From Caldimicrobium sp. (GTDB lineage Bacteria > Desulfobacterota > Thermodesulfobacteria > Thermodesulfobacteriales > Thermodesulfobacteriaceae), in assembly GCA_025059715.1 (NCBI GenBank), contig JANXCE010000023.1, positions 1-37,576 of the forward strand: a DNA stretch of 37,576 nucleotides. The letters run 5' to 3'. Under the pieces are notes generated by a model, which saw only the letters and a list, made by a program, of their open reading frames with translations, was not told where the DNA came from and made no database searches. Each line of letters opens with the position of its first letter. Position 1 is the stretch's first letter. This document shows, in pieces, positions 1 to 37,576 of this stretch. The position numbers and the translations under genes are program-made.

Positions 1-1722
1 TAAGGAAGAGGCTCTCATGCAAAAATCATTCTCTTCACCATAACCCTTATCAAATCTTTCCTCATCAAAGTATCCAACCTCATTAATACATTCCCTTTTA
101 ATATACATGCAAAATCCTATAGCTGTAGGTATATCTACGGTTACTCCTCTATTTACACTTTGACAGATAAGATCAATTTCTCTGTAATCTAAGCCCTCGG
201 GAATGTCATTGTCATAGTTGGGCTCAGGGATACTAAGAATAGTTGCTTTATTGGAGAGTGGAGTCACCGTCGCAATGTTTTTTTCCTTATAAGCAGCCTC
301 CCTTAATCTGTCTAACCAATAATCAGGAACTAAAGTGTCAGAATTGAGTAATACTAAATCTCTATCTGGATGAAGTTTCATACCTATATTGGCACTCTTT
401 ACAAAACCTAAATTCTCTTTATTTTCTATAAGAGTTATTTTATTTTGTTTAGCTAAGTTTATTAGTTCCTCTCTAAGATCCTTTTCCGGAGTAAAGTCGT
501 TAATTACGATAACTTCAAAAGGAATATTAGTTTTAGCATTTAAAACACTACTTATACATTCAAGAGTTTCCTTTTTTCCTCTATAAACTGGAATCACTAC
601 ATCTACTACATCTACTACATCTACTATATTTTTAAAAATGATTCTACTGTTTGTACTATCCTTTTTAATATTCATTCTTATTAAATCTATCGCCGTTTTC
701 AAATAATGAGTTAAAATTTTGTCACCCCTTTCTCTAACAGACTGAGATACTTTCTCTAAATTCTCTAAAATATCTAAAACAGTAACTGTGCTATATGAAT
801 CTGCTATCTTTATCTTTGTATCGCCTAAATAAATAAAAAAACCATAATTGTCTTTATTCTTTAAAATGTTCAATTTGTCTTTTTCAGAAAAGGAGTAATA
901 AAAACCATAACATCCTTTACCATACTCTTTTTCAGCATCTTCTCTTACAAAATCTGCTAATACTGTAGCTACTTTTTCATTGTCAATGTATATACTAAGA
1001 TCAACTGGACCAGGATAATCTTCAATTTGAATCCAACCAGCTATTACATCTGAGTCAGCTTTATCTATATAGAAATTTTTAACTTTAAATCTAAACTCCT
1101 TTTCTTTACAAAGTTTTTGATTCGTATATGGATTAACTAAACAAACTTTGTATGATCTTCCGTCAAGAAACTTTTCAGGAATTTTAAACTTAAATCCTGT
1201 TGGAATTTTAATACCAAACTTTCTAAAATCCTCTCTCATATACCATTCAAAATTAGTCTCAACTAATTCTTCATCAATAACCACCTTTAATTCTGGAATT
1301 TCTCCTAAAGGAGAGCCTGCCCATCCAATACATTCATAGCCTGAAAAGGTATCTATGTTTGCAAAATACTGAGTTTTATTAATAGTCAGGGGAGTTTTTT
1401 TTACCTGTCTTCCGTTAACCAACATATTTAATTCTAATCCATCCTGTAAAGTTAATAATTCATTTAAATTTATGGAAAATCTGTAAGCCTCAGGATGAAT
1501 ATCGGGTGCAGGAAATATTTTAATCGTAGAATCTTTTAACTGAATTTTTCGGTTATCTATAAAAACTTCAAACAATATTTCTTTACGAGAGATTATCCAA
1601 CCTATTATTACACCATCTATGATTCCGTCTAAATGCGTAAAAATCTTGTATTTTCCTAATATGTTTTTTACCTTGTTCCTTATGTTTTTAAAATCTTCTT
1701 TAAAATTACCCAAAATTCTCAT
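1..1722 (-). CDS. Family 2 glycosyltransferase with three N-terminal GW-type beta modules (partial, 3' end outside window)
   Basis: The frame is open from the ATG at 1722 to the left edge (574 codons, no stop), so the C-terminus is missing. The last third is a GT-A family 2 glycosyltransferase: VVIPVYRGKKE begins the nucleotide-binding fold near residue 375, LLNSDT is the DXD-like metal site, and GYFDEERF...GYGEENDFCMRA is typical of rhamnosyl/galactosyl-type GT2 enzymes. Residues about 30-285 hold three divergent copies of a beta-rich module, each with a GW dipeptide (41-42, 133-134, 229-230) followed by a hydrophobic strand and an I-D-[NE] turn; such modules occur in large polysaccharide glycosyltransferases. 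The start overlaps the stop of the KpsC-like gene as TAATG, so the two are probably translationally coupled. Role inferred: adding sugars to a capsule or exopolysaccharide chain. Confidence 0.85.
   Translation of the reverse strand, partial: MRILGNFKEDFKNIRNKVKNILGKYKIFTHLDGIIDGVIIGWIISRKEILFEVFIDNRKIQLKDSTIKIFPAPDIHPEAYRFSINLNELLTLQDGLELNMLVNGRQVKKTPLTINKTQYFANIDTFSGYECIGWAGSPLGEIPELKVVIDEELVETNFEWYMREDFRKFGIKIPTGFKFKIPEKFLDGRSYKVCLVNPYTNQKLCKEKEFRFKVKNFYIDKADSDVIAGWIQIEDYPGPVDLSIYIDNEKVATVLADFVREDAEKEYGKGCYGFYYSFSEKDKLNILKNKDNYGFFIYLGDTKIKIADSYSTVTVLDILENLEKVSQSVRERGDKILTHYLKTAIDLIRMNIKKDSTNSRIIFKNIVDVVDVVDVVIPVYRGKKETLECISSVLNAKTNIPFEVIVINDFTPEKDLREELINLAKQNKITLIENKENLGFVKSANIGMKLHPDRDLVLLNSDTLVPDYWLDRLREAAYKEKNIATVTPLSNKATILSIPEPNYDNDIPEGLDYREIDLICQSVNRGVTVDIPTAIGFCMYIKRECINEVGYFDEERFDKGYGEENDFCMRASSL
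598..624 (-). repeat. In-frame 9-bp tandem repeat, three copies
   Basis: Three perfect copies of GTAGATGTA on the minus strand encode Val-Asp-Val three times (residues 367-375) in the glycosyltransferase, just before the first strand of its catalytic domain. Gain or loss of one copy would keep the reading frame. Confidence 0.85.
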
Positions 1723-2662
1723 TAAGGATAGAAAGTTTTTTTCTCTACTATCTTATTCAAAATTTCTAAGTAATTAGTAAGCCATCTTTGATATACTATA
1801 TAACCATACGCTAGAAGTTCGATGACATTTTTTCTTTTTTTCTTTCTTCTCTCACATTTAACAAAATCCTTAGTTAAGCCCCAACCTGCATACCAGGGCA
1901 TGCCAAAACAAAAAACCTCCTTTTCCAATAAAAGTGCCTCAAAACCCATCTGTGAGGTCACAGCAAACACTGCATCAAAGTAGCTAATAAGCTCTATGGG
2001 ATTATAATTATCTCTTATGACTTTTATACGACCCCCATTTTTTACTTTATGTAAATATCCCCTCTTTTCTCCTGTAAGAACTCTGGGATGAAGCTTAATA
2101 TAAATATCAGCGGTAGGATAGTGCTCTAAGGTATATTGGACCATTTTATAAAAAGAACTTTCATCTGCCAAGCCTAAAGTTACCGAGTAATCTCCATAGG
2201 TCTGATCAACAAGAAGTATTCTTTCCTTGCCCAAGGGAAAAAAATCTTTCGGGACCGGTTTTCCGTTATTATACTTGCTGATCTTATACTTTAAAATAAG
2301 TCTTTTTAGGATTTCAGCTTTTTCTAATAACTCAGAGTCTATTGTTTCCTCAGAATTTAGCATATTTTCAAGCAATGAGGGACGAGTAGCATCATAATAT
2401 ATACCCACTGGATCTACTATCAACGAAAGAGGTGGATCTGAAGGACTAACAGATCTTATGAAGCCCTCTTCTAAAGCCCAGTAGGGTAAATTCCATTGCT
2501 TGGCTTTCGTGATAGCTTTCTCAGCAGTAGACTTGTAACCCAACCTGCAACGGCGATTAATCCATCTGGTGAACTTGGTTTTAGCTTTATTTCGTATCCT
2601 AAGAACCTTTCAAGATAGGGAACGGTCTTTAAAATACCCTTAGAAAAAATACCCACCTTCAT
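1722..2662 (-). CDS. KpsC-like capsule polysaccharide (Kdo transferase family) protein, split by a -1 frameshift
   Basis: Two overlapping frames make one protein. The 5' part starts at the ATG at 2662 (MKVGIFSKGILK...VAGW). The 3' part continues from about 2543 with GYKSTAEKA, ALEEGFIRSV, GIYYDATRPS, YIKLHPR, SQMGFEALLL and GMPWYAGWGLT, all hallmarks of the Capsule_synth/KpsC family, whose members make the beta-Kdo linker of group 2 capsules. Joining the frames needs one extra G in the run at 2539-2541 (TTGGGTT where TTGGGGTT is expected). The joined product would be about 313 residues, one module rather than the two-module KpsC of about 670. If the deletion is real, the C-terminal fragment could only start at TTG 2543. 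It may equally be a base-call or assembly error in the G run. It lies between the Wza stub and the glycosyltransferase. Confidence 0.8.
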
Positions 2663-2669
2663 TTGCTCG

Positions 2670-2990
2670 TTACCAAGCCATCAACAAAACTCTGGCACTA
2701 ACTGCAATTTGATAAAGAATTTGGGTAATACCTCGCACGATCTCTAACCTTTTTGCCTCAATTTTAGGTAGGACAAAAATCTCATCACCTGGTTTGATGT
2801 GTGCTTTCTCTGAGACCTCAAATTTACCATTTTGACGCACTATTAGGATGTCTTGTTTACTTGCCCTTTGAGTGAAACCACCAGCCTGAGATATATAGTA
2901 GGAAAGTTCCGCCCCTGGTTTAAAAAGAACTGCGTTAGGGAATCTCACCTCTGAAGCTGAGTTGACAAATAATTCCTTTCTTGACAAGCG
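2670..2990 (-). pseudogene. Wza/KpsD-like polysaccharide export protein, C-terminal stub
   Basis: About 105 residues remain: an SLBB-like domain (VRFPNAVLFKPGAELSYYIS, QAGGFTQRAS, IKPGDEIFVLP) and the C-terminal tail ITQILYQIAVSARVLL typical of Wza-family outer-membrane export proteins. The signal peptide, the polysaccharide export domain and the first SLBB domain are missing. The only start is a TTG at 2987, without a plausible ribosome site. Homology stops where plus-strand IS3-like coding begins (about 2990), so an insertion or deletion probably removed the 5' part. It ends 8 bp before the KpsC-like ATG and was probably the first gene of the capsule operon. Confidence 0.7.
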
Positions 2991-3132
2991 GAGACAAAAA
3001 GCAAAAGCCTATCCTTCGAACAAGCTAAAAGATTAAAAGTTCTTGAAACCGAAAACTTAAGACTCAAAAAGGTTGTTAGCATGTAAGAAACTTGAAATAC
3101 AAACTCTGATGGAGATTTTTAAAAACTTCTAA
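2991..3132 (+). mobile_element. IS3-family OrfA remnant
   Basis: On the plus strand FEQAKRLKVLETENLRLKK (from 3015) matches the leucine-zipper-like C-terminal part of IS3-type OrfA proteins (pattern eqarrLkeLEkENarLKkl). The frame stops at 3084. The next frame continues with LEIQTLMEIFKNF and a stop at 3130, as expected for the OrfA end after a small indel. No intact transposase or clear terminal inverted repeat was found. It abuts the truncated Wza-like gene. Confidence 0.6.
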
Positions 3133-3170
3133 ACAATAGTGGGCATATAAAGAGTTTTCATAGTGTAAGC

Positions 3171-3362
3171 ATGGAATGTTTGGATAGGAAGATACCTGAG
3201 AATAGAGTTTCTGCGAGGATGAGGAAATATGGATGGGTAGAGAGGTATAATAGGAAAAGAAAATACTCTTCCTTGGGATAGGTGGGGCCTAAGGATATTT
3301 GGAGGTTAAAGGGTAACCACAGGGTTGAGGTCAACAAGAGAGGTGTCCAGGAAAAGGAGTAG
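3171..3362 (+). pseudogene. IS3-family OrfB (DDE integrase) C-terminal remnant
   Basis: A plus-strand frame from 3171 reads MECLDRKIPENRV...WVERYNRKRKYSSLG, an in-frame stop at 3279, then VGPKDIWRLKGNHRV. The YNrkRkySSLG-x-x-PkdiW arrangement resembles the C-terminus of IS3-type integrases (YN..R.HSsLGy.tP.ef). The catalytic DDE region is absent. Together with the OrfA remnant just upstream it suggests an internally deleted IS3-like element. Family assignment rests on short motifs only. Confidence 0.5.
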
Positions 3363-3539
3363 AAAAACAGATCCTAACATTTTAGGTGTCCTAAAATTGG
3401 GGGCTTACCAACAAAAAACAAATCTATAAAAGTTAATATGCCCCTTGGAATAATCCAGATGTAAATAAGCTCTCTCTTCGTGCCTACTTAAGTTTTATGA
3501 GATAATCAATATAGTGGGAATCGATTTTGTTTGTAGTGG
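3363..3539. other. Gene-free stretch with a perfect 8-bp inverted repeat
   Basis: No reading frame is convincing here. At 3379-3397 ATTTTAGG and CCTAAAAT form a perfect 8-bp inverted repeat around TGT. It could be a former IS end or a weak hairpin beyond the IS remnant. No T-run follows, so a terminator role is not supported. Confidence 0.4.
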
Positions 3540-4340
3540 TTAATTTTGCTCTATAATAACCTCAATGAGGGGGTCCTTTAATAGGCTATGAGCTGATGCG
3601 TTTTTCACGGCAATTTCAAGGTAACCCTCACTACTAAAGAGTGCTATAATTTCTCCTTCTTTACCCTCTGCATAAGTTTTTACCAATCTAACAGGTTTTC
3701 TATTTATCATCACCTCTATAGGTCCCTCAGCATAGGTCCTAGGGAAATTAGTTATTATATTACCAAAACGGTCAACATCTAAGCAACTTAAGAGATAACC
3801 CTGGGTGGTTTTTATTGGTTCGGGAAAGTCTAAAAGAACTGGTTTGTAATTAGGTAGTTCATGTGTCCAAAGGTTTAGAGGAACTTCCTTTAAGAGTAGA
3901 GCAACAGCTGGGGCAAAGAGATCTCTACCATGAAAGGTGGTAGAAAAGGGAGGTCTCATAACTTTAATAGTGTCAATTTCGTAAAATTCTAATTCCTTAG
4001 ATTCTTTAATAGGGAAAGTGAAGACTCCATTATCAGGCCCAATAAAATAATAATCTTCAGTTCTTATTACTAAGGCTTTTCTTTCGGTCCCCACTCCAGG
4101 GTCAATTATCACCAAAAATATTGTTCCTTTGGGAAAATATCTATAAGAAAATTTTAGTTTCAAGGAGGCCTTTCTTATGTTCTGAGGTGGTATCTCATGG
4201 GTAAGATCGATGAACTGAATAGGCCTAATTTCTGGAAGCTCACTTAGAATTCTACCCTTCATAACGCCTACGTAAATATCTTCTAGACCAAAGTCTGTTA
4301 GTAGGGCTACTAAACCTTCAGGTCGCAATTTTAACGACAC
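3540..4340 (-). CDS. S-adenosylmethionine hydroxide adenosyltransferase (SAM hydrolase, DUF62 family)
   Basis: The 266-residue protein carries the family signature: LLTDFGLEDIYVGVMKG near the N-terminus, IDLTHEIPPQNI, VIDPGVGTERK, FIGPDNGVFTF and, in the second domain, DRFGNIITNF. Members of this fluorinase-related family, where characterised, use water or hydroxide to split SAM into adenosine and methionine. Length and two-domain layout are normal. The start codon lies inside the end of the upstream PP-loop gene (23-bp overlap), so the two genes form one operon. The physiological purpose is not established for most members; cytoplasmic SAM control is a possibility, not shown here. Confidence 0.88.
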   Translation of the reverse strand: MSLKLRPEGLVALLTDFGLEDIYVGVMKGRILSELPEIRPIQFIDLTHEIPPQNIRKASLKLKFSYRYFPKGTIFLVIIDPGVGTERKALVIRTEDYYFIGPDNGVFTFPIKESKELEFYEIDTIKVMRPPFSTTFHGRDLFAPAVALLLKEVPLNLWTHELPNYKPVLLDFPEPIKTTQGYLLSCLDVDRFGNIITNFPRTYAEGPIEVMINRKPVRLVKTYAEGKEGEIIALFSSEGYLEIAVKNASAHSLLKDPLIEVIIEQN

Positions 4341-5253
4341 GGATTTCTCTCCTCTGAGAAAGGGCTAATTGAGCCTTTTTGGAATATTTCAAAAGGATGT
4401 TTTTCATTAGTTCTTCCGAGACTTTTCCTTCCATAACTGCTAAGTAAGGAGCAGGTTCATTTAATGTGTAAAGTTCATAGTGAGGTAATAGGAGGTTTTT
4501 TAGTCTGAGGTTTTCCTCTTCATTTCTCCCCATAACTATCCAAAGATTATCTTCGAAATGATGTCTACCAAAGGTCAATAATTCTGCAGTAAGAGGAGTT
4601 AAAGGTCTCTTTTCTTTGATGACTTTAAGGACCCTCGACCCAATGATTGGATCCGTAAGGAGACATCCGCCCGCGGGAGTTGGAATTTCTCTCAAGCCAA
4701 ATTCTTTAGCTAAATTTAGTTGAAAGTTTCTGCTTCTTCCTTGATGCCCGTATAGTCTATCTCTTTTAATTAGGCCCCTCTTTTCTGGCACTGTTTCTTT
4801 CAATAGCTTTGCGGTAAGTGGTCTCAGAACCAAACCCTCAAGTCCTGACTCCTTTTCAATTACTTCTAAGGCTTGTTTGTTTTGGCTCATAGGTCTTTGT
4901 CCTAAAATTTCTCCTGTGGCTATAAAATCCGCATTAAGACTAATTAAGAGCTCTTTAGCTTTCTTAAATAAAAAGATTTTACAATCTATACAGGGATTAG
5001 CATGATCGCCATATCCATATTTAGGATTTTGAAGGACCTTTAAATATTCCTCAGTGATCTCTTTCACTATTGCATGGTCAAATCCCAAAGTTTTTGCTTT
5101 TTCTTCAAATAAATCCGCCCTATTTTTGTATTTCCAGCCAAAATAGGGTGTAATAAATCTTACCGCTATAACTCTGATGTTTTCTCTTTTTAAGATTAAA
5201 CCAGATAAAAGACTATCAAGCCCTTCTGAAAAGAGTAAGAGAGCAGTGGCCAT
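4318..5253 (-). CDS. PP-loop ATP pyrophosphatase-type, tRNA-thiolation-like protein
   Basis: The N-terminus (ATALLLFSEGLDSLLSGLIL) is a PP-loop nucleotide-binding site in which the usual SGGxDS reads SEGLDS. Further on come NPCIDCK (a CxxC pair), DFIATGEILGQRPMSQ and IPTPAGGCLLTDP. These features place it with MnmA/ThiI-like enzymes that adenylate a tRNA uridine and thiolate it, often with an iron-sulfur cluster or persulfide at the cysteines. About 100 C-terminal residues form an extra domain seen in this subgroup. The exact modified position cannot be told from sequence. It follows recN by 12 bp and overlaps the SAM hydrolase gene. Confidence 0.7.
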   Translation of the reverse strand: MATALLLFSEGLDSLLSGLILKRENIRVIAVRFITPYFGWKYKNRADLFEEKAKTLGFDHAIVKEITEEYLKVLQNPKYGYGDHANPCIDCKIFLFKKAKELLISLNADFIATGEILGQRPMSQNKQALEVIEKESGLEGLVLRPLTAKLLKETVPEKRGLIKRDRLYGHQGRSRNFQLNLAKEFGLREIPTPAGGCLLTDPIIGSRVLKVIKEKRPLTPLTAELLTFGRHHFEDNLWIVMGRNEEENLRLKNLLLPHYELYTLNEPAPYLAVMEGKVSEELMKNILLKYSKKAQLALSQRREIRVVKIAT

Positions 5254-5265
5254 AAAGTTTAGTAA

Positions 5266-6900
5266 CTACTGCTTAAAAATTTTTGAGGCAAGTTCTATGT
5301 TTTCTGTTTCTCCTAACATACGGGCAAGTTCTTGAAGCCTTTCCTCTTTAGAGAGTTTCCGTATAATGGTCTCTGTAGAGTCAGAGAGAAATTTTTTTTC
5401 CACTACAAAGTGATGATCTGCAAAGCGGGCTATTTGAGGTAGATGGGTTATGCAAATGACTTGGGTTTTTTCAGCCAGGGCTTTCAGTTTCTCCCCTACC
5501 TTAAGAGCGGTTAATCCCCCAATACCTGTATCAACCTCGTCAAATAGAAGAGTAGGACCACCCTCGGAGTCATAAATAAGACTTTTAAAGGCTAAAAAAA
5601 TCCGTGAAAGCTCCCCTCCGGAGACTATTTTGTCAAGTGATCTGGGGGGAACTCCTGGATTTGAGGAAAAGAGAAACTCTATTTCATCGAGACCAAAAGC
5701 AGTCAAATTTTGAGGCAGTGCCTCGCGCTCCCTTAGGGCAACCTCAAATATAGCCCTCTCCATAGCAAGATCCATAAGTTGCTCCCTTATTTGCTCTTGT
5801 AACTTCAGTCTACCCTTTAGTCTTTCCTCCCTTATTTTAAGAGCCATATCCATTAGAGTCCTTTCAAGAAAAGCCTTTTTCTCTTCTAGCTGAGAAACCT
5901 CTTCTTCTGAGGTATCAAGAAGGCCTAATTCTTCCTTTAAGCGTTCTTTGAGCTTAAGAAGTTCTAAAGTAGAGCATGCATACTTTTTCTTTATTCTTTC
6001 ATATTTTGCTAAACGAGCCTCAACTTCCTCCAGTCCCCTCTCATCCTCCGGAAGATCTCCCAAGAGGCCTCTGATTTCTCTATTAAGTTCTTTAAGTTCA
6101 TAATAGAGCTCCTGTATATGTTGCTGTCTTTCTTTTAGTTTGGGTTCGAAGGGTAATATTTTTTGTAGTAAGTTAAGCACATTATTGAGCTGGATGCTTG
6201 CTTCCTCCGAGGAAAGTTCCAAATTATGAATAATTTCTCTTATAAAATTTAGATGTCTTAATCTTTCTCTTTGACGAAGAAGTCCTTCTTCTTCCTCCGG
6301 TTGGGGATTAAGCTCCTCAATTTCCCTTATTTGAAAAAGAAGGAAATCCCTTTTAAGAAGAATCTTACTTATATTTTCCTTTAGCTCCTTCAACTTTTTG
6401 TCAAGGGATTTATACTCCTGGTAGAGGGAGTAATATTGTGAAACCGTGGAGCTTAAGCCTATATAGGTATCAAAAAGTTGTAGTTGCCTTTCTTTGTTTA
6501 GAAAATCATAATGTTCATGCTGACTGGTAAGAGAGATAAGTTCCCTGGTAATTAAACTAAGTTCATTAAGGGTAATAGGTGAGCCATTGAAATAGCATCT
6601 CTGTCTCTGCGGAGATATAATCCTTTTAAGGTGTATTTCTTCAATTGGTGTATAGCCCATAGACTCCAATTTTTTAGCCAGTGCTTTGTTCACTGAAAAT
6701 ATAGCCTCAATTTCTGAGACTTCTTTACCTGGTTTAATGTATTGAGCTCCCCCCTTTTCACCTAAAAGAAGATTGAGAGCTTTAACTAAAAGGGATTTAC
6801 CTGCTCCAGTTTCCCCCGTGAATACCGTAAGACCACTATTAAACTCTAAGTGAACGTGCTCAATAAGAATAAAATTAGAAATTCTTAGTTCCAGAAGCAT
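5266..6900 (-). CDS. recN: DNA repair protein RecN
   Basis: This is an SMC-like ATPase acting in recombinational repair of double-strand breaks. The start chosen is the ATG at 6900 (MLLELRISNFILIEHV), where family homology begins; a TTG at 6927 would add nine residues without support. Walker A is GETGAGKSLL near residue 30. The centre (about 150-360) is a long coiled coil rich in Leu, Glu and Lys. The ABC signature SGGELSRIFLAF and Walker B LLFDEVDTGIGG lie near residues 415-450, followed by the H-switch THLPQIARFADHH. About 544 residues is normal. It sits downstream of cbiO and upstream of the PP-loop gene on the same strand. Confidence 0.95.
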   Translation of the reverse strand: MLLELRISNFILIEHVHLEFNSGLTVFTGETGAGKSLLVKALNLLLGEKGGAQYIKPGKEVSEIEAIFSVNKALAKKLESMGYTPIEEIHLKRIISPQRQRCYFNGSPITLNELSLITRELISLTSQHEHYDFLNKERQLQLFDTYIGLSSTVSQYYSLYQEYKSLDKKLKELKENISKILLKRDFLLFQIREIEELNPQPEEEEGLLRQRERLRHLNFIREIIHNLELSSEEASIQLNNVLNLLQKILPFEPKLKERQQHIQELYYELKELNREIRGLLGDLPEDERGLEEVEARLAKYERIKKKYACSTLELLKLKERLKEELGLLDTSEEEVSQLEEKKAFLERTLMDMALKIREERLKGRLKLQEQIREQLMDLAMERAIFEVALREREALPQNLTAFGLDEIEFLFSSNPGVPPRSLDKIVSGGELSRIFLAFKSLIYDSEGGPTLLFDEVDTGIGGLTALKVGEKLKALAEKTQVICITHLPQIARFADHHFVVEKKFLSDSTETIIRKLSKEERLQELARMLGETENIELASKIFKQ

Positions 6901-6946
6901 TTTTAATAAAACATAAAATTTTTTCAAGGATTGTCAATTGATTAAT

Positions 6947-7774
6947 TTAACGGAGAAAAAGTTTGTTTAAAAGAATTTCTGCCTCCTCAGGAGTAAGGGG
7001 TATCTCGGAAAGGTTATTTTTAACGGAATAAAAGGGTAGCGAGACAAGAGGTGGTCGGAGATTATAATTTGTCATTTTTGAAAGACTGGTTAAAATCTCT
7101 TTTGTAGGGCCTTGGAGCACTAATCTGCCAGCAGATAGAATAACAACCCTATCAGCAAAGTAAGGGACAAGATCTACATTATGAGTGGCAACAATAATAG
7201 TTTTTCCCTCTTTTTTAAGATTGTTAAGAAGTTCTATGAAATTTCTCTCTACTATTGGGTCAAGTCCCAAGGTAGGCTCATCTAAGAGTAGAATCTCCTG
7301 TCCCATGGCTAAAAGCCCTGCTAAGGCTACTCTCTTCTTTTGTCCAAAACTTAAATTGAAGATCTTTTTATCATCATATCCCTCTAAGCCCACTAATAAA
7401 AGGGCTCTTTTTACTGCTTCTCTAACTTTTTCTTCCCTCCATCCCATATTTCTCGGACCAAAGGCCACATCTTCAAAAACTCTCTCCGCAAATAGCTGTT
7501 CCTCAGGATTTTGAAATAGTAACCCCATCTTAGAATAAATCTCCCGTGGTTTTAGGGTTCTTATTTCCCTTCCATCAAGACGAATTTCACCCTGATAGTT
7601 CTTGTATAGACCATCGATGAGCTTTAGAAGAGTAGTCTTTCCTGCACCATTAACTCCCAGTAGGGCAATTCCCTCTCCGCTCCTTACTGTAAAGTGGATT
7701 TCCTTAAGAGAAAAATCACCCTCTTCAAAGGTAAATTTTTCAATAGATATCAAAAGTCTTATAGAGTTATCCAT
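6947..7774 (-). CDS. cbiO: Energy-coupling-factor ABC transporter ATP-binding subunit (CbiO/NikO)
   Basis: This cytoplasmic ATPase powers cobalt or nickel uptake together with CbiQ and CbiM. Walker A is GVNGAGKTTLL, the Q-loop region LLFQNPEEQLFAERV is characteristic of ECF ATPases, the signature is LSFGQKKRVALAGLL (SFGQ rather than the more common SGGQ), Walker B is ILLLDEPTLGLDP and the H-loop THN. The ATG at 7774 overlaps the end of cbiQ by 16 bp and is preceded by GGGTAGGATT. At 275 residues it has a normal ECF C-terminal tail. Only one ATPase gene is present, so a homodimer is expected. Confidence 0.92.
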   Translation of the reverse strand: MDNSIRLLISIEKFTFEEGDFSLKEIHFTVRSGEGIALLGVNGAGKTTLLKLIDGLYKNYQGEIRLDGREIRTLKPREIYSKMGLLFQNPEEQLFAERVFEDVAFGPRNMGWREEKVREAVKRALLLVGLEGYDDKKIFNLSFGQKKRVALAGLLAMGQEILLLDEPTLGLDPIVERNFIELLNNLKKEGKTIIVATHNVDLVPYFADRVVILSAGRLVLQGPTKEILTSLSKMTNYNLRPPLVSLPFYSVKNNLSEIPLTPEEAEILLNKLFLR

Positions 7775-8475
7775 AATCCTACCCAGGGTGAAATGCTTAA
7801 TAATAAAACATATAAATCCCTGATTCTTAAGGAAGAGAGACTGTGAACTAAATTTTTGTATTCAAAACCTCTTTGATGCATAGCAAGTAAAGTTAATTCT
7901 GAAACTCTTAGGGCATTTAAAAAAGAGCTTTTTATAAGTGATTTAAGGGAGATAAGAGCCTTTATAAACCCAGTGTAGCCTAATCGATTCTTTTGGGAAA
8001 TGTAAATAGTAATAATTTCCTGATGTAAAAGGATTATAAAGCGAAAACTTAAATAAATTAGCTCCTGTAATAGTAAGGGGATTTTAAGCCAATTTAACAA
8101 GGCAAGAATTTCAGTGAAAAGGGTATTAAAATAAAAGGTTATAAATAGTGAAAAACCAGCTAAAATTCTCAAGGCCAAGTGAAGATTTTCCCAAAAAGAG
8201 GAGATATTAAAAGCCAAGGGTGACAATTGAACTGACTTTATTACAAGCAAGATTATAGCCACAAAAAGGGGTTCAATGAAGATCTTTAATAGCTTTCGTA
8301 AGGAGATCCCTGAAAAGTAACAAAGGCCAGAGTGGTAAATTATAACTAAGACTAAGAAAGAGATACTTTTGGTTGAAAGAGTAAGAAGTAAAAGGCTCAA
8401 AAAATATATGAATTTGACCTTACTGTTAACTGCCTGTAGAACTGAAAAAGTTTCTCTTTTCCGAATAAGATGCAT
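7759..8475 (-). CDS. cbiQ: Energy-coupling-factor transmembrane subunit (CbiQ/EcfT)
   Basis: This 238-residue, very hydrophobic protein has several predicted membrane helices (about 22-40, 42-60, 68-85, 100-125 and near the C-terminus). It carries one recognisable coupling-helix motif, AMHQRGFE near residue 198, matching the Ala-x-x-x-Arg-Gly signature EcfT uses to contact the ATPase. It overlaps the upstream small-subunit gene by 50 bp and cbiO by 16 bp, implying tight co-translation. Confidence 0.88.
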   Translation of the reverse strand: MHLIRKRETFSVLQAVNSKVKFIYFLSLLLLTLSTKSISFLVLVIIYHSGLCYFSGISLRKLLKIFIEPLFVAIILLVIKSVQLSPLAFNISSFWENLHLALRILAGFSLFITFYFNTLFTEILALLNWLKIPLLLQELIYLSFRFIILLHQEIITIYISQKNRLGYTGFIKALISLKSLIKSSFLNALRVSELTLLAMHQRGFEYKNLVHSLSSLRIRDLYVLLLSISPWVGLWITL

Positions 8476-8710
8476 CTTTGTTTTCGCTTAAAAGTTTTCT
8501 CCAATAATAGCCTACTATAAAACCAGCTATTCCAGAAAGAATTGTGAATACAAAGAGTTCTGAATCTCCTTCAAGCTGAAAAAGGCCTTTAGGTTCCCTG
8601 CCTTTTTCCTCCGCAATTTTTCCTATGACTACCTCATCAAACCCTTTCCACTTTTCCTCAGTTTTAGAGAAAGGAGAGCCTAAAAATAGGAAAAGGGCAA
8701 GTAATACCAA
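8426..8710 (-). CDS. Small CbiN/NikN-like (PDGLE-type) transporter component
   Basis: This 94-residue protein lies between cbiM and cbiQ. It has an N-terminal hydrophobic segment, a periplasmic-type stretch WKGFDEVVIGKIAEEKGREP that resembles the PDGLE domain (typically PDGLE...AE..G), and a second membrane helix (VFTILSGIAGFIVGYYW). CbiN and PDGLE proteins help load metal into CbiM/NikM. The only ordinary start is the TTG at 8710; the frame is open back into the end of cbiM (KIKISFLVLLALF), so a few residues may be missing. Assignment relies on position, size, topology and the weak motif. Confidence 0.65.
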   Translation of the reverse strand: MVLLALFLFLGSPFSKTEEKWKGFDEVVIGKIAEEKGREPKGLFQLEGDSELFVFTILSGIAGFIVGYYWRKLLSENKDASYSEKRNFFSSTGS

Positions 8711-8721
8711 AAAACTAATCT

Positions 8722-9462
8722 TTATTTTACCACCCCTTCTCGTAAGTTTAAATATTTGGATACCATTAGATCGCCTCTTTTTTTAGCAATAGCAGTAACC
8801 ACGCTTGCGGTAATTACACCTTCTATAATACCCATGGGTAATTGAGTGGGCATAAAGGCAAGGATAGTTTTAATTAAGAAGACTTCCAAAGGTTCATCTC
8901 CCTTTAGGGCCAGAGAGAGTTGCAAGGCGGTAACTAAATAGGTAGCCCAGTTTGCTACAGCTCCACTTATAAAGGCCTTTACATAAAGGGGGAAAGGGGT
9001 TCTCTGAAGGAGAAGGATGACAAGATATGCCGATAAACTCCCTATTACAGCCATGGCCAAGGTATTGGCACCTAAGGTAGATAGCCCTCCATGGGCAAGC
9101 AGAAAGGCCTGTAGGAGGAGAACAATGAAGCCTGCGACTATGCTACCACAAACTCCTAGCACAAAAACGCCAGTAGCTACACCCACGGGATGGGAACTTG
9201 TGCCAGCAATAGGCACAGGAATTGGAATAAGAGAGATGAGAAAAATAAAGGCAGTCACAAAAGTAAAGAGAGCCTTGCGTTGGAGATCATCCATCAAAAA
9301 ATTTCTAACTCCTCTTAAAGCTAAACCTAAAATAACTGCAGTTATTAACCACCAAAAAAGTGCCCATTTTAGCGGCAATATTCCCTCACTTATATGCATA
9401 CCATAGACCAATTCAGGAGATAGGACAATCAGGCTTCCCAAAAGTAAAGCTCTTTCTTTCAT
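8722..9462 (-). CDS. cbiM: Cobalt/nickel transporter substrate-binding membrane subunit (CbiM/NikM)
   Basis: A cleavable signal peptide (about residues 1-21) is followed by MHISEGILP. In CbiM/NikM the processed N-terminus Met-His-Ile provides metal ligands, with a second His in the SHPVGVATGVF segment, also present here. Some six further membrane helices follow, with HGGLSTLGANTLAMAVIG as the conserved core motif. The start ATG at 9462 has a good ribosome site (GGGGAGGTAAT). Co2+ versus Ni2+ cannot be decided from sequence; no cobalamin riboswitch precedes the gene and no cobalamin genes are in view, so nickel is equally likely. First gene of the transporter operon. Confidence 0.92.
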   Translation of the reverse strand: MKERALLLGSLIVLSPELVYGMHISEGILPLKWALFWWLITAVILGLALRGVRNFLMDDLQRKALFTFVTAFIFLISLIPIPVPIAGTSSHPVGVATGVFVLGVCGSIVAGFIVLLLQAFLLAHGGLSTLGANTLAMAVIGSLSAYLVILLLQRTPFPLYVKAFISGAVANWATYLVTALQLSLALKGDEPLEVFLIKTILAFMPTQLPMGIIEGVITASVVTAIAKKRGDLMVSKYLNLREGVVK

Positions 9463-9477
9463 ATTACCTCCCCATAA

Positions 9478-9519
9478 TGGTAATTTTAATTACTATAATA
9501 CCCCTAAACCCTTTGTCAA
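9478..9519 (-). promoter_or_regulatory. cbiM operon promoter with overlapping palindromic operator candidate
   Basis: On the minus strand TTGACA (9519-9514) and TATAGT (9497-9492), spaced 16 bp, form a near-consensus sigma-70 promoter. The inverted repeat TAGTAAT-N4-ATTACCA (9495-9478, one mismatch) overlaps the -10 box and the presumed transcription start, where a metal-responsive repressor could bind. The repressor is not identified; the repeat does not match the enterobacterial NikR site. Confidence 0.6.
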
Positions 9520-9632
9520 TAGTAACAAAATAATAAAATTTTTGTTAAGAGTTTTGTGAAGAGTTTAAAAATTTGCTTGCATAAGGCTTGTTCCATGTTA
9601 AGATATGAACAAAACTTTTCCGGGGAATCCCT

Positions 9633-10919
9633 ATGGTGCAAAGTCTTCAGAAGTTTAAAACTTTAGCGGAAGATCCTTCCCTAATGGATAGTTTCTTATA
9701 CGAAGCGGTATTTGAGGAGAATCCCCATGTGAAACAGGTAAAGTTAAAGGAGCTCCTTGATATCCTTCAGAATCTTAATTATAGAGGAGCGTCTATCTAT
9801 CCTTTATATAAAAGGTTTTCAGAAAAATTTCCTGGATTTACGGTTCCAGCTTTTAATATTCGGGGAATGACTTACGATGTGGCGAGAAGAATTTTTAGAG
9901 TGGCCAAAAGACTTAGAGTTGGCACTTTTATCTTTGAGATTGCTAAGTCTGAGATTGGCTACACCAAGCAGAGGCCCCTTGAGTATGCAGTGGTAATCCT
10001 TTCCGCAGCTTTTCGAGAGGGTTTTGATGGACCTGTTTTTCTCCAAGGGGATCACTTTCAGCTTAACAGAAAATCCTTTTATGGGGATGCTCAAGCGGAA
10101 AAGGAGGCTCTAAAAAAGTTGATTTTGGAAGCTTTATCAGCCCAATTCTATAATATAGATATTGATGCCTCAACTCTTGTAAATCTTGAGGTATCAGATC
10201 TTTTGGAACAGCAAAGACCCAACTTTGAAGTCACAGCAGAACTTGCGGAGTTTATTAGAGATCAAGAACCCAGGGAGATCACAGTAAACTTAGGAGGAGA
10301 AATAGGAGAGATAGGAGGAAGGAATAGCACTCCTGAAGAACTAAGGGCCTTTATGAAAGGGTTTACAGAATCCTTTAGAGGAGAAGTGGGACTTTCCAAG
10401 ATTAGCGTACAAACTGGCACAACTCATGGAGGTGTGGTTTTACCGGATGGACGAGTGGCAGAGGTAGCCCTTGACTTTGAGACACTTAAAACCCTTTCCC
10501 GTATTGCTCGTGAAGAATTTGGTCTGGCAGGTGCGGTTCAACACGGAGCATCTACTCTTCCCGAAGAGGCCTTCTATAAGTTTCCAGAGGAAGAATGCAT
10601 AGAGGTGCACTTAGCTACGGGCTTTCAAAACTTTCTCTATGATCATCCCGCTTTGCCTATGAGTTTTAGAGAAAAAATTTATGCTTATCTCAAGGAAAAT
10701 TTCAAAAGTGAGTGGAAGGAAGGTCTTACAGAAGCTCAATTCCTATACAAGATTAGAAAAAAAGGTTTTGGAGCCTTTAAGAGGGAGTGGTGGGACCTAC
10801 CAGCGGAGATAAAAGAGCATATTCTGGGAGATATGGAGGGTCTCTTTGAAAAGATATTTAAAGCTTTAAATGTAATTAATACAGAAGGAGTAGTAAGAGA
10901 GGCTTTTCAAGTCAACTGA
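9633..10919 (+). CDS. Class II (zinc) fructose-bisphosphate aldolase-like protein
   Basis: This 428-residue TIM-barrel enzyme has class II ketose-bisphosphate aldolase motifs: VPAFNIRGMTYDVARRI, LQGDHFQLN (catalytic Asp and a zinc-binding His), LGGEIGEIGG, TGTTHGGVV and VQHGASTLPEEAF with further metal and phosphate ligands. It would condense or cleave fructose 1,6-bisphosphate or a similar ketose bisphosphate in central carbon metabolism. It is longer than the E. coli-type enzyme, with about 65 extra N-terminal residues and about 100 C-terminal residues. The ATG at 9633 has only a weak upstream GGGGAA. It is transcribed away from cbiM and its end overlaps dprA by 8 bp in convergent orientation. 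Confidence 0.78.
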   Translation: MVQSLQKFKTLAEDPSLMDSFLYEAVFEENPHVKQVKLKELLDILQNLNYRGASIYPLYKRFSEKFPGFTVPAFNIRGMTYDVARRIFRVAKRLRVGTFIFEIAKSEIGYTKQRPLEYAVVILSAAFREGFDGPVFLQGDHFQLNRKSFYGDAQAEKEALKKLILEALSAQFYNIDIDASTLVNLEVSDLLEQQRPNFEVTAELAEFIRDQEPREITVNLGGEIGEIGGRNSTPEELRAFMKGFTESFRGEVGLSKISVQTGTTHGGVVLPDGRVAEVALDFETLKTLSRIAREEFGLAGAVQHGASTLPEEAFYKFPEEECIEVHLATGFQNFLYDHPALPMSFREKIYAYLKENFKSEWKEGLTEAQFLYKIRKKGFGAFKREWWDLPAEIKEHILGDMEGLFEKIFKALNVINTEGVVREAFQVN

Positions 10920-11940
10920 GCCTTTGATAAAATTTCCCCGGAAGACTTTTCACCTTTCCCTCTATTTCAAGCTGAGTAAGGATTTGTAAGACTTGAGCAG
11001 GGCTTTTACCACTTTTATGAATTATCTCTTCAAGATGCATCGGATAGGGTGAAAGGAGCTCCCAGAGGTATTTTTCCTCCTTACTGAGATTTTCCACTGA
11101 ACTTGGAGCGTCCTTTGGCCAGCTCTTTACTCCATAATAATCTAAGATTTCCTTAGGTTCACTTACTGGAATGGCCCCTTCTTTTATCAAAATGTGCGTT
11201 CCTTTACTTTTCTCAGAGAATATACTCCCCGGGATTGCAAAAACCTCTTTTCCTTGTTCTTGGGCCCATTTGGCAGTTAAAAAAGTCCCGCTTTTCTCAG
11301 AGGCTTCTACCACAAGGATTCCCTGAGATAGACCACTGATGAGCCTATTCCTACGGGGAAAGTTTTCCCTTTTTGGTTTTGTCCCAAGGGGAAACTCGGA
11401 AATCAAGGCCCCTCCAAAGGATCCAATCTTATCAGCTAATTCTCTATTCTCTGAGGGATAGATGATATCTAAGCCAGAACCCATTATGGCTATGGTTTTA
11501 CCACCTGCCTCTAAGGTTGCCCTGTGAGCTATCGTGTCTATTCCCCGTGCTAAACCAGAAACTATTACGAAGCCACACTTAGCTAACTCCTGAGCAAAAT
11601 AATAAGCAACCTCCTTTCCATAGGGAGTTGGATTTCTTGACCCCACAATAGCAAATTTGGGTAACCCTGGGATTTGTCCTTTAACATAAACAAAAAGAGG
11701 AGGATAGGGAATATTCCTAAGTTCTTCGGGAAAGGCAGGTTCGTTATAAAAAAGAATATCCGCTCCCCTTTTTTTGGCCCTTTCAAGTTCCCTTTGACCC
11801 ATCAATAGAATTGATTCATACTCCTTTGAATACCTTTCCTTTAGACTTTCAACCGAAGGAAAATCTTCCCACCACTTGGGAGTTTGAAGCCTTCCCCTCT
11901 CCAAGAGATAAAGTCCTAAGATAAATAGCTTTTCCCTCAT
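10912..11940 (-). CDS. dprA: DNA-processing protein DprA
   Basis: DprA binds incoming single-stranded DNA and loads RecA during natural transformation. The Rossmann-like core has FAIVGSRNPTPYGKEVA, VIVSGLARGIDTIAHRATLEAGG, TIAIMGSGLDIIYP, ALISEFPLGTKP, NFPRRNRLISGLS, VVEASEKSGTFLTA and FAIPGS, all family signatures. The last 60 residues (EEKYLWELL...KSLPGKFYQRLS) form the winged-helix DprA C-terminal domain. At 342 residues it is of normal length. The ATG at 11940 overlaps the stop of the preceding gene by 4 bp. Last gene of the dnaX-ybaB-recR cluster. Confidence 0.95.
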   Translation of the reverse strand: MREKLFILGLYLLERGRLQTPKWWEDFPSVESLKERYSKEYESILLMGQRELERAKKRGADILFYNEPAFPEELRNIPYPPLFVYVKGQIPGLPKFAIVGSRNPTPYGKEVAYYFAQELAKCGFVIVSGLARGIDTIAHRATLEAGGKTIAIMGSGLDIIYPSENRELADKIGSFGGALISEFPLGTKPKRENFPRRNRLISGLSQGILVVEASEKSGTFLTAKWAQEQGKEVFAIPGSIFSEKSKGTHILIKEGAIPVSEPKEILDYYGVKSWPKDAPSSVENLSKEEKYLWELLSPYPMHLEEIIHKSGKSPAQVLQILTQLEIEGKVKSLPGKFYQRLS

Positions 11941-12536
11941 GAAGGAACAATACTCAAAATAATCCTTTGGTCTTCAACGATAAGAGTATAGGGAGACTCT
12001 AAAAGGGAGGCTAAAACCTTTAATCGGAGAAAGACCTTTTCTTCAAGATCATGTTGTAGCTGAAAAATAATCACGGGACTGGGACTTTCGTCTATAATGA
12101 TTTTCAAGGTGGTACCTTCCTGAATATTTGGATAGAGAGCCTCCCCAATTAAACAAAGTATGCCTCTCAATTCAGCGAGAGGGAGATTCACTAGCACCTT
12201 TTTTTGCTCCTCTAATTGCTTTACTACCTTGTGTTTAAAGTAGAGATTGGCTTCCCAGAAAAGAAGTTCCTTTTCGAGCACTTCTTTTAAATCCCAAGGC
12301 CCAGTGTTTTCGTTATTGATGTCCTCTAAGGCTACCTCAATTTGAGTTTGTAACCTTTGTAATAAGTTAACAGCTTTGTCAAGATTGGCTTGGCCTTGGG
12401 GAGCAATATATTGGTCCTTTTTCATGTAAAGTATTTGTAATTGTAAGGAGAGGGACTGAAGGGTTCCCTTAAGATTATGAAAATATCCTCTAACAAGGGA
12501 TCCAAGGGCAAGTGTTCTGCAGAATTCTTTATTCAT
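11937..12536 (-). CDS. Unknown protein, resembles a degenerate histidine-kinase core
   Basis: I do not recognise the family. The 199-residue soluble protein begins with a helical stretch containing GSLVRGYFHNLKGTLQSLS, which looks like the H-box of a HisKA dimerisation domain (H followed by N/D and L-x-x-x-L). A second helix follows (KAVNLLQRLQTQIEVALEDI). The C-terminal half (LRGILCLIGEALYP, TTLKIIIDESPSP, RLKVLASLLESP) could be a shrunken GHKL-type fold, but no N-box Asn or Gly-rich G1/G2 ATP lid is visible. It overlaps recR and dprA by 4 bp each, so it is co-translated with recombination genes. Confidence 0.6.
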   Translation of the reverse strand: MNKEFCRTLALGSLVRGYFHNLKGTLQSLSLQLQILYMKKDQYIAPQGQANLDKAVNLLQRLQTQIEVALEDINNENTGPWDLKEVLEKELLFWEANLYFKHKVVKQLEEQKKVLVNLPLAELRGILCLIGEALYPNIQEGTTLKIIIDESPSPVIIFQLQHDLEEKVFLRLKVLASLLESPYTLIVEDQRIILSIVPS

Positions 12537-13150
12537 CTTGTAGTCCCTTTTAAGACCTCCCTCCCTAAGAAAGCCCTCTTTAAGGTAAGAGTGTCCGCAT
12601 ATTGAAGTTCCATTCCCATTGGGACTCCACAGGCAAGCTTAGTAATCTTGATGGGATAATTTTCTAAAACCTTGGCAATATAAGAAGAGGTTGCTTCTCC
12701 CGCTAAGGTAGGTGAAAGGGCTAAAACTACTTCCTTGATAGGCCTATTCTCTATCAATCTGATCAGCCCCTCTAATCCCAGTTCTTGTGGCCCGAAACCC
12801 TCCCGAGGTGCAAGTAAGTAGTGTAATACATAATAGTAACCTCGATAAATTCCAACACCCTCTATCTGAGAGAGATTCCAGGGAGATTCAACAATACAAA
12901 TCTTTGAAGGATCTCTATTTTCATCTTTACAAATAGCACATAGATGCTCTTCTGAAAAATTTCGACATATTTGACAAAGTTTAACTTTGTATGGTAATTC
13001 CTTCAGAAGATCTCCCAGAAGTTCACAAAGAGAGACTTTAGAGATTAGAAAGAGGGCCAATCTATTAGCACTTTTCTCGCCTATTCCAGGTAAGGAACTT
13101 AAAGCCTTAATAAGCTTTTGGAGGATAGGAGGATAGAAATTATTCATCAC
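12533..13150 (-). CDS. recR: Recombination mediator RecR
   Basis: RecR works with RecF/RecO to load RecA at gaps. The N-terminal helix-hairpin-helix reads LSSLPGIGEKSANRLALFL, the zinc finger is CQIC...CAIC, and the TOPRIM domain follows (KICIVESPWNLSQIEGVG and VVLALSPTLAGEATSSYIA). At 205 residues it is normal. The gene directly abuts ybaB (stop at 13151), the classic ybaB-recR order. Confidence 0.96.
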   Translation of the reverse strand: MMNNFYPPILQKLIKALSSLPGIGEKSANRLALFLISKVSLCELLGDLLKELPYKVKLCQICRNFSEEHLCAICKDENRDPSKICIVESPWNLSQIEGVGIYRGYYYVLHYLLAPREGFGPQELGLEGLIRLIENRPIKEVVLALSPTLAGEATSSYIAKVLENYPIKITKLACGVPMGMELQYADTLTLKRAFLGREVLKGTTR

Positions 13151-13486
13151 TTAAAAGCCAGGTAGCTTAAAACCTGGTGGTAAGGCTAAGCCTCCAGTTA
13201 CTTTAGCCAATTCCTCTTCTAAGAGGGCTTTAGCTTTCTTAAGGGCTTCATTTACTCCTGCTACCAGCAGATCCTGAAGCATTTCCCTCTCTTCGGGTTT
13301 TAGGAGCTCCTCTTCAATTTCAATAGACAGGACTTCTTGTCTTCCATTAACAGTGACCCTCACCATCCCGCCTCCCACTTGGGCAGTTACAATTTTCTCT
13401 TCCAGTTCCTTAGTAGTCTCTTCCATTTTTTTCTGTATTCTTTGCACTTCCTTAAAAAGCCTTTGTAATTCCTTTGGTAAGGTCAT
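13151..13486 (-). CDS. ybaB: YbaB/EbfC family nucleoid-associated protein
   Basis: This 111-residue protein has the family pattern: an N-terminal helix (LQRLFKEVQRIQKKMEETTKEL), a central VTAQVGGGMVRVTVNGRQEV and a C-terminal ALKKAKALLEEELAKVTGGL helix, ending in PPGFKLPGF. YbaB dimers bind DNA as small nucleoid proteins. It overlaps dnaX by 4 bp and precedes recR. Confidence 0.95.
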   Translation of the reverse strand: MTLPKELQRLFKEVQRIQKKMEETTKELEEKIVTAQVGGGMVRVTVNGRQEVLSIEIEEELLKPEEREMLQDLLVAGVNEALKKAKALLEEELAKVTGGLALPPGFKLPGF

Positions 13487-14979
13487 GGCTCTACTCCTTT
13501 ATAGGGTTCTATGTAAGCAATTTTTGCAGAAAATTCTTTGATTATGGCTTGAACCTCTGGGCGAGTTTTAATCTCTTCTGGAGAAAATTCTTTTAGGGTT
13601 TCTCTATGCAGTTTTAAAGTTTTGTGGAAGTATTTTTCTATCTTTTCTTTTAGTAGAGGCAAATAAGTGTCTATAAGAGTATTTTCTTCTCCCTTAACAG
13701 TAATAACAACATCCTGGGAATTGATCTCCGGTTCAGGTAGTTTTTCTAAAATCTGATACAGTGAGGGGTAATCCCCTTTTAAACTCTTTAGAAAATTTTC
13801 CCAATCCTTTGGTTTAGTAGAAATTTCTTCACTTGTCAGAAAAAGCAATTCCGCTTTACTGGAGAGACCTTCCAGTTTTTGGAGTATTTCTCTCAAAGGT
13901 ATAAGCTTTTCGTATTCACAGATTTTAGCTAAGGTGAGCTCGAATTGTAGCTGAGGGTAGGAGGATCTTCTCAAGACTTCAAGATCCCTAAGAAGTGTTT
14001 GAAAGATGAGTAGTATTTCTTCTAAGGAGGTTACCACATAGAGTTCCTTTAGTTTAGAATTGTATATCTCAAAATTGAATTCTTTGTGTAAGGCCTTAGC
14101 CAAAAAGAGATTTCTAAAAAACTCCGTAAGTTTTTCCATAAGATGGAGAAGGTCTATCCCTCTTTCATAGAGGTGTGTTGAAAATTCCATAGCTTCGCGG
14201 AGATTTTTTTCTAAAAGAATTACAGCTAAATCCTCTAAAAGGGAATCTTCATGCCATCCAAGGGCAACAACAACATCCTCTCTAGTTTTTACTCCATAAG
14301 CCATAGCCTGATCGAGGAGGGAAAGGGCATCCCTTACACTTCCCTGTGCTTCCTTGACTATAAGTTCCAAAGCAGAATCTTCTATGAGATAGTTTTCGCC
14401 CTCGCAAATTCTTTTTAAATATCGCATCACGGTTTTGGTATCTAATCTCCGAAAATCATATCTTTGACACCGGGAAAGTATCGTAGGGGGAAGTTTATTA
14501 GGTTCTGTGGTAGCTAATATGAAGTATACATGTCTGGGAGGCTCTTCTAAAGATTTAAGCAGGGCGTTGCTTGCTTCCTTGGTTAACATATGGGCTTCAT
14601 CAATAATATACACCTTGGCCTTTCCCTTAACGGGTGCATATTTTAGATTTTCAATCAGTTCTCTAATCTGATCTATACCTCTATTAGAAGCAGCATCTAT
14701 CTCCAGGACATCTACAAAGATACCCTTGTTGATTTCTTTACAGTGTAAACACTCATTGCAGGGTTCATAGCCCTCCTGAAGATTTTGGCAATTAAGTGCT
14801 TTGGCTACAATCCTTGCAATAGTCGTTTTTCCTGTGCCTTTTATCCCAGAGAAAAGGAGAGCATGACTTAGTTTATTTAGTTTTAAAGCATTAATCAGAG
14901 TTTTTACTATATGGGTTTGTCCAACTACTTCCGCAAATTTCTGGGGTCTATACTTTCTTGCTAATACAAGATAACTCAT
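13483..14979 (-). CDS. dnaX: DNA polymerase III subunit gamma/tau
   Basis: This is the clamp-loader ATPase. The N-terminus LVLARKYRPQKFAEVVGQTHIV is diagnostic. Walker A is GIKGTGKTT, the zinc-binding loop contains C-N-C-x8-C-x2-C-x2-C-type cysteines (residues about 64-82), Walker B/DEAH is IDEAHMLTKEA, and sensor 1 plus the SRC motif read ATTEPNKLPPTILSRCQRYDF. At 498 residues it lies between E. coli gamma and tau. The C-terminal 130 residues are Lys/Glu-rich and could form a short tau-type tail. No clear A6G-type slippery site for programmed frameshifting is seen. First gene of the operon. Confidence 0.96.
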   Translation of the reverse strand: MSYLVLARKYRPQKFAEVVGQTHIVKTLINALKLNKLSHALLFSGIKGTGKTTIARIVAKALNCQNLQEGYEPCNECLHCKEINKGIFVDVLEIDAASNRGIDQIRELIENLKYAPVKGKAKVYIIDEAHMLTKEASNALLKSLEEPPRHVYFILATTEPNKLPPTILSRCQRYDFRRLDTKTVMRYLKRICEGENYLIEDSALELIVKEAQGSVRDALSLLDQAMAYGVKTREDVVVALGWHEDSLLEDLAVILLEKNLREAMEFSTHLYERGIDLLHLMEKLTEFFRNLFLAKALHKEFNFEIYNSKLKELYVVTSLEEILLIFQTLLRDLEVLRRSSYPQLQFELTLAKICEYEKLIPLREILQKLEGLSSKAELLFLTSEEISTKPKDWENFLKSLKGDYPSLYQILEKLPEPEINSQDVVITVKGEENTLIDTYLPLLKEKIEKYFHKTLKLHRETLKEFSPEEIKTRPEVQAIIKEFSAKIAYIEPYKGVEP

Positions 14980-15021
14980 TTGGAAGTTATTTTATACTCT
15001 CTTTATTAAATTACAAGAAGA

Positions 15022-15050
15022 CCCCTCTCCCGGAGGGGGAAGGAGAGGGG
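15022..15050. repeat. GC-rich inverted repeat in the dnaX leader region
   Basis: CCCCTCTC (15022-15029) and GAGAGGGG (15043-15050) are perfect 8-bp arms around a 13-nt GC-rich loop that can also pair internally. In AT-rich surroundings this stands out. It may be a leader hairpin or a dispersed palindromic repeat; no second copy was noticed in this window. The rest of the 14980-15293 gap holds only promoters. Confidence 0.55.
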
Positions 15051-15097
15051 GTGAAAGAGGGAGGATTTGAGGGAGGGGGCATGCAGAGAAAAATATC

Positions 15098-15126
15098 TCT
15101 ATAAATTTTTTTAAAAGAACTTTCAA
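15098..15126 (-). promoter_or_regulatory. Candidate promoter for the dnaX operon
   Basis: Minus-strand TTGAAA (15126-15121) and TATAGA (15103-15098), spaced 17 bp, match a sigma-70 promoter. Transcription would start near 15091 and leave a leader of about 110 nt before dnaX. That leader would contain the GC-rich hairpin at 15022-15050. Confidence 0.5.
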
Positions 15127-15169
15127 TTTTTATGCCTGTATGTCAATTCCAATTATGGCGCTTCCCCTA

Positions 15170-15240
15170 AGAAAGGGAGTTACCTTTCTGAATCAAATTT
15201 TTGAGGATTTTTTACCTACTGGTAACTTAATAATTATAAT
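15170..15240 (+). promoter_or_regulatory. Two-part operator and promoter of the iron-sulfur/cytochrome b unit (site A)
   Basis: GTTACC at 15179-15184 is followed exactly 32 bp later by the palindrome TTACC-TACT-GGTAA(C) at 15212-15226. A perfect TATAAT lies at 15235-15240, 17 bp after TTACCT (15212-15217), so the palindrome occupies the -35 position. The same layout occurs upstream of the Usp unit (16948-17010). The arms AGAAAGG...CCTTTCT (15170-15189) also form an inverted repeat around the upstream half-site. A second possible promoter is TTGAAT (15242) / TAATAT (15264), 16 bp apart. Confidence 0.55.
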
Positions 15241-15293
15241 ATTGAATTTTTTGATAAAGGATTTAATATTATAAAAAATGGGAGGAGGTCAGT

Positions 15294-16283
15294 ATGAACT
15301 TTAATAGAAGACAATTTTTTAAGGTAGCGTTGGGATTATCCGCTTTGGCTTTAACTCCCAAGGAACTTAAGGCTTCTCCTGGAAAATATGCTACTCTTAT
15401 TGATATTACCAAGTGTGATCGCTGTGAAGGTGAGTTCATGCCCCTTTGTGTAAAGGCTTGTCGAGAGGTTAATAAACATCGCTTTCCAGACCCAAAGAAA
15501 CCTATTCCACCCTATTGGCCTCGAAAGACCTATGAAGACTGGTCTGATAAAAGGGAAATTATAGATACCCTTTCTCCCTATAACTGGCTTTTTATCCAAA
15601 AGGTAGAAATTGAAGGACATACTCTATTTATTCCCAGGCGGTGTATGCATTGTGACTCTCCACCCTGTGTGAAAGGTTGTCCCTTCGGGGCTCTAAGTAA
15701 ACAACCAGAGGGAAATACGGTTATAGATCACAATATTTGTTTTGGAGGTGCCAAGTGCAGAGATGTTTGTCCCTGGCATATTCCTCAAAGACAGGCAGGA
15801 GTTGGTATTTATCTAAAGCTTATGCCTAAGTTAGCAGGTGGTGGTGTGATGTATAAGTGTGACCTCTGTGATGCGCGAATAAAGAGAGGAGAAGAGCCCG
15901 CCTGCGTAGTTGCCTGTAGAGAACGATTAAAGGATAGAGCGGTTTATACCTTTGGAAAAAGAGAAGAGATTTTTGCCCTGGCTAAAAACAGGGCCTCTGA
16001 AGAGGGACTTTATATTTATGGCGATAGGCAAAATGGAGGCACTTCAACTCTATATCTATCTTCTATCCCCTTTGAGAAAATCGAGGCCAAACTAAAGGAG
16101 ACAAGAGCAAGATTTGGTATGCCAGTAAAGGTAGTAAATCGTTATATGGAAGAAATAAATCCTTGGGGTAAGGCAGTGCTTGTAGCTGGAGCCCTGGGAA
16201 TAGGAGCAGGCTTAGTGGGAGCTTTTTACTCAAAGAAAGAAGAAAAGGAGGAAAAACATGGGGAAAATCAAGAGATATTCTAA
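15294..16283 (+). CDS. Formate-dehydrogenase-beta-like iron-sulfur subunit, membrane anchored, twin-arginine signal
   Basis: The N-terminus NFNRRQFFKVALGLSALAL is a twin-arginine-type signal, so the protein acts outside the cytoplasmic membrane. It resembles FdnH/HybA electron-transfer subunits with four cysteine groups: C41/44/52/56, C117/120/125/129, C149/155/159 and C189/192/204/208. The third group has glycine (G152) where the family normally has a second cysteine, so one cluster has only three visible ligands. A C-terminal membrane helix (about 292-311) precedes a charged tail, as in FdnH. The ATG at 15294 has a strong GGGAGGAGG ribosome site. The end overlaps the cytochrome b gene by 26 bp. 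No catalytic molybdopterin subunit is adjacent. Confidence 0.88.
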   Translation: MNFNRRQFFKVALGLSALALTPKELKASPGKYATLIDITKCDRCEGEFMPLCVKACREVNKHRFPDPKKPIPPYWPRKTYEDWSDKREIIDTLSPYNWLFIQKVEIEGHTLFIPRRCMHCDSPPCVKGCPFGALSKQPEGNTVIDHNICFGGAKCRDVCPWHIPQRQAGVGIYLKLMPKLAGGGVMYKCDLCDARIKRGEEPACVVACRERLKDRAVYTFGKREEIFALAKNRASEEGLYIYGDRQNGGTSTLYLSSIPFEKIEAKLKETRARFGMPVKVVNRYMEEINPWGKAVLVAGALGIGAGLVGAFYSKKEEKEEKHGENQEIF

Positions 16284-16938
16284 GGTCATTTTATTTGAAC
16301 ACTGGCTCATAGCCCTATCTGGTATCATGCTGATCTTTACAGGCTTAGGTTGTCTTCCCCTTTTTAAAAGATATTATATAACAGAACTACCTGGTTTAAA
16401 ATGGACCGCGGATTTCTATCTTTTAACAAAACTTCATTACATCTTTGCGATTTTCTTTACCTTTGGTGTCTTTTTTCATATCACCTACCATTTGATAAGA
16501 AGAGATTTTGGCCTTCTGCCAAGGAAGGGAGATTTTGTTAACTCCATAAAGGCAATCTTAGCTTCCTTTGGGTTGACGAAGCATCCACCTGCTGATAAAT
16601 GGCTTCCAGAACAAAGATATGCCTATGTAGGAATAGCTGGCGTTACCTCGATATTAGTAATAACTGGAATTCTTAAGGTTTTGAAGAACTTAGAGTGGAT
16701 AGTTTATCCACCTAAGGTAGAGTCAGTTGTTAATCTTTTACATACTATCTTTGGGGGTCTTTTCATTCTGCTGTTCCTCGTTCATCTTTTCTTTGTCCTC
16801 GGGGTAAAGGCCAACTGGCCACTCCTAAAGGCTATGTTCACCGGTAAAGTGGAGGAAGAGTATGTGAGGGAACGCCATTCATTGTGGTTGAGAAAGTTAA
16901 AGAAAAGGAATAATTTGGATACGAGATCAAAAAATTGA
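16258..16938 (+). CDS. Diheme cytochrome b, formate-dehydrogenase-gamma-like
   Basis: This 226-residue membrane protein has four predicted helices (about 16-34, 56-80, 122-142, 158-182). Histidines H15, H60, H74, H78, H162 and H176 are placed as in FdnI-type cytochromes that carry two haems b and pass electrons to or from quinone. FEHWLIALSGIMLIFTG is the typical N-terminal helix and LHTIFGGLFILLFLVH the last. GGAGGAAAAAC precedes the ATG at 16258, within the end of the iron-sulfur gene. Together they form an electron-transfer pair between quinone pool and periplasm whose catalytic partner must be encoded elsewhere. Confidence 0.85.
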   Translation: MGKIKRYSKVILFEHWLIALSGIMLIFTGLGCLPLFKRYYITELPGLKWTADFYLLTKLHYIFAIFFTFGVFFHITYHLIRRDFGLLPRKGDFVNSIKAILASFGLTKHPPADKWLPEQRYAYVGIAGVTSILVITGILKVLKNLEWIVYPPKVESVVNLLHTIFGGLFILLFLVHLFFVLGVKANWPLLKAMFTGKVEEEYVRERHSLWLRKLKKRNNLDTRSKN

Positions 16939-16947
16939 AATCATTTT

Positions 16948-17035
16948 GTTACCTTTTCTTTCCATATCATAAAAATTTAGTTACTTCTCGGTAACAAAAT
17001 CCTCTATAGTCCACTGATTAATTTCGGCATATAAT
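16948..17035 (+). promoter_or_regulatory. Two-part operator and promoter of the Usp/transporter unit (site B)
   Basis: GTTACC at 16948-16953 is followed exactly 32 bp later by GTTAC-N6-GTAAC (16980-16995). Possible -10 boxes are TATAGT at 17005-17010 (18 bp after TTACTT) and TATAAT at 17030-17035. The arrangement copies site A upstream of the iron-sulfur gene. Confidence 0.5.
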
Positions 17036-17077
17036 TTGATTTATTATTGGGTAAATAATTAAATAAGGAGGTGGGGC

Positions 17078-17497
17078 ATGAGTAAGGTATTAGCCTGTGT
17101 TGACGGTTCAGAGATATCAGATCGGGTTTTGGCTAAAGCAGTAGATAGGGTTAAAAGTGAGGGTGGAGAGTTAGTAGTTTTATATGTAGTTGAAGACTTT
17201 TGTCCTGTGGGCTTGACTGAAATTGATTGTGATATGGTTAGAGATTTTATGAGGAAAGAGGCAAAGGTTATTATTGATCAAGCTTTGGAAAAAGTCAGAG
17301 CCATGGGTGTAGAGGCTAAAGGTGTTATCAGAGAAGGCAGGCCGGCGGATGAAATTGTAGCCTTTGCAAAGGATGAGGGAATTGATGAGATTTTTATTGG
17401 ATCTCATGGTAGACACGGGGCTAAGAAAGTGCTTTTAGGAAGTGTTTCTTCCAGAGTAGTAGAGTATGCTGCTTGTCCTGTAACAGTAATCAAATAA
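17078..17497 (+). CDS. Universal stress protein, UspA family, ATP-binding type
   Basis: This single-domain Usp of 139 residues starts KVLACVDGSE (nucleotide-binding first strand) and has the ATP motif G-2x-G-9x-G-S as GSHGRHGAKKVLLGS near the C-terminus, ending ACPVTVIK. Such proteins bind ATP and act in stress or energy-state signalling. A strong AAGGAGGTGG ribosome site precedes the ATG. It is the first gene after site B and is followed within 16 bp by the small membrane peptide and then the YeiH-like transporter, so it may sense or regulate that transporter. Confidence 0.9.
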   Translation: MSKVLACVDGSEISDRVLAKAVDRVKSEGGELVVLYVVEDFCPVGLTEIDCDMVRDFMRKEAKVIIDQALEKVRAMGVEAKGVIREGRPADEIVAFAKDEGIDEIFIGSHGRHGAKKVLLGSVSSRVVEYAACPVTVIK

Positions 17498-17513
17498 CAA
17501 GGGGGGTGATAAT

Positions 17514-17687
17514 ATGCAAGAAGAGGCAAAAGCAAAGGAACTTGAAGAAAGAGCGGAGAAAACCTTTTCCGCAGAAAGAAGAGAGGACTATGCAGTTCTC
17601 ATAGTTGCTGCTATTGTGGTAATCTTGGTTATGTTAGGTATCATTGATAAAAAGGTTATTTCTGCTATTTATTTACTTAAATATTAA
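17514..17687 (+). CDS. 57-residue single-span membrane peptide, unknown function
   Basis: This short gene has ATG at 17514 preceded by GGGGGGTGAT and stops at 17685-17687. Residues 1-26 are charged and helical (EEAKAKELEERAEKTFSAE), residues 27-44 form one membrane helix (AVLIVAAIVVILVMLGII), then a short basic tail ends in IYLLKY. It fits between the Usp and the YeiH-type transporter with 16 and 24 bp gaps and its own ribosome site, so it is probably real and co-expressed. I do not recognise the family. A small accessory subunit or regulator of the transporter is a guess from position. Confidence 0.75.
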   Translation: MQEEAKAKELEERAEKTFSAERREDYAVLIVAAIVVILVMLGIIDKKVISAIYLLKY

Positions 17688-17711
17688 AAAATTTTGTTAG
17701 GAGGTGGAATT

Positions 17712-19034
17712 ATGGGAGTAGGTGTTGATTTAACTGATGTAAGACAATGGCCAAGGATGTTACCAGGATTACTTGTATGCATACTTTTTGCCTGGCTTGT
17801 TCTCCAATATGATAAATATGTTATTGGAGATCTACATAGAGGGTATAGAGAGGCTTCAAGGGTTTTAAAACCTATTAAAGAGGGTAAGGAACCTTTATCT
17901 TATGAGGATTATGTTAAAGAACGTCAAGAATCCTACAAAAAGGCTATGGAAAAGTATCAAGCAGGTCTTGAGAAAAAGAAACCTTCTAAACCCTTCATTT
18001 TAAAGAAGGAGGATTACGAGTATATAGTTCAAAATAAGGCCATACCCGGGAAATTTACCTTTGGTGAGAGAATGAACCAGTTTCAAATAACCTATGTGGC
18101 GGTGCTTCTTCTTGGAGGTATGTTAATTAGAAATACAATCGGAGTTCCAGGTGTTCTTCAGCCAGGCACGGTTGCAGCGCGACCTTTCATAAAACCTGGT
18201 ATTATTATATTGGGCGCTTATTATATGTGGTCGGATGTTTTAAGAGTTGGTCTAATAGGCTTTGTTTTAGTAGTTATATTTGTCTTAGGAGCCAACATAG
18301 TTATATCAATATGGGGTAAAAGAGCTAAGGCTGATGACGGTCTTATGGGGCTTATGGGAGCAGGAGTTGGTGTCTGTGGTGTCTCTGCAGCAGTCGCGGT
18401 AGCACCAGTAGTTAATGCCAAACCCAGAGACTTCTTCTATGCTATAGGGACCATCTTGCTCTTTGGAACCTTAGCGCTTTTTACCTTTCCCTATATTGGT
18501 AAATTGTTAAATCTTCATCAAGCGGTATACGGTGCCTGGGTGGGCACAGCTATTCTTAATACCGCTCAATTGGTAGCAGCAGCAACTTGGTATGGACATG
18601 AGGCTTTACTTACCGCTAATGTTGTAAATATTGTTCGCATAGGATTCATTCCTATCGTTGTTTTGTGGGCTATTTACTACTATGTGGTAAGGCCTGCTCG
18701 TCAAGCTGGCGATGTTACACAGCGGATTAACACTTGGCAGGTTATAAAGGAAAAATTCCCTATTTTTATCATAGGCTTTTTCATCATGGTTACCCTGAAC
18801 GAACTCAAATTTTTCTCTCCAGAAGTAAGAGATCTCCTGGGAAGAGATATAGTGAAGATTTTTATGGCTATTGGTTTTGCAGGTGTGGGACTAAACATTG
18901 CCTTTGATGATCTTAGAAAGGCGGGTGGGACAGCCTTTGTGATCGGTTTTGTTGCGGCAACAGTTAAAGCCATTTTAGCACTTCTCTTTATAATGGCTCT
19001 TGGACCAGAGCCCTTCATTATTAAAGAAAAATAG
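17712..19034 (+). CDS. YeiH-type putative sulfate/sulfite exporter family membrane protein with extra hydrophilic region
   Basis: The start is the ATG at 17712, with GGAGGTGG before it; a TTG 18 bp upstream would put that ribosome site inside the gene. The 440-residue protein has about ten membrane helices and the YeiH/Cons_hypoth698 core: LMGAGVGVCGVSAAVAVAPV, TFPYIGKLLNLHQAVYGAWVG, ILNTAQLVAAATWYG and a C-terminal GVGLNIAFDDLRKAGG. Between helix 1 (about 14-33) and helix 2 (about 130-147) lies about 95 residues of charged, Lys/Glu/Tyr-rich sequence that the short bacterial YeiH lacks. The substrate is unproven; export of sulfur oxyanions has been suggested for relatives. Confidence 0.8.
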   Translation: MGVGVDLTDVRQWPRMLPGLLVCILFAWLVLQYDKYVIGDLHRGYREASRVLKPIKEGKEPLSYEDYVKERQESYKKAMEKYQAGLEKKKPSKPFILKKEDYEYIVQNKAIPGKFTFGERMNQFQITYVAVLLLGGMLIRNTIGVPGVLQPGTVAARPFIKPGIIILGAYYMWSDVLRVGLIGFVLVVIFVLGANIVISIWGKRAKADDGLMGLMGAGVGVCGVSAAVAVAPVVNAKPRDFFYAIGTILLFGTLALFTFPYIGKLLNLHQAVYGAWVGTAILNTAQLVAAATWYGHEALLTANVVNIVRIGFIPIVVLWAIYYYVVRPARQAGDVTQRINTWQVIKEKFPIFIIGFFIMVTLNELKFFSPEVRDLLGRDIVKIFMAIGFAGVGLNIAFDDLRKAGGTAFVIGFVAATVKAILALLFIMALGPEPFIIKEK

Positions 19035-19045
19035 GTGAATTAAAG

Positions 19046-19066
19046 GGGGGCTTAGGCCCCCTCTTT
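19046..19066 (+). terminator. GC-rich hairpin between transporter and second Usp gene
   Basis: GGGGGC-TTAG-GCCCCC (19046-19061) is a perfect 6-bp stem with a tetraloop, followed by TCTTT. It lies 12 bp after the transporter stop and ends 8 bp before the next ATG. It could be a partial terminator or attenuator, or a processing/stability element. It also holds the only G-rich stretch that could serve as ribosome site for the next gene. Confidence 0.55.
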
Positions 19067-19068
19067 AA

Positions 19069-19542
19069 ATGGAAAACACTCTCAAAAAAATACTTCTTTG
19101 TGTTGATACCGAGAGTCACAATCTCAGAGCTCAAGAATTAGCTTTAAGCTTAGCTGAAAAATTTCAAGCCAAACTTGTTTGTCTCTACGTGGTTGATGCT
19201 TACCCTAAACATTTCACTAACGAAATCTATGCTATTAATAGAGAAGAGTGTAGAAGATACTTAGACGAAAGTTTGACGCGCGAAGGTTTACAGATTTTAG
19301 AGAATCTGAAGATGCTTGCACTTAGAAAAGGGATACCTATAGAAATCAAGCTCCGTTATGGTTTACCTAAAGAGGAAATTTTAAAGGAACTTAAAGCGGA
19401 TAACTATGATCTCTTGATTATGGGTAAAAAGAAATATAAAGGATATTTAGATAGGATAAGATCCTTCAATTTGCCAAAGAGGCTCTTTGAGGATATTTCC
19501 ATCCCGGTCCTTTTTGCGGTTTCAGAGGAATATGGAAAATAG
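19069..19542 (+). CDS. Universal stress protein family, without the ATP-binding motif
   Basis: The 157-residue Usp fold begins LKKILLCVDTESHNLRAQELALSLA and ends ISIPVLFAVSEE. The C-terminal loop reads GKKKYKGYLDRIRSFNLPKRL and lacks G-2x-G-9x-G-S, so it probably does not bind ATP, unlike the other two Usps here. No separate Shine-Dalgarno is seen; the GC-rich hairpin sits just upstream. Its last codons overlap the start of the next gene (ATG 19532). A protein-protein or ligand-binding role in the transporter module is inferred. Confidence 0.78.
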   Translation: MENTLKKILLCVDTESHNLRAQELALSLAEKFQAKLVCLYVVDAYPKHFTNEIYAINREECRRYLDESLTREGLQILENLKMLALRKGIPIEIKLRYGLPKEEILKELKADNYDLLIMGKKKYKGYLDRIRSFNLPKRLFEDISIPVLFAVSEEYGK

Positions 19543-20095
19543 AATTGCTTTTACAGTGCCCGTTAGTCTAAAGTCTCTTTCTCAAGTTTTGAGCAATTTG
19601 GAACTCCTTTTTAGATTAAACATTCAGTGGCATCTTAAGGCTCATAATTTTAAGATTCCATTGAGCATGACAGATAGTTATCACTGCACTTTATATTTGG
19701 AGAGAGTTGATCGGCTTATTGATTATGAGGTAAAGATTGATTATTCCTCTGACTTTTCTCATCTAATGATAACCTTAGAAGGGGATTTGCCTCGTAAGTT
19801 TCAGTTTCGTTTACTGGAAAGGGATGGAGGTAGCTACATAGAGTTGGAAGAAATTAGAAATAATCTAACAAAAGAAGAAATTATGGAATTAAATCTTTGG
19901 TTAAAAAGTATCATTAACTATGCCATGATCCTTGAAAGTTCCAAAACAGTTACAAAGGCTTGGAAGTTCTTTCTCGATAAAGTTTATCTAAAGCTTAGTC
20001 CTACAGGTAGGAGAATTGTCTTCTTAGTGGTGATTTCAGAGATCTTTGCTTTACTTTTTTTTATTTTACTCCTCCTCTATTTTTTGATTTTTTAA
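19532..20095 (+). CDS. C-terminally membrane-anchored protein, possibly SRPBCC-like
   Basis: The start is the ATG at 19532 with AGAGGAAT before it; an in-frame start at 19487 would lie deep in the Usp gene. The 187-residue product begins IAFTVPVSLKSLSQVLSNLE, with a strand-helix opening and alternating polar/hydrophobic strands (YHCTLYLERV, LIDYEVKIDYS, SYIELEEIRNN) that suggest a START/SRPBCC-like ligand-binding fold, then a long helix (KEEIMELNLWLKSIINYAM). The last 25 residues are one membrane helix (IVFLVVISEIFALLFFILLL). Family not recognised with certainty. Last gene of the plus-strand unit, convergent with the response regulator. Confidence 0.6.
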   Translation: MENRIAFTVPVSLKSLSQVLSNLELLFRLNIQWHLKAHNFKIPLSMTDSYHCTLYLERVDRLIDYEVKIDYSSDFSHLMITLEGDLPRKFQFRLLERDGGSYIELEEIRNNLTKEEIMELNLWLKSIINYAMILESSKTVTKAWKFFLDKVYLKLSPTGRRIVFLVVISEIFALLFFILLLLYFLIF

Positions 20096-20131
20096 TTTGG
20101 TTTTTTAATCTCTACCAATGAAAGTGATAAC

Positions 20132-21493
20132 TTAATTTTTTGTTAATTTAATATCAAATTTTTTTATTTTTTGCCAAAGGGTTTTTCTGGATATACCTAA
20201 TTTCTTGGCAGCTTCAGATTTCTTTCCTTTACAGTCCTCCAAAGTTTTCAAGATAAGTTCCTTTTCTATTAATTCTTTACATCTATAATAATTTATCTCT
20301 GATTGACTGCCTTCTTTATCTATCCAGAGCTCCTCTGGTAAATCCCTTAGAGTTATAATGTTATCCTTTGATAGTAAAAGTGCACGCTCCAAGAGATGTT
20401 TTAATTCTCTGACATTGCCAGGATAATTATAGTTCAGTAAGGCAAGGTAAGCCTCCTTTGAAATTTCGGGTATTTTCTTTTGGTATTTTTCAGAAAAGGT
20501 CTGTAAGAAATATTTTATGAGATGGGGAAGGTCCTCTTTACGCTCTCTTAGAGGGGGCATTTTAATCGGAATAACATTAATTCTATAATAGAGATCATCT
20601 CTAAATTTTCCCTCTTCAACTAATTTTTTTAGATCTCTGCTTGTAGAAAATATATATCGAACATTTACTTTAACCTCTCTTTTGGAACCCAATGGATAGA
20701 AGCTGTTAGTTTCGAGCACTCTTAAGAGTTTTGGTTGGATACTAAGGGGAAGATCTCCTATTTCATCTAATAAAATAGTTCCTGTATGGGCTAATTCTAA
20801 CTTACCTTTCTTTGATTCAAGGGCACCAGTGAAGGAACCTTTTTCAAAACCAAAAAGTTCCGCTTCAAAGAGTGTTTCTGGTATGGCGGTGCAATTAAGT
20901 TTTATATAGGGATGGTCTCTTCTGTTGGATAATTGGACAATTAGGTCCGCTATAACCTCTTTTCCTGTTCCAGATTCTCCATAGATTAGAACAGGGACGT
21001 CCCTTTCTGCTACTAATTCAACTTTTTGTAATACCTCCTTTATGGCTTTGCTTTCACCAATTAAATCTTTTACTAAATAGCTCTTAGGAAGGATTTCCTT
21101 TAGGGTTTTCAACTCTTTTTCTAAATCTCTGTATTTCAAGAATTTTTCTATGGTGATTAATAATTCTTCTTCTTGAAAGGGTTTGGAAAGATAATCAAAA
21201 GCCCCTTCTTTTATGGCTCGAACTGCTGATTTGACCTCTGCATAAGCGGTAATTATTATGATTCCTGTGTCCGGTGAAATTCTTTTGATTTCCTGCATCA
21301 GTTCGAGGCCATTCATATCTGGAAGTCTTACATCTACCAGAGCAAGATCAAAGGGCTCTTGTTGTAATAAATTGAGAGCCCTTTGACCTGACTCACAGGT
21401 TTTTACTTCAAAGCCCTGGGATGTCAGTATGCTCTGAAGAGCGGTTCGAAGGATTATTTCATCATCAACTACCAGAATATGGGCCTTTCTCAT
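20132..21493 (-). CDS. NtrC-family sigma-54-dependent response regulator
   Basis: The receiver domain (ILVVDDEIILRTAL, phospho-acceptor in LALVDVRLPDMNG, conserved Lys in DYLSKPF) is followed by an AAA+ domain with Walker A GESGTGKEV, the sigma-54 contact loop as GSFTGA (usually GAFTGA), Walker B TILLDEIGDLP and R-finger regions, then a Fis-type helix-turn-helix (KKSEAAKKLGISRKTLWQKIKKF). At 453 residues it is a full-length activator of sigma-54 promoters. It lies 9 bp after the sensor kinase, its likely partner. No convincing -24/-12 promoter was found in this window, so targets may be elsewhere. Confidence 0.93.
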   Translation of the reverse strand: MRKAHILVVDDEIILRTALQSILTSQGFEVKTCESGQRALNLLQQEPFDLALVDVRLPDMNGLELMQEIKRISPDTGIIIITAYAEVKSAVRAIKEGAFDYLSKPFQEEELLITIEKFLKYRDLEKELKTLKEILPKSYLVKDLIGESKAIKEVLQKVELVAERDVPVLIYGESGTGKEVIADLIVQLSNRRDHPYIKLNCTAIPETLFEAELFGFEKGSFTGALESKKGKLELAHTGTILLDEIGDLPLSIQPKLLRVLETNSFYPLGSKREVKVNVRYIFSTSRDLKKLVEEGKFRDDLYYRINVIPIKMPPLRERKEDLPHLIKYFLQTFSEKYQKKIPEISKEAYLALLNYNYPGNVRELKHLLERALLLSKDNIITLRDLPEELWIDKEGSQSEINYYRCKELIEKELILKTLEDCKGKKSEAAKKLGISRKTLWQKIKKFDIKLTKN

Positions 21494-21502
21494 GGGTTTT
21501 CT

Positions 21503-23386
21503 CTAATTGTTAGAAAGGGGAAATTCTATAACAAACTTAGCACCTTTGTCGGATTTATCAAGATAAATCCTTCCACCGTGTTTTTCTACTATAGCTAAGC
21601 TCACTGAAAGTCCTAACCCAGTGCCCTTGTCTGGTCCTTTGGTAGTAAAGAAAGGATCAAAAATTCGATTAGCAATATTTTCAGGTATTCCCGGTCCATT
21701 ATCTTGAAAGGAGATGCAAACCTTATTGTCCCTTATGTAGGTATCTATTATTAAAACTTTTTCAGAAGTATTTTCCATTGCCTGAATGGCATTTAGTATA
21801 ATATTTAGAAAAACTTGTTCAATTTTGTCTTTATCAAGAAAAATTTCGGGTATATGATCATTTTGATTAAATATAACTTTTACTTTTTCCTTTTCTAATA
21901 AATGACTACTTAGGTTTAAAAGATTCTTAATTATCTCATTGATGGAGATTCGTTGGGGTTTTAGATCAGAGGTTCTTGCGAAGTTGAGCAAATCCTTTAT
22001 GAGCATTTGAATTTTATTGAGTCCCTGTTGAATTAGCTCAAAGTAATTTTGTCGTTCTTGGGGGTTAAGTTGCTCCCTCTTTAACTGATTAAGCAATAGA
22101 ATAATACCTGAGAGGGGATTGTTGATCTCATGGGCAAGACCTGCGGAAAGTTGTCCAATGGCTGCTAATTTTTCGGTCATTATAAGGCGCTCCTCCATCA
22201 TTTTTTTCTCCGTTATGTCCTCAAGAATTTGCACCACTTTGATTACCTCTCCCTTATTGTCAAATACTGGATACAGAGAAAGAAGATAGGTTCTTCCATC
22301 TTCTTCGACCTCGATTTTAAGATTTTCCTTTTTAATAAATACTTGATGAATAAACTCTATATTACACTTTTTATAAGGGCTTCCTTTATAGGCATGATTT
22401 GCTATTTCAACCTCACAACAACTGTTAATAAGCGCAATAGGATGGGTTATACTCTCAAAAAGTGTTTCCAGAGTTTTAAAGTTTTCATAAAGGGTCCTTT
22501 GAGTATAATCTAAGTGTGAGGATAGTTTATTAAAGGATTCAAATAATTCACCAATTTCATCTTCAGAGACTACTGGTAAAAAGGTTTTAAGGGATATTTT
22601 TCCTTCCCTCAAGTCTTTAAAGTGAGAATTAAGTAGTTTTAAGGGTTTGACAATTATACTGTAAAGAAGACCCTCCAACACAAACAAGAGTATGATGGCT
22701 GAAAAGACGCTAATTAAAAACAGACCGATCACCAAGGCCCTAACTTCGTTTAGGGCCTCTTTTACTGGATATTTCACTAACTCAATTCCTATAATATCTC
22801 CTTCCTTCCAGGGAAAATCCTTTTTTAGTTCGTAATACTTTAAAAGGGCTTTAGGCATTCTCCTAAGACTTCCGTGGCAGAGGAGGCAATCCCTTTGCGT
22901 GAAGATTGGTTTTGCAATAATTAAGAATTCATCCTCTTCAGTTTTAATTAGGCCTTTCCATAGTGAAGTATCTTCCTTGAACTTTGCCAAAAGTTCATAG
23001 TGCACTGACTTAAACTTGTTTTCAGGATTAATTGGTATGGGAGAGACCCTTTCATAAGTGACTTGAGGAAAAGTTTCTTTAAAGTATTCCATAACAATCT
23101 TTCTCACATGAGTGGTAGACATAGCTTCTCTAACGAATTTATCTTTAAGCCCTAATTCTTCAAAGATGTCTATAATGGTAGGTCTGAGATTATACATAAC
23201 ATACTTTCCCAGGGCATCCATTTGTGCAAATATAATGGTCATTTTTTCATAGGAGTTGGAAAGAACTCTCTCTCTCAAGTGAAAATAGAAAGCTAAAGAA
23301 AGCAAGCCAGAAAATAGAATGAGAATTAATAATAAAAGTATAAAAATTTTTGAGGAAAGTGGTGTTTTTCGAAGAAGGGTTTTCAT
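21503..23386 (-). CDS. Membrane histidine kinase with CxxCH haem-type sensor domain
   Basis: Domain order of this 627-residue kinase: membrane helix about 13-36; extracytoplasmic domain about 40-215 of the DUF3365/Tll0287-like type, with CLLCH at 167-171, a covalent c-type haem site; second helix about 217-241; HAMP linker about 243-295; PAS-like domain about 310-395; HisKA with LSAGLAHEINNPLSG; HATPase with NAIQAMENT, DNGPGIPE, FDPFFTTK and GTGLGLS. The sensor probably reads redox state or a haem ligand (O2, NO, sulfur species) outside the membrane. The regulator gene follows 9 bp later. There is no clear ribosome site before the ATG at 23386. Confidence 0.9.
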   Translation of the reverse strand: MKTLLRKTPLSSKIFILLLLILILFSGLLSLAFYFHLRERVLSNSYEKMTIIFAQMDALGKYVMYNLRPTIIDIFEELGLKDKFVREAMSTTHVRKIVMEYFKETFPQVTYERVSPIPINPENKFKSVHYELLAKFKEDTSLWKGLIKTEEDEFLIIAKPIFTQRDCLLCHGSLRRMPKALLKYYELKKDFPWKEGDIIGIELVKYPVKEALNEVRALVIGLFLISVFSAIILLFVLEGLLYSIIVKPLKLLNSHFKDLREGKISLKTFLPVVSEDEIGELFESFNKLSSHLDYTQRTLYENFKTLETLFESITHPIALINSCCEVEIANHAYKGSPYKKCNIEFIHQVFIKKENLKIEVEEDGRTYLLSLYPVFDNKGEVIKVVQILEDITEKKMMEERLIMTEKLAAIGQLSAGLAHEINNPLSGIILLLNQLKREQLNPQERQNYFELIQQGLNKIQMLIKDLLNFARTSDLKPQRISINEIIKNLLNLSSHLLEKEKVKVIFNQNDHIPEIFLDKDKIEQVFLNIILNAIQAMENTSEKVLIIDTYIRDNKVCISFQDNGPGIPENIANRIFDPFFTTKGPDKGTGLGLSVSLAIVEKHGGRIYLDKSDKGAKFVIEFPLSNN

Positions 23387-23515
23387 CTGAAATTAAAATT
23401 AAACCTTTTTAATTAGTTCTCAAGGGTTTATTAGGGCCAATTACCGCTTGCAATTTTTTATTTTGGTATTTTATTATTTAATAATTTTATTAATCACAAA
23501 TAGGAGGTAAAACTC

Positions 23516-24628
23516 ATGATTATCATTCTTGAGCCCCATATTACCCAAGAGAGTAAAGAGTTTAAGGATCTTTTAGAATATCTTAAGCGATTTCCTCACT
23601 TACAGATAAAGGTTATGGAACATAAGGGTGTAACTCGTTCACTTATAGAAGTTCATCTTATTGGGGAGGATTATATGGTATCTCAAGAGGAGATAGAGAA
23701 TTTACCTGGTGTGGAAAAGGCTATTAAAGTAACAGCAAAATATAGACTTTTGGGTAGGCATGGTGCCTTAGGAGATTTTGGGTTCGAGTATATGGGTTTA
23801 CAATTTAGCCAGGACACTTTTCACATCTTTGCAGGTCTTTGTGCGGTAGATACCTATGAAAATACAGAAAGTATATTTAAGGCGCTGAAAGAGGTAGGGC
23901 TTTGTTGTGCCAGAATGGGGGCCTATAAACCCCGAACTTCTCCGTACGATTTTCAAGGTCATGGTAAGGCCTGTCTCCCCTGGTTATTTGATTTAGCGGG
24001 TAAGTATGGCATAAAGGTGATTGCTATGGAGGTTTTAGCTCCCCATCATATTGAGGAAATTAAGGAGGCTTTAGATGCTGCGGGCAATCCCTGTGGAGTA
24101 TTTATCCAAATTGGAACGAGAAATGCTCAGAATTTTGAACTTTTAAAAGAAGTTGGGCGACAAACAGAATTTCCTGTCTTGTACAAGAGAGGCTATGGCC
24201 TATCCCTTGAGGAAAGTCTTAATGCTGCGGAGTATATTGCCTCGGAGGGAAATACAAAAATTGTCTTTTGTCTTAGAGGCGTTAGAACCCATCTGGGCGA
24301 TCCCCACAGAAACTTGGTAGACTTTGCTCATGTTCCTGTGGTTAAGAGACTTACTAGACTTCCTGTTTGTATTGATCCTTCCCATCCTATAGGTTCAAAG
24401 GTAAAAGCACCTGACGGCATTAGAGATATTTATCATGTCACCGCCCAGGGAGTTATTGCTGGAGCTAACATGGTATTGGTAGAGTTCCATCCCTATCCCG
24501 AAAGGGCACTCTGTGATGGCCCTCAAAGTCTTCCCCTCAGTGAGCTTCCTCTCTTTATAGAATATGTTCAAAGGGTTAGAGAGACCTATTTAGAATTAAG
24601 GAAATTAGTTCAAGGGGTTAAAATTTAA
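23516..24628 (+). CDS. DAHP synthase family (class I aldolase-type) enzyme, divergent
   Basis: The layout matches T. maritima-type DAHP synthase: about 70 N-terminal residues of ferredoxin-like domain, then the KDO8P/DAHP synthase barrel. Visible are GAYKPRTSPYDFQG, FIQIGTRNAQNFELLKEVG, LYKRG, AAEYIASEGNTKI, DPSHPIGS, EFHPYPERALCDGPQSL. The four metal-ligand positions (Cys of GLCAV, His of DPSH, Glu of EFHP, Asp of CDG) are kept. Several usually invariant stretches differ: GPCSVE is GLCAVD, LRGG is ARMG and CERG is CLRG. It either starts aromatic amino-acid synthesis from PEP and erythrose 4-phosphate or is a family member with a changed substrate. GGAGGTAAAACTC precedes the ATG. First gene before the phosphomutase. 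Confidence 0.8.
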   Translation: MIIILEPHITQESKEFKDLLEYLKRFPHLQIKVMEHKGVTRSLIEVHLIGEDYMVSQEEIENLPGVEKAIKVTAKYRLLGRHGALGDFGFEYMGLQFSQDTFHIFAGLCAVDTYENTESIFKALKEVGLCCARMGAYKPRTSPYDFQGHGKACLPWLFDLAGKYGIKVIAMEVLAPHHIEEIKEALDAAGNPCGVFIQIGTRNAQNFELLKEVGRQTEFPVLYKRGYGLSLEESLNAAEYIASEGNTKIVFCLRGVRTHLGDPHRNLVDFAHVPVVKRLTRLPVCIDPSHPIGSKVKAPDGIRDIYHVTAQGVIAGANMVLVEFHPYPERALCDGPQSLPLSELPLFIEYVQRVRETYLELRKLVQGVKI

Positions 24629-24648
24629 AATAGTAAAAGGAGTGGGTT

Positions 24649-26022
24649 ATGAAAGTAAATCCCTACATTTTCCGGGAATATGACATAAGAGGTAAAGTAG
24701 GAGAAGATTTGACTGAAGAAAGTGCTAATCTAATTGGTAGAGCCTATGGAACTTTAGTTAAAAGAAAGGGTGGTAAGAGGGTTATTTGTGGAAGAGATGG
24801 TAGGCTTTCAGGACCTGTTTTGCAGAATGCTCTAATAGAAGGTATCACCTCTTCTGGTATTGATGTTATTGATATTGGGGTTACTCCTACTCCTGTTATG
24901 TATTTTTCACTATTTAGGATAGAAGGTTTGGGAGGGGGGATTCAGGTAACGGGATCCCATAATCCTCCTGAATTTAATGGCTTTAAAATCTGTGTAGGAA
25001 AAGATACTATTTTTGGAAGGGAGATCCAAAGGCTAAGAGAAATAATTGAGGAACAGGACTTTGAGAAAGGCGTGGGCAAAGTCACTCAGAGAGAGGTGCT
25101 TGAAGATTATTTACACTTTCTTCAAGAAAACATAAAACTTGATAGACCACTAAGGGTTGCCCTTGACCCAGGAAACGGGGTTTGTGCTTTAACTGCCCCT
25201 GAGATTTTCAGAAGATTAGGATGTGAAGTTTTTTGTCTCTTTTGTGAAGTGGATGGAACCTTCCCCCATCATCATCCTGATCCAGTAGTTCCTGAAAATT
25301 TGAGATATCTAAAGGAGACAGTTCTTCGTGAGGGGCTTGAGGTAGGTATTGGCTATGACGGAGATGGAGATAGGATTGGAGTCATAGATGAAAGAGGGAA
25401 TATCATCTGGGGAGATCAGTTGTTGATGATTTTTGCGGAAGATCTATTAAAGAGACATCCCTCTGCTAAGATTATTGCAGAAGTTAAGTGTTCAAGGATT
25501 CTCTATAGAAGGATAGAGGAACTGGGTGGTGTGCCAATTATGTGGAAAACAGGTCATTCTCTCATTAAAGGAAAGATGAAGGAGGAAGGAGCTTTACTTG
25601 CGGGTGAAATGAGCGGACACATCTTTTTTGGAGATAGATGGTTTGGATTTGATGATGGCGTGTATGCCAGTCTGAGACTTGCAGAAATTCTCTCCAGAGG
25701 TTCTAAACCTCTTTCCTCCTTTTTAGAGGAGCTACCAAAGATGGTTTCTACACCAGAAATAAGAACTCCCTGTCCTGATGAAGTCAAATTTAAGGTGGTA
25801 GAAGATCTGGTGAAGGCTTTTAAAGAAGAGGGCTTAAAAGTAATTGATGTGGATGGCGCTCGTATTGAATTTGATGAAGGATGGGCCCTTGTGCGGGCTT
25901 CAAACACTCAACCAGTTCTTGTTCTTCGCTTTGAAGCAGAATCGGATGTCTTTCTCAAAGCTTTACAGGAAAGGGTTTATGATGCTCTACAGAAGACCTT
26001 GAAGAAATATGGAGTCTCTTAA
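24649..26022 (+). CDS. Phosphomannomutase/phosphoglucomutase
   Basis: This alpha-D-phosphohexomutase of 457 residues resembles AlgC/ManB. The N-terminus IFREYDIRG is typical. The phosphoserine loop is TGSHNPPEFNGFK, the metal loop DGDGDRIG, the sugar loop GEMSGH and the C-terminal phosphate loop RASNTQPVLVLRFE. It converts mannose or glucose 6-phosphate to the 1-phosphate, feeding nucleotide-sugar and surface-polysaccharide synthesis. It follows the DAHP-synthase-like gene by 20 bp and overlaps the next gene by 14 bp. Confidence 0.92.
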   Translation: MKVNPYIFREYDIRGKVGEDLTEESANLIGRAYGTLVKRKGGKRVICGRDGRLSGPVLQNALIEGITSSGIDVIDIGVTPTPVMYFSLFRIEGLGGGIQVTGSHNPPEFNGFKICVGKDTIFGREIQRLREIIEEQDFEKGVGKVTQREVLEDYLHFLQENIKLDRPLRVALDPGNGVCALTAPEIFRRLGCEVFCLFCEVDGTFPHHHPDPVVPENLRYLKETVLREGLEVGIGYDGDGDRIGVIDERGNIIWGDQLLMIFAEDLLKRHPSAKIIAEVKCSRILYRRIEELGGVPIMWKTGHSLIKGKMKEEGALLAGEMSGHIFFGDRWFGFDDGVYASLRLAEILSRGSKPLSSFLEELPKMVSTPEIRTPCPDEVKFKVVEDLVKAFKEEGLKVIDVDGARIEFDEGWALVRASNTQPVLVLRFEAESDVFLKALQERVYDALQKTLKKYGVS

Positions 26023-26479
26023 GAAATTAACTCTCTCCCTCCAATTACCTCCTAAGATTAAAGAAAACCTCAAGGTTATGCTTCATATTAAAGAACTTTG
26101 GGGAAAGCTCTTTAGGGAAAAAGCGAATCAGATTGTTCCCCTTTATTTTCAGGATGAAACTCTATACATAGGTGTGGACGATCATTATGAGTTACAGGAA
26201 CTCCAGATAAACTATCTTGGTCTTTTAGAAAAGATGAAAGGTCTTTATCCTTCAACCCAAGAATTTCCTATAAAAAATCTAAGGTTTGTCTTTTGGAGAA
26301 GGGTAGGGGAAAGGGGGGTTCCATCCTGGAAGATTTCCTTTTCACCGGAAGATTGGAGGTCCCTTAAGTTGAGTTGCTCAGAGATAAAAGATCCTTATCT
26401 TAGGCAACTTTTTCAAAGACTAATAAAGAGCTATATAAGAGTTCATACTTCAGATTCTATCTCGAGGAAAAGAATTTAA
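26009..26479 (+). CDS. DUF721/DciA-like protein
   Basis: The 156-residue protein has an N-terminal helical part (KIKENLKVMLHIKELWGKLF) with the conserved Trp, then NQIVPLYFQDETLYIGVDDHYELQELQ, a strand-turn-strand pattern close to DUF721/DciA proteins (W..vvG..la.h..P..l.dgtL.V.v.s...a.eL). DciA helps load the replicative helicase DnaB in bacteria that lack DnaC. The C-terminal 60 residues are not part of the core. Assignment is by motif reading only. It overlaps the mutase gene by 14 bp. Confidence 0.5.
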   Translation: MESLKKLTLSLQLPPKIKENLKVMLHIKELWGKLFREKANQIVPLYFQDETLYIGVDDHYELQELQINYLGLLEKMKGLYPSTQEFPIKNLRFVFWRRVGERGVPSWKISFSPEDWRSLKLSCSEIKDPYLRQLFQRLIKSYIRVHTSDSISRKRI

Positions 26480-26483
26480 CCTC

Positions 26484-26512
26484 TTGATTTTGGGCGCAAT
26501 ATAGGGTATTAA
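26484..26512 (+). promoter_or_regulatory. Candidate promoter for the third Usp gene
   Basis: TTGATT (26484-26489) and TATTAA (26507-26512), 17 bp apart, precede the Usp ATG at 26551 and its strong GGAGGAGG ribosome site. Confidence 0.4.
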
Positions 26513-26550
26513 AGAAGAGAGAGTCTGAAAATATAGGAGGAGGTGGTCCT

Positions 26551-27024
26551 ATGGAAGAGATTAGAAAGATATTAGTGCCTGTTGATTTTTCAGAGGTAGC
26601 TCCAGTAGTAGCCAAATGGGCTAAGGGCTTTGCTAAGCAAATGAAGGCAAAAATTATTGTAGCATATGTTTTAGAGGATCTCTCAACATATGAAGGCATC
26701 TATGTGGATATTAAAACTCTCACCGAACTTGAAAATACTCTTTTAGAGGGTGCCAAAAAATCAATGGAGGACTTTATCAAAGAAAACTTCTCTGATTATA
26801 CTGAGGTAGAAACAGTGATTGAAAAGGGAGATGTTGTAGAAACTTTAATTAGAATTGCCCAAGATCAAGGAGTAGATCTAATTGTAATGGGAACTCACGG
26901 TAGAAAGGGGCTTGATAAGATACTTTTTGGAAGTGTGGCGGAAGGGGTGGTGAAAAATTCTCCTATACCTGTGGTTACTATTAATCCCTATAGAGCAGGA
27001 TTAATTAAAGCAGAGGAGGATTAG
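26551..27024 (+). CDS. Universal stress protein, UspA family, ATP-binding type
   Basis: This 157-residue Usp domain begins RKILVPVDFSEVAPVVAKWA, with the ATP motif GTHGRKGLDKILFGS and a terminal SPIPVVTINPY. It has a very strong GGAGGAGGTGG ribosome site. It stands at the end of the plus-strand group and is convergent with the CpoB-like gene 10 bp away. No fixed partner is evident. Confidence 0.9.
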   Translation: MEEIRKILVPVDFSEVAPVVAKWAKGFAKQMKAKIIVAYVLEDLSTYEGIYVDIKTLTELENTLLEGAKKSMEDFIKENFSDYTEVETVIEKGDVVETLIRIAQDQGVDLIVMGTHGRKGLDKILFGSVAEGVVKNSPIPVVTINPYRAGLIKAEED

Positions 27025-27033
27025 GTGTTAGCA

Positions 27034-28095
27034 CTACTTTAACTCTCTTAATTTTTTTTCAGCCTCTTTAGCCTCTATCGTTCCGGGATAATTTTTAATA
27101 ACCTTTTTAAGTAAAATTTCTGCTGCTTTTTTATCTTTTAAGGCTAAGAAGGCCTCTGCTTGTCTAAGGATGGCTTTGGGTTTTAAGGGATTAGCTCCAG
27201 GCATCTCAATTAACTTTTGATATTCTAAGATAGCTGTTTCAAAGTCCTTTTCTTTCATGGCAATCTCTCCAAGATAGAAGTAACTTTGCCCAATCCATTT
27301 TCCCTTGGGGAATCTTTGAACATACTCCTCCCAGGTTGATTTTGCTTCCTTAAGATTTCCCTTTTCATAATGACTAAAGGCTTTTTGATATAGGTCGTCT
27401 TCTTTAAGAGGTGTTTTGGCGGAAGCTATGGTTTTATTTTCATTGGTTTTGTTTTCCTTGGTTTTGTCCACTAAGGGTTGTCCTTTTGGTGGAGTTTCCA
27501 TTAAGGTAACATTAGCGATAGGTTGACTTAAGGTTTTATGGTCAGAGGGTTGAAGTGGGCCTTGTGGTGGACTTAGAGGTTGACTTGGAGGTGGAGTTGG
27601 AGGCGGACTTGGAGGTGGAGTTGGAGGTGCACTTGGAGGTTGACTTGGAGGTGAAGCTTGAGTTAGATTGGAAATCAAATCTTTAATTCTTGCTAATTCT
27701 TCAATTTTTGTTTCAATTTTTTTGATCCTTAAATTTTGGGCTTCAATTTTACTATTAAGTTCTTCCAGGGCTTTTCTTTGGTTTTTACCCTCTGCTTCTC
27801 TTTGAAAGTGCATTTCTTCCATTTTACTCTGCAAAAGGGCAAGTTCTCTCTTTGTTTCTTCAAGATCGGAAGTCATCTTAATTTGGGCCTGAAGGAATCT
27901 ATCAGTAAATTCTTTAGTAAGTTTACTCTCCATCATATCAACTTTCCTTTCAAGTTCCGCAATCCTATTTGCTTGCCTCTGAGAGAGAGTCTCAAGATTC
28001 AGAATTTTTATCTTTAAAGAGGAAACATCATCCTGTTGAAGGGCAACACATCCAGAGAATAGAAATAGGGAAAATACGAGATATAATAATCTCAT
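27034..28095 (-). CDS. CpoB/YbgF-like lipoprotein with coiled coil, Pro-rich linker and TPRs
   Basis: The lipobox LFSGC places lipidation at Cys16. Residues about 20-140 form a long heptad coiled coil. A proline-rich linker (about 148-180: SPPP, TPPP, SQPP units) follows, and three TPR-like repeats fill about 228-350 (DLYQKAFSHYEKGNLKEAKS, SYFYLGEIAMKEKDFETAIL, AILRQAEAFLALKDKKAAEI). This is the plan of CpoB/YbgF, a periplasmic Tol-Pal-associated coordinator of outer-membrane constriction and peptidoglycan synthesis. No tol or pal genes are nearby; it ends the recJ-dgt-formyltransferase run. The linker is longer than usual. Confidence 0.72.
   Translation of the reverse strand: MRLLYLVFSLFLFSGCVALQQDDVSSLKIKILNLETLSQRQANRIAELERKVDMMESKLTKEFTDRFLQAQIKMTSDLEETKRELALLQSKMEEMHFQREAEGKNQRKALEELNSKIEAQNLRIKKIETKIEELARIKDLISNLTQASPPSQPPSAPPTPPPSPPPTPPPSQPLSPPQGPLQPSDHKTLSQPIANVTLMETPPKGQPLVDKTKENKTNENKTIASAKTPLKEDDLYQKAFSHYEKGNLKEAKSTWEEYVQRFPKGKWIGQSYFYLGEIAMKEKDFETAILEYQKLIEMPGANPLKPKAILRQAEAFLALKDKKAAEILLKKVIKNYPGTIEAKEAEKKLRELK
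27566..27655 (-). repeat. Degenerate tandem repeats coding the Pro-rich linker
   Basis: Units of about 12 bp related to GGAGGTGGAGTT and GGAGGCGGACTT (plus-strand sense) repeat through the segment and encode Pro-Pro-(Ser/Thr)-Pro on the minus strand. Such DNA can change length by slippage. Confidence 0.75.
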
Positions 28096-28146
28096 TTTAC
28101 ATCCTCCAAAATTGATTAATATTTTAACAATATTTTACATTAACCT

Positions 28147-28953
28147 CTATTTAATGTTTTGAAAAGAGGCAGCCACATAGTTATCCACTTCCCTGGTGAG
28201 GTCCACGGGTAGGGCTTGGCAATCCCAAGCTATCCTTCCCTCTGAAAAGTATTTTAGTGTTAATACAATTAGTGGCAACTCCCTCTTTACACCTTCACTT
28301 CTGATCTTTCTAAAAAGGGCATTGCCTTCTCCCTCTTTTTCTCTCAATCCCTTTAAATGATACTTTAAAAGAATCTTTTCGGTTTCTATCCATAGAGGTT
28401 CAAATTCTGGGGTTCTAAGAGAAAATCTAACAAAGGTTAGAGGGGGGCCTTCATCAAGTTCGGTAGTAACTCTGTGGATCATAATACCTGTTTCTGCACT
28501 TCGTGCACTAATTAATTGCCAGATAACTTCTTGCCAAGTTCCCTTTGGACCGCCAGGTAGGGCAGGGTGAAGGTTGAGTAGGGGAATTTTTTCACAAAAT
28601 TCAGGTGATACTATCCACATATAGCCTGCAAGCATTCCAAGATCTACCTCTTCAGGAATTCTCTGCAAGATTTCATGATGATAAAGCTTTCTCCAGAACT
28701 CAATATTTTCCTTGCGAAGTTCTGGTTTGAATTTTAATGCAGAGAAGGTTATTACCCTTAATCCCATCTCCTTTTCCGCTGTGTCAATAAAAAGGCGCGC
28801 CATGGGAGTTTCTTCTCTTTCCTTGCTTACAAATACATAGCTAATGTTTAGGTTCAAATTACCCTTGACAACCTCGTTGTAAACTACCTGAAGAAGTTTG
28901 AAAGAGGCTTCATCTCTGGCAGTTGTAAACCAACCTATTCTTAGAGGCCTCAT
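28147..28953 (-). CDS. Formyltransferase-family protein
   Basis: The 268-residue protein has the formyltransferase catalytic pattern: LGMLAGYMWIVSPEFCEKIPLLNLHPALPGGPKGTW split as GYMWIVSPEF, then LNLHPALPGGP (catalytic Asn and His), then TELDEGPPL (catalytic Asp). This fits GART/Fmt-like hydroxymethyl- or formyl-transfer enzymes using 10-formyl-tetrahydrofolate. The N-terminus is a Rossmann-like fold (RIGWFTTARDEASF) but lacks typical PurN details, and an extra C-terminal helical part of about 90 residues is present, so the substrate is uncertain. Its ATG directly follows the dGTPase stop (TAGATG). Confidence 0.72.
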   Translation of the reverse strand: MRPLRIGWFTTARDEASFKLLQVVYNEVVKGNLNLNISYVFVSKEREETPMARLFIDTAEKEMGLRVITFSALKFKPELRKENIEFWRKLYHHEILQRIPEEVDLGMLAGYMWIVSPEFCEKIPLLNLHPALPGGPKGTWQEVIWQLISARSAETGIMIHRVTTELDEGPPLTFVRFSLRTPEFEPLWIETEKILLKYHLKGLREKEGEGNALFRKIRSEGVKRELPLIVLTLKYFSEGRIAWDCQALPVDLTREVDNYVAASFQNIK

Positions 28954-30030
28954 CTATATAAACCCTCCTAAGGGAATATTTATTCCCCATGGTTTTGGAA
29001 TAAAGTGCTCCGCATACTCATAAAGGGCAAAGCGATCAGTCATACCCGAGATATAGTCAGCAATAAGTCTTTCCTTACTCTCTTCGGGAAACAGGTCTTT
29101 AACTTTTATGAAATATTCTATGTTTTCGAAATGTTGGCTATAGTATTCAAAGAGAGTATACAAAATTTTTTTGGCTTTTTCAAATTCTCGGCGTACTATA
29201 GGAGAAAAATATACTCGCTCATAGAGAAAATCTCTCATCTTTTCTAAGGCAGAGAGTTTTTCAGGCTCCATGTTAATTCTCTTGTAGTTTTCCTCTATAG
29301 TACCCCTTAGTAAACTTTTTATGAGGGTGTCAATTCTTTTAGCATGGGTATTGCCCAGTTGTTTTTTTACTATTTCAGGAAGTTCCCTTTCTTCTATAAT
29401 GCCTGCTCTTATAGCATCGTCAATATCATGATTTACATAGGCAATGATATCAGAAAATCTTACTACTTGAGCCTCTAAGGGAAGATCTTCCTCTTCCTCA
29501 ACTACTATAGTGCCCTTCCCTTTAGAGTGTCTAAGGATTCCCATTCTAACTTCATAAGTCAGATTAAGGCCACGACCCTCCTTCTCTAAGTAATCAACTA
29601 CCCGTAAGCTTTGTTCGTAGTGTCGGAAACCACCTTCAAGAATTTCATTTAACACCTCTTCTCCTGCGTGTCCGAAGGGTGTATGCCCAAGATCATGACC
29701 TAAAGCAATGGCTTCAGTGAGGTCACTATTCAATCTCAGAGCAGTGGCAATAGTGCGGGCTATTTGAGCAACTTCTAAGGTATGGGTTAAACGAGTTCTA
29801 TAATGATCTCCTCTTGGAGCAAGAAAGACCTGAGTTTTATGTTTAAGCCTTCGGAAGGCCTTAGAGTGAATAATTCTATCTCTATCTCTTTCATAGGCAG
29901 TGCGAATTTCACATTCATCTTCGGCTCTTAGACGCCCTTTGGAAAATTTAGATTTTTTTGCCTCTGGAGCTAAATAATGGAGTTCCTCTTCCTCCTTTAT
30001 TTCTCTCAGTTTAAGCCTTAAAGTCTTCAA
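28954..30030 (-). CDS. dGTPase-like HD-domain deoxyguanosinetriphosphate triphosphohydrolase
   Basis: The 358-residue HD hydrolase has [40 protein letters not shown] and [16 protein letters not shown], with the metal ligands H...HD...D in [13 protein letters not shown]. Members cut dNTPs to deoxynucleoside and tripolyphosphate. The length matches the short, dGTPase-like type 2 group, whose preferred nucleotide varies. The start overlaps recJ by 20 bp. Confidence 0.9.
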
Positions 30031-31684
30031 CTTTAAGCTCCAATTTCATAGAATAATTATTAAAATATGGTACCGCCGCCAATAATTTAACCTTTGAGGG
30101 TAAAACTTGATTGAAACAGATAGCTGTGATTTCCTGTGAGCCTTCTCTTAATGACAATTTTGTGTGTTTTTCCTTTAATATTTCAAAATCTTTGATTTCA
30201 AAGTTTTTGATAACTAAAAGAGGGGGAGTGTGAGATAGACCAAAGGGAGGCATCTCTTTGATCGCTAATTGATTTTCTTCTAATAGAAGCTCAGTTAGAT
30301 TGGTTTGGCCATCTATAAACAAAAATTTTTCTCTTTTCTCATACTCTATCCCTAATTGTTTTATAATATTCTTAAATTCAGTTATTTTCTCTTTATAAAG
30401 GCTGAAGCCAAAGGCCCGTTGATGCCCCCCTAATTCAATAAAGTTATCTTTAAAGCTCCAAAGTTTTTCTAACAAATTGATGCCTTCAGGTGAGCGAGCA
30501 GAACCATAGGCAATTCCATTTTCTATACTCAATAAAAACACAGGTTTTTCATATTGATTTTTTAATCTATTAGCCAAAAGTCCTAACATGCCCTTAGGAA
30601 TACCTTCAAATATTCCTAAGACCACGGAGGAGCTTTCCTCTATTATCAAATTATTCTGAATCTTATCCCAAAGCTCTATCTCCAAGTTTTGTCTCTTTTG
30701 ATTAAGACTGAGCATTTCTGCAATATTAGCTTCAATTTCTTGGGGAGTTGTGCTTTTAAGTAAATTAAAACAGACCTCTGGCTTTCCTAATCTTCCACAG
30801 GCATTGATAGAGGAAATGATCTTGTAATAGAGGTCTTCCTCAGTTAAAGGATATTTCAAATTTAAACTGGAGAAAAGGGTTCTCAGGGCTGGATGAGCAG
30901 GGTTTGCCAGATCGCGAAAACCAAAATAGGTTATTACTCTGTTATCCCCTAATAGGGGAACCATGTCCGCAAGGGTAGCTATGGCTACAAGTTCTAAGTA
31001 TTCTCTAAGAGAAGGAGGCTTTCCAGTGGTAAAAAAACCCCTTTGATAAAGATAAGTCCTTAAGGCTCTTATTAAGGCTAAGACAACTCCTGCACCACAA
31101 ATATGGTGAAGACTTGAGTCCTTAGGAGTAAACTTGTTAGTGATTACCCAAGTTTGAGGCCTCTCTCTTACCTCGTGATGATCCGTTACAATCACATCTA
31201 TTCCCAGAGCTTTTGCTTCATTTACAGTCTCATATGCGGAAATACCTACATCAACCGTAATGATTAGTTTGACTCCGGCCTCTTTAAAAATAGGAAGGAA
31301 TTTACTATGAAAACCATAACCTTCCCTGTTCTTATCAGGCAGTAACACAAAGGGTTCCTTTTGGGATATTTTATGTAGAAAATCATATAATATATAGCTA
31401 CCTATAATTCCATCCGCATCAGAATCACCATAAATACCAATTTTTTCATTATTTTTTAAAGCATCTTCAATCCTTTTTACTGCAAGATCCATTTCAGGAA
31501 TTTCAAAGGGATTTCCCAAATCACTCAATTGAGGATGTAGAAACTGATAGGCAGAGTTAATGTTGTCAAAACCCTTATTTATGAGGATTTGGGAAATGAG
31601 AGGAGTAAAGCACCCTTCTCTTACAAAGTGATACCATAAATCACGGTCCGGTAATCTTTGAACCCAGAGTTTCCACTCGTGCAT
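30011..31684 (-). CDS. recJ: Single-stranded-DNA exonuclease RecJ
   Basis: This 5'-3' exonuclease of the DHH phosphoesterase family acts in repair and recombination. Motifs are [16 protein letters not shown] (usually YDxDG-type), [17 protein letters not shown] and, in the DHHA1 part, [15 protein letters not shown]. It carries an N-terminal RecJ lead-in ([16 protein letters not shown]) and an OB-fold C-terminal part. At 557 residues it is of normal length. First gene of a four-gene minus run, divergent from galE. Confidence 0.92.
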
Positions 31685-31808
31685 GTTCCTTTATAATTTA
31701 ACATGTTGAAAAAAAATGAAAATATGATAGAACCATAAAAATTAAAGTATTTTTTTATATAAATTATTAAACAAATGGGGAAATTCTTATAGGGAAAAAG
31801 GGGACACT

Positions 31809-32795
31809 ATGGGGTTAAAAGATCCAATAAGGGTGGTAGTGACTGGTGGAGCTGGATATATAGGAAGTCATGTGGCTAAACTTTTGGTAAAGAGGGGCTA
31901 TGAGGTTTTGGTAATTGATAATTTAGCCAGCAGTTCGGGAAAGAATTTGCTTTACGGAGAATTTTATCCCTTAGATTTAGCGAATGAGGAGGGGCTTTGT
32001 GAGTTATTTAGGGAAAAGATGCCCGATGTGGTTATGCATTTTGCTGCTTACATTGTAGTTCCTGAGAGTGTGGAGCATCCCTTGAAATACTATTACAACA
32101 ATGTGGGGAACACTTTACGATTACTTTCTGCTATGCAAAGGGCTGGTATTAAAAACTTCATTTTTTCCTCCTCAGCTGCAGTGTATGGTATTCCGGAAAG
32201 TATTCCCGTTGAAGAGACTGCGCCTTTAAATCCCATAAGTCCCTATGGAGAGTCCAAGGCTATGGTAGAGAAGATTTTAAGAGATATGAGCTTGGCAGGA
32301 GAATTGAGATATGTATCTTTGAGGTATTTCAATGTAGCAGGAGCGGATCCCGAGGGAGAGATTGGTCCTACCTACACGCAGCCTACCCATCTTATTTTGA
32401 GAGCTCTTAAAACTGCCAAAGGGGAGTTTCCTTTTTTGGAGATTTATGGGACTGATTACCCCACTCCTGACGGAACTTGTGTCAGAGACTATATTCATGT
32501 TATGGACTTAGCGGAGGCTCATATTTTAGCCATGGAATACCTATTGTCTGGTGGTTCCTCGGAAGTTCTAAATTGTGGATATGGTAAAGGTCATTCTGTT
32601 AGAGAGGTAGTTAAATTAGCAAAGGCGGTAACTGGGATAGATTTTGAGGTTAGAGAGACTGGTCGGAGACCAGGAGATCCTCCTGTACTTGTGGCAAAAG
32701 TAGAGAAGATCAAGAGAGTGTTAGGATTCAGGCCTAAGTATGAGGATCTTTTTTTAATTATTAAACATGCTTGGGAGTGGGAGAGAAAGAATTAA
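31809..32795 (+). CDS. galE: UDP-glucose 4-epimerase
   Basis: This extended short-chain dehydrogenase of 328 residues interconverts UDP-glucose and UDP-galactose with NAD. The NAD loop is VTGGAGYIGSHV, the catalytic Ser lies in FSSSAAVYG, the Tyr-x-x-x-Lys in SPYGESKAM, and RYFNVAGADPEGEIGP plus PDGTCVRDYIHVMDLAEAH are GalE signatures. AAAGGGGAC lies before the ATG. It heads a plus-strand group with a flavoprotein (12 bp gap) and a transporter. It may supply sugars for the capsule locus. Confidence 0.93.
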   Translation: MGLKDPIRVVVTGGAGYIGSHVAKLLVKRGYEVLVIDNLASSSGKNLLYGEFYPLDLANEEGLCELFREKMPDVVMHFAAYIVVPESVEHPLKYYYNNVGNTLRLLSAMQRAGIKNFIFSSSAAVYGIPESIPVEETAPLNPISPYGESKAMVEKILRDMSLAGELRYVSLRYFNVAGADPEGEIGPTYTQPTHLILRALKTAKGEFPFLEIYGTDYPTPDGTCVRDYIHVMDLAEAHILAMEYLLSGGSSEVLNCGYGKGHSVREVVKLAKAVTGIDFEVRETGRRPGDPPVLVAKVEKIKRVLGFRPKYEDLFLIIKHAWEWERKN

Positions 32796-32807
32796 GGGGG
32801 TGGAATT

Positions 32808-33785
32808 ATGGAGAGGGTGAAGGTAGCAGTAGTTGGGGCAGGACCTGCAGGGATTGCTGTTGGAGTTGAGGCAAAAGTAGCTGGTATTGAGCCTTTGGTA
32901 ATATTAGAAAAGGCACCCCATATCTGTGATACCATTGAGAGATTGTATAGACCAGGAAAAAGAGTAGATGCAATTTATAGAGGGATAGAGGTTGAGCCTA
33001 TCGGAATTTGTAGATTTGAAACCGAATCTAAGGAGTCCTTTTTGGAGAGGATGAAGACATGGGTGGAGCGGTATCAATTAAATATACATCTAAATAGTGA
33101 AGTTAATTATATTAAGAGAGTAGGGGACTTGTATGAGGTAACTGTCAACGCAGAGCCAAAGTTTTTAGCGGAGTTTGTGATAATAGCTATTGGGATATTT
33201 GGGCAACCAAAAAAGCCTGATTATCCCATTCCTAAGGAAGTGAAAGATAGAATTTTTTTTGAGCCTCCGAGTTTTTGTCCAGCTTCAGGTAAGATTTTAG
33301 TGGTAGGTGGTGGTGATACCGCCGCTGAGGTTGCTTGCTTCCTTTGTCAAAGGTGTGAAGTTTATTTATCCTACAGAAGACCCCAGTTTTTTCGTATAAA
33401 CCCTGTAAATCTTAAAATCCTTGAAGAAAAAGTAGCCCAAGGTAGAATAAAACTACTGATGGGCACAGATATTGAAAAACTTGAGGATGATAATAATAGG
33501 GTAAAGGTTTTTTATAAGGATGGCAGGGTGGACAGCTATGATTTCATATTCTATTGTCTTGGGGGGAGCACACCGAAGGGATTCTTAAAATATATTGGAG
33601 TAGAGTTTGATTTGGAGGATAATCCTAAGCTAAACGAGTTTTATGAAACGAGTCTTCCCAAGCTATTCTTAGCTGGAGATATAGCGGTGCAGAGGGGAAC
33701 AATTCAGCTTGCTTTTAACACTGCTCATATTATAATTAAGCGTATTAAGGATATACTATCCGAAGAGGCCCATGACCAAAAGTAG
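32808..33785 (+). CDS. YpdA-like FAD/NAD(P)-dependent oxidoreductase
   Basis: The 325-residue two-dinucleotide-binding flavoprotein has VAVVGAGPAGIAVGVEA (FAD), LVVGGGDTAAEVACFL as KILVVGGGDTAAEVA (NAD(P)), and LFLAGDIAVQRGTIQLAFNTA split as LAGDIA...IQLAF. It lacks a redox CxxC, so it is not a classical thioredoxin reductase and is closer to YpdA, a bacillithiol disulfide reductase. The substrate here is unknown. A GGGGGTGG ribosome site precedes the ATG. The stop overlaps the transporter start by 14 bp. Confidence 0.8.
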   Translation: MERVKVAVVGAGPAGIAVGVEAKVAGIEPLVILEKAPHICDTIERLYRPGKRVDAIYRGIEVEPIGICRFETESKESFLERMKTWVERYQLNIHLNSEVNYIKRVGDLYEVTVNAEPKFLAEFVIIAIGIFGQPKKPDYPIPKEVKDRIFFEPPSFCPASGKILVVGGGDTAAEVACFLCQRCEVYLSYRRPQFFRINPVNLKILEEKVAQGRIKLLMGTDIEKLEDDNNRVKVFYKDGRVDSYDFIFYCLGGSTPKGFLKYIGVEFDLEDNPKLNEFYETSLPKLFLAGDIAVQRGTIQLAFNTAHIIIKRIKDILSEEAHDQK

Positions 33786-35280
33786 GGAGACCTGGGGCAC
33801 AAAAGTAGGGTTAATTTTAGCCTCCGCTGGAAATGCGGTGGGCTTGGGAAACTTACTTCGTTTTCCCTCAAAAGCTGCTTTATATGGTGGTGGTGCCTTT
33901 ATGGTGCCCTACTTTATTTCCCTCTTGCTTTTGGGTCTTCCCGTGATGCTAATAGAGTGGGTCATTGGAAGATATGCAGGAAGATTTGGTCATGGATCCA
34001 TGACTGGCATTATGGGATTATTTTTCAAACAGGCAAGTTGGGCGCGAGCCCTTGGTTCCCTTGGTGTGGCAATCCCCATACTTATCGTGATGTATTATCT
34101 TTATGTTGAATCTTGGACCTTAGGGTTTGCCATTTTGTCTCTACTTGGTAGGCTGCCTGAGCCCCAGCCTTCGTTAGATCCTAAAATGGCCATGGCACCT
34201 TATGTGAACTTTTTTAAAGAATATACCAAACCTTCATTTCTGGCAGGAGTCTTTTTCTGGATAACTTTAATAATTAATTGGGTCATTTTACAGAGAGGGG
34301 TAGTCCGTGGCATAGAACTTACTGCAAAGATTGGAATGCCTCTTCTGATCGCTATGGGCCTCTTTTTGGGAATAATTTCCCTTGCAACAAATAATTGGGC
34401 AGGTTTGGAAGGATTAAAATTTATTTATAATCTAAATCTTTCGGGAATAAAGGATCCTATGGTTTGGATTGAGGCTTCAGGCCAGATCTTTTTTACCTTG
34501 TCTTTAGGTATGGGAGCTATTGCTACCTATGCCAGTTATGTTAAGCCAAGAGAGGATGTAGTTAAGGCAGGGCTGTGGACCGCTGGAGTTAATGAATTCG
34601 TGGAAGTAATAATTGGAGCAAGCATTGCCATACCAGCAGCCTTTGCCATGTTTGGAGCTCTCGCTATTCCAGAATTAGCTAAGGAGGGAACATTTAGGTT
34701 AGGCTTTATGACCATGCCAGCAATCCTTATGAATCTTCCCCTAGGGCAGATTTTATCCTTCATTTGGTTTATGCTTCTTTTTGTAGCTGCTTTAACTTCC
34801 TCTTTAGCTCTTATTCAGCCAATGATTGCACTTTTTGAAGATGAGATGAAATGGAGTCATACAAAGGCTGTTGCCGTAAGTATGCTAATGGTCATCATTG
34901 GAGCACATTGTTGCGCCTTTTTACCTCACTTCTTGGATGAGTTTGACTTTTGGGCAGGAGCTGTGTTTCTCTTGCTTCTTGCTTTTATTGAGATAATTGT
35001 TTTTGTCTGGGTATTTGGGATTGATAATTTCTATCAGGAATTAACCAGAGACACTGCTATAAAACTTCCTAAGATTTTCGTTTACATCATAGGCATTCTG
35101 TCTCCACTGTTTATAATCTTTATAGCCTATTTTTGGTTCAGTGAAAAGATTCTTGAGGTGCTAACGGAGAAGGATCCTTTCAAATGGTTAGCCCGGCTAT
35201 TCATATTAGGAGTAGTAATTTTTCTATGCATAATAGCTATAATTAGCAGAAAAAGGGTTCTCGAGGGTCCGAGGATATAG
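33772..35280 (+). CDS. Sodium-dependent SNF/NSS-family transporter
   Basis: The 502-residue protein has about twelve membrane helices and the family N-terminus TWGTKVGLILASAGNAVGLGNLLRFP (ligand and Na+ site in helix 1), the LeuT-like unwound helix 6 region (IFFTLSLGMGAIATYASYV) and KAGLWTAGVNEFVEVIIG. Members co-transport amino acids or related small molecules with Na+. Substrate not predictable. It overlaps the flavoprotein gene by 14 bp, so the two are probably co-translated. Confidence 0.9.
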   Translation: MTKSRETWGTKVGLILASAGNAVGLGNLLRFPSKAALYGGGAFMVPYFISLLLLGLPVMLIEWVIGRYAGRFGHGSMTGIMGLFFKQASWARALGSLGVAIPILIVMYYLYVESWTLGFAILSLLGRLPEPQPSLDPKMAMAPYVNFFKEYTKPSFLAGVFFWITLIINWVILQRGVVRGIELTAKIGMPLLIAMGLFLGIISLATNNWAGLEGLKFIYNLNLSGIKDPMVWIEASGQIFFTLSLGMGAIATYASYVKPREDVVKAGLWTAGVNEFVEVIIGASIAIPAAFAMFGALAIPELAKEGTFRLGFMTMPAILMNLPLGQILSFIWFMLLFVAALTSSLALIQPMIALFEDEMKWSHTKAVAVSMLMVIIGAHCCAFLPHFLDEFDFWAGAVFLLLLAFIEIIVFVWVFGIDNFYQELTRDTAIKLPKIFVYIIGILSPLFIIFIAYFWFSEKILEVLTEKDPFKWLARLFILGVVIFLCIIAIISRKRVLEGPRI

Positions 35281-35304
35281 AGTAATTCTAAGCATTCAAA
35301 AAAA

Positions 35305-35376
35305 GCCGGCGTAGCTCAGAGGCAGAGCAGTGGATTCGTAATCCACAGGTCGTGGGTTCGATCCCCACCGCCGGCT
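35305..35376 (+). tRNA. tRNA-Thr (anticodon CGT)
   Basis: The cloverleaf is complete: acceptor GCCGGCG / CGCCGGC, D stem GCTC / GAGC, anticodon stem GTGGA / TCCAC with loop TTCGTAA (anticodon CGT), variable AGGTC, T stem GTGGG / CCCAC with TTCGATC. Discriminator T at 35376; CCA is not encoded. It reads ACG codons. Confidence 0.96.
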
Positions 35377-36019
35377 TAATCCTTTCTTGTTAAGATCAAG
35401 GCTTGCTACCTCCTTAGGTGGGTCCTCTTGCTTATCACAAGTCGTGAAATATCAAACTTAAAGGTATATCCATGCAAAAGGGGAAGTATGTTTTAGGTGA
35501 CCTCTCTTTCATTCCTAATTGACTCCTTTGTCTCAGGAATGCCCTTTCTATTGCCCATTAATATAAATTCCTACCCTATTTAGAACTCTGAATAAAAATT
35601 TAATACCACAAAATTCTAATATAACTTACAAAAGCCATTTTCATACGCTACTGGAAACCCCTTCACTACATCCAAAACTTGTTTATAGGCGTTAATTTCT
35701 ATGCTCTCCACACAGGTTAAAACATTTATGTTGAGAGGCATTCACAAATCCCTTTCAGGAAGTTTTTATAGATAATTATTTAAAGAAGAGAGAGTTCTAA
35801 TCTTAAGTTGTATAATCTATGGTCTTTTAGATAAAGGAGACCTCATTTTTTAATTGACGATTTTGTTGAGAATCTGTGTGGGAGATGTCTATTTTTAAGT
35901 CCTACTTGAAAGCAGGGAAAAAGGAGGATGTTTAGAGTGCAAAGGTAAATAGAATTTACTTTAAAGCACCTTTCTCATAGAGCTATATCCAGAAGAGGTT
36001 TTAACCTAATGGCGAAAAC
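35377..36019. other. About 640 bp without a recognisable gene
   Basis: All six frames are broken. The longest minus-strand piece worth noting is 35616-35741 (41 residues, beginning MPLNINVLTCVESIEINAYK), which may be a decayed gene fragment but matches no family I know. A 14-bp stretch at 35442-35455 equals part of the last CRISPR spacer-sized segment. The position just after a tRNA gene is a common integration site, but no attachment-site duplication of the tRNA end was seen. Confidence 0.5.
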
Positions 36020-36577
36020 TCAAGATCCAAATCTTATTAAGACCAAAAGGAGGCTCAGGAAGGAAAAGCCACCTACAATTAACCACTGAAGGAAATTAAA
36101 TCTTCTCTCCAAGGCCTCAAAGCGGGTATCCATTTCCCTTTGCAGAGCCTCAAATCGGGTATTCATTTCCTTTTGTAGAGCTTCAAAGCGGGCATTCATG
36201 GCCTCAAAGCGGGTATCCATTTCCTTTTGCAGAGCTTCAAATCTGGTATTCATTTCCTTTTGTAGAGCTTCAAAGCGGGCATTCATAGCTTCAAAGCGGG
36301 TGTTCATTTCCTTTTGTAGAGCTTCAAAGCGGGCATTCATGGCCTCAAAGCGAGCATTCATCTCCTTCATCAAGGCGCTAAACCTTTCCTCCTCTAATTG
36401 CCTCAAAAACTTTAGCTCTTCTTCCACTCTCAATAGCCTCTCCACTAAGGAGATCTCCCTTGCCTCCCGCTCATGCTTTATCACAAATTCCCCTAGCTTT
36501 TCCTTGATGACCTCTTCCACAATGGAGGCCACCCACTCTTTAAACTCTCTCTGAGTTAAAGCTTGAGCTTCATTCAT
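36020..36577 (-). CDS. Repeat-built coiled-coil protein with C-terminal membrane helix, unknown function
   Basis: Residues 1-67 are a helical acidic N-terminus. Residues 68-160 are built from two unit types, 7 residues (AMNARFE) and 11 residues (ALQKEMNTRFE), repeated in mixed order, which predicts a long parallel coiled coil of mixed heptad/hendecad phase. Residues 163-182 form a membrane helix, leaving a very short tail (IRFGS). It resembles the broad DUF1640-like coiled-coil group. An AAGGGGG ribosome site precedes the ATG. The gene stands alone between the tRNA region and the CRISPR array; a link to CRISPR is not shown. Confidence 0.75.
   Translation of the reverse strand: MNEAQALTQREFKEWVASIVEEVIKEKLGEFVIKHEREAREISLVERLLRVEEELKFLRQLEEERFSALMKEMNARFEAMNARFEALQKEMNTRFEAMNARFEALQKEMNTRFEALQKEMDTRFEAMNARFEALQKEMNTRFEALQREMDTRFEALERRFNFLQWLIVGGFSFLSLLLVLIRFGS
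36098..36376 (-). repeat. 33-bp and 21-bp in-frame tandem repeats
   Basis: Near-identical units encoding ALQKEMNTRFE (33 bp) and AMNARFE (21 bp) alternate in the coiled-coil gene. Nucleotide identity between copies is high, so copy number is likely to vary between strains and may collapse in assembly. Confidence 0.85.
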
Positions 36578-36608
36578 TTTTGCCCCCTTAAGTGAGTCTT
36601 AACTGATA

Positions 36609-36636
36609 AGTATAATAGCTTTTCATGAGCGGGCAA
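36609..36636 (-). promoter_or_regulatory. Candidate promoter for the coiled-coil gene
   Basis: Minus-strand TTGCCC (36636-36631) and TATACT (36614-36609), 16 bp apart, lie about 30 bp upstream of the ATG at 36577 and its AAGGGGG ribosome site. The rest of 36578-36834 shows nothing else clear. Confidence 0.45.
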
Positions 36637-36834
36637 GCCTAATCCTTGGCTTTTTGATTTTGACTAAAGAGAGTAAAAGAGGAAATAGGTTAGGAGGAAA
36701 AGACCAAGATACCTCACTTCTATTTGAGATGAGCATACCTTTTTTCTAATCTTAAGAACCTTTTGTGAATAACTTTGGGAACATTTTTAGAGCAGGTATT
36801 GATCTGCTTTCAGAAGTCACGATCTTCCTTAGGT

Positions 36835-37081
36835 TGCGGCGCGTTGCCCTTTCCCTATGCAATCCCTTTTAAAGCGGGATGGGTTGCCCTTTCTCATGCA
36901 ATCCCCTTTGAAGCGGGGCGGGTTGCAACGAATAGGGCGCAAATTATAGGAAAGAAGGGAGACAGAGTCGCAATCCCCTTTGAAGCGGGGCGGGTTGCTT
37001 TTTTCTCATGCAATCCCCTTTGAAGCGGGGCGGGTTGCATTTTTCTCATGCAATCCCCTTTGAAGCGGGGCGGGTTGCAAC
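36835..37081. repeat. Degenerate, short-spaced repeat units at the array trailer
   Basis: 29-bp repeat cores (GCAATCCC...GGGTTGC) at 36859-36887, 36898-36926, 36970-36998, 37010-37038 and 37050-37078 are mostly separated by only 10-11 bp of nearly constant sequence ending TTTCTCAT, giving a period of about 40 bp. One ordinary 37-bp spacer (36930-36966) sits among them. A further partial repeat tail is at 36835-36847. Confidence 0.8.
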
Positions 37082-37576
37082 CGGAAGTGTAGATCACGTC
37101 ATAATATCAACCTATTCAAGTCGCAATCCCCTTTGAAGCGGGGCGGGTTGCAACAGATATTCTAGTTGTGTTTCAAATAAGAGGAAATAGAGTCGCAATC
37201 CCCTTTGAAGCGGGGCGGGTTGCAACAGGGCATCAAGCCACGGCTGAGGTTTTGTCACACATCTTGTCGCAATCCCCTTTGAAGCGGGGCGGGTTGCAAC
37301 TTATTTGTAGCAAGACACCTAATTAACTTAATCTTTTGTCGCAATCCCCTTTGAAGCGGGGCGGGTTGCAACAGCAATATCACGTCTTAGTGGTATAGCC
37401 CGTGAAGCGTCGCAATCCCCTTTGAAGCGGGGCGGGTTGCAACTTAAACCCTTTTGCTTCCACTTTACACTCACCACTTGTCGCAATCCCCTTTGAAGCG
37501 GGGCGGGTTGCAACGAATACATCGTGAAATATCAATAGAGAAGCGAAGTGGTCGCGATCGACGGTGTGGGGGGGGG
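36835..37576 (-). CRISPR. CRISPR array, truncated by the window end, without cas genes in view
   Basis: Seven full 35-bp units (36967 in part, then starts at 37120, 37192, 37266, 37338, 37409, 37480) begin GTCGCAATCCCC and end GGGCGGGTTGCAAC on the plus strand. Their spacers are 36-39 bp and all different (37155-37191, 37227-37265, 37301-37337, 37373-37408, 37444-37479 and a last 36-bp one at 37515-37550). Read on the minus strand the repeat ends in ATTGCGAC, resembling the ATTGAAAC-type crRNA handle, and CCCC...GGGG can form a short hairpin; so the crRNA is probably minus-strand and the leader lies to the right, outside the window. The left end (36835-37081) is degenerate and irregular, as expected for a trailer. 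Type cannot be assigned without cas genes. Confidence 0.92.

Follow-up and report, generated by a model that had tools for sequence, protein, structure and literature searches.

Paired GTTAC-N6-GTAAC sites as putative NtrC-type enhancers of YeiH-family transporter and universal stress protein genes in Caldimicrobium and its relatives

Two pairs of GTTAC-N6-GTAAC sites lie in the window, by which we mean the whole 37,576-nucleotide stretch of Caldimicrobium DNA analysed here. The best overall explanation, to which we give a probability of a little under 80%, is that the pairs are NtrC-type enhancers for the response regulator encoded at 20132–21493; enhancer 2 would act on the universal stress protein (Usp)/YeiH unit, enhancer 1 would belong mainly to a leftward promoter element, and the iron-sulfur protein/cytochrome b (FeS/cytb) pair would have its own sigma-70 promoter. 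At sequence level this builds on the sites themselves, their recurrence and spacing, the regulator genes that occur alongside them, the two sigma-54-like elements, a conserved sigma-70 promoter and the presence of rpoN. The features are as follows, with the strand given where one is assigned.

15022–15050, minus strand: GC-rich terminator-like hairpin separating the leftward element from dnaX
15122–15137, minus strand: leftward sigma-54-like -24/-12 element, AGGCATAAAAATTGAA, at a distance of 41 bp from enhancer 1
15179–15194: enhancer 1, weaker site, GTTACCTTTCTGAATC, 8/10 to GTTAC-N6-GTAAC
15211–15226: enhancer 1, strong palindrome, TTTACCTACTGGTAAC, 9/10, partner 32 bp away
15242–15269, plus strand: sigma-70-type promoter serving FeS/cytb, TTGAAT-N16-TAATAT, conserved whether or not the operator is present
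15294–16283, plus strand: 4Fe-4S protein of the ferredoxin type, HmcB/HybA-like but below family cut-offs, with a Tat-like RRQFF at its start
16258–16938, plus strand: cytochrome b561/formate dehydrogenase gamma-like membrane protein
16948–16963: enhancer 2, weaker site, GTTACCTTTTCTTTCC, 7/10
16980–16995: enhancer 2, perfect palindrome, GTTACTTCTCGGTAAC, partner 32 bp away
17025–17040, plus strand: sigma-54-like -24/-12 element before the Usp/YeiH unit, CGGCATATAATTTGAT, found also before the orthologous unit in genomes G003 and G006
17078–17497, plus strand: universal stress protein, encoded by the first gene of the putative target unit
17514–17687, plus strand: small membrane-type protein of 57 aa, a conserved member of the unit
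17694–19034, plus strand: YeiH-family (PF03601) transporter
19069–19542, plus strand: second Usp-domain protein
20132–21493, minus strand: NtrC-family response regulator, the proposed regulator, with receiver, AAA+ domain with GSFTGA, and Fis-type HTH ending SRKTLWQKIKKF
21503–23386, minus strand: sensor histidine kinase with a Tll0287/DUF3365 domain and the heme-c motif CLLCH

An earlier note on this DNA had described one two-part operator upstream of both transcription units, and its elements can be read directly in the sequence. GTTACC is present at 15179 and 16948, the two palindromes are equal at 11 of 15 bases as claimed, and in the 16-bp register GTTAC-N6-GTAAC the site starts are exactly 32 bp apart in each pair (15179/15211 and 16948/16980). 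The test pattern given with that claim had the right elements but the wrong spacer, N26 giving no match where the true spacer is N27. When the gap is allowed to vary, the 1.84-Mb genome has the exact pattern at two places, which are these two, and the reversed control at none. The window thus holds two pairs versus 0.01 expected, and the 262 kb made up of the window and related loci hold 13 pairs at a spacing of 32–33 bp versus 0.05 expected (shuffle mean), with a mean of 0.48 pairs at other spacings. A lone GTTAC-N6-GTAAC site is no commoner genome-wide than its control (20 versus 19 places with at most one mismatch), so the evidence resides in the pairing and we claim no wider regulon. An Rfam search of 14900–17700 returned one match, below threshold, which we judged to be chance.

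Relatives were found through the FeS protein, as Caldimicrobium and Thermodesulfobacterium loci and then as genomes G001–G059, with G000 denoting the genome of the window. Conservation of the elements in related genomes, which the earlier note had proposed as a check, is borne out: pairs occur in G000, G001, G003, G005, G006 (several), G011, G013, G019 and G022, and a weak pair with sites 33 bp apart is also present in G007. Eight of the 13 pairs have a spacing of 32 bp and five of 33 bp, and the spacer sequences are unrelated. The pairs adjoin yeiH-family or usp-yeiH units and, in G000 and G003, also the FeS gene. In G011, G013, G019 and G022, the genus matching the named Thermodesulfobacterium loci, the regulator gene is apart from FeS, and the DNA separating it from a YeiH-family gene contains the pair. 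No pairs were found at the YeiH homologues of 538–586 aa in genomes without a regulator orthologue (G023, G028, G057, G045, G016, G032 and G034); this set of related genomes is small, and the co-occurrence counts ignore shared ancestry. In a phylum-wide scan of 395 genomes, matches outside the family were no commoner than in the control and are therefore treated as chance, except for one case in the distant genome G098 (L141, 5402–5570). There, two sites of this motif, spaced by 31 bp, precede a hybrid-cluster (Prismane) gene that also has a strong sigma-54 element (15.5/16.5) before it; none among the G098 regulators examined shares the recognition helix described below. The GTTAC/GTAAC string does not occur in the main text of the Desulfovibrio vulgaris sigma-54 and response-regulator papers (PMC4641369, PMC3333781).

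From co-occurrence and adjacency, the response regulator at 20132–21493 is a strong candidate for the operator-binding protein. Its gene and that of the kinase are just beyond the Usp unit, and it carries PF00072, PF00158 and PF02954 (receiver, AAA+ sigma-54 interaction and Fis-type HTH domains), with a sigma-54 contact loop that reads GSFTGA in the window and G003 and GAFTGA in most orthologues. The kinase matches PF11845 at 1.8e-22, and CXXCH is found in 10/10 orthologues examined. Regulator orthologues of pair-bearing genomes have the recognition helix SRKTLWQK(I/L)K, and the nearest paralogue group has TERMLRYK; the exceptions are G007, in which the helix is slightly changed, and G006, in which the regulator is broken in the HTH. 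That a single regulator acts at enhancers 1 and 2, as the earlier note had argued, is well supported by the co-occurrence in relatives, but the part of that claim concerning control of FeS/cytb is doubtful. One of the modules in G006 has decayed: at L086 (6434–7860 and 8820–9830) the regulator is interrupted inside the DNA-binding helix and the neighbouring yeiH copy is truncated at the same locus, and on contig C11 the yeiH homologue is in pieces and the pair is weakened.

Sigma-54-like elements score 13.5–15 of 16.5 in 12/12 enhancer-to-gene regions (shuffle p <0.001 to 0.040), that at 17025–17040 among them, and rpoN is encoded in G000 (PF04552, 3.9e-57). Both the Usp and the leftward elements have the -24 GG and the G of the -12 GC at the correct spacing of 10 bp, with C replaced by A in the window. 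Several -12 elements, the window's among them, are TTGA or TTGT rather than TTGC; the C is present in G013, G019 and contig C23 of G006. The transporter at 17694–19034 matches PF03601 at 4.3e-48, compared with 1e-20 to 1e-22 for the relatives of 538–586 aa, and scores below the family cut-off of NCBIfam TIGR00698. In relatives, the yeiH genes that carry the operator have ahead of them a strong Shine-Dalgarno sequence and a mini-ORF of 4–5 codons, MKKG*, MPGKG*, MRGKG* or MLGKG* (L090 at about 7020, L092 and L096, and on the reverse complement L085, L082, L089 and L128); no such mini-ORF was found before yeiH homologues without the operator. We rejected a selenocysteine reading of the mini-ORF TGA, given that sequences compared by eye have no conservation past the stop.

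The leftward element is located at the same offset in G001, G005 and G007, where it precedes a yeiH-family gene divergent from FeS or its remnant. This remnant, in G007 (L089, 2277–2468), is a decayed FeS copy of which the middle only is left, between yeiH and the regulator gene. The divergent yeiH gene is absent in G000 and G003, although the element remains, and these two genomes share 8/9 of its key positions versus 44/119 surrounding non-motif columns. Enhancer 1 seems to have outlasted a neighbouring transporter gene, the loss of which we infer to have been by deletion. In G003, G005 and G006, hairpins similar to that at 15022–15050 occupy the equivalent position ahead of dnaX, so leftward transcripts probably stop before dnaX. 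The loop of the window's hairpin holds CCCCCTCC, which occurs once in the genome. It is conceivable, though quite improbable, that the leftward promoter is still active under the regulator and yields a small RNA born of the gene deletion, which would start at about 15111, end at the hairpin after approximately 95 nt and be rich in CCUCC tracts that could pair with Shine-Dalgarno sequences.

Several other explanations of the paired sites have to be weighed. Chance resemblance of two intergenic regions would fit the lack of enrichment of lone sites in the genome, but we consider it negligible with 13 pairs found where 0.05 are expected and with none of 300 window shuffles yielding two pairs. The earlier note had the palindromes take the place of the -35 boxes, which would imply sigma-70 promoters, and the -10-like boxes that it named can be read 17–18 bp past the left half-site (TATAAT at 15235 and TATAGT at 17005). 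These boxes are, however, unconserved in relatives, where other promoter elements are conserved, and the sigma-54-like element of the Usp unit and the sigma-70 promoter of FeS/cytb both lie further downstream, which leaves the substitution scarcely plausible; given the conserved sigma-54-like element before the Usp/YeiH unit, the palindromes are better read as upstream enhancers. It is also improbable that the palindromes belong to another DNA-binding protein, such as a TetR- or GntR-type repressor, with the neighbouring regulator there by coincidence. Such a protein would account for G006, in which the regulator gene is broken and yet a perfect palindrome is kept at the second usp-yeiH copy (L087), near which a search found no regulator. 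Against it, the constant three-turn spacing of two sites upstream of sigma-54 elements fits an enhancer-binding protein, and the operator co-occurs with the regulator even at the moved loci of G011, G013, G019 and G022.

A more substantial rival, although still an unlikely one, is that enhancer 1 is bidirectional, the bound regulator modulating the sigma-70 promoter of FeS/cytb in addition to the leftward promoter or in its place. The FeS/cytb and kinase/regulator genes remain neighbours in G000, G001, G003 and G005, and the persistence of enhancer 1 in G000 and G003 despite the missing divergent yeiH means that something may still select for it. However, FeS genes of relatives share a TTGA-type -35 with a -10 about 16 bp on, whether the operator is present or absent; this promoter is kept without any operator in the orthologues of G006, G011 and G013, the last two being Thermodesulfobacterium-like genomes in which FeS is located elsewhere. 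The FeS upstream regions have no sigma-54 element (score 8.5–9.5 of 16.5, shuffle p >0.6). The distance from the operator to the FeS -35 varies (15, 16, 8, 8 and 4 bp in G000, G003, G005, G001 and G007), whereas the leftward sigma-54-like element keeps a constant distance from it (41, 40, 40, 41 and 40 bp in the same order). Regulation of FeS/cytb by enhancer 1 is thus doubtful, and these two genes would probably fall outside the regulon.

Under the preferred NtrC-type reading, each pair would be an upstream enhancer whose two dimer sites, one strong and one weak, are separated by three helical turns and face the same side of the DNA. The heme-c sensor kinase would phosphorylate the response regulator, which would then assemble on the pair and promote ATP-driven open-complex formation by sigma-54 RNA polymerase. 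Enhancer 2 would serve the element at 17025–17040 and switch on the usp-small protein-yeiH-usp unit, enhancer 1 would mainly belong to the element at 15122–15137, which would drive the divergent yeiH in relatives, and FeS/cytb would be transcribed from its own sigma-70 promoter. Regulator binding, phosphorylation, the direction of activation and the signal are the parts of this scheme that we infer.

Judged from the DNA, this would be a new regulon of a known kind of system, operating like an NtrC enhancer. The two sites of the Escherichia coli glnA NtrC enhancer are about 32 bp apart; they are palindromic dimer sites upstream of a sigma-54 promoter, as those described here would be, and in both cases the response regulator has AAA+ and Fis-type HTH domains. 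Unlike in the glnA system, the recognition sequence is GTTAC-N6-GTAAC, the kinase sensor is of the heme-c Cache type, and the putative targets are a YeiH transporter and Usp genes. In Salmonella, YeiH is required for sulfite resistance, and a dedicated regulator adjoins the yeiH gene as it does here; however, Salmonella YeiE is a LysR-type sulfite-binding regulator (PMC12880088), whereas we propose a sigma-54 two-component system, and the YeiH proteins are remotely related. Tll0287/DUF3365 heme-c Cache sensors, which have the same domain and CXXCH motif as the kinase, have been reported in fusions to signalling modules with NO-sensor properties (PMC12889525, preprint). We found no paper tying a Tll0287/DUF3365 kinase to YeiH/Usp output genes, and take the NO-sensor and sulfite-resistance reports as leads to the signal.

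An anonymous repeated motif in thermophilic Thermodesulfobacteriota hence becomes a testable circuit, in which a heme-c kinase and an NtrC-type regulator would control YeiH-family transporters and universal stress proteins. If true, it would connect a sensor domain reported to be of the NO/redox type with the family that Salmonella requires for sulfite resistance, and at enhancer 1 an enhancer and promoter would have outlived the gene that they formerly controlled.
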